This document shows positions 1 to 64,000 of a stretch of 64,000 bases of DNA, piece after piece. The position numbers and the translations under genes are program-made. Origin of the DNA: Desertimonas flava. Its GTDB lineage: Bacteria; Actinomycetota; Acidimicrobiia; Acidimicrobiales; Ilumatobacteraceae. The notes under the pieces are model-generated. The model had not been told where the DNA came from and ran no database searches. It worked only from the letters and a program-made list of their open reading frames with translations. The first letter of the stretch is position 1. Every line of letters starts with the position of its first letter. The stretch covers positions 186,001 to 250,000 of the forward strand of contig NZ_QKYK01000004.1 of NCBI RefSeq assembly GCF_003426815.1, in the 5' to 3' direction.

Positions 1-2388
1 CCTGCTGCCGTCGACGGTGAGCGAGCGGATGCCGTGAGCGACACCGTCGGGGTTGCGGACCTCGATCTCGTAGTCGACGCCGCGGAAGCGGCGGTGGATC
101 GTGAATCCGGGCCACGACGGCGGGATACACGGGTCGATGCGCAGTCCGGCGTGGTCGGGCTGCACGCCGAGGATCCCCTGGGTGGCCACGACGAACGTCC
201 ACGCCGCAGTCCCGGTGAGCCAGGAGTTCTTCGCCTCGCCCGACGTGGGCGAGTCGGGTCCGGCGATCGCCTGCGCGTAGACGTACGGCTCGCAGCGGTA
301 GGTCTCGATCTGGTCCTGCTTCGCGGATGGGCAAATCGACAGGTAGCCCGCCAGCGCGCGGTCGCCGTCGCCGGCGCGGCACCAGGCGAGGTGGATCCAC
401 GTGTTGCTGTGGCAGAAGATGCCGGCGTTCTCCTTGACGCCGGGTGGATACGACGTGATCTCGCCGAGCTCGAGGTGGTAGCGGGTGTATGCGGGTTGCT
501 GCAGCACGATGCCGTTCGGCGTGGTGAGTTGCGCCTCGACCGCATCGAGTGCCTGCCGGGCGCGTCCATCGGTGCCGGCGCCGCCGAGCGCACACCACGC
601 CTGGCTCTCCACGAAGATCTGGCCCTCTTCGTTCCGCGACGAACCGACCGGCCGGCTCTCGGCGTCGTAGGCACGAAGCCACCACTCGCCATCCCACCCG
701 TGCGTCTCGACCGCGGCGAGTATCTCGGCTCGCCACCGGCGAATCCGCGCCGCGTCGTCGGGTCGTTCGAGATGGTCGTAGAGCGCGCCCATCTCGTTGG
801 CTGCGGCAAGGAAGAGTCCCCCGATCATGACTGACTCGGCCTGCGAGCCGACCACGTCGCCGGCGGTCTGGAACGACTCGTTCGGCTCGGTGGAGAAGCA
901 GTTGAGGTTCAGGCAGTCGTTCCAGTCGGCGTGCCCGATCAGTGGCAGGCCGTGCGGCCCACGATTCGCCATCGTGTAGGCGAGCGAGGTCTCGAGGTGG
1001 TGCAGCAGGCTTTCGCGCTCGCCGTCGTCGGTGTAGGTCCGGTCGGCGTAGCCGCACGGCGCGTCGAGCACGCCGAGGTCGGCGGTCTCTTTGACGTACG
1101 CGCACGTCGCCAGCACGAGCCACAGGTGGTCGTCGTAGAAGTCGCCGCCGACGTCGGCGTTGCCCTGCTTGGTGAGCGGCTGGTACTGGTGGAAGCACGT
1201 GCCGTCGGACAGCTGTGTGGCGGCGAGGTCGAGCAGCCGCCTGCGTGCCCGGCTCGGGACCATGTGGACGAAGCCGAGCAAGTCCTGGTTGGAGTCGCGG
1301 AACCCCATGCCGCGCCCGATGCCCGTCTCGAACATCGACGCCGAGCGCGACAGGTTGAACGTCGCCATGCACTGGTACTGATTCCAGGTGTTCACCATCC
1401 GGCCGAGGTGCTCGTCGGGACAGGTCACCTGGACGCCGCCCAGCAAGCGATCCCAGGACGACGCGAGCGCAGCGAACGCGGTGTCGACGACGCCCGGCGC
1501 CGACCACCGCTCGAGGATCGCCCGACCCTGGCTCGTGTCGAACGAGCCCGTCGCGGTGAACTTGGCCGCGCCGTGCTGCACGAACGCGAGCACGAACGCC
1601 AACTCGCACCGCTCGGCGGGCGCGAGGTCGAGCGTCACCTCGTGTGCCCCGATCGGGTTCCAGCCGTGGGCGATCGAGCCGGTGGCGCCGCCGGCAAAGG
1701 GAACGCGTGCCTCGTGGAGACCCTCGTGCACGCCGACGAACGCGTCGCGCGACGTGTCGAAGCCGGAGACCGGCGCCGTGCAGGCGAACATCGTCGAGTG
1801 GTCGCGGCGTTCACGGAACTCAGTCACGTGGTGAATCGCGCTGCCCTCCACCACGACCTCGCCGATCGAGTAGGTCCGCTGGTAGTTCGTCATGTCGTTG
1901 AGCGCGTCGTAGAACGCGAACTCGACGAACGAGTACAAGCGGGGCTGCTTGCGCTCGCCCGACGTGTTGCGGACGGTGACCTTCCACAACTCGACGTCCT
2001 CGTTGGGCGGAATGAACATCAACTGCTCCACCTCGAGCCCGTCCTTCGCCCCGGTGATGCGCGTGTAACCGAGCCCGACCCGGCACTCGTAGTGGTCGAG
2101 CCTGGCCTTCACCGGTTTCCAGCCCGGATTCCACACCGACCCGGCGTCATGCACGTACAGGTAGCGACCACCCGTGTCGAGCGGGACGTTGTTGTAGCGG
2201 TAGCGGGTGAGCCGTCGAAGCTTCGCGTCTCGCCAGAAGGTGTAGCCGCCCGCAGTGTTCGTGCAGAGGCCGAACAGGTCGTCCTGACCGAGGTAGTTCA
2301 ACCACGGCAGCGGAGTGTCGGGCCGCGTCACCACGTATTCACGCTGAACGTCGTCGAAATAGCCGAAACGATTCACCATCTTCGACAT
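1..2388 (-). CDS. GH94 cellobiose phosphorylase-type enzyme (C-terminus off window)
   Basis: Cytoplasmic GH94 enzymes cleave beta-glucosides with phosphate, typically cellobiose to glucose 1-phosphate and glucose. The protein starts MSKMVNRFGYFDD and keeps the family N-terminal pattern (FGYFDD..EYVVTRPDTPLPWLNYLG, then NTAGGYTFWRDAKLRR and RYRYNNVPLD). The catalytic-acid motif ADWNDCLNLN is present with Asp at residue 491, matching Asp490 of the Cellvibrio gilvus enzyme. 796 codons lie in the window; family members are about 820 residues, so only the last few dozen residues are missing. The start is supported by a GAGGTGA Shine-Dalgarno about five bases upstream. Cellobiose as substrate is inferred; chitobiose and other GH94 specificities are possible. 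Confidence 0.9.
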   Translation of the reverse strand, partial: MSKMVNRFGYFDDVQREYVVTRPDTPLPWLNYLGQDDLFGLCTNTAGGYTFWRDAKLRRLTRYRYNNVPLDTGGRYLYVHDAGSVWNPGWKPVKARLDHYECRVGLGYTRITGAKDGLEVEQLMFIPPNEDVELWKVTVRNTSGERKQPRLYSFVEFAFYDALNDMTNYQRTYSIGEVVVEGSAIHHVTEFRERRDHSTMFACTAPVSGFDTSRDAFVGVHEGLHEARVPFAGGATGSIAHGWNPIGAHEVTLDLAPAERCELAFVLAFVQHGAAKFTATGSFDTSQGRAILERWSAPGVVDTAFAALASSWDRLLGGVQVTCPDEHLGRMVNTWNQYQCMATFNLSRSASMFETGIGRGMGFRDSNQDLLGFVHMVPSRARRRLLDLAATQLSDGTCFHQYQPLTKQGNADVGGDFYDDHLWLVLATCAYVKETADLGVLDAPCGYADRTYTDDGERESLLHHLETSLAYTMANRGPHGLPLIGHADWNDCLNLNCFSTEPNESFQTAGDVVGSQAESVMIGGLFLAAANEMGALYDHLERPDDAARIRRWRAEILAAVETHGWDGEWWLRAYDAESRPVGSSRNEEGQIFVESQAWCALGGAGTDGRARQALDAVEAQLTTPNGIVLQQPAYTRYHLELGEITSYPPGVKENAGIFCHSNTWIHLAWCRAGDGDRALAGYLSICPSAKQDQIETYRCEPYVYAQAIAGPDSPTSGEAKNSWLTGTAAWTFVVATQGILGVQPDHAGLRIDPCIPPSWPGFTIHRRFRGVDYEIEVRNPDGVAHGIRSLTVDGSR

Positions 2389-2478
2389 CGAATCACCTCG
2401 CCGGGCGACAGCAAGACACGCCCTCGAGTGGCCGGTTCTGCCGCTCAGTGAGCCCGCCCAGCGCCCGATCGGTGATCG

Positions 2479-3759
2479 TCAGGGCAGGAAGGCTTTGCCG
2501 TACCAGTCGCCCACCTCGGCGAGACCGGGCGGGACGGCGAAGATGCCTGAGCTGGTGTGGCGGATGTACTCGTTGAGCAGGTCGTTCACGCCGAGCGCGC
2601 GCTGCACCGGGATGAAGTGCGTGGCCGGATTGCGGACGAACGCGATGAAGAACAACCCGGCGTCGAGCCGGCCGGTCACGGGATCCATGCCGTCGGTGAA
2701 GTTGTAACCCCGACGAAGCATCTTGAGCCCACCGAAGTTCGTGGGACTGGCGAGGCGGATGTGGGCCAGCGGGTCGATCAGCGGCGCGCCGTCGTCGCCG
2801 GCGGCCTCGAGGTCGACTGCGTCGAACTCGTCGGCCCCGCCGAGAGGGGCGCCGTTGTCCTTGGTCCGGCCGATGACCCGCTCCTGCTCGCGCAGCGACG
2901 TGTTGTCCCAGGTCTCGATCAGGTTCCGGATCCGCCGCGTGATCAAGTACGTGCCGCCGACCATCCAGTCTTGGTCGGATTCGTCGCCGACCCACACGAA
3001 CTCGTCGAAGTCGCCTGGTGCCTCGTGCTTGATGTTGTTGGTGCCGTCTCGGAACCCGAGCAGGTTGCGCGGCGTCGCCTGTGTGGTGGTGGTCGATGAC
3101 GTGCGCCCGAACCCGAGCTGCGACCACTTCATCGCCACGTCGCCTCGGCCGATGCGGGCGAAGTTGCGAACGACGTGGAATGCGACCTGGGGGTCGTTCG
3201 AGCATGCCTGCACGCAGATGTCGCCACCGCTGATCGCCGGGTCGATGACGTCGTTGCGGAAGACCGGCAGGTCGACGAGCAGTTCCGGCCGCCTGGCGGC
3301 CAGGTCGAACTTGTCGAAGAACGACGGCCCGAACCCGACGGTGATCGTGAGGTTGGCCGGCTCGAGGTCGAAGGCCTCGCCGGTGTCGATCGGTGGCCGT
3401 TCGGGATGGGTCTCCGTCGCTCCGATCGGCAGGCCTTGAGTCAGGCGGGCGCCCGCGGCGGCCCACGTGCCGAGCATCGCCTTGAGGTCGTCGATGTTCG
3501 CCGTGGTGACGTCGAACGCGGCGAACGCCAGGCGGTCCTGCGCCGGCGTGTCGATGCCCGCCTGGTGAGCGCCGTAGAAGTCGACGACTCCCGGTGTGGC
3601 ATCCGCCGCGCCGGCCTCGCCCGCCGGCTCCGACGACGGCGGCACGGTCGCGCCCGCGCGGTCCGCGCCACCGACGGCTGTCGTCGCGGCCACCACGCCG
3701 GCGCCACTGACCGCGGCCCGGCGCAGCATCTCGCGACGGCTGAGATCCGATGCACTCAT
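2479..3759 (-). CDS. efeB: EfeB: Tat-exported DyP-type heme peroxidase
   Basis: Periplasmic/extracytoplasmic heme peroxidase of the EfeUOB system, proposed to oxidise Fe(II) for the permease or to release iron from heme. It is 426 residues and begins with a twin-arginine signal (LSRREMLRRAAVSGAG). The DyP motif GFRDG is at residues 235-239 (catalytic Asp and Arg context) and the proximal heme His lies near residue 401 in RHTSSGIFA. The start at 3759 gives a normal 10-residue n-region before the Arg pair; an upstream in-frame ATG at 3828 would add 23 residues. It is third in efeU-efeO-efeB, 82 bp after efeO. Confidence 0.92.
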   Translation of the reverse strand: MSASDLSRREMLRRAAVSGAGVVAATTAVGGADRAGATVPPSSEPAGEAGAADATPGVVDFYGAHQAGIDTPAQDRLAFAAFDVTTANIDDLKAMLGTWAAAGARLTQGLPIGATETHPERPPIDTGEAFDLEPANLTITVGFGPSFFDKFDLAARRPELLVDLPVFRNDVIDPAISGGDICVQACSNDPQVAFHVVRNFARIGRGDVAMKWSQLGFGRTSSTTTTQATPRNLLGFRDGTNNIKHEAPGDFDEFVWVGDESDQDWMVGGTYLITRRIRNLIETWDNTSLREQERVIGRTKDNGAPLGGADEFDAVDLEAAGDDGAPLIDPLAHIRLASPTNFGGLKMLRRGYNFTDGMDPVTGRLDAGLFFIAFVRNPATHFIPVQRALGVNDLLNEYIRHTSSGIFAVPPGLAEVGDWYGKAFLP

Positions 3760-3841
3760 GAGATCATTGAACCGTGCCGCTGGCCCGTGCGATGAGAGAC
3801 GGGCACGTCGAGCGTCCTCATCTCTCATCGCGGTCGGGTCG

Positions 3842-5041
3842 TCAGGCGTTGATGACCTTCTCGGCCACATGGGACAGCGGTTCGGCGACCGACTGGAGCG
3901 CGTTCGACAGCCCGGTGATCTGCTCCTCGGTCACGTCGTCGTAGAGGATGAACCCGCTCGGCTGTTCTGGATCGGCCAGCGCGTCGACCGCCTCTTGCAG
4001 CGCCACGAAACGCTCCTTGATCGTCGCCACGAGGTCCGGATCGATCTGAGCCAGGCCCTCCTCGAGGTAGGCGAACGCCTGCTGCGAGCCCTCGACGTTG
4101 GCCGCCATGTCGAGCAGGTCGATGTGCGAGTATCGCTCCTCCTCGCCGGTGATCTTTCCGCTCGCCGCCTCGTCGAGAAGGCCGACGGCACCGTTGGCGA
4201 GGTCGTAGGGCTGCAGGCTCTCGAGTTCGCCGACGAGCTGGCCGAGCAACCCGACGTCGGTGGCGAGCTGGGCCGACACGTCGGCCAGGCCGTCGGTCGA
4301 CTCGTCGACCCACAGGCCGTACTCGATGCGGTGGAAGCCCTCCAGCTCGGTCGGCTCCACATCGTCGGCGCGCAGGTCGATCGCCGCGTCGAGGTTGCGG
4401 TCGTCGAGCACGAATGACTCGGCCACCGGCTCGATCCGCTCGTAGAACGGGCGGGCCTGGATGTACGCCAGCTTGGCGGCCTCGAGATCGCCCGCCTGGA
4501 GCGCCTCGTCGAGCGCGGCGACGGCGCCGGTCAGTTCGTCGACCTGGGTGCGTACATAGCCGAGGTAGCCGTCGGCGCCCTGCTGAAGGATCGCGCCGGT
4601 GTCGGTGGGTGTCGCCTCCAGTTCCTCGCCGGTGACGACGAACTCGGTCCGCTCGGTCGCCGCGCCCGGGCAGTACAGCGTGTAGGTACCGGGGCCCAGC
4701 TCGATCGAGAACGACCCGCTGAACCCGGGCGGCAGGTTCTCCTTCTCGGCGAGGATGCGATCGCCCGACAGCACCTCGAACTCGGTGACACCGGTGCCCG
4801 ATACATTCTCGACGTCGAACGTGAACGCGCCCGAGTCGTAGGTACCGTCCGGCGCCGGGCAACCGTCATCGGTGACCTGGATCGCCACGGTCGTGATGTC
4901 GACCGTAGCGTCGCCGCCGGGCGGCTCCGACGCCGGGGGCTCGGTGGTGGCGCCGGTGCTCTGGGCGAAGCCGACGACGGCGACGGCCGCCGCTGCGACG
5001 GCCACGGCCCGACGCCGGGCCGGCGGTGCGGTGAGATTCAT
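3842..5041 (-). CDS. efeO: EfeO: imelysin/M75-type iron-binding protein with cupredoxin-like domain
   Basis: Extracytoplasmic component of EfeUOB, thought to bind iron and hand it to EfeU. About 399 residues: a Sec-type signal (PPARRRAVAVAAAAVAVVGFA), a cupredoxin-like domain at roughly 46-136, then a helical M75 peptidase-like (imelysin) domain. The conserved HxxE metal motif is HRIE at 237-240. I chose ATG 5041 because it puts the signal peptide at the N-terminus; an upstream in-frame start at 5077 would add 12 hydrophilic residues. The gap to efeU upstream is 125 bp. Confidence 0.92.
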   Translation of the reverse strand: MNLTAPPARRRAVAVAAAAVAVVGFAQSTGATTEPPASEPPGGDATVDITTVAIQVTDDGCPAPDGTYDSGAFTFDVENVSGTGVTEFEVLSGDRILAEKENLPPGFSGSFSIELGPGTYTLYCPGAATERTEFVVTGEELEATPTDTGAILQQGADGYLGYVRTQVDELTGAVAALDEALQAGDLEAAKLAYIQARPFYERIEPVAESFVLDDRNLDAAIDLRADDVEPTELEGFHRIEYGLWVDESTDGLADVSAQLATDVGLLGQLVGELESLQPYDLANGAVGLLDEAASGKITGEEERYSHIDLLDMAANVEGSQQAFAYLEEGLAQIDPDLVATIKERFVALQEAVDALADPEQPSGFILYDDVTEEQITGLSNALQSVAEPLSHVAEKVINA

Positions 5042-5166
5042 TGGTGTCTGCTTTCTGGTGGTATGGGTCGGCCACATGGGCGGGTCAAACGGCGCTCAGC
5101 CTGCGGAACGGCGGACGGGGACCGGCCGATGCACCGGTCCCGCGGCGATCAGGTCGGCGACGCGGG

Positions 5167-6777
5167 CTACGCCGCGGCGAACTCCGCGTCGTGGCCGACG
5201 GGCGGTCCCCGCTCGGGCGACGTCGGCTCATTGCCGGCGCGCGATCGGCCGGCAAGCCACGCCACCAGGCCGCACAGCGCGGCCGCCGCGGCGATCGCCG
5301 CAAGCAGCCGCTCCCACGCCTCGAAGCGCTCGATATCGTCGCCGATCTGTTCGTCGGCCTCGGCGACCGCTGCCCGCATCGCGAGCCCGTCCTCGGTCGC
5401 CGACACGTCGGTCGATTGGGGCTGACCGAGCGGCAACGGGCCGGCCGACAGCTCGGCGATCGTCAGCTCGGTCGTCGCCACCTCGGCGTCGAGCACCACG
5501 CCCGTCGCGGCGTCGGTCCAGACGGTGACCTCTCGGCGTAGCGACGTGACGACTGTGATGTCGCCGGGATCGGTGTCGGCGTTGACGCCGAGGGGCAGGC
5601 GGCCGCCGTTGAGCTCGGCGACGTCGCGCAGCGACGCGACCGCCGTGCCGCCGTCCAGCGGGGTCATGACGGGTTGGGCCGTCACGAAGGCGACGGCGGG
5701 CCGCCCGGCCCGGTCCTCCGTCCCCGGGTTCGACAGCGAGACTGCGAGCCGCTCGGCACCGTCACCGAGGGCGGCACCGGAGAGCGCTGCGGTCGCCGCG
5801 CTGCCATCGCCCTCGCCGTCGAACACCACCCGGAGCACCCCGGCCGGCGTGACGAGCTCGACAGGTGCCGCTACATCGGGCTCCGCGGGCTGGGTGGCGA
5901 CGAGTACGAGCGCGGAGACCGCGGCGCCGACCGCCACCACCGCCGAACCGGCGATGAAGGCACGTCGCGGGAACTGGCGCCGGGCCGGCCACAGCACGAA
6001 CGTCAGCACCGGCACGAGGAACAGCAGCCACGCGGCCACCTCGACCGCCGTCGGCTCCGGTTGCAGGCCGAGCAAGCCGGTGAGCAGCGAGGACTGCACC
6101 GACCCGCGCTCGACGAGCCACGTCAGGTCGAACGCCCGCTGCTGTCCGAACGTGATCCAGCCGGCCTCGTGAGCGCTGTGCACCGCCGACGCGACGAGAC
6201 CCGCTGCGACGAACACGAGAACGACGCCGGTGAACCGGAAGAACCGCGCCAGGTTGATGCGCAGGCCACCCTGATAGATGCTCCAGCCGATTGCGCAAGC
6301 GATGACGATGCCGATCAGCGCTCCGGTCGCGGCCGTGCGAGGATCGGCGCTCTCGTTGAAGGCGGCGACGAGGAACACGGCTGTCTCGAACCCCTCGCGC
6401 ACGACGGCGAGGAACGCCATGCCGACGAGCGCCCACGCCGACCCGTTGGCCAGTGCGGCGCCGGCCGCCCCCTCGAGCTGGGCCTTCATGGTGCCGGCGT
6501 GACGCCGCATCCACACGACCATGTAGGTCACCATCGCCACGGCGACGAGAGCGATGACAGTCTCGAGACCCTCTTGCTGGCGGTAGGGCAGGTTCTCCGA
6601 CGCCACCTCGAGGGCGATGCCGACGCCCAGGCACAGCGCGACGGCGGCGACCACGCCGGTCCACACACACTTGAGCAGGTCGGGCCGGCCGTTGGCCCGC
6701 AAGAACGCCGCCACGATGCCGACGATGAGCGCGGCCTCGAGCCCTTCGCGCAGCCCGATGACGATGGTCGGCAACAT
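5167..6777 (-). CDS. efeU: EfeU: FTR1-family iron permease with long C-terminal extension
   Basis: High-affinity iron permease of the OFeT/FTR1 family in the cytoplasmic membrane. The N-terminal ~270 residues hold seven predicted membrane segments with the iron-translocation motifs REGLE at 10-14 and REGFE at 127-131, and an EGLE-type motif near 69. Residues ~290-500 form an extracytoplasmic region not found in Escherichia coli EfeU (about 276 residues), ending in a further membrane helix near 490-510. First gene of the efe operon. The Shine-Dalgarno is weak. FTR1 assignment is firm; the role of the extension is unknown. Confidence 0.92.
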   Translation of the reverse strand: MLPTIVIGLREGLEAALIVGIVAAFLRANGRPDLLKCVWTGVVAAVALCLGVGIALEVASENLPYRQQEGLETVIALVAVAMVTYMVVWMRRHAGTMKAQLEGAAGAALANGSAWALVGMAFLAVVREGFETAVFLVAAFNESADPRTAATGALIGIVIACAIGWSIYQGGLRINLARFFRFTGVVLVFVAAGLVASAVHSAHEAGWITFGQQRAFDLTWLVERGSVQSSLLTGLLGLQPEPTAVEVAAWLLFLVPVLTFVLWPARRQFPRRAFIAGSAVVAVGAAVSALVLVATQPAEPDVAAPVELVTPAGVLRVVFDGEGDGSAATAALSGAALGDGAERLAVSLSNPGTEDRAGRPAVAFVTAQPVMTPLDGGTAVASLRDVAELNGGRLPLGVNADTDPGDITVVTSLRREVTVWTDAATGVVLDAEVATTELTIAELSAGPLPLGQPQSTDVSATEDGLAMRAAVAEADEQIGDDIERFEAWERLLAAIAAAAALCGLVAWLAGRSRAGNEPTSPERGPPVGHDAEFAAA

Positions 6778-7140
6778 CGAGCGGCAGCATAGTAGGGCCC
6801 CCTAACAAACGCCTCCAGACGGTGAGAGCCCGCGATCGCCGCAGCGGCGCCTGCTCTCCCTCGCGCCACGGTAGAAGCGCACGACGGATGTCGTCGCCCC
6901 GCCCGAGGTGATCCAGATCCTCATGGAAGCAGTGACATTTGCCGTGGGATCACCTACATGACAGGAGACTGGGCATCTGGTCGTCCCCGCCAGCCCGAGC
7001 CGATGGGCGACGGCCGCCGGAGCGATACGGCAGGCTGACGCGTCTGGCCCCTCCCCTCACCATGCTCTGCGCCGGGACTTCTACGTTCGAAGGTTTCGGG
7101 GTAGTGAGAGGTCCGGCTTGGAACGAGCAGGAGCACACGA
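6778..7140. other. Intergenic region upstream of efeU and the 7141 gene
   Basis: About 360 bp between divergent genes. I find no convincing gene. The efeU side holds TTAGGGGGCCCTA on the minus strand (complement of about 6793-6805), whose TTAGG half resembles one half of an IdeR/DtxR iron box; the rest of the consensus is not met. The other end carries the Shine-Dalgarno for the 7141 gene. Confidence 0.4.
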
Positions 7141-7317
7141 ATGGGCACTCGCCGCGTACGAATCCTCCAGTTCAACGTGTCCGACGACGGAACCGTGGAC
7201 CTTCCTGAGGAGAGCACGATCATCTCGATCGAGCTGGACAGCAAAGGCCCTTTCGGACAAGGACCGATTCGCCCGACAAGTGTGTGGGCCGAAGTCCCCG
7301 ACGACACCCCCGCCTGA
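7141..7317 (+). CDS. Small hypothetical protein, 58 residues
   Basis: Unrecognised protein of 58 residues (MGTRRVRILQFNV...DDTPA), mildly acidic at the C-terminus, with no membrane segment. It is supported by an AGGAG Shine-Dalgarno seven bases before the ATG and by a composition and codon pattern like real genes here. It lies about 150 bp upstream of the nitroreductase on the same strand, so it may be co-transcribed. No function can be assigned. Confidence 0.55.
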   Translation: MGTRRVRILQFNVSDDGTVDLPEESTIISIELDSKGPFGQGPIRPTSVWAEVPDDTPA

Positions 7318-7465
7318 GCACGTCTCCGAGACCGCCACCTCGAAGAGTTCGAGAAATCGGCGCGCGCGTTGCTGTCGGACCGCCACCGAGTCGCGAGGTC
7401 GCTGACGTTGACGATCGCTCTCTCGGGGTCGTACCGTCCGCGAGCGAGCCAGGGAAGGGGCGAAC

Positions 7466-8125
7466 ATGTCCGACGTCGACCTGTACGAGGCGATGAGCAC
7501 GCTGCGTGCGGTTCGCAGACTGCGCCCCGATCCGATCCCCGACGACGTGATGGAGCGCCTGCTCCAGGCCGCCGCGTGGGCCCCGTCAGGTGGCAACCAG
7601 CAGCCGTGGCGCGTCGTGGTCGTCACCGATCCCGCGTTGAAGCAGGGACTCGCCAACCTCTACGCCCCCGAATGGGCCCGCTTCGCCGTCGGCTACGAGC
7701 AGCGCGGAGCCGACCTCCCCGCCGACAGCAAGGCCGCGCTGATGCGGACCCTCGACGCCGGCAACCACCTCGCCGCCCACCTCCACGAAGCACCGGCGAT
7801 CCTCATGTTCTGCTTCGACGTCCGTCGCATGGCGATCACCGACGCCGACCTCGACCGTGTCAGCGTGATCGGCGGCGCATCGATCTACCCCGCCGTCCAG
7901 AACCTGATGCTGGCGTGCGTGGCCGAGGGCATCGGCTGCACCCTCACCACCCTGCACTGCTTCCGCGAGGTCGAGGTCAAAGAGCTCCTCGCCATCCCGG
8001 ACCCGTGGGCAACGGCAGCGATGGTGCCGATCGGCTACCCGGTCGCACGAGGCCACGGACCGATCAACCGCCGCGGCCCGGACGACCTGGCCCACCGCGA
8101 CCGCTTCGGCACCCCCTGGCCCTAG
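7466..8125 (+). CDS. Nitroreductase-family flavoprotein
   Basis: FMN-dependent NAD(P)H oxidoreductase of the nitroreductase superfamily, 219 residues, cytoplasmic. The family start is clear: TLRAVRRLRPDPIPDD followed by LLQAAAWAPSGGNQQPWR, the FMN phosphate-binding stretch. The C-terminal PWATAAMVPIGYPVARGHGP is also typical. A GGAAGGGG Shine-Dalgarno precedes ATG 7466. The physiological substrate cannot be inferred from context. Confidence 0.88.
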   Translation: MSDVDLYEAMSTLRAVRRLRPDPIPDDVMERLLQAAAWAPSGGNQQPWRVVVVTDPALKQGLANLYAPEWARFAVGYEQRGADLPADSKAALMRTLDAGNHLAAHLHEAPAILMFCFDVRRMAITDADLDRVSVIGGASIYPAVQNLMLACVAEGIGCTLTTLHCFREVEVKELLAIPDPWATAAMVPIGYPVARGHGPINRRGPDDLAHRDRFGTPWP

Positions 8126-8180
8126 TGGGCCGGCGAGCAGTGCTCGTCGAGGTGCTGTCTGCCGACCACACTGGTGCGTG

Positions 8181-9074
8181 ATGGATGAGGACGCCGTGTG
8201 GATCCAACGGCTTCGGCGCGATCTGCCCCACCACGCCGCGATCATCGACGGCCTGGCGCAAGCGGTCAGCGCTGACGTGCGCTGGCGGTTCCTCTCCGTG
8301 AGCTGCTCGCTCGGTCGAGGCAACGCCGACAGATTCTCGGACATCGACGCCGGCATCGGATTCGACGGACCGATCGACGCCGGCGACCTCGAGCGCGATG
8401 CCGTCCGTCTCGCCGAGTCGGCCGGCGACCTCCTCGACGCCCTCGTCCACCACTGGCCCGGGTTGGCCGACGACGAGCGTCGGATCGCCGCCGAGTACCG
8501 ATCCGGCGTGCAGCTCGACCTCGTGTTCCACGCAGCGAGCCGTCGCACCGGTCGGCTGCCCGACGAGGAGTACGCCGTCGTCGACAAGGACGGCCGGCTC
8601 GACGACGTGCCGAGGGCGCGCCTCGCCGCCCGCGCCGCGTTGGTTCCAGGCCGGTGTCGAGAGTGGAATTTCCTCGGGTGGTGGGCGGTGTCCGACACCG
8701 CCAAGTACCTGCGTCGAGGGTCGCTGTTCGAAGCGGCGACGCGTTTGGAGACCATCCGTGAGCACGCTTTGCGACTGTTCGCGGCAGCGCAGGGCATCCG
8801 ATTCCCCGACTACGGCCTGACCAGCCTGCTCGACTACCCGCCTGGGAAACTGCCGGTTGGTCTGGCCGCCACCTACGCCCGACCCGACGACCGCGCCGCG
8901 CTCGCCCAGGCAGCGCTCGCGGCCGCCGATCTTCTCGAACGATGTGCAGCACGCGCCGCGTCGGCACTCGGCATCGACCTCGACACGCCGATGGCCAGCG
9001 CTGTGCGGCAACGGCTCGCCGACGCCGTCGCCTCGATCAACGACAGGTGCCAGACGCCACGGCGGCCCTCCTGA
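8181..9074 (+). CDS. Nucleotidyltransferase-fold protein
   Basis: Protein of about 297 residues with a polymerase-beta-like nucleotidyltransferase core: CSLGRGNADRFSDIDAGIGF near residues 45-65 carries the G(S)xxxG...SDxD pattern with the two metal-binding Asp residues, as in antibiotic adenylyltransferase-like proteins. The C-terminal ~150 residues are Ala/Arg-rich and helical. GTG 8178 and ATG 8181 are adjacent possible starts; I use the ATG. It follows the nitroreductase by 55 bp. The target nucleotide and acceptor are unknown. Confidence 0.72.
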   Translation: MDEDAVWIQRLRRDLPHHAAIIDGLAQAVSADVRWRFLSVSCSLGRGNADRFSDIDAGIGFDGPIDAGDLERDAVRLAESAGDLLDALVHHWPGLADDERRIAAEYRSGVQLDLVFHAASRRTGRLPDEEYAVVDKDGRLDDVPRARLAARAALVPGRCREWNFLGWWAVSDTAKYLRRGSLFEAATRLETIREHALRLFAAAQGIRFPDYGLTSLLDYPPGKLPVGLAATYARPDDRAALAQAALAAADLLERCAARAASALGIDLDTPMASAVRQRLADAVASINDRCQTPRRPS

Positions 9075-9219
9075 CGCCCTCTGGTCACGGACGCCGTCTT
9101 GTCACGGATGGCCGTCCTGTCCCGTCAGCACGGATACATCAACTAGGCGGTCGTCGGACCGGCGTGCTCGAGACCGGCCCGCACAGGGCGCCCGCCGGCC
9201 CGTCAACGCGGTGCGAACC

Positions 9220-10032
9220 TCAACGACGTCTCGCCGGCACGGCCACGACGACTGCCCACATGACCGCCGCGGCCAGCGCCGCTGTGAGAACGTCGCCTCC
9301 TGTGCTGGTACCGAGCACGGCGCCCCGCAGCGCGTCGGTGGCATGGCTGACCGGGTTGCCGTTGGCGAGCACGCGCATCCAGCGCGGCATCGTGTCGAGC
9401 GGCGCGAACGCGCTGGACACGAACATCAGCGGCATCATCAGCATCATCCCGGCGAACTGGACGACGTCGGGACGGCGCAGATGATCACCGATCCTTCCGA
9501 ACAGGGCGCTCATCGCTCCGGCCAGAGCGACGAGCACGACGAGTGCTGACGCGGCATCCAGGGCGTCGCCGTGGAACCGGAAGCCGAGCAGCAACGCGGC
9601 CGCGCCGACGAGCAACACGGCGCGGGCGATCGTGAACAGCACCTCGTTGATGGTGCGGGCGATGCCCGGCAGCGCTCGGGGCATGGCCAGTGTGCGGAAT
9701 CGGTCGTGGAGGCCGTTGGTGTGGTCGATGGCCGCGGCGACGCCGACGTTGGTCCCGGCCATCACCGTGGCGACTGCGAGCATCGCCGGCGTGATGAAGT
9801 CGATGTACGCGACACCGGCCGGGAAGTCGGGCGCTGCCTCCACGCTGCGGAAGACCTGGCTGAACAGCACCAGCATCGCCAGCGGCATCGTCAGCGAGAA
9901 CATCAGGAGCTGGGGCACCCGCGCCGTCGTTCGCAGACTTCGCCCGACGAGCGCGATGAGCTGGACAACGGTGGAGGCTTGATCGGTCGGCACGACCGGC
10001 ACCGAGCTCCGTTGGACGGTGAGAGCAGACAT
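9220..10032 (-). CDS. ABC-2 type exporter permease (DrrB-like)
   Basis: Membrane subunit of a DrrAB-type ABC exporter, 270 residues, with about six hydrophobic segments and the ABC-2 layout (FSLTMPLAMLVLFSQVF; FAGMMLMMPLMFVSSAFAPLDTMPRWMRVLANGNPVSHATDALR). Its start overlaps the stop of the ATPase gene by one base (TGATG), implying translational coupling. Third in an ArsI-like/ATPase/permease operon. Drug or lipid export is the usual role of this family; export of an arsenical is an inference from context. Confidence 0.85.
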   Translation of the reverse strand: MSALTVQRSSVPVVPTDQASTVVQLIALVGRSLRTTARVPQLLMFSLTMPLAMLVLFSQVFRSVEAAPDFPAGVAYIDFITPAMLAVATVMAGTNVGVAAAIDHTNGLHDRFRTLAMPRALPGIARTINEVLFTIARAVLLVGAAALLLGFRFHGDALDAASALVVLVALAGAMSALFGRIGDHLRRPDVVQFAGMMLMMPLMFVSSAFAPLDTMPRWMRVLANGNPVSHATDALRGAVLGTSTGGDVLTAALAAAVMWAVVVAVPARRR

Positions 10033-10952
10033 CAGCTGACTCCTTGCGTGGTGAGGTGGGTGAAGACGTCATCGAGGGTGGGTGACGAGACCTCGAGATC
10101 GTCGATCGCGACGCCGTCGTGCTCGAGTTGGGCGACGACAGCCGCAGCGACGACCGCGTCGGGCGTCGAGTACGACACGCGGCTCCGTGCCGCGGCGATC
10201 GACTCGGTGTCGTCGGGCTGTCTCGACAGTCGATCGAGGTGCTGACTGGGCAGGGTCGCGGACACGACCTTGCCGCCGACGAGCCGTTTGAGTTCAGCGG
10301 GTGTGCCGCGGGCCGCGATCTGACCGTGGTCGAGCACAACGATGTGATCGGCGAGTCGATCGGCCTCCTTCAGGTACTGCGTGGTGAGCACGACGGTGGT
10401 GCCGCGGTCGGTCAGGTCGCCAACGAGGTCCCACAGCGCGCCACGGGCCGCGGGGTCGAGACCGGTGGTCGGTTCGTCGAGGAAGAGGACCGACGGTTCG
10501 GCGATGAGGCTGGCGGCGATGTCGATCCGGCGACGGGAGCCGCCCGACAACGTGCCGACACGACGGTCGGCGATGTCGGCCAGCCCCAGGGCCGCGACGA
10601 TGTCGTCGGCGCGGGTGCTCGCGCTGATGCCGAGGCCGCTCAGCCGGCCGACGAGCTCGAGGTTCTCGCGGCCGGTGAGGAAGTCGTCGAGACCGGCGTA
10701 CTGACCGGTGACTCCAATTCGGCGCCGCACGAGATCGGCATCGACGACCACGTCGAACCCGTCGATCACGACCCGTCCGACGTCCGGCCGGATCAGCGTG
10801 GTCAACGTCTTGATCAGTGTCGTCTTGCCGGCGCCATTGTGGCCGAGCACGCCGAGCGTCGTGCCAGGCGCGACCTCCAAGTCGACGCCGGCGAGGGCGT
10901 GCACGTCGCCGAGAAGCACGTGCACGCCCTCCATGAGCACCGCCGCAGACAT
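10032..10952 (-). CDS. ABC exporter ATP-binding protein (DrrA-like)
   Basis: ATPase of the exporter, 306 residues. Walker A is GHNGAGKTT at about 37-45, the signature is LSGGSRRR near 135 (DrrA-type), Walker B is VLFLDEPTTGLD near 155, and the switch region has Gln rather than His (TTQYL), also usual for DrrA. The C-terminal ~80 residues contain the DrrA-type extension. The start ATG shares its A with the stop of the ArsI-like gene (TGATG). Confidence 0.9.
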   Translation of the reverse strand: MSAAVLMEGVHVLLGDVHALAGVDLEVAPGTTLGVLGHNGAGKTTLIKTLTTLIRPDVGRVVIDGFDVVVDADLVRRRIGVTGQYAGLDDFLTGRENLELVGRLSGLGISASTRADDIVAALGLADIADRRVGTLSGGSRRRIDIAASLIAEPSVLFLDEPTTGLDPAARGALWDLVGDLTDRGTTVVLTTQYLKEADRLADHIVVLDHGQIAARGTPAELKRLVGGKVVSATLPSQHLDRLSRQPDDTESIAAARSRVSYSTPDAVVAAAVVAQLEHDGVAIDDLEVSSPTLDDVFTHLTTQGVS

Positions 10953-11428
10953 CACGATGCCGTCGGGCTCGGACCGGCGCAGCACGGCGTGGCGTCGGCA
11001 CTGGAGTTGGACGCGCAGCACTGGCTCGGTGCGGAGGCGGCATCGTCGGCGGTGTCGTCGGCCAGGACCGTGTAGACCTCCCAGCCGCCGAGCGGGACGT
11101 CGGGCGCGTCGACCCACACCTTGTCCTGGACCGCGTGGCAACAGCGGTCAGACTCCATCATCCGGTGGGAGAGCCCAGCGGCGGCGAACCGCTCCGCCGC
11201 CGCGACGACCTCGGTCGTCGACCCCACCTCGACACCGAGGTGATTCAGGGCCGACGTCGCCCCGGGGTGCTCGAACAGCACGAGCTTCAGCGGTGGCTCG
11301 GCGATCTCGAAGTTGGCGTAGCCGGCCCGCTGTTTGGCCGGTTCGACGCCGAACAGGTCCGTGTAGAAGCGAACGGCGGCCTCGATGTCGCTCACGTTCA
11401 ACGCGAGCTGGATGCGACTGGTCTGCAT
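10952..11428 (-). CDS. ArsI/CadI-family vicinal-oxygen-chelate metalloprotein
   Basis: 158-residue glyoxalase/VOC-fold protein related to the C-As lyase ArsI and to CadI. It opens QLALNVSDIEAAVRFYTDLFG, has NHLGVEV (metal-site His) and the vicinal Cys motif DRCCHA that binds trivalent organoarsenicals in ArsI. The tail carries further Cys pairs (QCC, PCC). ATG 11428 follows GAGGAGGAAG. It is a paralogue of the gene at 15773, and is divergent from the sigma factor at 11568. Either C-As bond cleavage or metal binding is plausible. Confidence 0.8.
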   Translation of the reverse strand: MQTSRIQLALNVSDIEAAVRFYTDLFGVEPAKQRAGYANFEIAEPPLKLVLFEHPGATSALNHLGVEVGSTTEVVAAAERFAAAGLSHRMMESDRCCHAVQDKVWVDAPDVPLGGWEVYTVLADDTADDAASAPSQCCASNSSADATPCCAGPSPTAS

Positions 11429-11511
11429 GGGAACTTCCTCCTCGGGGTCTCCCGCCTGGTGCAGGAGTCGACCGGGATGACGAGCGGGCGTCGACATGGG
11501 CGCACCGCGGA

Positions 11512-11545
11512 GGAAATTTGCGTCCGTTTCCGCTCGTCGTCGTCT
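11512..11545 (+). promoter_or_regulatory. Possible ECF-type promoter of the sigma factor gene
   Basis: GGAAA at 11512-11516 and CGTC at 11535-11538 stand about 18 bp apart, close to an ECF -35/-10 arrangement, 23-50 bp before the start codon. GGAAA (11512) and TTTCC (11526) also form a short inverted repeat in the divergent region shared with the ArsI-like gene. Autoregulation is inferred. Confidence 0.35.
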
Positions 11546-11567
11546 AGAGAGGAGGAGGGAACCCGAG

Positions 11568-12167
11568 ATGCACATCAACGCCACACTCGCAGCCGACCGC
11601 CGCGTCGCCTTGGACGCGAGTTGGTCCGAGACCGTGGACCGGCTGCGCGCCTTCGTCGCATCGCGTGTCGCTGATCCGGAGCTGGCGTCCGACATCACCC
11701 AGGACGTCATCGTGCGGAGCATCGCGTCGGGTGCTCTCGATCGCGTCGACAACGCCGCCGCGTGGCTCTACCGGTCGGCGCGCAACGCGGTGATCGACCG
11801 CTACCGGACACGCCGCACCCATCTTCCGATCGACGAGCTCGCCGCCTGGCCTGAACAGCCCACGGAGAACCGCCCGAACGACGCCACCCGCGAGCTGTCG
11901 CGGTGTCTCCAGCCGCTCCTCGCTCACCTCTCTCCGGCCGCGCGCGACGCGCTCGAGCGCGTCGACGTCAACGGCGAGACCCACCAGCACGCGGCCAGCG
12001 ACATCGGAGTCTCGCTGTCGGGGATGAAGTCACGGGTCCAGCGCGCTCGACGCGAGCTCAGGCAACTGCTCGAGCGATGCTGCACCGTCGCGCTCGACAC
12101 CACCGGGTCGATTACCGATTACCACCGCACCGGCGACTGCGGCTGCAGCACCGACTCCGGCTGCTGA
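11568..12167 (+). CDS. SigZ-like ECF sigma factor with Cys-rich tail
   Basis: RNA polymerase sigma factor of the SigZ type, 199 residues. Region 2 is visible (LRAFVASRVADPELASDITQDVIVR...NAAAWLYRSARNAVIDRYR) and region 4 follows (LSPAARDALERVDVNGETHQHAASDIGVSLSGMKSRVQRARRELRQLL). The C-terminus ERCCTVALDTTGSITDY...CGCSTDSGC is Cys-rich as in SigZ proteins and could sense thiol-reactive metals. GGAGGAGGG precedes ATG 11568. It lies inside the arsenic island and diverges from the ArsI-like/ABC operon, its most likely target. No anti-sigma gene is adjacent. Confidence 0.85.
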   Translation: MHINATLAADRRVALDASWSETVDRLRAFVASRVADPELASDITQDVIVRSIASGALDRVDNAAAWLYRSARNAVIDRYRTRRTHLPIDELAAWPEQPTENRPNDATRELSRCLQPLLAHLSPAARDALERVDVNGETHQHAASDIGVSLSGMKSRVQRARRELRQLLERCCTVALDTTGSITDYHRTGDCGCSTDSGC

Positions 12168-12224
12168 CCCCCTGGACACGCCAACGCCGCAAGCTCGCCC
12201 TGATGACGATGGCCTGCGCGTGTG

Positions 12225-13421
12225 TCAGAGGCGCTTGCTGCGTCGCTCGAGGAGCAGCGTGTCGCGCCAGACGCCGTCGAGCTGTCCGATGCGTTCGCGA
12301 CGGCCGATGACGCGAAACCCGGCCCGCTCGTGGACGGCGATACTTGCGGTGTTCTCGGGGAAGATGCCGGTCTGGATCGTCCAGTAGCCGGCGCGTTCAG
12401 CTTCGGCGACCAGTGCGTCGAGCAACGTGGTGCCGACGTGCCGGCCCCGCTGGTCGGGATGGACGTAGATGCTGTTCTCGGCGACCCCGGCGTAGGCGCA
12501 GCGGTCCGACACCGGGCTGAGTGCCGCCCAACCGATGACGATGTCGTCGGCGGTGGCGACGAGGCGATGGTCGGGGAGGTGGGTGCGGTCCCACCCCTCC
12601 CAGCTCGGCGCACTGGTCTCGAAGGTCGCGTTCCCCGTGGCGATCCCGGCCGCGTAGATGTCCCGCACCTGCGGCCAGTCCGACGCGCGCATCGGCCGGA
12701 TCGTCACGGCGGGTTTGATCGCCTGGACGATCGCGTTGGACAGCCCACCGCCGAGCGGGTCCGTGAGCACGATCTTGACGAGCACGAACCCGACGCGGCG
12801 CAGGTCGTCCTCATATCGTTCGACACTGCTCGCGGTGTCGGCGCAGTCGACCGGGGCGAGGCTGGTTGCGGCCGGATCGACGCTGACGATGTCGCTGATG
12901 CCGACCCGGCCGCCGGGCCGCAACACCCGGGCGATCTCGCTGAGGACGGCGTGCTTGTCGTGGGCGAGCACGATGACACAGTTGGAGATCACCACGTCGA
13001 CCGACGCGTCAGGCAGCGGGGTTCGGGTGATGTCGCCGTGGAGGAACTCGACGTTGGTGACGCCTGCCTCGGCGGCGTTGCGTCGAGCAAGTTCGATCAT
13101 CTCGCCGGTCGCGTCGATCCCGTAGACGAAACCGCCGGGTCCGACGCGACGGGCCGACAGAAGGACGTCGAGCCCTCCTCCCGAACCGAGGTCCAGCACG
13201 GTGTCGCCGGGTTCGAGGTCGACGACGGCCACCGGGTTGCCGCACCCCATGCTGGAGCGGGAGGCGGCTGCCGGCAGATCGTCGAGCTCGTCGACGCCGC
13301 CGTAGTGGCCGCGTCCGAACAGGGCGGGCGACTCGGAACAGGAGCAGTCGTCGCCGGCCGTCGCCCGACGGGCCGCGACCGCGTAGCGCTCGAGCCCCCC
13401 GGGCGACGTGCCGGGGGTCAT
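12225..13421 (-). CDS. arsM: ArsM arsenite methyltransferase fused to ArsN/Pat-like N-acetyltransferase
   Basis: Single 398-residue protein. Residues ~1-235 are an S-adenosylmethionine-dependent As(III) methyltransferase: SMGCGNP (C60), SAM motif VLDLGSGGGLD (75-85), GIDATGEMIELAR, SNCVI (C148) and C193 as candidate As-binding thiols; C26 and C28 form an N-terminal CxC. Residues ~238-398 are a GNAT domain (VTIRPMRASDWPQVRDIYAAGIATGNATFET, IYVHPDQRGRHVGTTLL, SIAVHERAGF) of the phosphinothricin/arsinothricin acetyltransferase type. Start 13421 overlaps the arsR stop by four bases (ATGA). The methyltransferase C-terminal region looks short compared with free-standing ArsM. Confidence 0.85.
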   Translation of the reverse strand: MTPGTSPGGLERYAVAARRATAGDDCSCSESPALFGRGHYGGVDELDDLPAAASRSSMGCGNPVAVVDLEPGDTVLDLGSGGGLDVLLSARRVGPGGFVYGIDATGEMIELARRNAAEAGVTNVEFLHGDITRTPLPDASVDVVISNCVIVLAHDKHAVLSEIARVLRPGGRVGISDIVSVDPAATSLAPVDCADTASSVERYEDDLRRVGFVLVKIVLTDPLGGGLSNAIVQAIKPAVTIRPMRASDWPQVRDIYAAGIATGNATFETSAPSWEGWDRTHLPDHRLVATADDIVIGWAALSPVSDRCAYAGVAENSIYVHPDQRGRHVGTTLLDALVAEAERAGYWTIQTGIFPENTASIAVHERAGFRVIGRRERIGQLDGVWRDTLLLERRSKRL

Positions 13422-13768
13422 CGCCCCACCCCTGCGGCGATCGTCGCATCGTCGATCCATGGCGCTTCGAGGGGAAGTCGGCCCATCACCAGCTCGGCAG
13501 CGGATGGGAAGCACGACAGGCAGCGCTCGTTGATCCGCCACCGGCTACTGGTGCCCGCGCGTTCGACATGCACGAAGCACGTGTTGGCCAGGATCCGCAG
13601 ATGGTGGGACACCGTCGACTGGCCGACGTCCATCGCCTCGACGATCTCACCGACCGTCATCGGTCGGCCGGTCGTGGCCAACAGGTGGAGAACGAGGATG
13701 CGTGTCGGGTCGCCGAGCGCTTTGAACCACTCGGCCCACGTGGCCGCCTGGTCACGGGAGATGTTCAT
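13418..13768 (-). CDS. arsR: ArsR-family repressor
   Basis: 116-residue winged-helix repressor of the ArsR/SmtB family. The DNA-reading helix is VGQSTVSHHLRIL, preceded by the family start WFKALGDPTRILVLHLL. Cys residues in TCFVHVE and NERCLSCF could bind As(III); the classical alpha-3 CxC is absent, so the sensor site is of another type. Heads an operon with the ArsM-ArsN fusion. An inverted repeat overlaps its start codon, implying autorepression. Confidence 0.88.
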   Translation of the reverse strand: MNISRDQAATWAEWFKALGDPTRILVLHLLATTGRPMTVGEIVEAMDVGQSTVSHHLRILANTCFVHVERAGTSSRWRINERCLSCFPSAAELVMGRLPLEAPWIDDATIAAGVGR

Positions 13769-13792
13769 CGATGATCGACGCTAGTCGATGAA
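13764..13792. promoter_or_regulatory. ArsR operator candidate over the arsR start
   Basis: Perfect 8-bp inverted repeat TTCATCGA (13764-13771) and TCGATGAA (13785-13792), 13 bp apart. It covers the arsR ATG, so the transcript leader is very short or absent. It contains the CATCGATGATC element that recurs at the other arsR/arsI promoters. Confidence 0.6.
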
Positions 13793-13819
13793 TGTGACGC
13801 CGGCAAGCGCTCTTCTGCG

Positions 13820-14473
13820 TCAGCGCGTGACACCTCCGGTGACGCCGAGGGAGGCAAGGAGACCCTCGACACGTCTACGGATCTCGTCACGGACCGGCCG
13901 CACGGCCTCGACGCCGAGCCCGGCCGGATCGTCGAGGACCCAGTCCTCGTAGCGCTTGCCCGGGAAGAGCGGGCACGTGTCGCCGCAGCCCATCGTGATC
14001 ACGACGTCGGCCGCGCGCACGATCTCGTCGGTCCACGGTTTCGGGAACTCACCGGCGATGTCGATGCCGACCTCGGCCATCGCCTGCACCGCGGCAGGAT
14101 TGACGTCGGTGCCGGGATCAGAACCGCCGGACCATGCGATGGCCCGGTCGCCGGCGAGATGGTTGAACCAGCCGAGCGCCATCTGCGATCGGCCGGCATT
14201 GTGCACACAGAGGAACAGCACGACCGGTGTGCCCTCGTCTCCCCGGCCCTCGACTCTGGCCAGCGCTCGCAGGCGCTGACGGGCGAATCGCTCGGCCATC
14301 AACGGGAGAAAGTTCGCCAACCTCGATCGCTCGGCGAATTGGTCGAAGCTGGCCTGCAGGACCTGTTCGACGGTCTCGGGAGAGAATGTTCCGGCGAACT
14401 CGTCCTGCAGCGTGGTGGCTGCGCCGCGCAAGGCAACCTGTTGGTCGATCGAGAGGCTGTTGAGGTCGGGCAT
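13820..14473 (-). CDS. arsC: Arsenate reductase ArsC, LMW-phosphatase type with N-terminal helical domain
   Basis: 217-residue arsenate reductase. An N-terminal helical domain (~1-75), as in actinobacterial arsenate-mycothiol transferases, precedes a low-molecular-weight phosphatase domain whose P-loop is CVHNAGRS (89-96). Two further Cys (C163, C167 in MGCGDTCP) are the candidate resolving pair, followed by the FPGKRYEDWVLDDPAG substrate region. It reduces As(V) to As(III), feeding the methyltransferase encoded next to it. The start follows an AGGAGTCTC Shine-Dalgarno. Confidence 0.9.
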   Translation of the reverse strand: MPDLNSLSIDQQVALRGAATTLQDEFAGTFSPETVEQVLQASFDQFAERSRLANFLPLMAERFARQRLRALARVEGRGDEGTPVVLFLCVHNAGRSQMALGWFNHLAGDRAIAWSGGSDPGTDVNPAAVQAMAEVGIDIAGEFPKPWTDEIVRAADVVITMGCGDTCPLFPGKRYEDWVLDDPAGLGVEAVRPVRDEIRRRVEGLLASLGVTGGVTR

Positions 14474-14608
14474 GAGACTCCTGTCAGGTAGTCGGGGGAT
14501 GGAGGAACCGGATCAAGGGCAGGCCGGTGCCGAGAGCCTCGACGACCAGTCGCCGCTGCAGGTCTCGCTGCGCCGACGCGGCGCTCACGGTCCCGGCTGA
14601 CGTCGCGG

Positions 14609-15265
14609 TCACGCCGCGCTCCGCACGAAGTCGTCGATCCGAGCCGCGATCTCATCGCGAACCTGGTCGAACGCCGCGTCCGAACCAACCGGCACGGGAT
14701 CAGGGATCGACCAATGCAGCCACCCCGCCCGGTCGCCGAGCTCCTCGTGGGCACGATCACAGACGGTGACGACGATCGCCGGCACGACCTCGACCGCCGC
14801 CAGCGAACGCGGCGTGACATCGGTCAGATCGAGTCCGGCCCGCGCCGCCGCGGCCACCGCACCCGGATGGACCCGCTCGGCGGGACGTGTGCCAGCCGAG
14901 CTTGCCGGCACGCCCGCAGCGTGACGCCACAGCACCGCCGCCAGCTGCGATCGCGCCGAGTTGTGCGTGCAGACGAACAACGCGTCGGCGAGGACCGGGC
15001 GAGGGCCCGGCATCAGTGAGCCGAGTGCGTCGCGATTCAGATGGACGTAACGGCGCCGGCCGTCGCCCGATGAACGATGACGGCTGATCAGCCCCACCTG
15101 ATCGAGAACGTCCAGGTGATGGGCGAGCAGGTTGGACTCGATGCGCAGCATCGCGCGCAGCTCGATCGGCGCCCGGTCCGACGAGGTCAACTCGTCGACG
15201 ATGGCCAGCCGGACGGGGTCACCGAGCGCGGCGTGGAGCGCAGCGCGGTCGAACGTCGAAGTCAC
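14609..15265 (-). CDS. ArsR-ArsC fusion: HTH domain plus LMW-phosphatase arsenate reductase
   Basis: About 218 residues. The N-terminal ~85 residues are ArsR-like (ALHAALGDPVRLAIVDELTSSDRAPIELRAML then LLAHHLDVLDQVGLI); the rest is a low-molecular-weight phosphatase/arsenate reductase with P-loop CTHNSARS near 99-106 and the DPVPVG loop. GTG 15265 is preferred because TATAGA (complement of 15273-15278) lies seven bases upstream, giving a leaderless message; an ATG at 15289 would add eight residues but falls inside that promoter. It diverges from arsR at 15346. It may couple As(V)/phosphate sensing with reduction. Confidence 0.82.
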   Translation of the reverse strand: MTSTFDRAALHAALGDPVRLAIVDELTSSDRAPIELRAMLRIESNLLAHHLDVLDQVGLISRHRSSGDGRRRYVHLNRDALGSLMPGPRPVLADALFVCTHNSARSQLAAVLWRHAAGVPASSAGTRPAERVHPGAVAAAARAGLDLTDVTPRSLAAVEVVPAIVVTVCDRAHEELGDRAGWLHWSIPDPVPVGSDAAFDQVRDEIAARIDDFVRSAA

Positions 15266-15327
15266 GAGACCATCTATATCAAAAAACATTGAGTCAAGTC
15301 ACGATGAGTGACTGTCGCTTCGACAGT

Positions 15328-15345
15328 TATCGATATGATCTCTGC
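15328..15345 (+). promoter_or_regulatory. Promoter/operator of the CxC-type arsR
   Basis: TATCGATATGATC (15328-15340) contains the -10-like TATGAT (15334-15339) six bases before the ATG at 15346, consistent with leaderless transcription. It shares the ATCGAT core with the sites at 13766 and 15707, suggesting a common ArsR operator. Confidence 0.5.
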
Positions 15346-15693
15346 ATGACGAGCACACGGTCCGCGGCCGACACGATCTGCTGTCCTCCGATGTTCCGGT
15401 CGCCGATCACGGAGGAGCAGGCGATCGATCTCGCCGACGTCCTCAAGGCGATGGCCGACCCCGCCCGCCTCCGGCTGATCTCGATGATCGCGTCGGCACC
15501 GGATGGCGAGGCGTGCGCATGCGATCTGGCCGAACCTCTCGGTCGATCACAGCCGACGGTGAGCCATCATCTCAGCCAGCTCGTCAAGGCCGGATTGATC
15601 ACGCGCGAGCAGCGCGGCAAGTGGGCCTGGTTCCGTCTGAACGCCGAGCGGGTCGCCGAGCTCTGCGACTGCCTTGCCCTCTCGGCCTCCTGA
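15346..15693 (+). CDS. arsR: ArsR-family As(III)-responsive repressor with CxC sensor
   Basis: 115-residue ArsR/SmtB repressor. The sensor sequence EACACDLAEPLGRSQPTVSHHL carries the classical CxC of As(III) repressors next to the recognition helix; TICCPPMF near the N-terminus and ELCDCL at the C-terminus give more thiols. The start at 15346 (MTSTRSAADTICC) matches the leaderless promoter; an upstream in-frame start would run through the promoter. It precedes arsI and is probably its regulator. Confidence 0.9.
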   Translation: MTSTRSAADTICCPPMFRSPITEEQAIDLADVLKAMADPARLRLISMIASAPDGEACACDLAEPLGRSQPTVSHHLSQLVKAGLITREQRGKWAWFRLNAERVAELCDCLALSAS

Positions 15694-15698
15694 ACGCA

Positions 15699-15727
15699 TT
15701 GACATCCATCGATGTGATTGCTAACGT
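15699..15727 (+). promoter_or_regulatory. arsI promoter with embedded ArsR operator
   Basis: TTGACA (15699-15704), a 17-bp spacer and TAACGT (15722-15727) form a near-consensus housekeeping promoter. The spacer holds CATCGATGTGAT (15707-15718), the shared ATCGAT element, well placed for ArsR repression. Confidence 0.65.
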
Positions 15728-15772
15728 ATCGACCATCGTCAATACATGACGTGACACCGAACGGAGAACTCC

Positions 15773-16210
15773 ATGCGTCTGCAACTCGCCCTCAACGTCC
15801 CCGATCTCGCCGAGGCCGTCGACTTCTACAGCAAGATGTTCGGCACCGGGCCGGCCAAGACCAAGCCCGGCTACGCCAACTTCGCCATCGCCGATCCGCC
15901 GCTCAAGCTGGTCCTGTTCGAGGGCGGCGACGGCAACACGATCAACCACCTCGGCGTCGAGACCGAGACGGCCGACCAAGTCGAAGCCGCCGAGGCCCGC
16001 ATCACTGATGCAGGGCTACAGACCACCGGCGTCACCGACACCGTGTGCTGCTACGCCCAGAAGACCGAGACCTGGCTGGCCGGCCCCGACGAGACACGGT
16101 GGGAGTGGTACGTCAAGCACGGCGACGTCGACGAGTTCGGCACGAACTCCCCCGACCCGACGAGCATCCCGGTCGCCGCCACCGGCGGCAACTGCTGCGG
16201 CGGGGAGTGA
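15773..16210 (+). CDS. arsI: ArsI C-As lyase / CadI-type dioxygenase
   Basis: 145-residue VOC-fold nonheme-iron dioxygenase that breaks the C-As bond of trivalent organoarsenicals such as MAs(III). It starts LQLALNVPDLAEAVDFYSKMFG, keeps NHLGVETET and the vicinal Cys motif TVCCYAQKTETWL, and TRWEWYVKHGD supplies the last metal ligand. The tail ends NCCGGE. A GGAG Shine-Dalgarno precedes ATG 15773. Together with the upstream arsR it forms a small inducible unit. Confidence 0.88.
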   Translation: MRLQLALNVPDLAEAVDFYSKMFGTGPAKTKPGYANFAIADPPLKLVLFEGGDGNTINHLGVETETADQVEAAEARITDAGLQTTGVTDTVCCYAQKTETWLAGPDETRWEWYVKHGDVDEFGTNSPDPTSIPVAATGGNCCGGE

Positions 16211-16267
16211 CTCGGCTCGACACCTCGCGGTCGATCGGACCACCTCCCGTTCCACTCATCACGGCGG

Positions 16268-16918
16268 CTACCCGCGGTCGTTCGACGTGGGCCGAATGAA
16301 CGCGCCACGGTCGACCGATATGTAGGTGGATGTCGCTGTGGCGTAGGGCTCCGTCCGCGATCCCTCCGCGTCGGTGAGCTCGGCCGATACCGAAACCTTG
16401 CGTCCCTCGACGTTCGTAACGCGCGCTCGACAGACGAGTGGCCGGCCGATCGGGGTGGCAGCGGCGTACCGCACCCGCAACTCACCGGTGAACGCAGCGA
16501 TCTGGGGGATCCCCAGGGAGATCCCCATCAGATCGTCGAACAGTGCGGCAACGACCCCTCCGTGCGCGGCTCCGGGGGCCCCCTCGTGGGCCGACTGCAA
16601 TGTGAGCAGGGCGACGACGTCATCACCCTCACGGGTCATCGAGAGTTCGAGCCCCCACGGGCTGGAACGGCCTGATACAGGACGTTCGTCGTAACTCGAC
16701 ACCGCCCCGCCGTCGGGCCAGGTTTCGTCGTATCGGGCTCCGAACTCGAGCCCCGTCCGTCGGCGGATTGGGCTCGCCTCCAGCGTCGCGACGGCGGCGT
16801 CGACATGGACCAGCGCCTCCTCGAAGGCCGCGGCGTCCGCGTCACGCCCGACGAGAGCGTGGCCAGCCGACCGGATCCGTTGGGCCAAGGCTGCCCGAGC
16901 GTCGTCAACCCCGGACAT
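16268..16918 (-). CDS. Hotdog-fold thioesterase (PaaI family)
   Basis: 216-residue protein with a C-terminal hotdog domain. The motif AHEGAPGAAHGGVVAALFDDLMG is the PaaI-type active-site helix with catalytic Asp/Glu-like acidic residue, followed by TGELRVRYAAATPIGRPL. PaaI-type enzymes hydrolyse acyl-CoA thioesters. The start overlaps the SnoaL-like gene by 14 bp. In this island it could release CoA from dead-end intermediates or the final product. Confidence 0.82.
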   Translation of the reverse strand: MSGVDDARAALAQRIRSAGHALVGRDADAAAFEEALVHVDAAVATLEASPIRRRTGLEFGARYDETWPDGGAVSSYDERPVSGRSSPWGLELSMTREGDDVVALLTLQSAHEGAPGAAHGGVVAALFDDLMGISLGIPQIAAFTGELRVRYAAATPIGRPLVCRARVTNVEGRKVSVSAELTDAEGSRTEPYATATSTYISVDRGAFIRPTSNDRG

Positions 16919-17480
16919 CCGCCCCTCCCGCGAAGAACTCGTACGAGCCGTCGTCGGGCCCGTTCTGGCCCATCGGCAGATGCGTCGGGTCGAAGCCCAT
17001 CGTCTCCCAGTAGGGGGCGGTCGTCGCTTCGGAACGACTCCAGTCCCAGAGCAGCAGCCGGTGCACGATGGCCCACCGACCGTTGCGGTGTTCGAAGCGA
17101 TCGAGATAGCGCCCGCCGACCCGCATGTCGAAACGCCGATCGGCGTCGAGCTCCACGCCTTCGGCCGCCAAGACGTACGTCTCGGCCGCCGCGGTGACGC
17201 CGTCGACCTCGATCAGCGGCGGGAAGACCGCGTGCCACATCGCTTTGCGGGGGCCGTCCTGCGTCAACGGGGACTGCTGCAGGTACTCCTCCACCGGACC
17301 GACGAAGCCGGCGTGGTCCTCGGTGGCACCAGGGTGATAGCACGACAGCGCGAGGTCGAGGTCGCGGCGGTCTGCTGCCCGAGCCCGGCGCCGAATGACG
17401 TCGCCGATCTCCTGTTTGGCCAGCAACGACCACAACGGCTCGTCGTCAGGGGTGTAGCGGTTGATGGTGGCGGAGGTCAT
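16905..17480 (-). CDS. SnoaL-like / NTF2-fold protein
   Basis: 191-residue alpha+beta barrel protein of the SnoaL-like_4 group. Family hallmarks are EIGDVIRRRARAADRRDLDLALSCYHPGATEDHAGFVGP and GGRYLDRFEHRNGRWAIVHRLLLWDWS. Members include dehydratases, isomerases and oxygenase partners acting on small cyclic substrates. GGAGAGGAAGG precedes ATG 17480. It sits between the substrate-binding protein (17 bp) and the thioesterase gene, so it probably acts in the same pathway. Confidence 0.82.
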   Translation of the reverse strand: MTSATINRYTPDDEPLWSLLAKQEIGDVIRRRARAADRRDLDLALSCYHPGATEDHAGFVGPVEEYLQQSPLTQDGPRKAMWHAVFPPLIEVDGVTAAAETYVLAAEGVELDADRRFDMRVGGRYLDRFEHRNGRWAIVHRLLLWDWSRSEATTAPYWETMGFDPTHLPMGQNGPDDGSYEFFAGGADVRG

Positions 17481-17497
17481 GGCCTTCCTCTCCGTCC

Positions 17498-19057
17498 TCA
17501 GCCCTCGAAGCTGAGTGGGAAGTAGTCGATGATGTTGGCGGGCGGGGCGACGAAGCCCTGCAGCTCCGACACCATTCCCCAGCTCTGCACGTCGTACAGC
17601 AGCGGTGTGATGCACTGATCCTGGTCGATCGCGATGGCGTGGATCTCGTGGTAGAGCGCGTCGCTCGTCGCCTCGTCCTCGGCCGCGATCGCCTGGTCGT
17701 TGAGCTCGTCGATGCCAGGCGAGTTGCAGTACTTCGTGATCGAGTCGGACGTCAAGAATCCCTCGACGAACACCTTGGGATGCGGGAAGACCGGCACGAT
17801 CGGGTACAGGATCAGCCCGTCCATCGTCCCGCCGACGAACTCGGTCTGGAGCTGCGCGAAGTCCATCGGGTTGCGCTCGACAGTGATACCGACCTCCTCG
17901 AGCATGCCGGCGACCGCTTCGGCGATCGCCTCGGTGCTCGCCGACTGATTGGGGCCGTAGCTGATGGTCACCGTCGGATCGTCGAGTGTCTCGACGATCG
18001 CCCGCGCGGCGTCGGGATCGGCGGCGGGCACGTCCTGCTCCTCGGGTGCGAAGTAGAGCGGGGCGAGGATGTTCGAAGCGGGCACCCCGCCCTCACCCTC
18101 GAGTACGTAGTCGACGAGGGCTTGACGGTCGACGGCGAGGGCGATGGCCGAGCGCAACTCGGGATCGGTCAACTGTTCCTTGTTGGTGACCTGGAAGAGG
18201 GAGAACTCGGCCAGGCTCTGCTTCTCCACGGTGGTCGTCCCGTCGCCGTCGCGCAGGTCGTCTCGCAACTGGACCGGAACGGAGATCACGAGGTCGGCCT
18301 CACCGCTCTGCAGCAGCGACACACGGGTCGCGCCATCTCCGGCGAACGTGTACTCGATCCCGGCGAGACCGGGAGCCCCACGCCAGTACTCCGGATTGGC
18401 GGTGACCGTCACTCGGGTGCCGGGCTCCCACGACTCGAACACGAAGGGCCCGGCTCCGACCGGGTCCTGACCGAAGGCGTCCTCGCCGACCTCGGTGTAG
18501 TACACCGGCGGCAGAGCCCGCAGCGCCGTCAACACGGCCGGGATGGAGAGGTCGGGCGATTCGGTGGTGACATCGACCGTGAGCGAGTCGACGACCGTCA
18601 CCGCGGTGATCCCGAGCGTGTACGCACGCATCGGCGACGACTCGCCGGCCTGATACGTCTCGATCGTGAACTTGACGGCCTCGGCGTCGAAGGGCTCGCC
18701 GTTGTGGAACGTGACGTCCGGCCGCAGGGTGAACCGCCAGGTGTCGGGCTCCGTCCGCTCCCACGCGGTGATCATCCCCGTGTCGGACGGACGACCGTCG
18801 GCGTCGAGTGCGATCATCCCGGCCTCGAACATCGATCCCCAGACCAGACCGGTGCTCTGACTGCCGTTCAGCGGGTTGAGCGACGGCGGCTCGAGCGGCA
18901 CGACGACACGTAGCGTGCGGTCGGCGTCGGGGGACTGAGTCGTTCCGACCAGTTCGGCCGAGGCGATCGCCTGGCCGGCGGCCAACGGGACGGTCAGGAG
19001 CGCCGCGGCCGCGACGACCAGCGTGCGACGGCGGAGACGGGACGAAGCGAACTGCAT
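17498..19057 (-). CDS. Peptide/opine-type ABC transporter substrate-binding protein
   Basis: 519-residue SBP_bac_5-family protein. An N-terminal signal (SRLRRRTLVVAAAALLTVPLAAG) leads into RVVVPLEPPSLNPL, and WRFTLRPDVTFHNGEPFDAEAVKFTIE is the family hallmark. There is no lipobox, so anchoring is unclear. It is the receptor for the permeases and ATPases encoded divergently at 19262-22729. An operator candidate lies between them. Confidence 0.92.
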   Translation of the reverse strand: MQFASSRLRRRTLVVAAAALLTVPLAAGQAIASAELVGTTQSPDADRTLRVVVPLEPPSLNPLNGSQSTGLVWGSMFEAGMIALDADGRPSDTGMITAWERTEPDTWRFTLRPDVTFHNGEPFDAEAVKFTIETYQAGESSPMRAYTLGITAVTVVDSLTVDVTTESPDLSIPAVLTALRALPPVYYTEVGEDAFGQDPVGAGPFVFESWEPGTRVTVTANPEYWRGAPGLAGIEYTFAGDGATRVSLLQSGEADLVISVPVQLRDDLRDGDGTTTVEKQSLAEFSLFQVTNKEQLTDPELRSAIALAVDRQALVDYVLEGEGGVPASNILAPLYFAPEEQDVPAADPDAARAIVETLDDPTVTISYGPNQSASTEAIAEAVAGMLEEVGITVERNPMDFAQLQTEFVGGTMDGLILYPIVPVFPHPKVFVEGFLTSDSITKYCNSPGIDELNDQAIAAEDEATSDALYHEIHAIAIDQDQCITPLLYDVQSWGMVSELQGFVAPPANIIDYFPLSFEG

Positions 19058-19122
19058 GATTGACCCCTGGGTTGCCGGGCCCCCGCCCGATGCGACGGCC
19101 ACCAACATGTGCAGGACGACAG

Positions 19123-19140
19123 TAAACATCAACGCTGACG
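19123..19140. promoter_or_regulatory. Island operator, site A
   Basis: TAAACATCAACGCTGACG at 19123-19140, in the divergent region between the substrate-binding protein and the ABC ATPase. It matches the island consensus CGTCAACGCTGACG except for one base in the left half. Confidence 0.65.
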
Positions 19141-19261
19141 AAATCAAACTGGACGCAGCTGCGGGCCTACTACTGGACGAGAACACCGTTCGACTGCGAA
19201 CGAGAATCGCGTCAACTACTACGATGACGCAAATGTCGGGATCTCCGGGACGGGAGCGGTC

Positions 19262-20092
19262 GTGATCGGGTCTGTGTCCGACGCGGTGCTCACCGTGGAC
19301 GACCTCGTCGTTCACCACCGATCGCCGCGCCGTCGGGATGCCTCGCCGCCGGCGGTCGACGGCGTCAGTCTCCATGTCTCCCCTGACGAGATCGTCGGGC
19401 TCGTCGGCGAGTCCGGATCAGGCAAGAGCACCATCGCCTTGTCGGTGTGCGGCCTCGGGCCGGTCTCGAGCGGCACCGTCAGGGCCGGCGGACACGACTT
19501 CTCGATGTTGCGGGGGGCCGAACGCCGGCGGGCCCACGCCGACGTACAGATGGTGTTCCAGGACCCGCACGGCTCGCTCGATCCCCGTCAGTCGGTCGCC
19601 GGCGGGTTCGCCGAGCTGCGCAGGGTCAACCGTTGGCGCGACGTGATCGCGGCCGACGGCGAACTGCTCGAGATGGTCGGCCTCGGACCGGAGGTCCTGC
19701 GGCGGCTCCCCCACCAGCTGAGCGGTGGACAGGCACAGCGGGTCTCGATCGCCCGGGCCCTGCTGCTCCGACCGAAGTTGCTGGTCGCCGACGAGCCGAC
19801 GTCCGGGCTCGACGTGTCCGTCCAAGCCCATGTACTCGCCCTGTTCGAGCGGTTGCGCACCTCGGAGCACCTCGCCGTGCTGTTCATCAGCCACGACCTC
19901 GCGGTGGTGCGCCGACTGTGCGACCGGGCCTACGTGCTGCACCGTGGTCGCGTGGTCGAGCACGGTCATCCTGCCGAGATGTTCGAGCGCCCTCGCGATC
20001 CCTACACCCGGCGCCTCGTCGAGGCGGTTCCCGGTGCGACGACGAGATTCACGATGGTCGAAGCGGGACCGATGGAGCAGGGGCGGGCATGA
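19262..20092 (+). CDS. Dpp/Opp-type ABC importer ATPase (DppF-like)
   Basis: 276 residues. Walker A GESGSGKST near 49-57, signature LSGGQAQRV, Walker B LLVADEPTSGLD and switch His in FISHDLAVV. The oligopeptide-type C-terminal tail (RDPYTRRLVEAVPG) is present. GTG 19262 is preceded by GGGAG. It is the first of four genes joined by four-base overlaps. Peptides, nickel or small organic acids are known cargoes of this family; the neighbours favour an organic carbon source. Confidence 0.92.
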   Translation: MIGSVSDAVLTVDDLVVHHRSPRRRDASPPAVDGVSLHVSPDEIVGLVGESGSGKSTIALSVCGLGPVSSGTVRAGGHDFSMLRGAERRRAHADVQMVFQDPHGSLDPRQSVAGGFAELRRVNRWRDVIAADGELLEMVGLGPEVLRRLPHQLSGGQAQRVSIARALLLRPKLLVADEPTSGLDVSVQAHVLALFERLRTSEHLAVLFISHDLAVVRRLCDRAYVLHRGRVVEHGHPAEMFERPRDPYTRRLVEAVPGATTRFTMVEAGPMEQGRA

Positions 20093-21015
20093 CCTTCGTC
20101 GGCTTCGCCGGCCGCAAGGTGATCGGTGCGTTCGTGACGCTGTTCGTCGCCGTGACGATGGCGTTCTTTATCACCCGCCTCGCCGGAGACCCGACCGAGC
20201 AGATCCTCGGCGGCTTCGCGACCGCCGACCAGGTCGCGGCCAAGCGGCACGAGCTCGGCCTCGACCGGCCCCTCATCGAGCAGTACCTGTCCTTCCTCGG
20301 TGATCTCGCGCGCGGTGACCTCGGCCAGTCGCTCCGGTTCAACCGGAGCAACACCGAACTGATCGGAAGCCGGATCTTCGCCTCGGCGAAGCTCACCGCC
20401 GTCGCACTCGTGATCGCGATCGTCATCGGCGTGCCGTTGGGGCTCTTCGCCGCACGGCGCGAGGGGCGTCTCGGCGACCGGATGAGCTCGATCGTTGCCC
20501 TGCTCGGCCAGTCGGTGCCCGTCTACTGGCTGGGGATGATGGCGGTGATCGTCTTCGCCGTGAACCTCCAGTGGCTCCCCGCCGGCCAGGACCGGTCGCT
20601 GGCGAGTCTGGTGCTGCCGTCGTTGGTCTTGTCGACGATCCCGCTCGCCCGGGTCACCCGACTCACGCGATCAGCGATGACCGAGGTCCTCGAGGAGCCC
20701 TTCGTCGCCGCCGCTCGCGCCCGCGGCCTGAGTGAGCGGCGGGTGCTCTACCGTCATGGGCTGCGCAACGCCGCGCTGCCGATCATCACGCTGCTCGGCC
20801 TCCAGGCCGGCATGCTGTTGTCGGGCGCGGTCACGGTCGAGGCGGTGTTCGCCTGGCCGGGTCTCGGCTCGTTGGCCGTGCAGGCGGTCGAGTTCCGCGA
20901 CGCACCGCTCGTGCTCGCTCTCGTCGTGTTCGGTGCGCTCGCGTTCGTCGCCATCAACCTCACCGTCGACATCGCGTACGGCATCGTCGACCCCCGGGTC
21001 AGGGACGCCCGATGA
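20089..21015 (+). CDS. Dpp/Opp-type ABC permease (DppB-like)
   Basis: 308-residue membrane subunit with six membrane segments. The N-terminus AGRKVIGAFVTLFVAVTMAFFITRLAGDPTEQI is typical of DppB, and the EAA loop is seen in EEPFVAAARARGLSERRVLYRHGLRNAALPII. The ATG overlaps the preceding stop (ATGA) and the stop overlaps the next ATG. Confidence 0.92.
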   Translation: MTFVGFAGRKVIGAFVTLFVAVTMAFFITRLAGDPTEQILGGFATADQVAAKRHELGLDRPLIEQYLSFLGDLARGDLGQSLRFNRSNTELIGSRIFASAKLTAVALVIAIVIGVPLGLFAARREGRLGDRMSSIVALLGQSVPVYWLGMMAVIVFAVNLQWLPAGQDRSLASLVLPSLVLSTIPLARVTRLTRSAMTEVLEEPFVAAARARGLSERRVLYRHGLRNAALPIITLLGLQAGMLLSGAVTVEAVFAWPGLGSLAVQAVEFRDAPLVLALVVFGALAFVAINLTVDIAYGIVDPRVRDAR

Positions 21016-21911
21016 CCGAGTCCGTTGCGGTCACCGAGCTCGTACCGTCGACCGGACATCGGGTCGTGGCACCGGGACGGCGCAGTCGCGGAACCGAGAT
21101 CGTGCTCGCCGTCATTGCCGCGTTCATCCTGTTCGTCGCCGTGATCGGCCCGCTCCTGCCGCTGCCGAATCCCAACAAGCAGGTGCTGACGAACCGGCTG
21201 CTGCCTCCGATCGGCTGGGGCGGCGCCCAGTGGAAGCACCCGCTCGGCACCGACCAGCACGGTCGCGACATGTTGTCGCGCCTCGTGGCCGGCACTCGGC
21301 TCACCGTCGTGATCGCCATTGTCTCGGTGCTGCTCGGCGCCGTGGTCGGCTCGATGCTCGGCGTCGTCGCCGGCTTCCGGCGACGTGCGACCGACGCCGT
21401 GATCTCCCGGCTCACCGACGCCCAGTTGGCGCTCCCGTTCATCCTGCTCGCCATCGCGATCGTCACCTCGCGAGGCCGCTCGATCAGCACCATCATCCTC
21501 GTGCTCGCCATCGTGGGCTGGGCCCAGTACGTGCGGGTGGTGCGCGCCGAGACGCTGATCGTGCGGGAGCGCCCGTTCATCAAGAGCCTCCGCATCGGCG
21601 GGATGTCCGACACCAGGATCATCCTGCGACACGTCGTGCCGAACGTGTCGGGCACGGTGTTGACGCTGTCGACGCTCGAGGTCGGCACGATGATCCTCGC
21701 CGAGTCGGCCATGAGCTTCCTCGGGCTCGGGGTGGTGACCCCCGACATCAGCTGGGGTGCCCTCCTCGCGACCGGGCGCGAGACGATGCGCGATGCGTGG
21801 TGGCCCGTCGCGCTGCCCGGTCTCGCCATCGTGTTGATGGTGCTGTACGTCAACATCGCCGGCGACGTGCTGCGAGCGCGCTACGACGTCCGCAAACGGA
21901 TGCACCGATGA
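21012..21911 (+). CDS. Dpp/Opp-type ABC permease (DppC-like)
   Basis: 299-residue second membrane subunit. Family features: HPLGTDQHGRDMLSRLVAGTRLTVVIA near residue 75 and the EAA loop RERPFIKSLRIGGMSDTRIILRHVVPNV; MSFLGLGVVTPDISWGALLA follows. Overlaps both neighbours by four bases. Confidence 0.92.
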   Translation: MTESVAVTELVPSTGHRVVAPGRRSRGTEIVLAVIAAFILFVAVIGPLLPLPNPNKQVLTNRLLPPIGWGGAQWKHPLGTDQHGRDMLSRLVAGTRLTVVIAIVSVLLGAVVGSMLGVVAGFRRRATDAVISRLTDAQLALPFILLAIAIVTSRGRSISTIILVLAIVGWAQYVRVVRAETLIVRERPFIKSLRIGGMSDTRIILRHVVPNVSGTVLTLSTLEVGTMILAESAMSFLGLGVVTPDISWGALLATGRETMRDAWWPVALPGLAIVLMVLYVNIAGDVLRARYDVRKRMHR

Positions 21912-22729
21912 CGTCGCCATTGCTCGAGTTGGAGCAGCTGCAGATCGAGGCGGCCTGCGCATCGGGTCGCATCGTGGCCGTCGACGGCATCGACCTCTCC
22001 GTCGGTCATGGTGAGGTGGTCGGCCTGATCGGCGAGTCGGGGTCGGGCAAGACCACGATCGTGCGGTCGGTCGTCGATCTGCTGGAGCGCAACGTCGAGA
22101 TCACCGACGGCCGGATGCGCTTCGACGGTGAGCCGAGGTTCGACCGCTCGGCGGGAGTCGACCGCCGGGCGGGCTTGCGCGGAGCAGGGATCGGGATGAT
22201 CTTTCAGCAGCCGAGGGCGTCGCTGGACCCGGTGCTGCGGATCGAGACGCAGTTGCGCGAGGTGATCGGCGCCAACGAGGGCCGGGTCGCTCGTCGCGTC
22301 GCCCGCGAACGTAGCTGCGATGTGCTCGCCGCCACCGGCCTCGATCCGGTGCGAGTCCTGAGGGCCTATCCCCACCAGCTATCGGGCGGCATGTGCCAGC
22401 GCGTCGCCATCGCCCTGGCCGTCGTCTCGTCGCCACGGCTCCTGATCGCCGACGAGTGCACCTCGGCGCTCGACGTCACCACGCAGCGAGAGGTGGTGCT
22501 TCTGCTCCGGCGGCTCGTCGCCGAGCGGAGCATGAGCATGGTGTTCGTCACGCACGACCTGATGCTCGCCTCCGAGGTCTGCGACCGGATCGTCGTCCTC
22601 CGCAGCGGTCGGGTCGTCGAACAGGGACCGGTCGCCGACGTGTTCGGTGCGCCAGCGGTCGAGTACACCAGGCAGTTGCTCGCCGCCGTGCCGCGCTGGG
22701 CCGCCGACTCCGGCGCCGTGAGGACCTGA
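21908..22729 (+). CDS. Dpp/Opp-type ABC importer ATPase (DppD-like)
   Basis: 273-residue second ATPase. Walker A GESGSGKTT, signature LSGGMCQRV, switch His in FVTHDLMLA. Walker B reads LLIADECTSALD: the usual Pro after Asp-Glu is Cys, while the catalytic Glu is kept. The C-terminus ends the four-gene transporter block; the next operon starts after 119 bp containing operator B. Confidence 0.92.
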   Translation: MTSPLLELEQLQIEAACASGRIVAVDGIDLSVGHGEVVGLIGESGSGKTTIVRSVVDLLERNVEITDGRMRFDGEPRFDRSAGVDRRAGLRGAGIGMIFQQPRASLDPVLRIETQLREVIGANEGRVARRVARERSCDVLAATGLDPVRVLRAYPHQLSGGMCQRVAIALAVVSSPRLLIADECTSALDVTTQREVVLLLRRLVAERSMSMVFVTHDLMLASEVCDRIVVLRSGRVVEQGPVADVFGAPAVEYTRQLLAAVPRWAADSGAVRT

Positions 22730-22788
22730 CCAACCGAACTGTCGATCGCCGGCGTCGACTCGACCGCGGCAGGTCCGGTTGTTCTCTA

Positions 22789-22806
22789 CGTCAGCGTTGA
22801 CGTTAA
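22789..22806. promoter_or_regulatory. Island operator, site B
   Basis: CGTCAGCGTTGACGTTAA at 22789-22806, reverse complement TTAACGTCAACGCTGACG. It is a perfect match to the island consensus and lies 43 bp before the LLM monooxygenase start. Confidence 0.7.
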
Positions 22807-22848
22807 TCTTGACCCATTCTCCCCCCGCTCGAGTCGCTTGGAGCTGAC

Positions 22849-24045
22849 ATGACGACCCTTCGCCCGATGCGCTTCGGCGTGTTCGCCGCCCCCTTCCACC
22901 ATGTGTCGGAGAACCCGACGTGGGCGTTCGCTCGCGACATCGAACTGGCCGTGCATGCCGATCGTCTCGGGTTCGAGGAGTGCTGGTACGGCGAACACCA
23001 CTCGGGAGGAACCGAGCTCATCAACGCTCCAGAGCTGATGATCGCGGCGGCCGCCCAGGTGACGAACCGCATCCGCCTCGGCACCGGCGTCTCGTCGCTG
23101 CCGTACCACAACCCCTTCATGCTCGCCGACCGGTTCGTGCAGCTCGACCACATGACGATGGGCCGCGTGATGCTCGGCGTGGGGCCCGGCGCCCTGCCCG
23201 GCGACGCCTACATGATGGGCATCAACCCGTCGCAGCAGCGCCCGCGCATGGAGGAGTGCCTCGAGGCCGTGCTCGCCCTCTGGCGCGGCGACGAACCGGT
23301 CAACATGGAGACCGAGTGGTTCACGCTCCGCGACGCGCAGCTCCAGTACCCAGCCTTCCAGCCCGGTGGCATCGAGGTCGCCGTGGCGGCCACGTTCTCG
23401 CCGTCGGGGCCGCGTCTGGCTGGCCGCTTCGGCACCGGGCTCCTGTCGATCTCGGCGACCCAGCCCCAGGCGTTCGAGGCGCTCGCCCGCCACTGGCAGA
23501 CCGCCCAGGAAGTGGCCGCGGCCCACGGCACGACGGTCGAGCGTTCGGGATGGCGCATGGTCGGACCGATGCACCTCGCGCCGACGATGGAGCAAGCTCG
23601 CCACGAGGTCGAGCACGGACTGAAGGAATGGGTCGACTACTTCTTGAAGGTCGGGGCCATCCCGATCCTCGGTGAGCTGGACACGAGCGGGGACCTGGTG
23701 GACGCCGTCAACGACTCCGGCGTAGGCGTGATCGGCACCCCTGAGATGGCGGTCGAGCAGATCAAGCGCCTCGAGGAGCAGTCCGAGGGCTTCGGCACCT
23801 ACATGTTGATGATGCACGAATGGGCCGATCGTGAGGCCACGCTGCGTTCGCTCGAGCTCTTCTCGCGCTGGGTGATGCCGACGTTCCGCGGCACGACCGA
23901 GTGGATGGGCCGCAGCCGCGACTACACCGTCGAGAACCGCGAGGTCTTCCTCGGCGAGGTGCGCGCCGCCCTGCGCACGGCGACCGACAACTACCGGGCC
24001 GAGCGCAACGAGCGCCGCGAGGCAACGGCCAAGGAACAGGGCTGA
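22849..24045 (+). CDS. Luciferase-like flavin monooxygenase (LimB-like)
   Basis: 398-residue bacterial-luciferase-family enzyme. The start MRFGVFAAPFHHVSENPTWAFARDIELAVHADRLGFEECWYGEHHSGG and RIRLGTGVSSLPYHNPFMLADRFVQLDHMTMGR strongly resemble limonene 1,2-monooxygenase LimB and related FMNH2-dependent enzymes. Such proteins epoxidise or Baeyer-Villiger-oxidise cyclic terpenoids with a separate flavin reductase. First of three co-directional genes with an acyl-CoA synthetase and a second LLM enzyme. Terpenoid activity is inferred. Confidence 0.88.
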   Translation: MTTLRPMRFGVFAAPFHHVSENPTWAFARDIELAVHADRLGFEECWYGEHHSGGTELINAPELMIAAAAQVTNRIRLGTGVSSLPYHNPFMLADRFVQLDHMTMGRVMLGVGPGALPGDAYMMGINPSQQRPRMEECLEAVLALWRGDEPVNMETEWFTLRDAQLQYPAFQPGGIEVAVAATFSPSGPRLAGRFGTGLLSISATQPQAFEALARHWQTAQEVAAAHGTTVERSGWRMVGPMHLAPTMEQARHEVEHGLKEWVDYFLKVGAIPILGELDTSGDLVDAVNDSGVGVIGTPEMAVEQIKRLEEQSEGFGTYMLMMHEWADREATLRSLELFSRWVMPTFRGTTEWMGRSRDYTVENREVFLGEVRAALRTATDNYRAERNERREATAKEQG

Positions 24046-24068
24046 GCGACCACCTCCACACGACGATC

Positions 24069-25706
24069 ATGAGCGACACAGCGAACCAGACCAATCCCGC
24101 AGGCGAGCCGGCCGACGATCTGGCCGACCGTGCCGTGTACATCGGCCAGTGGGCCGCCCTGCGCCCCGATCACCCGGCCGTCGTCGTCGGTGACGGCGAG
24201 ATCGTGCTCACCTACCGTCAGCTCGACGAACGGTCGAACCAGGTGGCCCACGCCCTGCGCAGCCTCGGCGCCGGCGCGGGCAGCAGCATCGGATACCTGC
24301 TCGACAACGACGAGCACGTGCTCGAGGTCTGGTGGGGCGGAATGCGCTCGGGGGTGCACATCACCCCGATCAACTTCCACCTCACCGCTCCAGAGGTCGA
24401 CTACATCGTGCGCGACTCCGGCGTGCGCGTGCTGTTCTTCAGCTCCCGGCTCGCCGGCGTGGTGGCACGGGCTCTGGCCGAACGCCCCGACGTCGCACTC
24501 GTCTCCGTCGGCGTGACCGCGCCCGACGAGTCGTCCGCGTCTCCAGTCCCCGGCCAGCTCGACTACGAGACCCTGCTCGCCGCTCAGCCCGTCGCTCCGG
24601 TCGATCCCGAGATCGCCGGCGGTGTGATGTTCTACTCGTCGGGCACCACGGGCTACCCGAAAGGCATCAAGGCCGCACTCAGCGGCGGTGGGCCCGACGA
24701 CGGCACCTCGCTGATGAAGTACTGCGCCACGCACTACCGGCTGCGCCGGGGCGCGGTGCTGTTGTCGCCCGGCCCCCTCTACCACGCAGCGCCGGTGGCC
24801 TGGACGGCTGCCATGCAGACCGTCGGCGGCACGTCGGTGATCGCCCGCCGGTTCGACGCCGAGCAGACGCTGGCGATGATCCAGAACCAGCGGGTGACGC
24901 ACCTCCAGCTGGTGCCGACGATGATCAAGCGCATTCTCGACCTCCCTGCCGAGACGCTGGCTCGCTTCGACCTGAGCAGCCTCGAGATGATCTGGCACGC
25001 CGCTGCGCCCTGTCCCATCCCCCTCAAGCAGCGGGCCATCGAGTACTTCGGCCCGATCATCTGGGAGTACTACTCCGGCAGCGAGGGTGGCGGCACGATG
25101 ATCAGCTCGGCCGAATGGCTCGAGCGCCCCGGATCGGTCGGCCGCCACTGGTCGGGCGGCACGGTGCGTGTGCTCGACCCGACGACCCACGAGGAGCTGC
25201 CTGCGGGCGAGGCCGGCCTGATCTACTTCGAGCCGATCTCGGTCCATCGCTTCGCCTATCACAACGACCAGGCCAAGACGGACGAGGCATTCCACAACGG
25301 TCTGTTCACCCTCGGCGACATCGGGTACCTCGACGCCGACGGGTACGTGTTCCTCACCGATCGCAAGAGCAACACGATCAACTCGGGCGGGGTCAACATC
25401 TACCCCCAAGAGATCGAGAACGTGTTGTCCGAGCACCCGAAGGTGCACGACGTCGCCGTCTTCGGAATCCCCCACGAGGAGATGGGCGAGCAGGTCATCG
25501 CGGTGATCGAGCTCACTGACGGCGTCGCCGGGAGCGAGGCCCTGAAGGCGGAGTTCACCGAGTTCTGCCGTCAGTCGCTCGCCGGCTACAAGGTGCCTCG
25601 CCGCATCGAGTTCGAGGCGTCGCTGCCGCGCGACGCCAATGGCAAGCTCTACAAGCGCCGTCTGCGTGACCCGTACTGGGTCGGCCACGCCTCGAAGGTG
25701 ATCTGA
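24069..25706 (+). CDS. Acyl-CoA synthetase (AMP-forming)
   Basis: 545-residue member of the acyl-adenylate/CoA ligase family. The ATP-binding P-loop is YSSGTTGYPKGIK, A5-like YYSGSEGGG, the hinge region is FTLGDIGYLDADGYVFLTDRKSN and the C-terminal catalytic Lys is in PRDANGKLYKRRLR. It activates a carboxylic acid, probably the imported substrate or a ring-cleavage product. It is 23 bp after the LLM gene and four bases before the next. A second, divergent synthetase is encoded at 34085. Confidence 0.92.
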   Translation: MSDTANQTNPAGEPADDLADRAVYIGQWAALRPDHPAVVVGDGEIVLTYRQLDERSNQVAHALRSLGAGAGSSIGYLLDNDEHVLEVWWGGMRSGVHITPINFHLTAPEVDYIVRDSGVRVLFFSSRLAGVVARALAERPDVALVSVGVTAPDESSASPVPGQLDYETLLAAQPVAPVDPEIAGGVMFYSSGTTGYPKGIKAALSGGGPDDGTSLMKYCATHYRLRRGAVLLSPGPLYHAAPVAWTAAMQTVGGTSVIARRFDAEQTLAMIQNQRVTHLQLVPTMIKRILDLPAETLARFDLSSLEMIWHAAAPCPIPLKQRAIEYFGPIIWEYYSGSEGGGTMISSAEWLERPGSVGRHWSGGTVRVLDPTTHEELPAGEAGLIYFEPISVHRFAYHNDQAKTDEAFHNGLFTLGDIGYLDADGYVFLTDRKSNTINSGGVNIYPQEIENVLSEHPKVHDVAVFGIPHEEMGEQVIAVIELTDGVAGSEALKAEFTEFCRQSLAGYKVPRRIEFEASLPRDANGKLYKRRLRDPYWVGHASKVI

Positions 25707-25710
25707 CCCG

Positions 25711-26625
25711 ATGCGATTCGACGGAATGTTGATTCCCGCCTTCGGGTGGCCGGACCTCGTCGAGCGGGCCCGACAGCTCGAGCGTCTCGGGTTCGGCACG
25801 GTCTGGATCGACGACCACATCGCCAACCCGGTCGCCGTGGGGGCGCCGTGGTTCGAGGCGTGGGCGGCGTTGGCCGGGCTCGCAGCCTCCACAGAGACCA
25901 TCCGCATCGGGCCGATGGCCGGCAACGTCGTGTTGCGCCACCCGACGCTGCTCGCCCGCCAGGCGATCACCGTCGACCACGCGTCCGGTGGCCGGCTCTC
26001 ACTGACGATCGGGTCGGGCTACGCCGAACCCGATCACGCCCTCGTGCAGACGCCCATGTGGGATGACGACGAACGACAGGGTCGCTTCCGCGACGCCGTC
26101 GTGCTGCTCGATTGCGTGCTCCGCGGCGATCAGGCCCCGGCCTCCGACGACTCGGTCTGGGTGGACGAACCGTTCCAGATACGCCCTCGTTCCAAGCAGT
26201 CCCCGCGTCCTCCGCTGATCGTCGCCGCCCACGGCCCCAAGGCGATCGAGCTCGCCGGCGAGCGCGGCGACGGTTGGTGCTCCTACGGCGGTTACGGCCT
26301 CGGAGCAGCCGGCGTCGAGGCGATCACCCGCCAGCGGGTGGCCATGCTGGAAGACGCCGCCGTGCGCCACGGCCGCGATCCGGGCTCGATCGAGCGGTTG
26401 ATGCTCGTCGGCAACACCGCCGTGAGCGACGAGCCGATGTGGGCCAGCACCGACGCGTTCGAGGACCTCGTCGGTCGCTACACCGAGGTGGGGATCACCA
26501 CACTGGTCCTCTACAACCCCCCGAGCGTGGTCGCTCCCGGGATCGACGACTCCGTGGTGGAGGCCGTGTTCGAGGAGGTCGTGCCGCGCCTGATGGCGCT
26601 CCACACGGCCGGGACGAGCAGCTGA
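25711..26625 (+). CDS. LLM-class F420/FMN-dependent oxidoreductase
   Basis: 304-residue luciferase-like protein. RIGPMAGNVVLRHPTLLARQAITVDHASGGRLSLTIGSGY and PPLIVAAHGPKAIELAGERGDGW are typical of actinobacterial F420-dependent LLM enzymes. It shares only the general fold with the 22849 protein. It ends one base from the convergent acyl-CoA dehydrogenase stop, leaving no room for a separate terminator. Confidence 0.88.
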   Translation: MRFDGMLIPAFGWPDLVERARQLERLGFGTVWIDDHIANPVAVGAPWFEAWAALAGLAASTETIRIGPMAGNVVLRHPTLLARQAITVDHASGGRLSLTIGSGYAEPDHALVQTPMWDDDERQGRFRDAVVLLDCVLRGDQAPASDDSVWVDEPFQIRPRSKQSPRPPLIVAAHGPKAIELAGERGDGWCSYGGYGLGAAGVEAITRQRVAMLEDAAVRHGRDPGSIERLMLVGNTAVSDEPMWASTDAFEDLVGRYTEVGITTLVLYNPPSVVAPGIDDSVVEAVFEEVVPRLMALHTAGTSS

Positions 26626-26626
26626 C

Positions 26627-27847
26627 TCAGCGGGGCAGGCCGAGCACGCGCTCGGCCAGCGTGTTGCGCTGGATCTCGTCGGTGCCGCCGGCGATCCGCA
26701 GGCCTGGGGCGCTGCACACGAAGTCGGCCCAGGAGTAGGTGCCCCACGCACCGCCGTCCGCGGTCATCGCCGGCCCGAGGAGTTGCCCGGCCAGCTGGCC
26801 GAGCTCGCGCAGCTGCGTGGTGTGCAACAGTTTCGAGATCGACCCCTCGGGGCCGGGCGGCCGGCCGGCCATCGCAGCCTGACGCTGACGATCGCCGAGC
26901 AGGTGCAACAACCGCGACCGCATGTGCAGATCGGCGAGTGCGAGCCGTACCGTCGGCCGTTCGACGTCGCCGGAAGCGCGTGCGATGTCGACGAGCCGGC
27001 GAATGGCTTCGTCGCCGAGCGCGGCGTGCCCTCCGATCGAGTGTCGCTCGCTCATCAACGTGGTCAGCGTCGCCGCCCAACCGCCACCGACGTCGCCGAC
27101 GCGGTGATCGTCGGGGATGCGCACGTCGTCGAGGAACACCTCGTTGAACTCGGCGTCACCGGTCATCTGACGGAGTGGCCGCACCTCGATTCCCGCGGTC
27201 TCCATCGGGAGCAGGAACATCGACAGTCCGCGATGTTTCGGAGCGTCCGGATCGGTCCGCACCAGCAGCTGGCCGAGCTGTGCCAGGTGGGCGTTCGAGC
27301 TCCACACCTTCTGCCCGTTCACGACCCACCCGTCACCGTCGCGAACGGCGGTCGTGCGGAGCGACGCCAGATCGCTGCCCGCCTCGGGCTCGCTCAGGAG
27401 CTGGCAGCAGATGATGTCGCCGCGGTGGATGCCTCGCAGGTACCGCTCACGCAACCACGGCGATCCATGGGCGACGACCGCGGGAGAGACCATGCTCCGA
27501 CCGACCTCGAACAGGCCCTGGTCGGGCACGTCGAAGCGGTGCTCGACCTCACTCAGTGCCCACTCGAAGAGCGGATGGCGCCCAGCGCCACCGGCGTCGG
27601 TCGGCCCGCTCAGCCATCCGAGCCCGCCGTCGAAGAGAGCTCGACGGTAGGCGCGGCTGCGCTCACGACTCGCCTCGCTCGGCGCGGCGTCACCGCCGAG
27701 CACCGGCAGGCGGTCGCTCCGCCGGTGCTCGTGGTGGGGGTCGAGTGCTCCGGCGGCGACGAGCTCGCCGACGACGCGGGCCGCCTCGTCGGCGAAACGG
27801 TCGAGTTCCTCCGAGCTCGGGAGTAGTTCGGGCCGTGCGGAGCTCAT
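26627..27847 (-). CDS. Acyl-CoA dehydrogenase
   Basis: 406-residue FAD-dependent dehydrogenase. CCQLLSEPEAGSDLASLRTTAVRDGDGWVVNGQKVWSSNAHLA is the FAD/substrate-binding stretch and GLRIAGGTDEIQRNTLAERVLGLPR the family C-terminus. It would desaturate the CoA thioester made by the synthetases. ATG 27847 overlaps the stop of the HpaB-like gene (ATGA). Last gene of a six-gene operon. Confidence 0.92.
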   Translation of the reverse strand: MSSARPELLPSSEELDRFADEAARVVGELVAAGALDPHHEHRRSDRLPVLGGDAAPSEASRERSRAYRRALFDGGLGWLSGPTDAGGAGRHPLFEWALSEVEHRFDVPDQGLFEVGRSMVSPAVVAHGSPWLRERYLRGIHRGDIICCQLLSEPEAGSDLASLRTTAVRDGDGWVVNGQKVWSSNAHLAQLGQLLVRTDPDAPKHRGLSMFLLPMETAGIEVRPLRQMTGDAEFNEVFLDDVRIPDDHRVGDVGGGWAATLTTLMSERHSIGGHAALGDEAIRRLVDIARASGDVERPTVRLALADLHMRSRLLHLLGDRQRQAAMAGRPPGPEGSISKLLHTTQLRELGQLAGQLLGPAMTADGGAWGTYSWADFVCSAPGLRIAGGTDEIQRNTLAERVLGLPR

Positions 27848-29220
27848 TCCTCGATGCCGGCCGACCGCAGGGCGATCTGCTTGGCCCGGTCCATGTCGTA
27901 GTGCTTGCGAGTCACGAGCCGCTGTGCGAACAGACCGCCACCGGACTGGATGTTGGTGACGAACCGCCACCCGCCGTAGGCGTCGGCCGTGAGGTCGCGG
28001 ATGAGATGGAACAGCCGGGCGCGGTACTCACCGTCCACACCGTCCATCGTGCTCATGTACTTGCGCAGGGACGGCCCGGTGTCGGGATTGTCGAAGTCCG
28101 AGAGCGCCGGCGCCGTCAGGACGGCGCCGCCGGCGATGTCGTGAAGGTGCCTCACCATGAGGTTGTACTGCGCCGCGCCCTGGAACTTCGCGGCGTTGGT
28201 GAACAGCTCGTTGGGATAGAAGTAGCCCTCCGGCGTCCGCTCGGCGTGAGTGATCGCCGACTCGAGCCCGGCCCGCAGCATCGTGGCGTGGATGACCAGC
28301 TCGCTGATCTTCTCCTGGATGTGCGCGATGCCGGCGGTGCCATTGGCCTCGGCGATCAGTTGCGCCGCCCCGACCATCTCGTCGGCCTCCTCGACCATGA
28401 AGGCGATGCCGCCAAGGCGCTCCCAGAGCCCCAGGGAGTGAGCGAACACAGCGGCGTAGCGCCCTTGGCCGTCGAGGAAGATGCGCTCGTTCGGGACGAA
28501 CACGTCGTCGAAGACGACGAAGCCGTCGGGGATGGCGTTGCGCGAGCTCACCGGGAAGTGCCTGGCGTCTGCGACTCGCGGCGCGTAGGTGGTGTTGACG
28601 ATGCGGACGCCCGGTGCGTTGACGGGAACGGCACACGCGATCGCGTACTCCTCCTCGCCGGCCTTCATGTTCTTGGTCGGCATCACCATCAGGTCGTGGC
28701 CGAGCGAGGCACCCGTGATGTGCAACTTGGCGCCACGGATCACCACGCCGTCACGCTGGCGATCGACGACATGGACATAGGCGTCGGGGTCGGTCTGTCG
28801 CGACGGCGGGTTGGCGCGGTTGCCCTTGGCGTCGGTGATGCACTCGGTGATGCGGATGTCCCTGGCCCGGGCGTCGTCGACGTAGGCGTGCATCCGCTCG
28901 ATGAACTCCTCCGATCCCTCGGCCATCCGGCCACCCACCGTGAACAGCGTCATCAGCGACTGGTACGTGACGTTGGTCAGCACGTCGACGGCATGCAGCA
29001 TCGGGATGCGATCGCGCAGTTCCTCGATCGAGCGGGGCGCCTCCATCAGCGGATTGCGCGCGTCGGGGCCGGCGGCGTAGTGCCGGTCGTACCCAGCGGC
29101 AACGCTCCGAACGGCGATGTCCAGCGCCGGCTCGGCACCGATGTCCTCGACGCGCCGGCCTTCGAAGAACGTCTCGCGTCCGTCGAGGAGGGACTTGCGG
29201 TAGTCGTCACCCGTGAGCAT
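27844..29220 (-). CDS. 4-hydroxyphenylacetate 3-hydroxylase (HpaB)-family oxygenase
   Basis: 458 residues. The HpaB superfamily core is clear: ECITDAKGNRANPP, DPDAYVHVVDRQRDGVVIRGAKLHITGA, and the C-terminal GEYRARLFHLIRDLTADAYGGW. The related 4-hydroxybutyryl-CoA dehydratases need several Cys for an iron-sulfur cluster; only C127 and C196 are seen here, so a flavin-dependent monooxygenase is more likely. It sits between the Liv-type transporter and the acyl-CoA dehydrogenase gene, six bases after livF. Confidence 0.85.
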   Translation of the reverse strand: MLTGDDYRKSLLDGRETFFEGRRVEDIGAEPALDIAVRSVAAGYDRHYAAGPDARNPLMEAPRSIEELRDRIPMLHAVDVLTNVTYQSLMTLFTVGGRMAEGSEEFIERMHAYVDDARARDIRITECITDAKGNRANPPSRQTDPDAYVHVVDRQRDGVVIRGAKLHITGASLGHDLMVMPTKNMKAGEEEYAIACAVPVNAPGVRIVNTTYAPRVADARHFPVSSRNAIPDGFVVFDDVFVPNERIFLDGQGRYAAVFAHSLGLWERLGGIAFMVEEADEMVGAAQLIAEANGTAGIAHIQEKISELVIHATMLRAGLESAITHAERTPEGYFYPNELFTNAAKFQGAAQYNLMVRHLHDIAGGAVLTAPALSDFDNPDTGPSLRKYMSTMDGVDGEYRARLFHLIRDLTADAYGGWRFVTNIQSGGGLFAQRLVTRKHYDMDRAKQIALRSAGIEE

Positions 29221-29226
29221 TCGAGA

Positions 29227-29964
29227 TCAACCTTTCTGGGGGGTGTTACTGCTTCGACCGAGGAACGCCTCGTCGAGCGCGGGATGGTCGTGCAGTTCGG
29301 CGGCCGGGGCCGAGCCGAGGATCTGCCCGTTGGCGAGGACGTAGCCGACGTCACCGATGGACAGTGCGGCGTCGACGGCCTGTTCGACGAGCAGCACCGT
29401 GTGGCCATCGTCGCCCAGCGCCCGCAACGAGGCGAAGAGCGACAGGATGATCGCCGGCGCGAGGCCGAGGGAGGGTTCGTCGAGGATCAACAGGCGCGGC
29501 CGGCGAACGAGTACCTGACCGAGCGCGAGCATCTGTTGCTGGCCTCCGCTGAGTAGGCCGGCCCGCCGCCCGATGAACTCGCCGAGGATGGGGAACATGG
29601 CACAGGCGGCGTCGATCCGCTCGCGCCGTTCCGCTCGCGACAGCTTGAGGCCGAACATGCCGAGATCGAGGTTGGAGGCGACCGTCTGGTTGCGGAAGAG
29701 CTGCCGGCCGGCGGGGACGAATCCGATGCCCGCGCGCACGATGGTCGCGGCCGATGCACCGGTGAGGTCGTCGCCACCGAACCGCACGGTCCCCGACTGC
29801 ACGTCGGCCAGTCCGGTCAGCGAGCGCAGCAGCGTCGTCTTGCCCGCCCCGTTGGGGCCGAGCAGCACGGTCACCTTGCCCTCCTCGACCGTCATGTCGA
29901 CACTGCGGACGATCTCCAGCCGGCCGTAGCCGGCCCGCAGTCCGGCGAGTTCGAGCAGGCTCAC
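29227..29964 (-). CDS. livF: Branched-chain-type ABC importer ATPase (LivF)
   Basis: 245 residues. Walker A GPNGAGKTT, signature LSGGQQQML, Walker B LLILDEPSLGLAP, all of LivF type. GTG 29964 overlaps the stop of the LivMG fusion (GTGA). Supplies the second ATPase of the importer. Confidence 0.92.
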   Translation of the reverse strand: MSLLELAGLRAGYGRLEIVRSVDMTVEEGKVTVLLGPNGAGKTTLLRSLTGLADVQSGTVRFGGDDLTGASAATIVRAGIGFVPAGRQLFRNQTVASNLDLGMFGLKLSRAERRERIDAACAMFPILGEFIGRRAGLLSGGQQQMLALGQVLVRRPRLLILDEPSLGLAPAIILSLFASLRALGDDGHTVLLVEQAVDAALSIGDVGYVLANGQILGSAPAAELHDHPALDEAFLGRSSNTPQKG

Positions 29965-31829
29965 GACGCCGACTCGGCTCCCAGGTAGGCCCGACGAACG
30001 GCCGGGTCGGCGAACACCTCGTCGGGCCCTCCCGCCGCGAGCACGCGACCCTGGTCGAGGACGATCACCCGGTCGGCGAGATCCCGTACCAGCTGCACAT
30101 GGTGTTCGACGAGGACGACCGCGATCCCCGCGGTGGTGAGTGCCCGCACGAGCTTGCTGAACTCCCTGAGCTCGCTCTCGTCGAGACCGGCGGCCGGCTC
30201 GTCCAGGAGGACGGCGACCGACGAGCCGATGGCGACCCTGGCCATCTCGACTAGCCGCTGCTGGCCGTGCGGCACGTCATCGGGACGCAGTCCGGCGAGG
30301 TGACCCAACCCGAGTTCGGCCAGCGCACGCGCGGCCGCCCCATCGGCTTCGCGGTTGTCCTTGCTCCCGCGAGGCAGGCGAAGCATGAGCTCGGCCAGGT
30401 TCGCCCGGCCGAGGTGATGCACGCCGAGACGCACGTTGTCCTGCACGCTCAGCGAGTTGGTGAGCTGCGGCTGCTGGAACGTGCGGGTCAGGCCGGCCCT
30501 GGCGATCTCGTGGGTCGAGCGACCGGTCACGTCGATCTCGCCGAGCGTCACCGAGCCCCGGTCGGCTGTGTACACACCCGACACGCAGTTCAGCAGTGTG
30601 GTCTTGCCGGATCCGTTGGGCCCCACGATGGCCACGACCTCACCAGGCGACACGTCGAAGTCGACGTCGTCGAGCACGGTCAACGTGTCGAACGACTTGC
30701 CGATGCCACGCGCCGACAGCACCGGACCGGTCGACACTGCTGCGCGAGCGTGGCCCAGCTTCCAACCGCCCGTGCCCGCAGGCACCACCGTCGCCGTCGC
30801 GTCAGGCCGCGGCGCGAGCCGATCGACGAGGCGACGGATGAGGCCCGCCAACCCATCGGGGGCGAAGACCACGAGCACGAGCAGGGCGACGGCGAAGGCG
30901 ATCACCCGCCACTCCTCCAGCCACGACAGGACGTCGGGCGACAGGAAGAACACCGCGGCGCCGATCACCGGTCCGGCGAGGCTCCCGGCGCCGCCGATGA
31001 CGACGGCGATCAGCATGAAGATCGAGAGCGCTGAGGTGAAATCGTCCGGTGTGAGCACCGACTTCTGGATCGCGAAGAGCGACCCGCCGAGTCCGGCCAC
31101 AGCCGCCGACAACATAAACACGCCGAATCGGGTGGCGAACGGACTCACCCCGTTGCTGCGGGCCGCGACCTCGACGTCACGGGCGCTCACCAGTGCGATG
31201 CCGATCCGTGACTGCACGAGGTTGCGCACCAACGCGTAGGTCACGATGAGCAGTACGAGCGCGAGCGCGAGCACCCCTTGGTCGTCGAGCCTCGAACCGA
31301 ACAGCGATGGTCTCGGGATGCCGAGCAGCCCGGCGTGACCACCGGTCCAACCGCGCATCTCGACCATCAGGGTCTCCAGCATCTCGGCGAACGCGAGGCT
31401 GATGATGGCGAAGTACCAACGCGACAGGCGGAGCGAAGGCAGCGCCATGATCGATCCGACGGCAGCGGTCACGACCATCGCGACGGGGGCGGCCAGCCAG
31501 TACGAGAGGTCGTACCTCGTCATGAGCACACCGGTCGTGTACGCGCCGACTCCGACGAGGGCTCCGTGGCCGAGTGACACCACACCGCCATAGCCGTAGA
31601 GCAGGTTGAGCCCCATCGTGTTGAGGGCGATCACCGTGGCGAACGCGATCACGAAGGCCCAATAGCTGCTGCTGATCAGCTGGGGCACGACCAGGGCCGC
31701 GACGAGCGCCGCGATCAAGAGCGGCCACACCGGACGCGTCCGCGCGCTCCGGTCCCCCGAGCTGGTTGCGGTCGCGATCGGCGCACCCGCGTCGGGCTCG
31801 GTCGCCGCGCGTCCGAGCAGGTCAGACAC
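29961..31829 (-). CDS. LivM-LivG fusion: ABC permease plus ATPase
   Basis: 622-residue fusion. Residues ~35-330 are a LivM-type permease with eight or more membrane segments (LNLLYGYGGVVSLGHGALVGVGAY; GGAGSLAGPVIGAAVF). After a linker, residues ~375-622 are a LivG-type ATPase: Walker A GPNGSGKTT, LTRTFQQPQLTNSLSVQDNV, signature-like VPHGQQRLVEMAR and Walker B AVLLDEPAAGLD. GTG 31829 overlaps livH by eight bases. Such fusions are known in actinobacteria; amino acids, amides or aromatic acids are typical cargoes. Confidence 0.9.
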   Translation of the reverse strand: MSDLLGRAATEPDAGAPIATATSSGDRSARTRPVWPLLIAALVAALVVPQLISSSYWAFVIAFATVIALNTMGLNLLYGYGGVVSLGHGALVGVGAYTTGVLMTRYDLSYWLAAPVAMVVTAAVGSIMALPSLRLSRWYFAIISLAFAEMLETLMVEMRGWTGGHAGLLGIPRPSLFGSRLDDQGVLALALVLLIVTYALVRNLVQSRIGIALVSARDVEVAARSNGVSPFATRFGVFMLSAAVAGLGGSLFAIQKSVLTPDDFTSALSIFMLIAVVIGGAGSLAGPVIGAAVFFLSPDVLSWLEEWRVIAFAVALLVLVVFAPDGLAGLIRRLVDRLAPRPDATATVVPAGTGGWKLGHARAAVSTGPVLSARGIGKSFDTLTVLDDVDFDVSPGEVVAIVGPNGSGKTTLLNCVSGVYTADRGSVTLGEIDVTGRSTHEIARAGLTRTFQQPQLTNSLSVQDNVRLGVHHLGRANLAELMLRLPRGSKDNREADGAAARALAELGLGHLAGLRPDDVPHGQQRLVEMARVAIGSSVAVLLDEPAAGLDESELREFSKLVRALTTAGIAVVLVEHHVQLVRDLADRVIVLDQGRVLAAGGPDEVFADPAVRRAYLGAESAS

Positions 31830-32694
31830 GTACCGCTCCCGCCGTCGACATCAGGCCTTGGGGCCGCACCATCAGCACCGCCAACAACAGCGCGAAGGTG
31901 ATCACCGACTGGTAGCCGGGGGAGAAGTAGGTCGCGGTGACCGCCTCGGCGAGCGCGATCAACAGACCCCCGATCAGGCCGCCGCGCGGGTTGCCGATCC
32001 CTCCGATGCCGGCTGCCATGAAGCCCTTGATGAGCATCATCGGACCGAGGGCGATCGAGGCATAGAGGATCGGCGAGATCAACAGGCCGGCCAGGCCGCC
32101 GACGACGCTGCCGCCGATGAGGGCCAAGCGCCCGACGAGTTGGGGCCGGATCCCGCGCAACATGGCAGCTTCCCGGTTCTCGGCGACGGCGAGCGTCGCC
32201 CGCCCCCACCGAGAACGGTCGAAGAGGTCGATGCCGATCAGGATCAGCACGATGAACACCATCATCGCAACGGCGTACTGACTTAAGCCGAGCGGCCAAT
32301 CACCCCGGGTCGACAGGCCGAGCGGCGGGTTGGTGAAGCGGGGGTCGGTGTCCCAGTACTTGCCGGCGATGTCGCCGATGAGGAGCGAGACGGCGAGAGT
32401 CGAGATCACCCACATGTGTGACTGCGGATCGCGGCGCTGCACCGGCCGGATCGCAGCGGCGTCGGTCAGCAGACCGATCGCCGCCACGCCGACCAGTGCG
32501 AGCGCTCCCGCGATCAGGACGTTGCCATGGATGCTGACGAGGAACTGCGCCGTCAGCATGCCGCCGAGCATCACCAACTCGCCTTGGGCGAAGTTGAAGA
32601 CGTTGGTGGCCCGGTACACGATGCTGAAGCTCGAGGCCAGGAGCCCGTAGAAGACTCCGTACAGCAGGGTCTGGGCGATGACGTCGTTGAGCAC
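31822..32694 (-). CDS. livH: Branched-chain-type ABC permease (LivH)
   Basis: 290-residue LivH-type permease. FSIVYRATNVFNFAQGELVMLGGML is the family N-terminal signature, and FMAAGIGGIGNPRGGLIGGLLIALAEAV the conserved C-terminal region. It lies 27 bp after the binding-protein gene. Confidence 0.92.
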   Translation of the reverse strand: MLNDVIAQTLLYGVFYGLLASSFSIVYRATNVFNFAQGELVMLGGMLTAQFLVSIHGNVLIAGALALVGVAAIGLLTDAAAIRPVQRRDPQSHMWVISTLAVSLLIGDIAGKYWDTDPRFTNPPLGLSTRGDWPLGLSQYAVAMMVFIVLILIGIDLFDRSRWGRATLAVAENREAAMLRGIRPQLVGRLALIGGSVVGGLAGLLISPILYASIALGPMMLIKGFMAAGIGGIGNPRGGLIGGLLIALAEAVTATYFSPGYQSVITFALLLAVLMVRPQGLMSTAGAVRV

Positions 32695-32721
32695 GGGGTG
32701 ACCTCGGCGTCGGCCGGATTG

Positions 32722-34029
32722 TCAGGCTTCGATGGCCTGGAGGTAGATGCCTTCGGACTCGGCGTCGTTGATGCTCGCGATCGAGGCGATCGTCAGGGCA
32801 TCGGCATCGACGCCGGCGTGCGACTCGGCGCTGAACGAGAACGTCGCGCTGAGGCCCTCGTACGCCGTCGTGGCCTCGAGCGCGTCGCGGATGGCATCGA
32901 CGTCGTAGGCGCCGATCTCTTCGATCACCTTGGCGAGCAGGGTCAGGTAGTCGTAGTTGCCGTTGCCGGCCACGGCGAGCTCGCGCCCCGCCGTCCCCTC
33001 GATGGCGCTGAGCTTGGCGATGAAGTCGCGCTGGGCCTCCCCGACTGGCTCGTCACCCTGGCGGGTCCAGTTCTTGAACTGGATCGTGTAGAGCTGCGGC
33101 AGGAGCTCGTCGCTCGCCGTCTTTAACACGGTGTCGAGGGCGATGTGGAGGGCGGACCCGACGATGGGCGGTGCCCAGCCGAGGTTGTCGAGGCCCTGGA
33201 GCGTCGCGGCGATGTTCGGACCGCTCGACTGGATCGAGACGATGCCCTCGGCGCCGGAATCCTGGAGTGTGCGCAGGTACGGGCGGAAGTCGGACGCGTC
33301 GAGCGGGTGCTTCTCCGAGGCGACGAGCTCGACGCCGAGGGTCTCGGCGATCTCAGGTGCGATCTCGGTGACCTCCTGTCCGAGGGCCGAGTCCTCGGCG
33401 AGGATCGCCACCTTGGTGAGACCGAGCGACTGGGCGCCGGCGAGGAGGACTTCGGCGAGCGTCACCGCCGTGTAGTTGAACGTGAAGTTGTAGGGGTACG
33501 TCGCAGCGTCCGTGAGCGCCGTCGCGTTGGCGTTGGCGAACGTGATGACCTTGAGCTCCGTCGCTACCGGCACGCCGGCCAGCGCCGCCGACGACCCCGT
33601 CGGTCCGCAGACGAAGCTCACGCCGTCCTCGGACACCTTGCGGAACACGGCCGGCTGGCGGGCGGGGTTGGCCTCGTCGTCGTACTCGATGACCTCGATC
33701 GGCGCGCCGAGCACACCGCCGGCGGCGTTGAGGTCGTCGACGGCGACCTGGGCGCTGGCGTAGATCGGCTTGAACGAGCTGGCCAGCGCGCCCGTGGTCG
33801 GCAGCACCCATCCGAGCTTCATCGCTCCGGCGGGCGGCGCCGACGCAGCCCGGCCGGCGGCCGCAGCGAGCCGGGACCTTGCCGCGGCCGAGGCGGCGGA
33901 CGGCGCCAATGCGCCCAGTCCCACTGCCGCACCGATGGCACCAGCAGCGCCGAGAAGGGCGCGCCGGCCGATCAGTCCCGCTGGTGCACCCTCGTTCGAC
34001 CTGTCGAGGTCATGGTCATGGTCGGTCAT
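32722..34029 (-). CDS. Liv/amide-type ABC substrate-binding protein
   Basis: 435-residue type I periplasmic-binding protein (Peripla_BP_6). It starts with a Tat-like signal (GRRALLGAAGAIGAAVGLGALAPSAASAAA) and continues MKLGWVLPTTGALASSFKPIYASAQVAVDDLNAAGGVLGAPIEVIEYDDEANPAR. ATG 34029 has an AGGGGGAAC Shine-Dalgarno. It heads the importer/HpaB/acyl-CoA-dehydrogenase operon, with operator C about 52 bp upstream. Confidence 0.92.
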   Translation of the reverse strand: MTDHDHDLDRSNEGAPAGLIGRRALLGAAGAIGAAVGLGALAPSAASAAARSRLAAAAGRAASAPPAGAMKLGWVLPTTGALASSFKPIYASAQVAVDDLNAAGGVLGAPIEVIEYDDEANPARQPAVFRKVSEDGVSFVCGPTGSSAALAGVPVATELKVITFANANATALTDAATYPYNFTFNYTAVTLAEVLLAGAQSLGLTKVAILAEDSALGQEVTEIAPEIAETLGVELVASEKHPLDASDFRPYLRTLQDSGAEGIVSIQSSGPNIAATLQGLDNLGWAPPIVGSALHIALDTVLKTASDELLPQLYTIQFKNWTRQGDEPVGEAQRDFIAKLSAIEGTAGRELAVAGNGNYDYLTLLAKVIEEIGAYDVDAIRDALEATTAYEGLSATFSFSAESHAGVDADALTIASIASINDAESEGIYLQAIEA

Positions 34030-34080
34030 GGAGTTCCCCCTGGATTGGTGTCCGTGGCCGGTCGGCCTGCCGAGAGAGTA

Positions 34081-34096
34081 AACGTCAACGCTGACG
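34081..34096. promoter_or_regulatory. Island operator, site C
   Basis: AACGTCAACGCTGACG at 34081-34096, a perfect consensus site. It lies upstream of the Liv-type operon and overlaps the last codons and stop of the acyl-CoA synthetase gene that ends at 34085. Confidence 0.7.
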
Positions 34097-35656
34097 CAAA
34101 TCAAGCCGAGCCAGGGACGGGTCCAAGAGACGTTTGAGGACCTTGCCGCTCGCGTTGAGCGGGAACTCGTCGACCACGTGATAGGCCACCGGACGCTTGT
34201 AGGAAGCGAGTCGTTCGGCGCAGAACTGCCCGAGCGCGACCGGATCGATCACCACGCCGTCGTGCGGGATGACGTAGGCGTGAACCACCTCGCCCCAGTG
34301 CTCATCGGGCGCCCCGACCACGGCGACCGACCGGACGTCCGCGTGCTCGGCGAGCGTCGCCTCGATCTCCGAGGGGTAGACGTTCTCGCCACCGCGGATG
34401 ATCATGTCGGAGCGACGGCCGGCGAGGAACAGGTAGCCGGTCTCGTCCATCCACGCGAGGTCACCGGCGCGGAACCATCCGTCGACCATGGCTGCGGCCG
34501 ACTCCTCGGGCATGTCGAGATAGCCCGACATGACCGTCTCCGAGCGGGTGACGATCTCGCCGACCTCACCCCGGGGCACGTCGTTGAGCTGCTCGTCGCA
34601 GAGCCGGAGTTCCACCCCGAAGCCGGGCCGGCCGATCGAGCCGAGCAGCTCAGGGCGCGTCGTCAGAGCGAGTTGGTGGTCGGCATGCGTGAGTACCGAT
34701 TGCCCGCCGGCCTCCGTTCCGGCGCCGAAGGATTGGATCACTTGACAATCGAACCGATCCAGGGCGCGCCGCAACAGCTCCGGGGTGATCGGCGCCGCCC
34801 CGTACAAAACGGAGCGCAGGGCCCCGAAGTCGATCTCCGCGGCCCGCGGGTGGTCGAGCAACGACGAGATCATCGTCGGCACGAGAAACATGCCGGTCAG
34901 CGCCCGTTCCTCGACCAGAACGTCGACGAGTGCGTCGATGTCGAACTGTGGGAGCAGCAGGCTCGGATAGCCGAGCGCGATACCCGTGAAGATGAACACG
35001 GCGCCGGCGACGTGGAACAGCGGCGACGAGGCGTAGCGGAACTCGTCGGCGCGCAGACCTTGGTCGATGATGACCGACTTGGTCATGTTGGCGATCATTC
35101 GATAGCTCTGCTGGACGCCCTTCGGGCGCCCAGTCGTGCCGCTGGTGAACGACAACGAGATGACCGTCTCTGGGTCACCGGTGAACTCGATGCCGGTGGG
35201 CTCGTGCGAGCGGACCAAACCCTCGTAACTGGTCTCACCCTGGTCGACATCGAACTCGATGAGAGACTCCAGACCGGCCACAGCGTTCAGGAGGTGACCA
35301 CCGACAGCTGAGTAGCGATCGCTGACGAACAGCAGCCGCGCGTCCGAGCGCTCCACCAGCAACTCGAGCTCAGCCGGCGCGAGGCGGAAGTTGAGTGGGA
35401 CGTAGACGATTTCGGCCTTCATGCAGGCGAGGATCGTCTCGACGTAGCGGTGCCCGTCGGTGGCGAGGATGGCGACCCGATCTCCGGGAGCGCAGCGGCG
35501 GCGCAGGGCTGTGGCGAGCCGTTCGACGCGGTCGTTGACCTCGGCGAACGTGAGCGTCCGTCTCGAACCCGCATCGACGAGGCAGGGCTGTTGAGGAATG
35601 CGCGAGGCGTTGATCCGGATCCAGTCCCCCGGACCCACGAACGTCGGAGCGGCCAC
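34085..35656 (-). CDS. Acyl-CoA synthetase (AMP-forming), second
   Basis: 523-residue acyl-adenylating CoA ligase. P-loop SFTSGTTGRPKGVQ, QSFGAGTEAGG, WFRAGDLAWMDETGYLFLAGRRSDMIIRGGENVYPSEIE and the C-terminal Lys in PLNASGKVLKRLL. It starts with GTG 35656 behind GGAAGGGAAG. It is not a close copy of the 24069 protein, so it probably activates a different acid. Operator D lies in the divergent region shared with tetR. Confidence 0.92.
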   Translation of the reverse strand: MAAPTFVGPGDWIRINASRIPQQPCLVDAGSRRTLTFAEVNDRVERLATALRRRCAPGDRVAILATDGHRYVETILACMKAEIVYVPLNFRLAPAELELLVERSDARLLFVSDRYSAVGGHLLNAVAGLESLIEFDVDQGETSYEGLVRSHEPTGIEFTGDPETVISLSFTSGTTGRPKGVQQSYRMIANMTKSVIIDQGLRADEFRYASSPLFHVAGAVFIFTGIALGYPSLLLPQFDIDALVDVLVEERALTGMFLVPTMISSLLDHPRAAEIDFGALRSVLYGAAPITPELLRRALDRFDCQVIQSFGAGTEAGGQSVLTHADHQLALTTRPELLGSIGRPGFGVELRLCDEQLNDVPRGEVGEIVTRSETVMSGYLDMPEESAAAMVDGWFRAGDLAWMDETGYLFLAGRRSDMIIRGGENVYPSEIEATLAEHADVRSVAVVGAPDEHWGEVVHAYVIPHDGVVIDPVALGQFCAERLASYKRPVAYHVVDEFPLNASGKVLKRLLDPSLARLDLRQR

Positions 35657-35722
35657 TTTCGAACTTCCCTTCCGTCACGGCAGCGCCAATGCGATGCTCG
35701 TCGCCGATGTCGGGCGGCATGC

Positions 35723-35744
35723 TAACGTCAACGACAATGCTGAC
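35723..35744. promoter_or_regulatory. Island operator, site D (variant)
   Basis: TAACGTCAACG (35723-35733) and GCTGACG (35738-35744) are the two halves of the island operator, separated by five to six extra bases. The site lies between the acyl-CoA synthetase and tetR genes and could control both. Confidence 0.5.
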
Positions 35745-35835
35745 GGGAGTCCGATGATCCCTCGGCAACGCGCCGACGTCGAACGTTTACAGTTCCGGAT
35801 CGGTGAGAACGCCGAGCCACAACCCCGAGGTCAGG

Positions 35836-36501
35836 ATGCCGAAACCGAGACAGACGGCGCGATTCGCGCAACCCGAGAGCGACATCGCCCGCCGCCGGAG
35901 CGAACGCCGCCGGGCTGTTGGACGACGCAGTGACGATCGGTGGCGGGCCATCCTCGACGCCTCGTCACGAGTGTTCCGCCGCCTCGGGTATGCGCAGACC
36001 ACGCTCGAGGATGTCGCCGAGGAGGTCGGTGTCACGCGGGCGTCGCTCTACTACTACGTCGGCACCAAAGAGGAGCTGCTGATCGCACTGCTGTATCAGC
36101 CGATGCATCAGATGACCGCCAACCTCAAGGCCATCGTCGAATCGACCGAGTCGGCGACCGAGCAGCTGCGGCGGGCCCTACGTCGCTACACACAGGACAT
36201 GAGCGACACGCCGGAGATCGGCATCTTCCTCGCCAACAACATCCATCAGCTGCTCTCGGGGCGAGAGGCCGACGACATCGCTCGAAACGCCGACGAGTAT
36301 GGCCGAGTGCTGCAGGGAATCATCGAGGCGGGCATCGATGCCGGTGAGTTCCGCGTCGACCTGGAACCACACATGACCATGTTGTGGATTCTCGGCGCCT
36401 TCAACTGGACTCATCGATGGTGGAACCCGAAAGGGTCGATGTCTCTGCAAGACGTCGGCGAGGCGTTCGCCGAACTTGCCCTCGCGACGGTCAAGGCCTG
36501 A
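35836..36501 (+). CDS. TetR-family transcriptional regulator
   Basis: 221 residues. An Arg-rich N-terminal stretch (~35 residues) precedes the HTH: WRAILDASSRVFRRLGYAQTTLEDVAEEVGVTRASLYYYVGTKEELL, recognition helix near 65-78. The ligand domain contains a TetR_C type helix bundle (MHQMTANLKAIVES onward). ATG 35836 follows GAGGTCAGG; GTG 35803 would add 11 residues. The only regulator gene in the island, so the best candidate to bind sites A-E. A CoA thioester or free acid effector is inferred. Confidence 0.9.
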   Translation: MPKPRQTARFAQPESDIARRRSERRRAVGRRSDDRWRAILDASSRVFRRLGYAQTTLEDVAEEVGVTRASLYYYVGTKEELLIALLYQPMHQMTANLKAIVESTESATEQLRRALRRYTQDMSDTPEIGIFLANNIHQLLSGREADDIARNADEYGRVLQGIIEAGIDAGEFRVDLEPHMTMLWILGAFNWTHRWWNPKGSMSLQDVGEAFAELALATVKA

Positions 36502-37326
36502 TCACACGCCGCTGGTGGCGGCTCCCCAGACGGTGCCATAGTCCGTGGCGAGCAACCTTGCACCGTTGGGCCGCTCCAAGCGGTCGAACGTGAGCTCGCC
36601 CAGCGCCGCGACGACTTGGCGAGGGCTGACCGCGTTCACGCGCTCCTCCTCGCTCAGCACGTTCACGACACCGGGCGTCGCCACGATGGCGCCTGGGCAG
36701 AGAAGGCTCACGAGGACGCCTTCGGCGTCGAACTCCGGCGCGACGCCGACGACCCAGCGATCGAGTGCAGCCTTGCTCGCCCCGTAGGCGGCGAAACCAC
36801 GCTGGAACTCTGATGCCGCAAGCTTCACCAACGCTGCCGCCGACGTCAGGAACACGATCGTGGAACGGCCACCCGTCGGTCCACGTCCGGACCGGGCGAC
36901 AAGGGCGGAACGCGCCGCCAGCGTGCAGCCGACGGCGCCGAGGAAGTTCACCGCGTGCACCCTTGCGACATGGTCGAGACTGACTTCGTCGAGCCGGGCC
37001 CGAGGAAAGATGCCGGCCGAGTTGACCAACACGTCGAGGCCGCCCGACTCCGAGATCGGACCGAACGCCGCGGCGATCGACTGCTGGTCGGTCACGTCGA
37101 TGACCACTGTGTGGAGAAGGCCATCTGGCACCTGGCTCGCCAACGATCGCAGGGCTGCCTCATCGCGATCGAGGGCCCAGACCTCGTCCCCGGCGCGAAT
37201 GGCTGCCAGCGCTGCAGCCAGTCCGATTCCGCTCGCCGCTCCGGTGATGGCGATGCGACGACCACCCGGGCTGGACCAGGAGTCGGGGCGATCGGTCGTA
37301 TCGCGGGTCGCCGCGTTCTTGCTCAT
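36502..37326 (-). CDS. Short-chain dehydrogenase/reductase
   Basis: 274-residue classical SDR. The NAD(P)-binding motif is TGAASGIG, followed by LDVLVNSAGIFPRA; the catalytic Ser is in FLTSAAAL and YxxxK is YGASK. It probably oxidises or reduces a hydroxyl/keto intermediate. No Shine-Dalgarno is visible before ATG 37326; operator E is 15 bp upstream. Its stop abuts the tetR stop (TGATCA). Confidence 0.9.
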   Translation of the reverse strand: MSKNAATRDTTDRPDSWSSPGGRRIAITGAASGIGLAAALAAIRAGDEVWALDRDEAALRSLASQVPDGLLHTVVIDVTDQQSIAAAFGPISESGGLDVLVNSAGIFPRARLDEVSLDHVARVHAVNFLGAVGCTLAARSALVARSGRGPTGGRSTIVFLTSAAALVKLAASEFQRGFAAYGASKAALDRWVVGVAPEFDAEGVLVSLLCPGAIVATPGVVNVLSEEERVNAVSPRQVVAALGELTFDRLERPNGARLLATDYGTVWGAATSGV

Positions 37327-37340
37327 GGAGGGAACATTAA

Positions 37341-37355
37341 CGCCAGCGTTGATAT
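37341..37355. promoter_or_regulatory. Island operator, site E
   Basis: CGCCAGCGTTGATAT at 37341-37355, complement ATATCAACGCTGGCG. One mismatch in each half from the island consensus. It lies in the 38-bp gap between the 37365 gene and the SDR start, so the SDR probably has its own promoter. Confidence 0.55.
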
Positions 37356-37364
37356 CTCCCGTGG

Positions 37365-39539
37365 TCACTGGTGTGTGGTCACGCGATACACCGCTGCCGC
37401 CTCCGGGGCCAGATCGATGGTGGCGCCGGTGAAGCCGGGGGCATCGAGGCAGGGGGAGAGCCCCAACGACGCCGCGCCGGAGCCGTCGACCAGTTCGAGC
37501 ATCCTGGCGGAGGGGCCGAGGGCCAGCGACGCGACGGGGAGCCGTATCTCCAGCCGGCGACCGAGTCGGGAATCGCCGAACTCCCCGGTCTCGAGGTTGC
37601 CGATGAGGACATGATCGACGCCGCCGCTGCGCCAGGCATGCCACGCGACGGGTAGCGGACGAGCCGGGGCGACGGCGTGGATCACCCCCGCCTCGCGGGC
37701 GAGCTCGTGGAGCACGGTGGCTACTTGGAACGCCGGGAACGTCGAGCCGACCTGGTACTTGGGGACGAACTGGTTGAAAGGCTCGGACCAGTCGGTGGGC
37801 TGCCACCACAGGCGCCGCCCGCGTCGCGTCATCAGCGCCGTGTCGCGGGTGCGGTAGAGCACCGTCGCATCCTCGGCGACCTCCACGACGCAGTGCTCAG
37901 GGACGTAGGGACGATCGAACGTGGGCGTGTCTGGGTGGTCGCCGGTGCTGACCCAGAAGTCGGCACCGCGACGCTCGCCAGTCAGGGCGATGCCGAGCTC
38001 GTTGCGAACGGGCTCGGCGATGACGTCGGCCCGGCCGAAGACCGCCAAGCCGTCCGCCGACAACAGTGCGGACTCCCCATCCGGATCGGACGGCGTCTGG
38101 GCGATCAACACGCCGTCGGTGCCGGCACCGGCGGCGAGCCACTCGGGCCGGGTGGCCGACAGCACCGGGACCGCCCACTTCATGACGAGCGCGGCCTGAT
38201 CGTCGATCCACTCCCCCACGTTGTCCGCGGGGTTCGACGCGGCGAGCGCGGCCATCGACTGCCGGTCGTAGACGATCGCCGGCCCGTGCACGTGCTCGAG
38301 CGCCGCTGCGCTCGCCTCGGTGCGATCGAGCAACCCACCGACGAAGGCGATGTCGTCGCTCGACAGCAACTCCATGTGTCCGTTGTTGAGCCAGGACACG
38401 TAGGCGCCGTCACTCGGACGCGGGCCGGCCGGTGTGGCGGCGCTGGCATGGGCGAAGGCCCACGCTCCCCAGGTGAGCTTGCCGGGCACCTGGTGGATGG
38501 TGTCCCAGTGCTCCCAGCCGTCCCACGTCTCGACGAGGTGGTAAAGCGCGCACGGACGGGACCGCTGCTCGTTGGCCCGGGCGATCATCGCTCCCCGGGT
38601 CAGCAGGTTGGCCGTCTGGAACGTCCAGCCCTTCCACAGCTGATGCCACCAGTCCTGCCACGCACCGGCCCAGGTCTGCTCGATCCAGGCGTCGATGTGG
38701 CCGTCGGCGACGAGGGCCTCGAAGTCGACGCAGCCGACACGCCAGTCGGCCACCGGACTGATCGCGCTCGAGTAGCCGACGACGGTCCGGTCCGGCGCCG
38801 CCTCCTTGACGGCGCGGAAGAGGTGGCGCACGGCGTCCGAGAACGCCGCGACCACGGCCGGATCGTCGGGCGCCGTCGTGCCGTACGGGCCGTTGCGCGT
38901 GTAGATCATCGGCCCGCAGAAGCCGTCGCGCAGCAAGATGGCGTCGAACCCGGTCGCGGCGGCGAAGGCAGCCCATTGGGCACCGAAGAAGTCGCCGAAG
39001 CTGGTCCCTTCGGCGATGCCGTCGGGCGCCGTCGCGTACGGGTAGTCGTCGGCATGGAGCCGGTTCACGGGATGGAGATCGGGCATGCCGATGAACGAAC
39101 GAGCCGGCTCGTAGAGCTCGGGGTGCCGCTCGTACCAGTCGCTGTCGAAGTCGTAGATCTTCAGCTCCGGCGGCCACACGACGTGCGCCCACTCCACGAA
39201 CAGGATCCCGCAGCCGGCGCCGTCGAGGCCGTGGCGAGCGGTCGCCTCGCGATAGTCGGCGACGAACTCGGCGAGCCTGCGATACCCCACGGCGGCCCAG
39301 GGCGCGGTACGTCGGCTCCGGGTCGGGATCGGCTGGTCGAGATCCCCGGTCCACTCGGTGACGAGGTCGACGAGCCACCCGAGGTTGAAGAAGATGCCCC
39401 GCCGACCGCGTACCCCGGCGAGGAGCGGTCCGATCCGGTCGAACAAGGCGTCGAGTTGCGGGCCGAACGGGCCCGCCGGATCGAACCACGTGAGGTCCAT
39501 CTCCAACCACCGGTCGCCCGACCGTGCCGTACTCGTCAT
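37365..39539 (-). CDS. Uncharacterised large protein, putative TIM-barrel carbohydrate-active enzyme (paralogue 1)
   Basis: 724 residues, no signal peptide, cytoplasmic. I do not recognise the family. The first ~400 residues have many Trp/Asp motifs typical of glycosidase barrels: LLRDGFCGPMIYTRNGPYG (202-220), IEQTWAGAWQDWW (286-298), VETWDGWE (336-343), GAYVSWLNN (378-386). The C-terminal ~300 residues look beta-rich and end in VLIGNLETGEFGDSR. It shares all these motifs with the protein at 43418. The start ATG overlaps the FAD gene stop (ATGA). Context suggests breakdown of an imported sugar or glycoside. Confidence 0.8.
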   Translation of the reverse strand: MTSTARSGDRWLEMDLTWFDPAGPFGPQLDALFDRIGPLLAGVRGRRGIFFNLGWLVDLVTEWTGDLDQPIPTRSRRTAPWAAVGYRRLAEFVADYREATARHGLDGAGCGILFVEWAHVVWPPELKIYDFDSDWYERHPELYEPARSFIGMPDLHPVNRLHADDYPYATAPDGIAEGTSFGDFFGAQWAAFAAATGFDAILLRDGFCGPMIYTRNGPYGTTAPDDPAVVAAFSDAVRHLFRAVKEAAPDRTVVGYSSAISPVADWRVGCVDFEALVADGHIDAWIEQTWAGAWQDWWHQLWKGWTFQTANLLTRGAMIARANEQRSRPCALYHLVETWDGWEHWDTIHQVPGKLTWGAWAFAHASAATPAGPRPSDGAYVSWLNNGHMELLSSDDIAFVGGLLDRTEASAAALEHVHGPAIVYDRQSMAALAASNPADNVGEWIDDQAALVMKWAVPVLSATRPEWLAAGAGTDGVLIAQTPSDPDGESALLSADGLAVFGRADVIAEPVRNELGIALTGERRGADFWVSTGDHPDTPTFDRPYVPEHCVVEVAEDATVLYRTRDTALMTRRGRRLWWQPTDWSEPFNQFVPKYQVGSTFPAFQVATVLHELAREAGVIHAVAPARPLPVAWHAWRSGGVDHVLIGNLETGEFGDSRLGRRLEIRLPVASLALGPSARMLELVDGSGAASLGLSPCLDAPGFTGATIDLAPEAAAVYRVTTHQ

Positions 39540-40819
39540 CGCAACGTCCCGCTGACGAGCTCGGCGGCACGCTCGCCCGACCGGACCGCACCCTCGACAC
39601 AGGGCTGGACGAGCCAATCGCCGGCGAAGAACACCGGCGGTCGCTGATGGAAGGCGTCGAGGCGGGCGTGATAGCCCGGGCGGACGTCGGGCACGGCGTG
39701 CGGCCACCGGATCAGTTGCACGACGTCGGCTCGGTCGAGTGGGAACACGCGCGGGTCGATGCGCCGGGCCTCCGCCCATATGCGGTCCTGGACCTCCTCG
39801 GCTGGGGCGTCGAGCAGCGGCCCGCTGGACGCCGCGGGCGCGCAGGCGAGCGCCCAGGCCCACTCGTCGGGAACCTGGCCCCAGGCGCCGAACCGCCCGG
39901 CGCCGAGCTCGACGGTGGCGACCAGGTCGTTGGGAAAGACGTGGATCCCGCTGCGCGCCGGGCCCGCTCCGCGGCGGGCGGCGTACAGGCGGACGTGGGG
40001 CACGTAGCCGATCTCGGAGAGGATCGCCGGACGATCATCCGGCGTCAGGAGCTCGGCGGCGACCGGAGCCGGGATCGCCAGGACGACGGCGTCGTAGCGA
40101 TCGGCCGACCCGTCGATGTGGACGGCTGCGCCCCCGTCCCTCGTCGTCTCCACACCAGTGACGGTGACGCCGGTGCGGGCGCCGAGCAGGTCGGCCAGGG
40201 CCCGCCACGGAGCGTCCATGCCGCCGGCGACGTGGAAGAACGTGCCGACCGAGAGGACCCGGAGCCACGATCGCACGAGCGCCCCGGACATCTGCTCGAG
40301 CCGGGCGAAGAAGGGACCTTCGAAGTTGGGTCGCACGATGCGTTCCCGCGCTGCCGTACCGAAGCCGGCGAGGGCGTCGAGCGCAGTCTCGCCGTCATGG
40401 TCGAGGTCGATCGCCAGGTCGCCGCGCTGGGTGGCGAACAGCCTCGCCATGGCGACGAAGAAGCGCCCTTTGTCGAGTGGGCCGAGCAGCGACGAGCCGA
40501 GGATGCGCCCGACGGAGTTGGGGGTCGGCACGAGGCGCCCGTCGAGCAGGAGATCGCCGCCACCGCGCAGCGGCATGGGCGAGAGCCGGTGTCGCTGTCC
40601 GATCTCGTCGAGCAGTGCGAGGGTGCTGGGGTAGAAGCTCGCCAGCCACCCCGCACCGGTGTCCACCCAGTGGCCGTCGCCGTGGTGCTCGGTGTGCGTG
40701 CGTCCACCGGCCTCCGCCTCGCGTTCGAGCACGTCGACGTGGAAGCCGCGCTCGACGAGCCGGTAGGCGGCGGTCAGCCCGGCCGGCCCGGCGCCGACGA
40801 CGGCGACCCGGCGGGTCAC
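39536..40819 (-). CDS. FAD-dependent amine-oxidase-fold oxidoreductase
   Basis: 427 residues. Dinucleotide-binding motif VVGAGPAGLTAAYRL at 7-21, then EREAEAGGRTHTEH, and a C-terminal FAD motif FFAGDWLVQPCVEGAVRSGERAA. The layout is that of protoporphyrinogen oxidase/amine oxidase-like flavoproteins. Placed between deoR and a putative carbohydrate-active gene with four-base overlaps, so it may oxidise a sugar or amino-sugar derivative. Substrate unknown. Confidence 0.88.
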   Translation of the reverse strand: MTRRVAVVGAGPAGLTAAYRLVERGFHVDVLEREAEAGGRTHTEHHGDGHWVDTGAGWLASFYPSTLALLDEIGQRHRLSPMPLRGGGDLLLDGRLVPTPNSVGRILGSSLLGPLDKGRFFVAMARLFATQRGDLAIDLDHDGETALDALAGFGTAARERIVRPNFEGPFFARLEQMSGALVRSWLRVLSVGTFFHVAGGMDAPWRALADLLGARTGVTVTGVETTRDGGAAVHIDGSADRYDAVVLAIPAPVAAELLTPDDRPAILSEIGYVPHVRLYAARRGAGPARSGIHVFPNDLVATVELGAGRFGAWGQVPDEWAWALACAPAASSGPLLDAPAEEVQDRIWAEARRIDPRVFPLDRADVVQLIRWPHAVPDVRPGYHARLDAFHQRPPVFFAGDWLVQPCVEGAVRSGERAAELVSGTLR

Positions 40820-41649
40820 GCCGGCGCCTCGTCGGGCGGTGCGGGCACGACGGTCACGTCCACCCCGAGCTGGCGGATCGCATCGAGCTCGGCCTCGTCG
40901 GCACGATCATCGGTGATCAGTTCGTCGACCTCCTCGATGGCACACACCCGGGCGAGCTCGACGACGCCGACCTTGCGGCCCTCGGCCACCACGATGCGGG
41001 TACGGGCGGCCGCGACCATGCGCTGCTTGATCTCGGCCTCGGGCAGGTTGACGTTGGTGATGCCGCCACGATGGTCCACCCCGTTGCAGCCGATGAAGGC
41101 GATGGTCGCACTGATGCCGTCAAGCAGGGTGGCGCCCAGTGGGTTGACCAGCGAATGCTGCATCGGTCGCAACGTTCCGCCGGTGACGACCACGCTGACG
41201 CGCGGCGCGGCCGCCTCCAGTTCGAGGGCGATGGTCAGACCATTGGTGAAGACGGAGACGTCGGTGAGGTCGGCTCGGGCCACGAGGGCCCGGGCGAGCG
41301 CCGTCGTCGTCGTGCCGACGTCGACCAGCACGGCGTCGCCGCTGCGCACCCTCTCCGCAGCCGCGAGACCGAGGTGTCGCCGGGCGGCGACGAGGTGGTC
41401 CTGGGCGAGATCGAACGGCTGCTCCACGCTGTGCACGCGACGCGCGACGGCGCCACCGTGCACCCTGCGAACGTGTCCGCGTTCGGCGAGCGCCGTGAGG
41501 TCGGCCCGGACGGTCACCTCCGAGACGGCGAACTGCTCGGAGATGTCGCTGACACGGACGAAGTCGCGGTCGTTGACGTACGAACGGATGCGCTCCTGGC
41601 GAAGCTCCGCGGGCAGCGTGCTGCGGTGGTGGGGCCGTGCGCCGGTCAC
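40816..41649 (-). CDS. DeoR-family transcriptional regulator
   Basis: 277 residues. N-terminal DeoR HTH: RQERIRSYVNDRDFVRVSDISEQFAVSEVTVRADLTALAERGHVRRVHGGAV. The C-terminal DeoR sensor domain (GDAVLVDVGTTTTALARAL; VFTNGLTIALELEA; VVTGGTLRPMQHSLVNPLG) binds sugar phosphates in this family. GTG 41649 overlaps the ATPase stop. Embedded in the operon it probably regulates through the TTTCGTTT repeats at 46744-46780. Confidence 0.92.
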   Translation of the reverse strand: MTGARPHHRSTLPAELRQERIRSYVNDRDFVRVSDISEQFAVSEVTVRADLTALAERGHVRRVHGGAVARRVHSVEQPFDLAQDHLVAARRHLGLAAAERVRSGDAVLVDVGTTTTALARALVARADLTDVSVFTNGLTIALELEAAAPRVSVVVTGGTLRPMQHSLVNPLGATLLDGISATIAFIGCNGVDHRGGITNVNLPEAEIKQRMVAAARTRIVVAEGRKVGVVELARVCAIEEVDELITDDRADEAELDAIRQLGVDVTVVPAPPDEAPA

Positions 41650-42425
41650 TCGGAACCCTTCGAGCGTCCGACGCCGCTGATCAGGTGGAGAATCTCACTC
41701 CGATCGGTGCTGGCGGTCTCGCGGAGCGCGGTGAGCCGGCCCAGGCGCATGACGGCGATGCGGGTCGACAGCTGGAACACGTGGTCGAGGTTGTGGCTGA
41801 CGATCAGCTGGGTGAGGCCGCGCTCGGCCAAGCGCTCGACGAGGCTGATCACGCGCCCCTGTTCCTGCAGGCCGAGCGCGGCCATCGGCTCGTCCATCAC
41901 CAGGATGGTCGCTCCCTGGTGCACCGCCCGGGCGATGGCCACGCCCTGGCGCTGACCGCCCGACAGTGTGCGAACTTCGCGATCGACGTTGGGGACGCGC
42001 ACCTTCAGCTCGTCGAGGGCGGCGACCGCGCCGCGGCGCATCTCGGCGCGGCGCAGGATCCGCAGCGGGCCGACCCGGCGGATCAGCTCGCTGCCGAGGT
42101 AGAGGTTCTCGGCGACGTCGCGATGGTCGGCCAGGGCGAGATCCTGGTACACGGTGGCGATGCCGAGCTCGCGTGCCGCGGCCGGACGCGGGATGCGCAC
42201 TTCGTCGCCGTCGATCTCCAAGGTCCCGGAGTCGGGCCGGAGCGCGCCGCTCAGCATCTTGACGAGCGTCGACTTACCGGCGCCGTTGTCGCCGACGATG
42301 GCGGTGACCGTGCCCGACGGGAACTCGATCGTCACGTCGCTCACCGCGGCGATCCCGCCGTAGTGCTTGGTCAGGTTGCGGCCGGCGAAGCGCGGCACGC
42401 CGTCGGTGAAAGAGTGCGCACTCAC
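41646..42425 (-). CDS. Sugar ABC importer ATPase (single-domain, Rbs/Frc type)
   Basis: 259 residues with one nucleotide-binding domain, as in FrcA, not the double domain of RbsA. Walker A GDNGAGKST, signature LSGGQRQGVAIARA, Walker B ILVMDEPMAALG. Starts with GTG 42425, three bases after the permease stop. Confidence 0.92.
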   Translation of the reverse strand: MSAHSFTDGVPRFAGRNLTKHYGGIAAVSDVTIEFPSGTVTAIVGDNGAGKSTLVKMLSGALRPDSGTLEIDGDEVRIPRPAAARELGIATVYQDLALADHRDVAENLYLGSELIRRVGPLRILRRAEMRRGAVAALDELKVRVPNVDREVRTLSGGQRQGVAIARAVHQGATILVMDEPMAALGLQEQGRVISLVERLAERGLTQLIVSHNLDHVFQLSTRIAVMRLGRLTALRETASTDRSEILHLISGVGRSKGSE

Positions 42426-42428
42426 AGC

Positions 42429-43421
42429 TCAGTCCCGGAGCCGATCGAGTGACACGGCAGCCACGAGGACGCCGCCTTGCACGACGCGCTGCACGTCGCT
42501 CGGCACGCCGAGCAGGATCAGCCCGTTGGTGATGGCGGCGAGGAACACCGACGCGATCAGCGTGTTGATCATCCTGCCCCGTCCACCCTGGAGGCTGACG
42601 CCGCCGAGGATCACCGCCGTGAGCACGGGGAACAGCGAGTCGGCGCCCATCGTCGCCTGCGCCCGCCCGATGCGGGCCGCCTGCATCAGGCCGCCGAAGC
42701 CGGCGAGAGCACCGGCGACCACGAACACGACGAGGCGGATCCGCTGGACCGGGATGCCGGCACGATACGCAGCCTCGCGGTTGTCGCCCGTGGCATAGAG
42801 GTGGGCCCCGAACTGGGTCCGGGTGGTGACCGCCCAGGCGACGAGGTAGCACCCGAAGGCGATGACGACCGACACCGGGATACCGACCACCTTGTCCTGA
42901 GCGAGGAAGGAGATGCGCTGGAGGTTCTCGCCGAAGATGCTCGACCCGCCGGTGTAGAGCATGGCCAGTCCCTCGACGGCGCCGAGCGTGCCGAGCGTCG
43001 CCACGACGGACGGGATGCGTGCGTAGTTGACGAGCACGCCGTTGACGGTGCCCACGGCGGCGCCGATGCCGAGGGCGATGGCGATGCCGACGATCGGGTG
43101 ATGCCCACCGACGATCCATGCTGCGCCGATGCAGCCGGACAGGGCGAGGATGGCGCCGAACGAGATGTCGAGCTCGCCGAGGATCGCGACCATCGTCGTG
43201 CCGATGCCGATGATCGAGAACACGGCCGCCTGGCGCAACAGGATGAGGATGTTCGCCTGCGTGAAGAAGGTGTCGGTGGCGATCGTCAGGTACAGCGCCC
43301 ACAGGACGAAGATGACGATGAACCCTTCGCGGGCGAGGAACTCGACAATGCGGTCACGGACGCTGGCGACACCGTCGAGTGCGCCGGTCGGACCGACGGG
43401 TGGCAGCGCCGTGTCCGTCAC
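42429..43421 (-). CDS. Sugar ABC importer permease (RbsC-like)
   Basis: 330 residues with about ten membrane segments. ISFGAILALSGCIGAAWIV and NGVLVNYARIPSVVATLGTLGAVEGLAMLYTGG are characteristic of RbsC/BPD_transp_2 permeases; GDNREAAYRAGIPVQRIR follows. GTG 43421 overlaps the stop of the 43418 gene by four bases. Confidence 0.92.
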   Translation of the reverse strand: MTDTALPPVGPTGALDGVASVRDRIVEFLAREGFIVIFVLWALYLTIATDTFFTQANILILLRQAAVFSIIGIGTTMVAILGELDISFGAILALSGCIGAAWIVGGHHPIVGIAIALGIGAAVGTVNGVLVNYARIPSVVATLGTLGAVEGLAMLYTGGSSIFGENLQRISFLAQDKVVGIPVSVVIAFGCYLVAWAVTTRTQFGAHLYATGDNREAAYRAGIPVQRIRLVVFVVAGALAGFGGLMQAARIGRAQATMGADSLFPVLTAVILGGVSLQGGRGRMINTLIASVFLAAITNGLILLGVPSDVQRVVQGGVLVAAVSLDRLRD

Positions 43422-45514
43422 GACGCCACCACCTCGACCGTGCCGCCGGCCTCCGACACGCTGGCGACCACGCATCGCTCCGCCGGGACGTCGAAGCGAA
43501 GGGTGATCTCGTCGATGCGCACGGCTGCGGACCGTGGGGTCCGCGAGTCGCCGAGCCAGCCGGTCTCCAGGTTGCCGAGCAGCAGCGTGCGGCCGCCCGC
43601 CGATTCCCACCACTGCACGGTCAGCGGCTCGTGGATCGCCCGATCCTCCACGGCGACCGGCGCCGGTTGCCGCGACCACCACCGGGCGACGGCCCGTGCG
43701 GCGGCGACGCTCCCGTACTGCGAGCGAGGCAGCAGCGGGTTGGACGGATCGGCGAGCTCGGGCGGTTGCCACCACGCCGTCGCCGACGGCGTCGAGCCCT
43801 CGCCGTCGCGATCGCTGGCGACCAGTGTCGGCCACTCGTCGGCCTCCGCCAGGACCTCGACGTCATCGCCGGAGATCTCCACGCACGCATCTCCGGCCAG
43901 GTGGATCCATCCGTTCGACGCCTCGCCGTCGAACGCGATCCGCTCACGGTGGTAGCCGGACCGCCGGGTCTCGCCGCTGCACGTGGCGCCGGCCGCGGCG
44001 AGCAGCTCGGGCGACACGGCATCGGCCCGGCCGACCACGACGAGTGGCGCCGCGGGCCGGCCGGTGACGGTCGTGCCGAGCTGCACCACCGCCCCGCCGT
44101 CGGTCCGGACGCGATCGAGCCACTCGCCAGCCGTCGCCGCCAGCACGGGGAGCCCCCACTTCATGGCGAGGGCCACGGCGTCTTCGATGTGCTCACCGCT
44201 GTTGCGTCGCGGCGTCCACGCGTGCACCGCAGCCACCGCGTCGTGATCGAACACCAGCAGTGGTCCACCGACGGCGTGCATGCCGGCGGCATCGTCCTCC
44301 GCGGCGTCGAGCTCTCGCGACACGAACGAGACCGCGTCGGCGTCGAGCAGATGGTGCTGTCGGTCGTTCATCCACGACACATAGGTCCCGTCGGGAACCT
44401 CGAGCCCCTCGGGCGTCACGACCGCGGCGTGCGACCATGCCCACATCGCCCAGCGCAGCTTGCCCGGCACGTCGTGGACCGTGTCGAAGGGCTCCCAACC
44501 GTCCCATGTTTCGATCAGCTTGTAGTGCCGGACCGGCCGGCCGCTGCGGCGCACGGCGACGCCGTGGGAGAGCAGGTTGGTGTGCTGGTTCGTCCAGCCC
44601 TTCCACCAGTCGTCCCACCAGTCCTGCCAGGCACCGCCCCACGTCTGGTCGATGAGGACGTCGACACCGCCGCCCCGCAGGACCTCGGCGGTGTCGATGC
44701 ATCCCGAGCGCCACTCCGCCGTCGCGCCGATTCCCGACGTGTAGGCCATCACCATGGCCGTCGGCCGCGCCCGCTTGACGGCGGCGAAGAGATCGCGCAC
44801 GGCGATCGTCCACGACTCGTTCTCGGCGGGGTCCGTCGATGGCGTCACGCCGTAGGGGCCGCGCCGCGTGTAGAGCATCGGTCCCCAGAAGCCGTCGCGG
44901 AGATGGATGACGTCGAGGCCGCATGCCTCGGCGACCGCGGCCCACTGCGCCGCGAGGACGTCGGCGAAGCGGGTGCCCTCGTCGATCCCCTCCGGGAAGG
45001 CGGCGTAGCGGTGGCCGTCGGCGCGCAGCGGAACGCGCGGGTCCAGGTCCGGTCCCGGCAGCGGCGACAGGTCGAAGGGATAGAGCTCGGGATGTCGATC
45101 GCACCAGTCGCTCTCCAGGTCGTAGATGTCCGATCCGGTGATCACCCGGCCGACGCCGGCGACGAACAAGCCGACCCGCAGGCCGGGCACGCCCGCTCGC
45201 GTGGCCTCGGCACGGAGGTCCGCGGCCAGCCGTCCGAGGTCTGCGTAGGTCGCATCACGCCAGCGCACGTATCGGGCCGTGCGCATCGGGAGCCGCTGGT
45301 CGAGCTCACCGCCGAACTCGGTCACGACGTCGACGAGGAACGCCGGATTGAGGATCACGCCGCACTCGCCGCGCCGGCCTCGCCACAGGGGCGCGGTGCG
45401 TTCGACGAACTCCGCCACCGTGGCCTGTTGCGCCGACCCGTGCGGCTCGAACCAGTCCAGGTCGATCTCGACGTAGCGGTCGGGCCGCAGCCCGTCGGTC
45501 CTCGGTACCCGCAT
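43418..45514 (-). CDS. Uncharacterised large protein, putative TIM-barrel carbohydrate-active enzyme (paralogue 2)
   Basis: 698 residues, cytoplasmic, paralogue of the 37365 protein. Shared blocks: HLRDGFWGPMLYTRRGPYG (204-222), IDQTWGGAWQDWWDDWWKGW (288-307), ETWDGWEPFDTVHDVPGKL, YVSWMND, ALAMKWGLPVL and the C-terminal LLLGNLETGWLGDSR. It lies directly after the sugar-binding protein gene, so it is probably expressed with the transporter. The conserved Asp in RDGF/W and Glu/Asp before QTW are candidate catalytic residues. The Shine-Dalgarno is weak, so the exact start is less certain. Confidence 0.8.
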   Translation of the reverse strand: MRVPRTDGLRPDRYVEIDLDWFEPHGSAQQATVAEFVERTAPLWRGRRGECGVILNPAFLVDVVTEFGGELDQRLPMRTARYVRWRDATYADLGRLAADLRAEATRAGVPGLRVGLFVAGVGRVITGSDIYDLESDWCDRHPELYPFDLSPLPGPDLDPRVPLRADGHRYAAFPEGIDEGTRFADVLAAQWAAVAEACGLDVIHLRDGFWGPMLYTRRGPYGVTPSTDPAENESWTIAVRDLFAAVKRARPTAMVMAYTSGIGATAEWRSGCIDTAEVLRGGGVDVLIDQTWGGAWQDWWDDWWKGWTNQHTNLLSHGVAVRRSGRPVRHYKLIETWDGWEPFDTVHDVPGKLRWAMWAWSHAAVVTPEGLEVPDGTYVSWMNDRQHHLLDADAVSFVSRELDAAEDDAAGMHAVGGPLLVFDHDAVAAVHAWTPRRNSGEHIEDAVALAMKWGLPVLAATAGEWLDRVRTDGGAVVQLGTTVTGRPAAPLVVVGRADAVSPELLAAAGATCSGETRRSGYHRERIAFDGEASNGWIHLAGDACVEISGDDVEVLAEADEWPTLVASDRDGEGSTPSATAWWQPPELADPSNPLLPRSQYGSVAAARAVARWWSRQPAPVAVEDRAIHEPLTVQWWESAGGRTLLLGNLETGWLGDSRTPRSAAVRIDEITLRFDVPAERCVVASVSEAGGTVEVVAS

Positions 45515-45546
45515 CGCGGACGGTGTCGGCGCGCCCTCTCGGTCGC

Positions 45547-46689
45547 TCAGCCCTCGGTGCCCTCGGGAGCAGCGGTGCCGGCCTCGGTCCCAGCGGACGC
45601 CTCGGTTCCAGCTGACGCCTCAGTAGCACTGGCCGCCTCGGTGCCCGCTCCGTCGGGACCGCTGCCCGGGCCGGTGTAGACGAACACAGGGACCTCGATG
45701 ATGCCCGGAACCGTGCCGCCGCTGAGCCACGAGGCGAACGCGTCGAGGGCCAGCTGGCCGGTACCGACGGGGTTGGTGTTCACGCAACCCTTGTACATCG
45801 TGCCCTCGTCGATCAGCTCGACGGCCTGCGGTTCGCAGTCGATGCCGAAGATGAAGACGTCGTCGGCGGTCTTCCCGGCGTTCACCAGCGCCTGGTAGGC
45901 GCCGAGGTTGCCGGCGTCGTTGATGCCGAGCACGCCCGTGATGTCGGGGTTGGCCTGCAGCGCGGTCTCCATCGACGTCACGCCGTTCTCCGCCGTGCCG
46001 CCAAGGATCCTCGCCAGGAAGTTGCCGTTCGGGTACTCGGCGAGGAACGACGCCTCGATCATGTCGGCCCGGGCGACGAGCGACTCGATCGACGGGTAGT
46101 CGGTGATGACCATGTCGATCTCCTCGTCGCCGTAGACCTCGGCGGCGTACAGCCCGGCGGCCGTTCCGGCGGCCGTGGCGATGTCCTCCTCCTCGACGCT
46201 CACGGTCACGGCACCGACCTCGTTGAGGTCGCGGCCGGCGACCTGCACGACGAAGATGCCGGCGTCGGCCGCCTCCTGGGCCGCCGGGCCGATCGACTCA
46301 CCGCCGAGTCCGGTGACGATGATGGCGGCCGCTCCCTTGGACACGAAGCCTTCGATCCCCTGGAGCTGTTGGCTCGGGTCCTCACGCGAGTCGAAGATCT
46401 CGGCGTCGAAGCCGAGCTCCTCGGCCCGAGCCTGGATCGACTCGTTCAACGACTTGTGGTAGTCGGTGGCCATCGTGGCCGCGACGATGCCGACGAGCTG
46501 GCCCGGCGCGAGGTCGGCCAGCGCAGCGAGTTGATCGTCGCTGAGCTCGATGGCGTCAGCCCGCTCGTCGGCGGCGATCGTGCCGGTGTCCCCGCTGACG
46601 GGCGCGGAGCCGGCATCGGCACCGGATGCGATGCCGACAAGGCTGCTGGCGAACGCGGCGCCGACCGCGACAACAGAACGAAGTCTCAC
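45547..46689 (-). CDS. Sugar ABC importer substrate-binding protein (RbsB/XylF-like)
   Basis: 380 residues. Sec signal (LRSVVAVGAAFASSLVGIASGADA), then a type I periplasmic-binding fold: LVGIVAATMATDYHKSLNESIQARAEELGFDAEIFDS, GFVSKGAAAIIVTG, ITGVLGINDAGNLGAYQALVNAGK. The C-terminal ~35 residues are low-complexity (EASAGTEASAGTEAG). GTG 46689 is chosen over ATG 46737 because GGGGGGAACT stands just upstream and the signal peptide then begins correctly. Confidence 0.9.
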   Translation of the reverse strand: MRLRSVVAVGAAFASSLVGIASGADAGSAPVSGDTGTIAADERADAIELSDDQLAALADLAPGQLVGIVAATMATDYHKSLNESIQARAEELGFDAEIFDSREDPSQQLQGIEGFVSKGAAAIIVTGLGGESIGPAAQEAADAGIFVVQVAGRDLNEVGAVTVSVEEEDIATAAGTAAGLYAAEVYGDEEIDMVITDYPSIESLVARADMIEASFLAEYPNGNFLARILGGTAENGVTSMETALQANPDITGVLGINDAGNLGAYQALVNAGKTADDVFIFGIDCEPQAVELIDEGTMYKGCVNTNPVGTGQLALDAFASWLSGGTVPGIIEVPVFVYTGPGSGPDGAGTEAASATEASAGTEASAGTEAGTAAPEGTEG

Positions 46690-46743
46690 AGTTCCCCCCG
46701 GATGTGTTCCCCCAAGCGTGACCGTACGCACGGTCACACGCCC

Positions 46744-46780
46744 TTTCGTTTCGCATCTAAATGGTTTCGTTTGGTTTCGT
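46744..46780. promoter_or_regulatory. DeoR-type operator repeats upstream of the sugar operon
   Basis: TTTCGTTTCG (46744-46753) and GGTTTCGTTTGGTTTCGT (46763-46780) give several TTTCGTTT-like repeats, 55-91 bp upstream of the binding-protein start. Runs of TTTCNTTT are usual DeoR/AgaR operator elements. Regulation by the operon's own DeoR is inferred. Confidence 0.55.
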
Positions 46781-46903
46781 CAAGCTCGCTCCCGCTCGCG
46801 GGCTCGAGGGGTTGGGGAGTCCGTCGCTGGGGTAGTTGGGCGGGACCGACGGCCACCGGTGACCGGACGTCGACGTCGGTGAGCTCGCAAAGAGGAGAGA
46901 CGA

Positions 46904-47722
46904 ATGACGACTGTGGTGACCAAGGTCCTGGGTGGAACCGCCAAGCCCGTTGGGATTCTGTACATCGAGCCCGACCTACAGGTCGAGGACGCCGGAACCG
47001 GGACGGGTCTCGACGGCGGGCTGAATGCGCCGTTCGTCGCCGACCTGCTCAGCGCGTGCCTCGCCCACGAACGCTGCGGCGTTCATCTGTATCGGTCCAT
47101 CGCCGGGCGTTCGACGATGCCCGACCTGCGCGAACGGTACGAGGCACTCCGCACCGAGACGGAGACGCACGTCGCTCTCCTCGAAGCGCTCATCTCCGAC
47201 ACCGGCGGCAACCCGATGTACGTCAGCCCGGCCGCTCGGGCGACGGAAGGAGCGGCTGCCAGGCTCGTCGAGACCACCTGGGTGCTCGACGGCTCACTCG
47301 ACACCGTGACCGCCGAGCTGGCGATGCTCGAAGCCGTGCTGCTGGCCGAGACGAAGAACCACGACAACTGGGAGCTGCTCGGCGAACTGGCCGACGCCAT
47401 GACTGCCGGCAGCTGGCGTGACTCGCTGCAGGCGGCCGTCGACCAGGTCCTGAATCAGGAGGACGATCCGTTGGGGTGGGCCCGCGAGACCCGACGACGG
47501 ATGCTGTACGTGGCCGCGACCGGAAGCGAGCCGCCGGCGGCAACGCCGGCCCACCGGGACGAGGCGGCCGACGACGCTGCGGTCACCCCCGACAGCGCCA
47601 CGGTCACCAAAGAGGAGCTCTACCACGAGGCCAAGGACCTCGACGTCCCTGGCCGGGGCGCGATGACCAAGGACGAACTGGCCGCAGCGGTCGCCGCGGC
47701 CAAGGAAGGAGACCAGTCGTGA
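46904..47722 (+). CDS. Ferritin-like protein with Rho-N/SAP-like C-terminal motif
   Basis: 272 residues. The helical core has acidic/His pairs spaced four apart (E85/H89 in ETETH; E149/H153 in ETKNH), plus E56 and E143, consistent with a ferritin-like di-iron or helical bundle. A Pro/Ala-rich linker leads to a C-terminal helix-extended-helix (TKEELYHEAKDLDVPGRGAMTKDELAAAVAAAK) like Rho-N/SAP motifs, suggesting nucleic-acid binding. AGGAGAG precedes ATG 46904. First gene of a three-gene operon. Confidence 0.68.
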   Translation: MTTVVTKVLGGTAKPVGILYIEPDLQVEDAGTGTGLDGGLNAPFVADLLSACLAHERCGVHLYRSIAGRSTMPDLRERYEALRTETETHVALLEALISDTGGNPMYVSPAARATEGAAARLVETTWVLDGSLDTVTAELAMLEAVLLAETKNHDNWELLGELADAMTAGSWRDSLQAAVDQVLNQEDDPLGWARETRRRMLYVAATGSEPPAATPAHRDEAADDAAVTPDSATVTKEELYHEAKDLDVPGRGAMTKDELAAAVAAAKEGDQS

Positions 47723-48945
47723 ATCCGCTGGAACAGCCGGGCATCCCGGTCGAGGAGCAGCTGCGCAGCTGGTCCGAATTGAACGTCGAACCGTTCGACA
47801 AGCTCGACGTCGACCCCTACACCCGCACCCGCGTCATCCTGATGAACGGGAGCGAAGTCGAGTCGATCCTCTTCTCGCACCAGTTCGCGCGGAACACCGA
47901 CAACCTCGAGATCCGCCAGGCTCTCGCGCTGTCACGCCGTGTCGAGGCGCAACAGCAGAAGGCCGTCAACGGCCTCAACCCCGGCGATCAGACGCCGCTG
48001 GAGACCACCATCGGCTACGAGCAGGTCGCCGTCGACCTGACCGCGTGGCTGGCCCGGCACGAGCCCGACCCCATGCTCAAGCAAGCGCTCGACTTCGCCC
48101 TGCTCGAGGACTTCGACCATCTCTACCGCTACGCCAACCTCTACGAGCTCATCGATGGCAAGGACGCCACTGCGCTCACCGACCACCTCACCGAGATCAC
48201 GCCAGGCCGCCCGACCGCTGTCGAACATCGTCATCCCCATGACGACGTCCGCGGCCACTTCGAGACCCACACCGTCGACCCCTTGTCCCGCCTGCACGTC
48301 ATGACGATCGTCGGCGCCGAGCAACAGACGATGAACTTCTACATGAACCACGGCACCGACTGGATCGAGCCGATCGCTCGCGGCCTGTACTCGGAGATCG
48401 CCCTCATCGAGGAACAGCACGTCACGCACTACGAATCGCTCCTCGATCCACTCGACTCGTGGCTCAAGCAGCTCGTGTTCCACGAGTACAACGAGGTGTA
48501 CCTCTACTGGTCGATGCTGCAGAACGAGAGCGACCGCCGCATCGCCGCACTCTGGGAGCTCCACCTCGACATGGAGCTCGGCCAGCTCGCTGCGGCGGGC
48601 GAGCTCCTCCGCAAGTTCGAGGGCATCGATCCCGCCGAACTGCTCCCGCCGGAGCTGCCCGACACGCCACTCACGTTCGAACCGAACAAGGACTACGTGC
48701 GAGCCGTCCTGGCCGAGCAGATCGATCTCCGGACCGACGGCCTCGACTACGTCGACGTCTCGGAACTGACGGCAGATCACCGGTCGATCGAGTACCGCGA
48801 ACGCGTCAACGCCGGCGGTGTCCCGAGCGAGATGGTCATCGACATGAACCGGGAGCACTCCGGTCGCGAGTACCGCGACGAGACCGAGGGCGACCATCCC
48901 GTCGCCGACCTCGTCGCCACCGACGCCGGGAGTGGTTCCTCATGA
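47719..48945 (+). CDS. Ferritin-like domain protein
   Basis: 408 residues, helical, with repeated Glu/His motifs (GYEQVAVDLTAWLARH; LLEDFDHLYRYANLYE; IEEQHVTHYESLLDP; HEYNEVYLYW; WELHLDMELGQL), suggesting two ferritin-like bundles. GTG 47719 overlaps the previous stop by four bases and has AAGGAG eight bases upstream. Function unknown; context suggests iron or oxygen/NO stress handling. Confidence 0.75.
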   Translation: MNPLEQPGIPVEEQLRSWSELNVEPFDKLDVDPYTRTRVILMNGSEVESILFSHQFARNTDNLEIRQALALSRRVEAQQQKAVNGLNPGDQTPLETTIGYEQVAVDLTAWLARHEPDPMLKQALDFALLEDFDHLYRYANLYELIDGKDATALTDHLTEITPGRPTAVEHRHPHDDVRGHFETHTVDPLSRLHVMTIVGAEQQTMNFYMNHGTDWIEPIARGLYSEIALIEEQHVTHYESLLDPLDSWLKQLVFHEYNEVYLYWSMLQNESDRRIAALWELHLDMELGQLAAAGELLRKFEGIDPAELLPPELPDTPLTFEPNKDYVRAVLAEQIDLRTDGLDYVDVSELTADHRSIEYRERVNAGGVPSEMVIDMNREHSGREYRDETEGDHPVADLVATDAGSGSS

Positions 48946-49496
48946 CGACCGAGAGCCGCTCGATCGTCGAGATGATCACCGAGCAGCACGCGACCATCCG
49001 CCAGCTCTTCGCCGACCTCGAGGCGGCGGCACCGGACGAGCGAGGCGAGGCGTTCGAGCCGCTGGTGCGACTCCTCGCCGTGCATGAGACCGCCGAGGAA
49101 GAGATCGTCTACCCGATCGTGAACCAGCTCGGTGACGACGCCAAGGCGATCGTCGACGCTCGCAAACATGAAGAGGACGCCGCCAAGAAGGCGTTGGCCG
49201 ACCTCGAGGACATGGACACCGCCAGTGCGGAGTTCGCGGCGGCGTTGGCGCTGTTCCGCGGCGACGTGCAGGCCCACGCAAGCAGCGAGGAAGCCGAGAT
49301 CCTGCCGCTGCTCGCGACGATGGATGCGGAGCGACTCGAGATCATCGGCAAGTGGTTCGCGGCCGCCGAGGCGATGGCTCCCACGCATGCTCACCGCATG
49401 GCGCCCGAGAGCGCCATCGGCAACCTGATCGTCGGGCCGTTCGTCTCCATGGTCGACCGGGTCCGCGACGCCATACGCGACGCAGGACGACGGTAA
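48942..49496 (+). CDS. Hemerythrin HHE-domain protein
   Basis: 184 residues. Two HHE-type helix pairs: H16 (TEQHATIR), H49/E53 (VHETAEEE), H76 (KHEEDA) and H112/E116 (HASSEEAE) are the di-iron ligands. The C-terminal ~50 residues are a hydrophobic tail-like helix region. ATG 48942 overlaps the ferritin-like gene stop. O2, NO or iron sensing/binding is known for this family. Confidence 0.9.
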   Translation: MTTESRSIVEMITEQHATIRQLFADLEAAAPDERGEAFEPLVRLLAVHETAEEEIVYPIVNQLGDDAKAIVDARKHEEDAAKKALADLEDMDTASAEFAAALALFRGDVQAHASSEEAEILPLLATMDAERLEIIGKWFAAAEAMAPTHAHRMAPESAIGNLIVGPFVSMVDRVRDAIRDAGRR

Positions 49497-49504
49497 GGGC
49501 CGCT

Positions 49505-49539
49505 GGGGTCGACGGGGCACCTCGGGCCTCGTCGACCCC
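49505..49539. terminator. Bidirectional hairpin terminator
   Basis: Perfect 10-bp inverted repeat GGGGTCGACG (49505-49514) and CGTCGACCCC (49530-49539), between the convergent hemerythrin and MerR genes. A weaker outer pair (GGCCGCT/AGCGGCC) extends it. No T-tract. Confidence 0.65.
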
Positions 49540-49540
49540 C

Positions 49541-50311
49541 TCAGTCAGCGGCCGCTTCGCCGAACAGAGCGTGCACGACGTCGATCGCGGCCGGCGGTGC
49601 GATGACCTCGAGGGCGACCCCTCGGGCGTCGACGGTGATCGCGAACGACAGGAACTGGCAACAGGCCTGCTCCGCTGCGGTGAGTCGCATCACCTCGTCG
49701 AGCGGCACGGTCGAGCCGAACACGGCTCGGACCCCGCGGTCGAGGGGCTGCCGCGCGACCACGTGCGTGAGCAGGGCCTGCCAGTCGTCGACGCGGCCAC
49801 GCAGCGAGCTGCCGGCGAGCGTGCAGGCGATCGGGTGATCGCCTGGCTCGCTCGCCCGCCTCGCACCGCGGGCGACCGCCCGCTCGAGAACGGCCATCCC
49901 GGCGGTACTGGTGTCGGACACACAGCCGCAGGTGTCGTCGCACGGCCCGTCGGGTCGGGGCCGCTCCAACGCAGTCGCCGCCCGGCGCAGGTCCTCTGCG
50001 AGCACCGTCAATTCGACGATCCGGCGCTGCGCGTCCGTGAGCTTCTCGGCGACCTTCGCGCGGAGCCGGTCCTGGACCGGACCGCACCGTCCACTGTCCC
50101 ATGCCGCAGCGAGATCGTTGATCTCACCCAGCGCACAGCCGAGCTGCTTGGCGCGACCGATGAACGCCAACCGTTCCAACGTCGAGTCGTCGTACAGCCG
50201 GTAGCCGGCCGCCGAACGCTCGGCAGCGGGAAGCAGGCCGATGTCCTCGTAGTAGCGCAACGTCGCCGTGCTGAATCCGCTGCGGTCGGCCACGTCCTTG
50301 ATCTTGTACAT
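49541..50311 (-). CDS. MerR-family regulator with C-terminal Cys-Cys domain
   Basis: 256 residues. MerR HTH at the N-terminus (MYKIKDVADRSGFSTATLRYYEDIGLLPAAERSAAGYRLYDDSTLERLAFIGRAKQLGC), a dimerisation helix, then CDDTCGC. Residues ~150-256 form an additional domain (IACTLAGSSLRGRVDDWQALL...LTAAEQACCQFLSFAI...LEVIAPPAAIDVVHALFG) with a CC pair. Start 50311 has GAGG six bases upstream. Metal or thiol stress sensing is likely but not shown. Confidence 0.85.
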   Translation of the reverse strand: MYKIKDVADRSGFSTATLRYYEDIGLLPAAERSAAGYRLYDDSTLERLAFIGRAKQLGCALGEINDLAAAWDSGRCGPVQDRLRAKVAEKLTDAQRRIVELTVLAEDLRRAATALERPRPDGPCDDTCGCVSDTSTAGMAVLERAVARGARRASEPGDHPIACTLAGSSLRGRVDDWQALLTHVVARQPLDRGVRAVFGSTVPLDEVMRLTAAEQACCQFLSFAITVDARGVALEVIAPPAAIDVVHALFGEAAAD

Positions 50312-50332
50312 CGTCGACCTCACAGCATCGAC

Positions 50333-50362
50333 GATAAACGTTCATGTCGACTTGAAGGTCAA
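50333..50362 (-). promoter_or_regulatory. MerR promoter/operator
   Basis: On the minus strand TTGACC (50362-50357) and TTTATC (50338-50333) are 18 bp apart. The long spacer holds the dyad TTCATGTCGACTTGAA (50341-50356), palindromic except for one base pair. This is the classical MerR layout and indicates autoregulation. Confidence 0.65.
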
Positions 50363-50393
50363 GAGAGATCGGTGGACGACGGCCAGTCGGTCC

Positions 50394-50421
50394 GGCTGCC
50401 CAGCGCCGTTGCTGGGCAGCC
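50394..50421 (-). terminator. Hairpin terminator of the chaplin-like gene
   Basis: Perfect 11-bp stem GGCTGCCCAGC (50394-50404) and GCTGGGCAGCC (50411-50421) with a 6-base loop, just downstream of the stop at 50437. No T-tract follows. Confidence 0.7.
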
Positions 50422-50436
50422 GGGCCGAGATCTCGC

Positions 50437-51310
50437 TCAGCCGGCGGGCAGCGTCACCGGAAGATCGGGGACGGTCGCGTCGGGCAGCTGGTCGACGACG
50501 GAGTCGACCGGAACCTGCTCGGTGATCGAGTCGACGGGCAGTTGATCGACGACGGAGTCGGTCGGCAGCTCGGGCAATGCGCCTTCGGGGGTGATCGCGT
50601 CGGCCGCCGCCGCGGCATCGCAGGGCGACGCGCCGTCGGCCAGCCGGGACACGAGGACGGCGACGGTCACGTCGCACACGTTGGCGGCGATGGCGATCGG
50701 CGCCTGGACGACCACGTCGGTGACATTGACGTTCACGAGGCCTTCTTGAGCGACCGGGCCGCCGTCCTGCGTGGCCACGACCGCCTCGGAGTTCGAGCTG
50801 GCGTCGCACGGCGCGGACCCGTCGTCGAGCTCGTTCACCAACACGTCCACCGTGACATCGCACAGGTCGGCGGCGAGGGCGATCGGCAACTGCACCGTCA
50901 CGCCGGTCAGATTGAGATTGACGAGGCCCTCCTGCTCGACTGGTGTCTCCCCGGGCGCACCGGATTCGGTCGCTGTGATCGCCTCCGCTGTGCCGGTGGC
51001 ATCGCAGGGCGACGCGCCGTCGGCGAGACGCGACACGAGGACGGCGACGGTGACGTCGCACACGTTCGCCACCACGGAGATCGGCGCCCGGACCGCGACG
51101 TCGGTGACGTTGACGTTGACGAGGCCGGCCTGCGACACGGGCCCACCATCCTCGGTGGCGACCACGGCGTCGGCGTTGGAGCTCGCGGTGCACGGCGCCG
51201 AGCCGTCGTCGAGCTCACTCACCAGCGCTCCCACCGTGACGTCGCACAGATTGGCCGCGAGGTCGATGGGCAGCTGCGCGGTGACACCGGTGAGGTTCAG
51301 GTTGACGAGA
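50437..51310 (-). repeat. Two-unit tandem repeat, 384 bp period, within the chaplin-like gene
   Basis: The A-B module pair is duplicated at DNA level with a 384-bp offset; for example GCATCGCAGGGCGACGCGCC begins at 50615 and again at 50999. High identity suggests a recent duplication and possible copy-number variation. Confidence 0.75.
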
Positions 51311-51423
51311 CCCTCCTGGACCACTCCCGGTGGAGTGCTGGCGTGGACGCCGGCTCCGGTCGTCGCTACCACTCCCGCCACGGCGGCGAGACCGCCGATG
51401 ACGGCCTTCATGATCGGCTTCAT
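50437..51423 (-). CDS. Secreted chaplin-like repeat protein
   Basis: 328 residues. Sec signal (MKPIMKAVIGGLAAVAGVVATTGAGVHA) and four ~41-residue modules at 38-78, 100-140, 166-206 and 228-268. Each holds hydrophobic beta-like LVNLNLTGV..LPI, then LCDVTV and ends ...C, so two Cys per module, recalling the hydrophobic two-Cys chaplin pattern. The modules alternate A-B-A-B with an exact 128-residue period. The tail repeats DSVVDQLPVDSITEQVP. ATG 51423 is chosen because CAGGAG is six bases upstream; ATG 51429 abuts it. A surface-active or cell-wall role is inferred. Confidence 0.8.
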   Translation of the reverse strand: MKPIMKAVIGGLAAVAGVVATTGAGVHASTPPGVVQEGLVNLNLTGVTAQLPIDLAANLCDVTVGALVSELDDGSAPCTASSNADAVVATEDGGPVSQAGLVNVNVTDVAVRAPISVVANVCDVTVAVLVSRLADGASPCDATGTAEAITATESGAPGETPVEQEGLVNLNLTGVTVQLPIALAADLCDVTVDVLVNELDDGSAPCDASSNSEAVVATQDGGPVAQEGLVNVNVTDVVVQAPIAIAANVCDVTVAVLVSRLADGASPCDAAAAADAITPEGALPELPTDSVVDQLPVDSITEQVPVDSVVDQLPDATVPDLPVTLPAG

Positions 51424-51574
51424 GTGCATCTCCTGATTGATCGTTGAGTCCACCGGTGCCACGCCGTACCCGCCGCGACCGCACCCACAAACACCGAATC
51501 GAGGAAGATTCTGGAGCTACACTCGCACCTCGCGACCCGCCGGCTCGAACGGTGCATCTCCGACGAGACACGGC

Positions 51575-52387
51575 TCACGGCTGCGTGCCTGACGGCGGCG
51601 GGAGGCTCGTGGTCTGGCCTGCGGCGGTCGTTCCCGGCGGCGCAGTGGTGGCGGTGGTCGAACTGGCCGACGTCGGCGGCGACGACGTCGGGGCCGCCGT
51701 CGTCGAGGGTGTCGGGACCGCCACGGTCGTCGATGTCGGGCTCGACGTGGTGGGGACCGCCGGGGAGGTCGTGGACGCAGCGGCGCTCGACGTGGCGGCG
51801 ATCGGCGCCGTCGGCGGCGTCGGCGATGGGGCCACCGGCCTCGCCGTCGAAGTCAGGGACACGAGCGGCTCGGCCGTCGGCGTCGACGGCGGGGACGTGG
51901 TCGACGTGGCCGTCGCTGCGGCCTCCGGTGTCGACGACGTCGACGTCGTCGACGTGGAACTGGACGATGGCGTCGAGGTCGTCCGGGGCGCCGTCCAGAC
52001 ACCCGGCGCGTCCGGCCTCCACTCGGGCGCCAGCACGGTCGGCGGCGCGCCGGACCAGACGACAGACACCGGAGTGATGGTCGATGTGGTCGCCCGTGCC
52101 GTTGGCGGCGTCGTCATCCTCGGTGCGGTGGTGGACGCCGACACCCCGTCAGCGTCCGGCGTCCGGCTGCGGCCCGCACTGCGTCCGGCGAACACGCTGA
52201 AGATGACGGCGACACAGACGAGCGCGACGAGTAGACCCGTCGCGACGCTCACGATCCTCGCGGGCTGCAGCCACCCCCTCTCGGGGAGTTCTTCGTACTC
52301 GAGGGGAACGGTGGCGTCCCAGTCCTCGTCGGGGGGAATGAAGTCGTCCGGCAGCGGTGCAGACGATGGCTCAGGCGGGGGCCACAT
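51575..52387 (-). CDS. Single-pass membrane protein with Thr/Ser/Pro-rich ectodomain
   Basis: 270 residues. An acidic Pro-rich cytoplasmic part (~1-40) is followed by one membrane helix (IVSVATGLLVALVCVAVIFSVFA) and ~200 residues of Thr/Ser/Pro/Ala (mucin-like, likely O-mannosylated). The opposite strand is also open (51444-52487), but the membrane helix and composition favour this strand. Function unknown; it lies next to the chaplin-like gene, both cell-surface candidates. The start is uncertain. Confidence 0.55.
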   Translation of the reverse strand: MWPPPEPSSAPLPDDFIPPDEDWDATVPLEYEELPERGWLQPARIVSVATGLLVALVCVAVIFSVFAGRSAGRSRTPDADGVSASTTAPRMTTPPTARATTSTITPVSVVWSGAPPTVLAPEWRPDAPGVWTAPRTTSTPSSSSTSTTSTSSTPEAAATATSTTSPPSTPTAEPLVSLTSTARPVAPSPTPPTAPIAATSSAAASTTSPAVPTTSSPTSTTVAVPTPSTTAAPTSSPPTSASSTTATTAPPGTTAAGQTTSLPPPSGTQP

Positions 52388-52497
52388 TCGGGCTCGGCCC
52401 GATCAGACATCTGTCCACGTCAGCCTCCGTACCCACCGGTGCGATGTTCAGACGGAAGTCGATCGACAGGCTCATCTCGACAGGTGATGCTGCGCAC

Positions 52498-52875
52498 ATG
52501 CGCGACATCATCAACACGCCAGACGCTCCTCGGTCTGCCCTGTACAGCCAGGGAGTGAAGGCTGGTGGCCACATCTACATCTCGGGCCTCGTCGGAGTCG
52601 ATGTCGCCACCGGACAGGTGGAAGGCCCGACCATTCAGCTGCAGACCCGCCGCGCGCTCGCCAACTGCGAGGCCGTCCTGAAGGCCGCCGGTGCGTCCCT
52701 CGCGGACGTCGTCGAGGTCGGGGTCCTGCTCCATGACCCGGACGACTTCGCGGGAATGAACGAGGAGTGGGCGGCGTGGTTCCCGGAGAACCCGCCGGCG
52801 CGCTATGCGGCAAAGCTGGGTGCCACGATTCCCGGCATCCTCGTGTCGATCCGGATGACGGCGTTCCACCCGTAG
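52498..52875 (+). CDS. RidA-family enamine/imine deaminase
   Basis: 125 residues, the usual RidA length. SALYSQGVKAGGHIYISGLVGVD is the N-terminal signature and PARYAAKLGATIPG contains the conserved Arg that binds the carboxylate of 2-aminoacrylate-like enamines. ATG 52498 follows AGGTGATG. Earlier in-frame starts would overlap the membrane-protein gene on the other strand. Confidence 0.88.
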   Translation: MRDIINTPDAPRSALYSQGVKAGGHIYISGLVGVDVATGQVEGPTIQLQTRRALANCEAVLKAAGASLADVVEVGVLLHDPDDFAGMNEEWAAWFPENPPARYAAKLGATIPGILVSIRMTAFHP

Positions 52876-52901
52876 GTCGCCGGACTTGCCCGGACCTCCA
52901 C

Positions 52902-53432
52902 TCACCCGGTCGTCGTCGAGGACTGCGCCTCGTGCACCCGATCCTCGGACTGCAGAGAAGTCTCCGGCAACTTCCACTCCTCTCCCGGCTCGTCCGGGGC
53001 GTCGTCGGGCAGGATGCCGAGGTGCTCCTCGATGCGCCGCAGCGAGGCCTCGAGCTTCTCGGTCCCGTCCTTGGACTCCGCGCTGCCCTTGTGGATGTAC
53101 AACGCCGACAGGCTGATGAACGCGAACAGCTGCAGGAACTCTGACTGCCAGTTCTCCAGCGTCGCCTGCCCGAACTGCGCCACGAAGTCACCCAGCTTGG
53201 TGGAGGCCCCTTGCGCCGACTGCTCGTCGGTGTACTCCTGCCACTGGGTGATGAGGTGGCCGATCCACGAGGCGAAGAAGAGCGTGATGAGCGCGAAGCT
53301 CAGCCCGAACTCCCGGAACGCGCTGCGACCGGCGGTTCGTTCGTTACGGATGCTGCGGACGGTTGCCGACAACAACCACCCCAGCGAGGCCACCACGATC
53401 AGCCACGACACCACCATCATCACTGCGCCCAT
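52902..53432 (-). CDS. Two-helix membrane protein (DUF6766-like)
   Basis: 176 residues. Hydrophobic segments at ~5-25 (MMVVSWLIVVASLGWLLSATV) and ~45-65 (FGLSFALITLFFASWIGHLITQWQEY), then a third near LENWQSEFLQLFAFISLSALYI; the tail is acidic. It resembles the DUF6766 family of small bacterial membrane proteins. ATG 53432 has a strong CAGGAGG. Convergent with the RidA gene. Confidence 0.65.
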   Translation of the reverse strand: MGAVMMVVSWLIVVASLGWLLSATVRSIRNERTAGRSAFREFGLSFALITLFFASWIGHLITQWQEYTDEQSAQGASTKLGDFVAQFGQATLENWQSEFLQLFAFISLSALYIHKGSAESKDGTEKLEASLRRIEEHLGILPDDAPDEPGEEWKLPETSLQSEDRVHEAQSSTTTG

Positions 53433-53666
53433 CACAACCTCCTGGCGGACACCCCTCCGTACCCGCATAGAAGCTGCGCGAGTCAGCCCCGAACGTGGGA
53501 GATCGCCTGCCACGTCGACCACGCGGACGGCCAGACCCACGTCGGACACACCCCGATCCGGATCGCCGGCGGGGCGAACTCGGGTTCGGATGACAGGGCC
53601 CGGCGAGCGCAGTACCTTGGGGATCGCTCGGGCTCGCGGCGGGAACATCACCCACAGGAGGAACCG

Positions 53667-54077
53667 ATGCATCAGGACTGGGGGAGGCCGGTCGTCGATT
53701 GGACGGCGCGGTTGAACGACTGCCTGGAACTGCGCTGCGTCCGGTTCGCCCACAACGCACCAGGCACGCTGCTGCTGACCGGCGAACTCGACACCTCTGC
53801 CGAATCCCTGCTCGAATCGCTGCTCTTGACGCTGGCCCGGTGCCGGCCCGTGCTGTGTCTCGACCTGAGTGAGGTGACCTTCGTCGACATGGGAGGTCTG
53901 CGGGCGCTCCGACGCGTCGCGGCCGCTCTACGGCATCGGGGAGGCCGGCTGGTGATCGAGCATCCGAGCGACGCCGTCTGCCAACTCACCCGGCTCGTCG
54001 GCGCGCTCGAACATCGCCACGATCCTGCGATGGCGGCCGGCGCTCATTCCGTCGAGCGCATCGTCGCCACGGCCTGA
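53667..54077 (+). CDS. STAS-domain (anti-anti-sigma-like) protein
   Basis: 136 residues. The STAS fold is seen in GTLLLTGELDTSAESLLESLLLTL and VLCLDLSEVTFVDMGGLRALRRVAAAL. In SpoIIAA-like proteins the loop is D-S-S-G with a phosphorylated Ser; here it is DMGG, lacking that Ser, so regulation by phosphorylation is unlikely. AGGAGG precedes ATG 53667. No anti-sigma kinase is adjacent. Confidence 0.8.
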   Translation: MHQDWGRPVVDWTARLNDCLELRCVRFAHNAPGTLLLTGELDTSAESLLESLLLTLARCRPVLCLDLSEVTFVDMGGLRALRRVAAALRHRGGRLVIEHPSDAVCQLTRLVGALEHRHDPAMAAGAHSVERIVATA

Positions 54078-54200
54078 CCCCTGACGAGCGCACAACAAAC
54101 GGTGGACGCGACATTGGCCGGGTCCGACGTCCCCTGAGATCAGCAGTGATTGGAGAGGCGCGTCCGAGGGTAGGCAATGCGACCACTCAGGAGGTCAGTC

Positions 54201-54686
54201 ATGGAAACTCGCCGCGCACGACCAGTCCAGGATTCCCCAGGTGATCGGGAGCGCATGCTGTCGCTCGCCGGAGGCGTACTCGGCCTCGTGATGTTCCTGC
54301 TCGGGTTCCTCCGTTGGCTCAACGTCGGCGACGGATCGGACCAGCTCGAGTACTCGGGCTACGCGTTCCAGATGCCCACGACGGCCGTCATCGGGTTCTC
54401 GATCGCGGCAGGCCTCGCCGCCGTGCTCGGCGCCACGGAACGCCGGCCCGGCCGCGGCGTTGCGAGCGCCGTCCCTGCGGCGCTGGCCGGTACGAGCCTG
54501 CTCCTCGCTCTCGGCATCCTGCTCGGCAAGGGCTCGATCGCACCCGACATCGGCTCTGACGTCGGCGTGGAGATCGGCCTCGTCCTCGGCCTGCTCACTG
54601 CGCTCCTGCAGACGGCGGTACTGGGCATGGTCCTCGCCAGCCGCAACGTCGATCTCGACCGAGAGCGCGACGACGAACTGCGCTGA
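54201..54686 (+). CDS. Four-helix membrane protein, unknown function
   Basis: 161 residues with four hydrophobic segments (SLAGGVLGLVMFLLGFLRWLNV; MPTTAVIGFSIAAGLAAVLGA; VPAALAGTSLLLALGILLG; IGLVLGLLTALLQTAVLGMVLA) and a charged C-terminus (DLDRERDDELR). Similar polytopic proteins are common in actinobacteria. ATG 54201 is chosen because AGGAGG is six bases upstream. Confidence 0.7.
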   Translation: METRRARPVQDSPGDRERMLSLAGGVLGLVMFLLGFLRWLNVGDGSDQLEYSGYAFQMPTTAVIGFSIAAGLAAVLGATERRPGRGVASAVPAALAGTSLLLALGILLGKGSIAPDIGSDVGVEIGLVLGLLTALLQTAVLGMVLASRNVDLDRERDDELR

Positions 54687-54831
54687 GTCGCGCGCCGTCT
54701 CGCGAGGACCCCACGTCGCTCCTCCACGGGATGCGCGCGCTGGCGTGGCGATACCGACCCGATGAGAATGATCGTCACCGACCATCTCTGCCCGGTCCGG
54801 ACCATCACGCCACCCTGGGGATCAACCACGC

Positions 54832-55401
54832 ATGAGACCGCTTCGGTACTCGATCAACATCACACTCGATGGCTGCTGCCATCACGAAGCGGGGATCCCG
54901 CCCGACGAGGAGTCGATGCGCTACTGGGCCGCCGAGATGGAGCGAGCCGATGCGCTGCTCCTCGGCCGCGTGACCTACGAGATGATGGAGTCGGCGTGGC
55001 GGCGGCCCGGCGACGGCACGTGGCCCGGCTGGATGGGCGAGTGGGAGATCCCGTTTGCCGAGGCCATCGACGGGGCGAAGAAGTACGTCGTGTCGAGCAC
55101 GCTGAGCGACCCCGATTGGAATGCCGAGCTGGTGCGTGGCGACCTGGGGCAGGCCGTGCTGCAGCTCAAGCAGATGCCCGGCGGGACCCTCTGGGTGGGC
55201 GGCGTGACGCTGCCGTCGGCCCTGGCCGATCTGGGCCTGATCGACGAGTACGAGTTCGTGGTCCAGCCGGTACTCGCCGGATACGGGCCGACGTTGCTGG
55301 CCGGCCTGCATGAGCGGATTCAGCTCGAGCTCGTCGATCGCCACGAGTTCCGATCGGGGGCGGTGGCCGTTCGCTACCGACCCACATACTCAACGGCGTG
55401 A
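54832..55401 (+). CDS. Dihydrofolate reductase / RibD C-terminal-type reductase
   Basis: 189 residues of the RibD_C/DHFR-like family. MRPLRYSINITLDG, ADALLLGRVTYEMME, KKYVVSSTLSD, LWVGGVTLPSALADLGLIDEYEFVVQPVLAGYGPTLL are the family blocks. NADPH-dependent reduction of an unknown substrate. Confidence 0.85.
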   Translation: MRPLRYSINITLDGCCHHEAGIPPDEESMRYWAAEMERADALLLGRVTYEMMESAWRRPGDGTWPGWMGEWEIPFAEAIDGAKKYVVSSTLSDPDWNAELVRGDLGQAVLQLKQMPGGTLWVGGVTLPSALADLGLIDEYEFVVQPVLAGYGPTLLAGLHERIQLELVDRHEFRSGAVAVRYRPTYSTA

Positions 55402-55661
55402 GCGGGAGCGAACTTGGACCGGGAGCGACCAGGTCGTCGGCTGGGAGCACACGCTCGACGCTCTCGCGACCGAGGCTCTCTTCACGAGGGCGCACTACCT
55501 CGACAGCTCGTCGCATCCCGCGACGAAGAGGCACCCATGCCCAAGTCCACAACTACTTCCCCGCGATGCACGAGTACTAAGAAAGGCTCAGCCCGGTTCC
55601 CGAGCCCTGACACACGGCATCCACGTCGTCGCCACGCGGAGCGGCTGACGAGCGATGCTCC

Positions 55662-55925
55662 TCACGGGGAGGTGCGTCGAACGATCAGGGCGACATCGAT
55701 CGGTTCGGCCGATCGGGGCGCCCGCTCCGAGGGCGCCCGATCCTCAACGGTCCCATCGGCAGCATGCAGAACGTGGTCCGCCGCAGCCTGTCGCGCCCGC
55801 TCCCGTCCGGCGCGAACGGCCTCGTCACGGGTGGAATGCGGGTCGCGAGCACGGGGCCACGTGTCGCACTCGTTCGTCCACCCGTCGGGGCGGCGAACCG
55901 TGTGGATCGGACTCACGCGCACCAC
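55662..55925 (-). CDS. DUF2188 protein
   Basis: 87 residues. The DUF2188 core is HTVRRPDGWTNECDTWPRARDPHSTRDEAVRAGRERARQ followed by HVLHAADGTVED. Small cytoplasmic protein of unknown function. GTG 55925 lies directly after the stop of the 35-residue membrane peptide, so the two are probably co-translated; a GTG at 55916 is an alternative. Confidence 0.7.
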   Translation of the reverse strand: MVRVSPIHTVRRPDGWTNECDTWPRARDPHSTRDEAVRAGRERARQAAADHVLHAADGTVEDRAPSERAPRSAEPIDVALIVRRTSP

Positions 55926-56033
55926 TCAGCGCCTCAGCAGCATCAGGATGACGATGACCACCAAGATGAGGAGAAGGACACCGCCGCCGATGTAGATGCC
56001 GTCGGCGATGATCGCTGCGAGGGTAGGGCTCAT
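55926..56033 (-). CDS. 35-residue single-helix membrane peptide
   Basis: MSPTLAAIIADGIYIGGG then a hydrophobic VLLLILVVIVILMLLRR. The helix of about 20 residues with a positive C-terminus predicts an integral membrane peptide. Its stop is immediately followed by the DUF2188 GTG, which supports it as a real gene. Ribosome site is weak. Confidence 0.55.
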   Translation of the reverse strand: MSPTLAAIIADGIYIGGGVLLLILVVIVILMLLRR

Positions 56034-56239
56034 ACGCCGGTCTCTACCCGTCCTCTCGGCCTCAGATACCTCGGTCGAGTAGCGACCCTACCGACCAGCG
56101 CGAACGCCAGATCGATACCGGCCGACACACGCACAGCCGTCTGCCACGGAGTGGGCCTGAGGCCCCCGGCCTGAGCTGTTGTGAGGGCTCGTAGACTGCG
56201 GTGTCGCGGGGGCGTCATCTCACCAGCGATCGGAGCAGC

Positions 56240-56749
56240 ATGACTGACGAGCCCGAACCAACGGTCGACCCGAGGTACAGCGTGCACGAAGCGCCGCCCG
56301 TCTCGTGGAGCGACGCGGAGCAGACGCTCGGCTCGGCGGGGACGTACTGGATCTCGACGGTACGCAGCGACGGACGTCCTCACGTCACTCCGCTGATCGC
56401 CATGTGGCAGAACGGCGCGTTGTACTTCAGCACAGGGCGCTCCGAGCAGAAGTACAAGAACCTCGACACGAATCCGCAGTGCGTGCTCACGACGGGAAGC
56501 AATCAGCTGGACCAAGGTCTCGACGTCGTCGTCGAAGGTGAGGCGGTTCGGATCACCGACCCCGCCAGGCTGCAGCAGCTTGCGCAGGCGTGGCGTCGCA
56601 AGTACGGCGATGACTGGCCCCTCGGAGGCGGCGCTGACAGTGACGACGTCGTCTTCGAAGTCACACCGACGAAAGTGTTCGGATTCCGGAAGGAGTTCGG
56701 TGACGGGGGGCGGGGCAGCCAGACGCGTTGGCGCTGGGTCCCCTCCTGA
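56240..56749 (+). CDS. Pyridoxamine-5'-phosphate-oxidase-fold protein
   Basis: 169 residues of the PPOx/FMN-binding split-barrel family. TYWISTVRSDGRPHVTPLIAMWQNGALYFSTGRSEQKYKNLDTNPQCVLTTG is characteristic of the F420/FMN-binding actinobacterial branch. GGAG lies just before ATG 56240. Substrate unknown. Confidence 0.85.
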   Translation: MTDEPEPTVDPRYSVHEAPPVSWSDAEQTLGSAGTYWISTVRSDGRPHVTPLIAMWQNGALYFSTGRSEQKYKNLDTNPQCVLTTGSNQLDQGLDVVVEGEAVRITDPARLQQLAQAWRRKYGDDWPLGGGADSDDVVFEVTPTKVFGFRKEFGDGGRGSQTRWRWVPS

Positions 56750-56835
56750 CCGCGACTCCATCCGAGCGCAACACCGGTTCGCCTCCTCGCTCGACGGCAG
56801 GAGGCGCGCATCCCATTCAATACCTGTAGAAGACA

Positions 56836-56858
56836 ACACTTGTAGTGTGCACAGGTGT
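56836..56858. promoter_or_regulatory. MarR operator candidate
   Basis: ACACTTGT (56836-56843) and ACAGGTGT (56851-56858) form an inverted repeat with one mismatch, overlapping the presumed GTG start at 56857. Autoregulation is inferred. Confidence 0.4.
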
Positions 56859-57321
56859 GACGCCACGTGACGAGGAACTGGAGCAGGTCACCGACGCGGT
56901 GCTGATGGCGTCTCGCGTGCTCGTCGCCGTCGCGTCTCGTTCGATCGCCGCGGTCGATGACTCCGTCACGCTCCCCCAGTTCCGGGCGCTCGTCGTTCTC
57001 GAGCAGGCGCCGCGGACCGCGGGCGACCTGGCCCATGAGTTGCGTGTCCAGCCCTCCACGGCGACACGGCTCTGTGACCGGCTGGTGAGCAAGCGCCTCG
57101 TCGTCCGGACGACCGACCCGTCGAATCGCCGCGAAGTGACGGTTCGCCTCTCCGCTTCCGGGAGACGGCTGGTGAACGCCGCCACCGCCCGGCGCCGCAC
57201 AGAGATCGCCCGCATCATGGAGCGGGTCCCGGCACGGCACCGCGCCGCCATCGTCAAGGCCCTCGACGCCTTCCGAGCCGCGGCCGGCGAAGAGCCGGCC
57301 GCGTCACCGGTGCCGTGGTGA
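56857..57321 (+). CDS. MarR-family regulator
   Basis: 154 residues. Winged-helix core LPQFRALVVLEQAPRTAGDLAHELRVQPSTATRLCDRLVSKRLVVRTTDPSNRREVTVRLSASGRRL. GTG 56857 is chosen because it is near the likely transcription start; GTG 56845 would add four residues. Overlaps the ClC gene by about four bases, so it probably controls chloride/anion transport. Confidence 0.88.
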   Translation: MTPRDEELEQVTDAVLMASRVLVAVASRSIAAVDDSVTLPQFRALVVLEQAPRTAGDLAHELRVQPSTATRLCDRLVSKRLVVRTTDPSNRREVTVRLSASGRRLVNAATARRRTEIARIMERVPARHRAAIVKALDAFRAAAGEEPAASPVPW

Positions 57322-59012
57322 TCGGGCGACGGCCGCGGCTCGTCTACGTCGACTCGATCGAGGCCCGTCGCCGAGCCGGCGCGCTGGCCCGTCGCTTCCA
57401 CATCACGCTGCTACTCGCTGCGGTCATCGGGGTGCTCACGGGTCTCGCCGTCGCCGGCTTCGACGTCGCCGTCTCGGAAACCCTCGAGTTCGTGCTCGAC
57501 CAACCGCTGATCGTGGTCGCGCTGGTACCGCCACTCGGGCTGATCGGCGTCAATGTGCTCAACCGCGTCTGTCGCGACGACGATGCCGCGACGACCGACG
57601 CCTACATGCGCGCCTACCACGAGCGCGGCGGGCGGCTGTCGCTGCGGCAGCTGTGGCGCAAGCTGATCGGCTCGGCGCTGACGCTCGGCTCGGGCAACGC
57701 GTTCGGCTTCGAGGGTCCGTCGATCCTCCTCGGCAGCACGATCGGTACGAACGTGGAGGAGCGCTTCGGCTCACGCGAGGGACGCGACGACGCCAAGGTG
57801 TTGATGGTCGCCGGGGCCGCGGCCGGGGTCGCTGCCGTCTTCAAGGCGCCCCTCACCGGCGTCGTGTTCGCCCTCGAGGTGCCCTATCGCGCCGACGTCG
57901 CGCGCCGCGCCCTACTGCCCAGCCTCGTCGCGGCCGGGACGTCGTACGTGACGTTCGCCGCGCTGCTCGGCACCGAGCCGCTGTTGGCCACCGGCGGATC
58001 GGCCCCCTTCGATCTCCGCGACCTCGGCGGCGGCCTGCTCCTCGGCATCGTCTGCGGGGTGCTCGCCCGCCTCGGCGCCGCGGCCATCGGCCGAGCGAAG
58101 CGTCTCCAGCTCTCTCGAACCCTCCGTGTCGCCCTCGCGGCCGGCGCCCTCGCCGCCCTCGCACCCGTCGGCCAGTGGTGGTTCGACGGCCCGTTCCATC
58201 TCGGGCCGAGCTACGAGACGATCGAGTGGGCCAGTCACCCCGACCGCACCGTCGCCGTCCTCGCCGGCGTGTTCGCGTTGCGGGCGATCGCCACCTGGTT
58301 GGGCGTCGCCGCCGGCGGGATCGGCGGCCTGTTCATCCCGCTCGTCACGCAGGGCGCGATCGTCGGCGCGCTCTGCCAGCACATCCTCGATGCGCCGAAC
58401 CCGCTGCTCTTCCCGACCGTGGGGATCGCCGCCTTCCTCGGGGCCGGCTACCGCACTCCGCTCGCCGGCGTCGCGTTCGTGGCCGAGGCGACGGGCCAGC
58501 CGGGATTCCTGGTGCCCGCGCTGCTCGCCGCCGCGGCGTCGCAGCTGACGATGGGCCGGCAGAGCTTCAGTCCGTATCAGCGCCACGAGCGAGCCGCCGA
58601 CATCGGGCCGCTGACGACATTGGCGGTGGCGGACATCATGAATCCCAACGCCGACACGGTCGACGTCTCCCTGGCGCTCGGCGACGCCCTCACGGTGATG
58701 CTGTCGCAGAACCGGCGCTGGGCACCCGCCGTCGACGGCGGCGCCTACGCCGGCCTGCTCGCCGTCACCGACATCGTCGGCGTGCCGCGCGACGAGTGGT
58801 CGTCCCGCACGGTCGGCGACGTGATCCGGTCCGACGTCCTGCCGGCATCGGCCCGCGAAACGGTGGCGTCGGTGAGCGAACGACTTCGTGCTGCCGGCGT
58901 CCGGGCCGTCGCGGTCACCGACGGTGATCGTGTGGTCGGCGTCGTGACGCAGCGAGATCTCGACAACGTCGAGGTCCTGCTCGACCACCTCGCCAACACG
59001 GCGGAAGGCTGA
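57315..59012 (+). CDS. ClC-family chloride channel/antiporter with CBS domains
   Basis: 565 residues. About ten membrane segments with ClC motifs GSGNAFGFEGPS (gating Glu in the GxEGP position) and GGIGGLFIPLVTQGAIVGAL. The C-terminal ~140 residues carry two CBS motifs (VADIMNPNADTVDVSLALGDALTVM; TVGDVIRSDVLPASARETVASVSERLRAAGVRAVAV). Start is GTG 57315 or 57318 (GTGA overlap with marR). Confidence 0.9.
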   Translation: MVIGRRPRLVYVDSIEARRRAGALARRFHITLLLAAVIGVLTGLAVAGFDVAVSETLEFVLDQPLIVVALVPPLGLIGVNVLNRVCRDDDAATTDAYMRAYHERGGRLSLRQLWRKLIGSALTLGSGNAFGFEGPSILLGSTIGTNVEERFGSREGRDDAKVLMVAGAAAGVAAVFKAPLTGVVFALEVPYRADVARRALLPSLVAAGTSYVTFAALLGTEPLLATGGSAPFDLRDLGGGLLLGIVCGVLARLGAAAIGRAKRLQLSRTLRVALAAGALAALAPVGQWWFDGPFHLGPSYETIEWASHPDRTVAVLAGVFALRAIATWLGVAAGGIGGLFIPLVTQGAIVGALCQHILDAPNPLLFPTVGIAAFLGAGYRTPLAGVAFVAEATGQPGFLVPALLAAAASQLTMGRQSFSPYQRHERAADIGPLTTLAVADIMNPNADTVDVSLALGDALTVMLSQNRRWAPAVDGGAYAGLLAVTDIVGVPRDEWSSRTVGDVIRSDVLPASARETVASVSERLRAAGVRAVAVTDGDRVVGVVTQRDLDNVEVLLDHLANTAEG

Positions 59013-59027
59013 CCACCGTTCCCCAGT

Positions 59028-59106
59028 GCTTCTGGGCGCGTTCCGTGACGGTGGGCGTCACAGAACGCACCCGGAAGCGGAATTGGCACGATTCGCGCCC
59101 AGAAGC
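59028..59106. terminator. Nested inverted repeat between convergent genes
   Basis: Outer perfect 13-bp repeat GCTTCTGGGCGCG (59028-59040) and CGCGCCCAGAAGC (59094-59106). Inner hairpin around GTGAC (59045-59049) and GTCAC (59057-59061), extendable to GCGTTC/GAACGC. It fills the 98-bp gap between the ClC and lipoprotein genes and is probably a bidirectional terminator. Confidence 0.65.
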
Positions 59107-59110
59107 GGGG

Positions 59111-59419
59111 TCAGCCGGTGGTGTCGGCCGGCATCATCGCCTCGTCCATCTCGGTCGTCATCGAGTCGGTCGCCATCGCCCCCATGGCGTCGGTGCCCGA
59201 CGACATCTCGGTGGACATCGACTCGGTGGCCATGGCGTCGGTGGACATCGACTCGGTGGACATCGCCTCGGTCATCATCGACGTGGAGTCGGCCGGGGCC
59301 GGGTCGTCGTCATCGTCGTCGCCGCACGCGGCGAGCGTCACCGGGACGGCGGCGGCCAGGACGATGGCGGCGGCTCGGCGAAGCGGGTGCCGATGGCGCG
59401 GGCTCGGTGGACGGGTCAT
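59111..59419 (-). CDS. Met-rich lipoprotein
   Basis: 102 residues. Lipoprotein signal with lipobox LAAC (AAAVPVTLAACG), an Asp run (GDDDDDD), then a Ser/Thr/Glu-rich chain with Met every 3-5 residues (SMSTDAMATESMSTEM). Regular MxxxM spacing recalls Met-rich copper-binding proteins. AGGAGG precedes ATG 59419. It follows the molybdopterin oxidoreductase by 43 bp. Copper binding is only a hypothesis. Confidence 0.7.
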   Translation of the reverse strand: MTRPPSPRHRHPLRRAAAIVLAAAVPVTLAACGDDDDDDPAPADSTSMMTEAMSTESMSTDAMATESMSTEMSSGTDAMGAMATDSMTTEMDEAMMPADTTG

Positions 59420-59462
59420 GGATCCTCCTGATGGGGGTTGGGGTGGGAACGGGAGTCGGGGG

Positions 59463-61082
59463 TCAGGCCACGGTGACGTCGCGGAAGTGCCAGCCGGTGG
59501 CACCGTCGGGGGCCGGGTCCGCCCTCACCGCGGTCTGCGTGTATCCGGTCGCGTCAGTGGCTCGGACCTGGATCCGGTGACGACCCGGCGTGGCGTCCCA
59601 GGCGAGGTGCCACTGCACCCAGGTGTCGTCGCTGGCGGTCCGGCCGAGCTCGGCCTCGATCCAACCACCGTCGTCGACCTGGACCTCGATGCGCTCGATC
59701 CCGATGTTCGGCGCCCACGCGACGCCGGCGATCGGCTGCGGCCCGGCGACGAGCTCGGCGTCGTTCGACGGCACGTCGATGCGCGACATCGTCTTGATCG
59801 GCCCCTCCTTCGACCAGCCGCGCGGCACCCAGTAGCCGTCGAAGTCCTCCCACGTGGTGAGCTCGATGGACTCCAGCCACTTCGTCGCCGACACGTAGCC
59901 GTAGAGCCCCGACACGACGAGCCGGGCGGGGAAGCCGTGATCGGCCGGGAGCGGCTCGCCGTTCATCGCGTAGGCGACGAGAGCGGTCCGGCCGTCGAGG
60001 GCGGCGGCAGTGGGGAAGCCGGCGGTGAAGCCGTCGACGGACCGCCCGACGATCTGGGTGGCCCCGTCACGGACGCCAGCACGATCGAGCAGCGCGGACA
60101 GCGGCACGCCCTGCCAGACGGCGTTGCCCACGAGGTGCCCGCCGACCTCGTTGGACACGCACTGGATCGTCACCGTCTCCTCGACGCTCTCCATCGCCAG
60201 CAGTTCGTCGTAGGTGATCGAGAACGGCGAGTCGACCATCCCCTTCAGCGAGAGGATCCAGCCGGCCGGGTCCACCTGGGGTGTGAGCAGTGCGGTGTCG
60301 ATCCGGTAGAAGTCATCGGTGGCGGTCACGTACGGCGTGAGTCCCGGCGCGTCGAAGGGCTGCGACGCGGGCGGGAGGGTCGAGCGACGCGGCCGCGGCA
60401 GCACCGTGCTGCGTCGCACGGCGGCGACGGTGTCAGCCGAGCGAACCCGGCGCGACCAAGCCGTCGCCGAGCCGGCCACCACCGCCAGACCGGCGGTCCC
60501 GGCGAGGAAGGCGCGACGGTCGACGATGGTCTGGCGGATGCGCGCCGGCGTGCCGACGGGTGTGGCTGAGGGAGAGGGATCCTGTGGCGGCCGGATGCTG
60601 ATTGCCGATGGGCGGGCCAGCCGCCACAGGAGACCGAAGGCGGCGACCCCGGACAACACCGCGGCGGCGGCACAGATCACGGCGTCGCTCGTGGTGCCCT
60701 GAGGATCGGTGCTCATCGCCCAGGCGCCGACGGCACCGAACGCGGCGAACCCGAGCGGCGCGGCGATCCAACGGCGCCGCGCCGCCAGACCGAGAACGAT
60801 GCCGAGGATCAACGAGACGACCACGATGCCCGTGACGAGCGCCTTCTTGTCGTTGGTGCCGAAGAGCCGCACGGCGAGTTCCTTGAGGCGAGCGGCGAAG
60901 CGGTCGATGAACTCGGATCCGACCGCTGTCACCGGCGACTGCGCCGAGTCGACGGCGGCGGCCGCCAGCTCACCGGCCGCGAGCGCCACGCCCGCGGCGA
61001 CGAAGCCGGACATCGCCGCCGCGCGGCGGCTGATCGTGGGCGAGGGAACTTCGGTGGGGCGCCCCGTCGTGGGCGGCTGCAT
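59463..61082 (-). CDS. Membrane-anchored molybdopterin oxidoreductase (sulfite-oxidase family)
   Basis: 539 residues. N-terminal part has three or four membrane segments (LVTGIVVVSLILGIVLGLAARR; WIAAPLGFAAFGAVGAWA; VICAAAAVLSGVAAFGLLW). Then a linker with RRAFLAG and a sulfite-oxidase-type Moco domain: SITYDELLAMESVEETVTIQCVSNEVGGHLVGNAVWQGVPLSALL (Cys ligand of Mo in IQCVSN), RLVVSGLYGYVSATKWLESIEL. The Mo-co dimerisation domain ends WHFRDVTV. ATG 61082 or GTG 61091 may start it. Confidence 0.88.
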   Translation of the reverse strand: MQPPTTGRPTEVPSPTISRRAAAMSGFVAAGVALAAGELAAAAVDSAQSPVTAVGSEFIDRFAARLKELAVRLFGTNDKKALVTGIVVVSLILGIVLGLAARRRWIAAPLGFAAFGAVGAWAMSTDPQGTTSDAVICAAAAVLSGVAAFGLLWRLARPSAISIRPPQDPSPSATPVGTPARIRQTIVDRRAFLAGTAGLAVVAGSATAWSRRVRSADTVAAVRRSTVLPRPRRSTLPPASQPFDAPGLTPYVTATDDFYRIDTALLTPQVDPAGWILSLKGMVDSPFSITYDELLAMESVEETVTIQCVSNEVGGHLVGNAVWQGVPLSALLDRAGVRDGATQIVGRSVDGFTAGFPTAAALDGRTALVAYAMNGEPLPADHGFPARLVVSGLYGYVSATKWLESIELTTWEDFDGYWVPRGWSKEGPIKTMSRIDVPSNDAELVAGPQPIAGVAWAPNIGIERIEVQVDDGGWIEAELGRTASDDTWVQWHLAWDATPGRHRIQVRATDATGYTQTAVRADPAPDGATGWHFRDVTVA

Positions 61083-61122
61083 GACGAGCACGGGGCCAGG
61101 CTCGCGACCCGGTCGAACAGGG

Positions 61123-61150
61123 CGCGAACACCGATCTCAACAATCGCGAA
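61123..61150. promoter_or_regulatory. Direct repeat in the divergent promoter region
   Basis: CGCGAA at 61123-61128 and 61145-61150, 22 bp apart, in the gap between the oxidoreductase and the response-regulator gene. The spacing fits OmpR-family tandem binding. Weak evidence. Confidence 0.3.
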
Positions 61151-61202
61151 ACTCTCGATCCCGTCGCGCCCCGGTCGGGTGGCCCGGCCTACGCTCGCCG
61201 TC

Positions 61203-61901
61203 GTGGCCACCACCACACCCCAGGTCCTCGTCGTCGACGACGAGCCGATGGTGCGCGAGGTGGTGGCGCGGTATCTGCAGCGTGACGGCGTCCGCGTCCA
61301 CGAGCTCGACGACGGCGCGGCCGCCCTGGCCTGGCTCGAGGGCAACCGACCCGATCTCGTGGTGCTCGACATCATGCTGCCGGGCGTCGACGGCCTGGCG
61401 ATCCTCCGCAGCATCCGGGCGAGCGGCGACGTCCCCGTCGTGCTGCTCACGGCCCGCACCGACGAGGTCGACCGCGTCGTGGGGCTCGAGCTGGGTGCCG
61501 ACGATTACGTCGTCAAGCCGTTCTCGCCGCGCGAGCTGGCCGCCCGGGTGCGCAACATGCTGCGCCGGGCCAGCACCTCGCCGGTGCAGCCCGGCTCGGG
61601 CGTCCTCGACTTCGGAACGCTGCGGATCGACCCGGCGGCCCGGGAGGCGACAGTCGGCGGGGTGCCGGTCACCCTCACGCCGAAGGAGTTCGACCTCCTC
61701 CACGTCCTCGCCCGATCGCCGCGGCAGGTGTTCAGCCGCAGCCAGCTGCTCGAGCTCGTCTGGGAGTCGTCGGCCGACTTCCAGGACCCGGCGACCGTGA
61801 CGGTGCACGTCGGCCGCCTGCGCCAGAAGATCGAACCCGACCCCGACCGGCCGCGCTGGATCGTCACCGCCTGGGGCGTCGGCTACCGGTTCGAGCCGTG
61901 A
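61203..61901 (+). CDS. OmpR-family response regulator
   Basis: 232 residues. Receiver domain with D56 (VVLDIMLP), K105 (VVKPFSP) and acidic pocket VVDDEP; C-terminal winged helix (LTPKEFDLLHVLARSPRQVFSRSQLLELVW...VTVHVGRLRQKIEPDPDRPRWIVTAWGVGYRF). GTG 61203 is chosen; GTG 61179 would add eight residues. Overlaps the kinase gene. Confidence 0.9.
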   Translation: MATTTPQVLVVDDEPMVREVVARYLQRDGVRVHELDDGAAALAWLEGNRPDLVVLDIMLPGVDGLAILRSIRASGDVPVVLLTARTDEVDRVVGLELGADDYVVKPFSPRELAARVRNMLRRASTSPVQPGSGVLDFGTLRIDPAAREATVGGVPVTLTPKEFDLLHVLARSPRQVFSRSQLLELVWESSADFQDPATVTVHVGRLRQKIEPDPDRPRWIVTAWGVGYRFEP

Positions 61902-63073
61902 TGCTCGCCTCCTCCTGGTCCGACACGGTCCGCGACCGGCCGGCGGCGTCCGTGGTCGCTGCGCTGGCCGTGCTCGCCGCGGCGGGTCTGGCGGGGCTCG
62001 GGCTGCGGGTCGTCACCGGACGGACGCGCCAGCTGCGCACGCTCGTCCTGGCCATCGCCATCGCGTCCCTGGGTGTCGGGGCGATCGCCGCCGTGGCCCT
62101 CGGCCGGCTGATGGTGCTCGACGCCGGCGAGGCCCGCTCGGCCCTCGGCGTCCTCGCCGTGACTGCGGTGGTGGCCGGCGTGCTCACCGTCATCGCCTCG
62201 TCGCCGCTCGGTCGCGATGCCGCCCGGCTCGAAGAGGCGGTGCGGCGCCTCGAGGCCGGCGACCGCACGGCCCGAACGGGCGTCGACCGCCGCGACGAAC
62301 TGGGCCACGTGGCCCGGGCGCTCGACGAGCTCACCGAACGCCTCGACTCCCTGGAGCGGGAACGAGCGGCGATCGAGGACGAGCGACGGCGGACGTTCAC
62401 GAGTGTCGGCCACGATCTGCGCACGCCACTCAGCGCGCTGCGCGCCGCCGTCGAGGCGCTCGCCGACGGGGTCGCTCCCGACCCGGAGCGCTACCTGCGC
62501 TCGATGGCCCGCGACGTCGAGGCCCTCGGCGCGCTCATCGACGACGTGTTCCTCCTCGCCACCATCGAGTCGGGGCGACTCGACCTCGCACGTGAACCCG
62601 TCGACCTCGGTGAGCTGGCCGACGAAGCGGTCGAGGCGTTGACGCCCGCAGCCAACGTCAAGCACGTCACGCTCGGGCTGCGTTCGCCGGGATCGGTCCG
62701 CGTCGACGGCAACGCCAAGGCGATCTCACGCGTGCTGCGCAACCTCGTCGACAACGCGATCCGCCACTCGCCGCCGGGCGGTGCCGTCGACGTGGTCGTG
62801 ACCGTCGACCCCACGCCCACGGTGTCGGTGGTCGACACCGGCGCGGGGTTCTCCACCGAGTTCGCCAGCCACGCCTTCGAGCCGTTCGCACGCGCCGACG
62901 CCAGCCGGACGAGAGCGACCGGTGGGGCCGGCCTCGGGCTCGTGATCGCCCGCGGTCTCATCGAGGCGCACGGCGGGCGGATCTGGATCGAGCCCTCCGA
63001 ACCCGACGTTTGCGGCGGCCGGGTCACCTTCGCTCTGCCGGCACTGGCGACCGACGGCCCCGCCGTCTCCTGA
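61898..63073 (+). CDS. Sensor histidine kinase
   Basis: 391 residues with two or more N-terminal membrane segments, a HAMP-like region, the H-box H172 (SVGHDLRTPLSALR) and the ATPase N, G1 and G2 boxes (VLRNLVDNAIRHS; VVDTGAGF; GGAGLGLVIARGLIEAHGG). Pairs with the response regulator; GTG 61898 or ATG 61901 start. Confidence 0.92.
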   Translation: MMLASSWSDTVRDRPAASVVAALAVLAAAGLAGLGLRVVTGRTRQLRTLVLAIAIASLGVGAIAAVALGRLMVLDAGEARSALGVLAVTAVVAGVLTVIASSPLGRDAARLEEAVRRLEAGDRTARTGVDRRDELGHVARALDELTERLDSLERERAAIEDERRRTFTSVGHDLRTPLSALRAAVEALADGVAPDPERYLRSMARDVEALGALIDDVFLLATIESGRLDLAREPVDLGELADEAVEALTPAANVKHVTLGLRSPGSVRVDGNAKAISRVLRNLVDNAIRHSPPGGAVDVVVTVDPTPTVSVVDTGAGFSTEFASHAFEPFARADASRTRATGGAGLGLVIARGLIEAHGGRIWIEPSEPDVCGGRVTFALPALATDGPAVS

Positions 63074-63172
63074 CGCCGTCAGCGGCTCGCGGCCGGGCGG
63101 ACCGCCACGCAGCGACGCTCGTGGACGTGCACGTCTTCCATCCGATTCGAGCTGATTCCGTCCGAATCGCAT

Positions 63173-63200
63173 GAAACAAGATGGAAACAGTGCGTATAAC
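63173..63200 (+). promoter_or_regulatory. GlnR-like box and promoter of amt
   Basis: GAAAC at 63173-63177 and 63184-63188, six bases apart, followed after six bases by TATAAC (63195-63200), a good -10. GlnR boxes are GAAAC/GTNAC half-sites with six-base spacers; the GTNAC halves are not clear here. Confidence 0.4.
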
Positions 63201-63291
63201 TCCAGGAAATGCTGCTCCTCTAAGGTCCGCATGCGGCAGGCGAGTCAGCGCGGACGGTTCTGCTTCTGTGACCAAGATCGAGGAGGACCTC

Positions 63292-64000
63292 ATGCGCCAA
63301 CGTGCGCTTCGAATTATTTCTGGGCTGGGCGGTACTGCCGCCCTGATCTATGCCTTGCCATCAGTGGCGGGGGCGCAGACTGATGGCCCCGACTCCGCTG
63401 CAGTACAGGCGGTGCTCGACAACATATGGGTGTTCATCGCCGGCTGCCTGGTGTTCTTCATGCAAGCCGGATTCGCACTGGTCGAGGCCGGATTGACCCG
63501 TTCGAAGAACGTGGTCAACATCTTCGCCAAGAACCTCTCGGACGCACTCATCGGCATCATCGCCTTCTTCGCCGTGGGCTTCGCCTTTGCCTTCGGCCCC
63601 GGCGGCGGCGATTTCATCGGCAGCGACATGTTCTTCCTGTCGGGCGCCGATCTCACGATCCCGGCCGAGGGCGGGCTGAGTGTCGCCACGACGTTCTTCT
63701 TCCAGGCGGTGTTCGCCGCCACGGCCGTCACGATCGCCTCCGGCGCGATGGCGGAACGGACGAAGTTCGTCTCCTACCTCATCATCAGCGCGGTGATGAC
63801 CGCCTTCATCTACCCGGTCGTGGTCCACTGGACGTGGGGCGGCGGGATGATCGCCGGGTGGAACATCGGCGACGCCGTGTACTCCGACTTCGCCGGATCC
63901 GGCATCGTGCACATGTCCGGCGGTCTGCTCGGGCTCGTCGGCACGCTGTTCCTCGGCCCCCGCATCGGCAAGTACGACAGCAACGGCAAGCCCCGTGCCA
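63292..64000 (+). CDS. amt: Ammonium transporter Amt (C-terminus off window)
   Basis: First 236 residues. Signal-like MRQRALRIISGLGGTAALIYALPSVAGAQ, then Amt core: NIWVFIAGCLVFFMQAGFALVEAGLTRSKNVVNIFAKNLSDALIG, GAMAERTKFVSYLIISAVMTAFIYPVVVHWTWGGGMIA, and IVHMSGGLLGLVGTLFLGPRIGKYD with the conserved pore His. GAGGAGGACCTC precedes ATG 63292. A GlnR-like box lies upstream, so nitrogen control is likely. Confidence 0.93.
   Translation, partial: MRQRALRIISGLGGTAALIYALPSVAGAQTDGPDSAAVQAVLDNIWVFIAGCLVFFMQAGFALVEAGLTRSKNVVNIFAKNLSDALIGIIAFFAVGFAFAFGPGGGDFIGSDMFFLSGADLTIPAEGGLSVATTFFFQAVFAATAVTIASGAMAERTKFVSYLIISAVMTAFIYPVVVHWTWGGGMIAGWNIGDAVYSDFAGSGIVHMSGGLLGLVGTLFLGPRIGKYDSNGKPRA

Follow-up and report, generated by a model that had tools for sequence, protein, structure and literature searches.

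Two paralogous proteins, which we call A and B, are encoded in the 64-kb stretch of Desertimonas flava DNA analysed here (the window), and we consider it probable that they represent a hitherto unnamed glycoside hydrolase family which acts in the cytoplasm on small glycosides taken up by the cell and has a GH42-like layout with catalytic acids at barrel strands 4 and 7; here it would be under DeoR-type control. In this model, an Rbs-type ABC importer would take a small glycoside into the cell, where A and B would cleave it with two acids, an Asp that follows strand 4 and a Glu that closes strand 7. The sugar or aglycone released in this way would then be oxidized by a short-chain dehydrogenase (SDR), perhaps also by an FAD protein, with a DeoR-type repressor controlling the whole set. 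As to the substrate, our guess would be galactose-type or amino sugars, which best fit the genes found beside the family in other clades.

The initial annotation had described two paralogous proteins of 724 and 698 residues with common sequence blocks, and had been unable to place them in a known family. Both observations hold. BLASTP aligns A and B with 41% identity over 685 columns (E 1e-137), and the blocks RDGF..GPM, QTW(A/G)GAWQDWW and ETWDGWE are found in both. For A, the coupled ATG at 39539 is a sensible start, preferable to position 39863, where the longest open reading frame opens. Neither protein matched a family in Pfam (E<=1) or NCBIfam (E<=0.1). Among PDB sequences, a 15-row family profile found no match at E<=10, a profile of A2 found none either, and phmmer with B returned nothing useful, its best match being an RNA polymerase subunit at E 0.6. 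PADLOC gave no family at E<=0.01, and a role in defence was rejected on this ground. The family is without a name in the libraries searched (Pfam, NCBIfam, PDB sequences, PADLOC); no paper on its motif was found, and tblastn with A gave no match among plasmids.

The positions of A and B in the tree, with A inside the Chloroflexota clade (100/99) and B beside the relative at locus L011 (90/93), rule out a recent tandem duplication and mark the two as old paralogues. A crude hydropathy check of the 13 copies with a placeable start revealed no stretch resembling a signal peptide (highest 12-residue mean 1.56), which is consistent with action inside the cell; the three copies of L009 and that of L011 were not informative here.

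The two genes are part of an eight-gene operon on the minus strand, in the order binding protein, B, permease, ATPase, DeoR, FAD oxidase-like protein, A and SDR (Table 1). The translational tie to the importer, DeoR and the FAD protein that had been proposed is borne out by 4-nt overlaps at the B-permease, ATPase-DeoR, DeoR-FAD and FAD-A junctions and by gaps of 3 nt between permease and ATPase and 32 nt between binding protein and B. The neighbours named in the initial annotation likewise match the expected Pfam families (Peripla_BP_4, BPD_transp_2, ABC_tran, DeoR-type HTH plus DeoRC, Amino_oxidase), but the extent given there was too short, as the operon probably reaches to 36502 and includes the SDR, whose GTG start would, from the coordinates, overlap the stop of A by 4 nt. 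The Pfam matches of the operon include no sugar kinase, nor any other kinase or phosphomutase family. Its permease is 60% identical to the one adjoining the family relative in L011.

A scan for consensus promoters found none, with 0.4 expected. DeoR-type proteins favour repeats such as CGAAA clusters, and nowhere else in the window, whichever strand is read, do four CGAAA copies fall within 45 bases as they do just upstream of the operon; 20 mononucleotide shuffles gave no such cluster. We infer that this cluster may be the repressor site.

Table 1. Features of the operon encoding A and B, with the codons of the candidate catalytic acids (window coordinates)
Feature	Position	Strand	Evidence or remark
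Candidate DeoR-type operator, four CGAAA copies within 36 bases, just upstream of operon	46744..46779	-	Sole such cluster
Sugar-binding protein of importer (Rbs-type)	45547..46737	-	PF13407 Peripla_BP_4, 1.2e-33
Family protein B, 698 aa, predicted glycoside hydrolase	43418..45514	-	No Pfam/NCBIfam match; AF2 model; GH42/GH164 structural alignment over 506-533 residues
Codon of Asp207 of B, just after barrel strand 4, candidate acid/base	44894..44896	-	Strand 202-206; codon checked
Codon of Glu335 of B, last residue of barrel strand 7, candidate nucleophile/base	44510..44512	-	Strand 329-335; codon checked
Sugar ABC permease (Rbs-type)	42429..43421	-	PF02653, 3.5e-39; GTG start at 43421
ABC ATPase, single-domain, 259 aa	41646..42425	-	PF00005, 8.7e-30
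DeoR-family repressor	40816..41649	-	PF00455, 2.1e-39; PF08220, 2.2e-15
FAD-dependent amine-oxidase-fold protein	39536..40819	-	PF01593 (Amino_oxidase), 8.6e-35
Family protein A, 724 aa, predicted glycoside hydrolase	37365..39539	-	Barrel (residues 1-412) modelled alone
Codon of Asp205 of A, equivalent of B Asp207	38925..38927	-	Codon checked
Codon of Glu337 of A, equivalent of B Glu335	38529..38531	-	Codon checked
Short-chain dehydrogenase (SDR), probable last operon gene	36502..37368	-	PF00106, 2.7e-31; start 37368 (GTG) or 37326 (ATG)

With respect to the fold, the initial annotation had suggested looking for a TIM barrel with paired acids, and had named the lack of a barrel as one outcome that would speak against its proposal. 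That outcome did not appear, since AlphaFold (AF2) predicts a TIM barrel both in B as a whole (pLDDT 85.6, pTM 0.91) and in the barrel of A modelled alone (pLDDT 84.7, pTM 0.89), in each case with conserved acids where strands 4 and 7 end. For the family, the predicted layout is GH42-like, consisting of the barrel, an alpha/beta middle domain and a beta-rich C-terminal part. The first Foldseek matches of the B model were GH42 beta-galactosidases (E 3.9e-16), an exo-beta-glucosaminidase (1.6e-14) and a GH164 beta-mannosidase (2.7e-14), at TM-scores of about 0.5 and identities of 8-12%. VIA-align placed the model on 6y2k, 1kwg, 5e9a and 6t6g with Z 15.2-15.4, the rmsd being 5.4-6.0 for the first three, which are GH42 entries, and 5.5 for GH164 (6t6g; Z 15.3, 528 residues). 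Cwp19 provided the closest barrel for either model (Z 17.6 for B; Z 21.9, rmsd 4.2 and 305 aligned residues for A), and further matches of the A barrel were PgaB and chitinase and beta-amylase barrels. Galacto-N-biose phosphorylase is not among the structural-alignment matches listed for the two models, an observation that does not count against the phosphorylase reading discussed below. A TIM barrel by itself reveals no function.

The position of B Asp207 is Asp in all 17 family copies, as part of an Arg-Asp pair after strand 4 that is likewise invariant, while the position of Glu335 is Glu in 15 copies, A and B included, and Gln in the other two, L014 and copy 2 of L009, both of which have Glu at position 208. 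Among 30 tabulated positions, A and B retain every residue that is invariant across the 17 copies. An altered acid set is found in one of the three tandem copies of L009. Furthermore, in a distant branch of 820-aa proteins, Asn aligns with Asp207 and Asp with Glu335, in a stretch of low identity. An excerpt of PMC8233224 describes a GH5 enzyme of GH42-type layout whose catalytic Glu pair lies on strands 4 and 7, and a passage of the Cwp19 paper equates the strand-7 Glu residues of GH42, GH5 and PgaB enzymes (PMC5765458), two points in favour of the hydrolase reading. A further-reaching view, possible if rather unlikely, is that the active site is new among GH42-like enzymes. The invariant Arg-Asp, together with an invariant Arg-His-x-Glu in the loop after strand 3, would suit an acidic or amino sugar; a sub-clade would have swapped the strand-7 Glu for Gln and gained a Glu beside the strand-4 Asp, and the relatives of about 820 aa would form a larger branch of their own in which Asn at strand 4 is combined with Asp at strand 7. 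If true, this would be a natural change of the catalytic set within one family.

The family has a sparse and scattered distribution. A single pattern-based scan of GTDB contigs recovered it at 13 loci in Chloroflexota, Actinomycetota and Verrucomicrobiota, a lower bound given that the scan used two peptide patterns; the large genome searches scored two or three candidates per genome, and copies can thus be missed. A single full copy was present in six of eight relatives' genomes searched, and distant relatives of about 820 aa are common in Verrucomicrobiota. Gene calls in L009, L011, L013, L014, L045, L047 and L049-L051 came from codon-usage scripts, and the best match was kept where neighbour matches overlapped, so that the neighbour lists are incomplete at those places. 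The L011 gene is split over two frames and therefore enters the alignments without approximately its first 90 residues.

The seven Chloroflexota loci display a conserved neighbourhood, with genes of an Rbs-type sugar importer adjoining the family gene in six (the seventh, L004, is cut at a contig end), a PfkB kinase in all seven and a GlmS-like SIS protein in six. In L011, only a binding protein and a permease adjoin the family gene, and the SIS and PfkB genes are located some 8.5 kb downstream. L014 (Microbacteriaceae) has importer genes, DGOK, a KDPG-type aldolase and an SDR, and in L009/L047 (Nitriliruptoraceae) an SMP-30 lactonase, an ADH, a KDPG-type aldolase and an enolase-superfamily gene lie within about 12 kb of the three tandem copies. 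Since the downstream genes differ between clades, it seems that one enzyme family has been plugged into several routes, rather than forming one new route. No paper on SIS/PfkB/GH combinations was found, and a literature search on a De Ley-Doudoroff link gave nothing useful among the matches listed. L011 (genome G065) is also a microcompartment case; this might hint at the nature of the aglycone, but a single genome is too slender a basis. A microcompartment catalogue ties the SPU type to particular enzymes (excerpt of PMC8217296), and those named there are not among the genes scanned in the annotated part of 34 kb.

The sugar-operon setting proposed at the outset is thus supported by the Chloroflexota importers, but its flavoprotein and DeoR are not conserved: tblastn (E<=1e-8) found neither in the 13 other family loci, of 3 to 22 kb each. 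The best match of the flavoprotein in 80 related genomes has 36% identity over 255 residues (E 3e-14), and among PDB sequences it comes closest to an amine-type oxidase (2.1e-9), with an alignment that covers the N-terminal FAD-binding part. The idea that both belong to one new route with the family is thus not borne out in its original form, and a fixed role for the flavoprotein was rejected on these searches.

Hydrolysis itself has points against it, namely that no sequence-level link to a characterised hydrolase was seen, that two of 17 copies have Gln at strand 7 and that the window operon has no sugar kinase. Alternatively, A and B could be phosphorylases with a layout like galacto-N-biose phosphorylase (GH112), converting an imported disaccharide and phosphate to a sugar 1-phosphate and a free sugar, the latter being taken by the PfkB kinase in the Chloroflexota operons. 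We regard this as improbable. A galacto-N-biose/lacto-N-biose phosphorylase (3wfz) is among the Foldseek matches of B (E 7.4e-10, 926 columns), and in Chloroflexota the family occurs together with the kinase and the phosphosugar-type SIS protein; however, 3wfz ranks 25th, below the GH42, GH164 and exo-beta-glucosaminidase structures, the strand-7 acid is retained in most copies, and the window operon offers neither kinase nor phosphomutase.

It is quite improbable, in our view, that the barrel serves another sugar reaction of the lyase, transglycosylase or epimerase type. The nearest barrel, Cwp19, is described as a lytic transglycosylase in excerpts of PMC6016235 and PMC6811678, and the strand-7 Glu is not universal. 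Yet the substrate of Cwp19 is peptidoglycan (excerpt of PMC6811678), whereas the family copies checked have no export signal and sit with small-sugar importers in Chloroflexota, and the Gly of Cwp19/GHL10 at strand 7 (excerpt of PMC5765458) contrasts with the predominant Glu of the family. A heteromer in which one window copy has lost catalysis or merely regulates its partner would account for two differing old paralogues kept side by side and finds an echo in the altered L009 copy, but it is very improbable given that both A and B keep all invariant residues among the positions tabulated and that most of the relatives' genomes searched have a single full copy.

If the hydrolase reading is true, A and B would represent a new glycosidase family whose acid set is unusual and which occurs in several phyla next to differing catabolic genes; a wider unnamed superfamily, common in Verrucomicrobiota, would come with it, and several operons of "hypothetical" proteins would become testable sugar pathways. 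New GH families with a known fold turn up regularly.

Among known families, the GH42 beta-galactosidases (PF02449; 5e9a, 6y2k, 1kwg) share their three-domain layout with the B model (506-533 of 698 residues aligned), and the combination of TIM barrel, trimerisation domain and beta domain is predicted for B only. Members of GH42 are homotrimers with beta-galactosidase or alpha-L-arabinopyranosidase activity. In both families, strand 7 ends with a Glu (15 of the 17 copies here). In contrast, Asn-Glu at the end of strand 4 is the general rule in GH42, where the family has Arg-Asp throughout. In one GH42 enzyme, these residues are Asn160 and Glu161 (excerpt of PMC5765458). GH42 membership is ruled out: the Pfam Glyco_hydro_42 model left A and B unmatched at E<=1, a whole-genome search of the host found no PF02449 match at E<=0.001, and hhalign against 20 GH42 sequences gave a probability of 0.3% (E 0.23; three columns aligned in global mode), while the same method recovers distant family relatives at 99.1%. 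The 20 sequences were L053 and the 19 of L071-L090 that remained once L087, which has in-frame stops, had been removed; the seven partial matches L054-L060, all weak, did not enter the profile. Each ORF was taken from its first ATG, so that some lack the first strand. The GH164 beta-mannosidase Bs164 (6t6g and others) has the same layout as the B model, at 8-9% identity in the structural alignment.

The C-terminal domain of PgaB, an enzyme that acts on an extracellular polymer, has the barrel alone in common with the A model (Z 18.3). Its Asp466 and Glu607 occupy positions matching the family acids (excerpt of PMC5765458). Cwp19 and GHL10 (PF02638) provide the nearest barrel, the solved region of Cwp19 being barrel only, and differ at strand 7, where the same excerpt gives Gly and all 17 family copies have Glu or Gln. 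The GHL10 Pfam model did not match A or B at E<=1. With hhalign, GHL10 reached E 0.008 and a probability of 5%, but a second, unrelated stretch reached E 0.009 and the reversed-profile control E 0.42, and the GHL10 profile is noisy, as it was built from 17 of 25 loci (L091-L107) with the longest, unchecked ORF of each; this very weak alignment places Asp207 on the GHL10 strand-4 Asp-Asp. Finally, the window operon matches all three families of Rbs-type (CUT2) importers (binding protein, permease and ATPase), but these have a double-domain ATPase of about 500 aa, the size also found beside the Anaerolineae family copies, whereas the ATPase in the window operon has just one ABC domain, with one ABC_tran match and a length of 259 aa.

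The two proteins A and B (41% identity over 685 residues), which the initial annotation could place in no recognised family, indeed have no Pfam match at E<=1, no NCBIfam match at E<=0.1 and no PADLOC match at E<=0.01, and a 15-row profile of their family matched no PDB sequence at E<=10. Five relatives from other genomes (L003, L009, L010, L014, L015) gave no meaningful Pfam match, with no family in three and one chance match each in two (E 0.26 and 2.1). The motif QTWGGAWQDWW was absent from the literature searched, and the excerpts found in further literature searches say nothing about the family.

Both genes belong to an operon in the window (G000:C34:186001-250000 of a 6.22-Mb genome). 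The operon encodes, in order, an Rbs-type binding protein, B, a permease, a single-domain ATPase, a DeoR-type repressor, a protein with the FAD amine-oxidase fold, A and, probably as its last gene product, an SDR. Four junctions overlap by 4 nt, two further ones measure +3 and +32, and a GTG start of the SDR at 37368 would create a fifth 4-nt overlap. The closest genes on both sides look unrelated to the operon: one flank has genes for a TetR regulator and an AMP-binding ligase, and the opposite flank carries two genes that match nothing in Pfam, plus hemerythrin and MerR genes.

Features of the window and of loci from other genomes (L numbers)
Feature	Location	Strand	Remark
Eight-gene co-directional run	46737 to 36502	-	gene calls and Pfam
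Family protein A	37365-39539	-	724 aa
Single-domain ABC ATPase	41646-42425	-	
Family protein B	43418-45514	-	698 aa
Candidate operator (sequence-based), CGAAA four times within 36 bases	46744-46779		directly upstream of first operon gene; sole such cluster in window
Two genes divergent from operon	46904-48942		upstream of hemerythrin gene; no Pfam match at 1e-5
Tandem, diverged family copies	L009 10001-16540		three copies
Sequences of the ~820-aa branch	L029, L035, L036; L116-L131; L049-L051		first three fetched first; last three are longer stretches

The initial annotation had named a barrel fold as its check, and a barrel is predicted both for B and for the barrel region of A, though such a prediction should not be taken as proof of function. 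The AlphaFold model of B, from a 15-sequence alignment, has a pLDDT of 85.6 and a pTM of 0.91. The first Foldseek matches were GH42 beta-galactosidases, an exo-beta-glucosaminidase, a GH164 beta-mannosidase and a beta-1,2-glucosyltransferase (TM-scores of about 0.5). VIA-align ranked Cwp19 at the top, with just the barrel aligned (Z 17.6, 308 residues), and next GH42 and GH164 enzymes, which aligned along the whole chain (Z about 15, 506-533 residues, rmsd 5.4-6.0). The barrel of A, modelled alone up to residue 412 from a 17-sequence alignment (pLDDT 84.7), likewise had Cwp19 as its best match (Z 21.9), ahead of PgaB, chitinases and beta-amylases. Because most sequences are common to both alignments, the two models are not fully independent.

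In the model of B, residues 206 and 335 are the last of strands 4 and 7, respectively. Asp207 and the Arg directly before it are present in 17 of 17 family copies, Glu335 in 15 of 17 (numbering of B). Passages of a Cwp19 study (PMC5765458) treat Cwp19 Asp196 as equivalent to PgaB Asp466, to Glu161 in a GH42 enzyme and to Glu204 in one from GH5; in these three proteins a Glu on strand 7 corresponds to Cwp19 Gly328. A very weak profile alignment of the family with GHL10 (E 0.008, probability 5%; an unrelated second stretch at E 0.009, reversed control at E 0.42) hints at a match of Arg206-Asp207 of B to the Asp-Asp taken to contain Asp196. The middle L009 copy and the L014 copy carry Glu at 208, Gln at 335, Leu at 337 and Ala at 380 and pair in the tree with support of 100/100; these substitutions appear to amount to a remodelled pocket.

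A single GTDB contig scan based on two peptide patterns yielded 13 loci, seven of them from Chloroflexota (L003-L008, L011) and the others from Nitriliruptoraceae (L009), Microbacteriaceae (L013 and L014, both genome G067), Opitutaceae (L010, L012) and a Verrucomicrobia MAG (L015), which brings the sequences, with the three tandem copies of L009 and the two window copies included, to 17. In whole-genome searches the own genome was the single one of 61 relatives with a match. Matches were also obtained in 2 of 396 genomes of the phylum, 3 of 350 Chloroflexota (one distant only), 4 of 394 of the class of G067 (three distant only) and 55 of 387 Verrucomicrobiota (53 distant only, full-length members in G066 and G068). 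As far as they have been read, the distant matches are members of a branch of about 820 aa. Profile comparison joined three of its members (L029, L035, L036), which have no match in Pfam or NCBIfam, to the family at 99.1% probability, and the stretch RHPEL...AD..YA..P.GIP is common to both. In the alignment these three retain His141, Glu143, Asp166 and Gln190, with Asn in the Asp207 column and Asp in the Glu335 column.

The maximum-likelihood tree places A with the Anaerolineae-type sequences, where it shares 59% identity with L003, and puts B next to L011 (50% identical; moderate support, 90/93). The other 60 related genomes gave no family match. From tree and search together, the operon appears to have been acquired and to unite two old paralogues.

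The neighbourhoods elsewhere are of several kinds. L003 and L005-L008 have one set, consisting of a SorC-type regulator, binding protein, permease, ATPase of about 500 aa, SIS protein, PfkB kinase and family gene; in L004, which ends at a contig end, PfkB and the family gene are seen. The ATPase of about 500 aa is found in five complete Anaerolineae-type operons, and a single-domain one also occurs in G065 (L045 8708-9535). The SIS protein of L003 matches the isomerase domain of glucosamine-6-phosphate synthase (2poc, E 9.3e-19; 1moq, E 2.2e-17) and retains three residues of the ALKxxE...HG stretch (Lys, Glu and His) that are catalytic in GlmS; any SIS relative in the own genome is remote (best 25% identity, E 4.7e-11). 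The L007 kinase matches PfkB-type models, the best being those for IolC, ribokinase and KDG kinase, but scores below the curated cut-off of each. In L011 a regulator, binding protein, family gene (split over two frames) and permease are followed by aldehyde dehydrogenase, Fe-ADH, microcompartment shell proteins and AMP-ligase, then SIS and PfkB. The family operon of G065 is interleaved with a bacterial microcompartment locus (L011 6860-21053, L045 1-9535; shell proteins PF00936 and PF03319). L014 combines importer genes (SBP_bac_1, BPD_transp_1) and the family gene with 2-keto-3-deoxy-galactonokinase (DGOK), a KDPG-type aldolase and an SDR. The three copies of L009/L047 have, within about 14 kb but outside a common operon, importer genes like those of L014, a pair of GH2 genes, and genes for SMP-30 lactonase, Zn-ADH, a KDPG-type aldolase and an enolase-superfamily protein. 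L010, L012 and L015 have no sugar operon among the genes scanned. For the flavoprotein and DeoR, which the initial annotation had tied to the family, tblastn at E<=1e-8 found nothing in the 13 other loci. The best flavoprotein match in 80 related genomes has 36% identity over 255 residues (E 3e-14), those of higher identity covering short N-terminal stretches only.

We infer that a small glycoside would be imported and that A and B, which may differ in the linkages or sugars they prefer, would hydrolyse it in the cytoplasm; the SDR, possibly with the FAD protein, would oxidise a product, and relief of the DeoR-type repressor would induce the operon. A galactose-type or amino-galactose glycoside is a doubtful guess at the substrate: DGOK in L014 fits a galactose-type sugar, SIS and PfkB in Chloroflexota fit an amino or keto phosphosugar, and these hints do not fully agree.

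As to known systems, Cwp19 has the closest barrel for both models, and GH42 and GH164 enzymes align with the B model over the full chain. PMC8233224 describes a GH5 enzyme that forms the GH42-type trimer and whose sequence is not significantly similar to GH42, so the GH42-type layout recurs across families. The predicted fold and layout of A and B are of a known kind, that of GH42-like glycosidases, from which the family appears separate by its sequence and its strand-4 residues.
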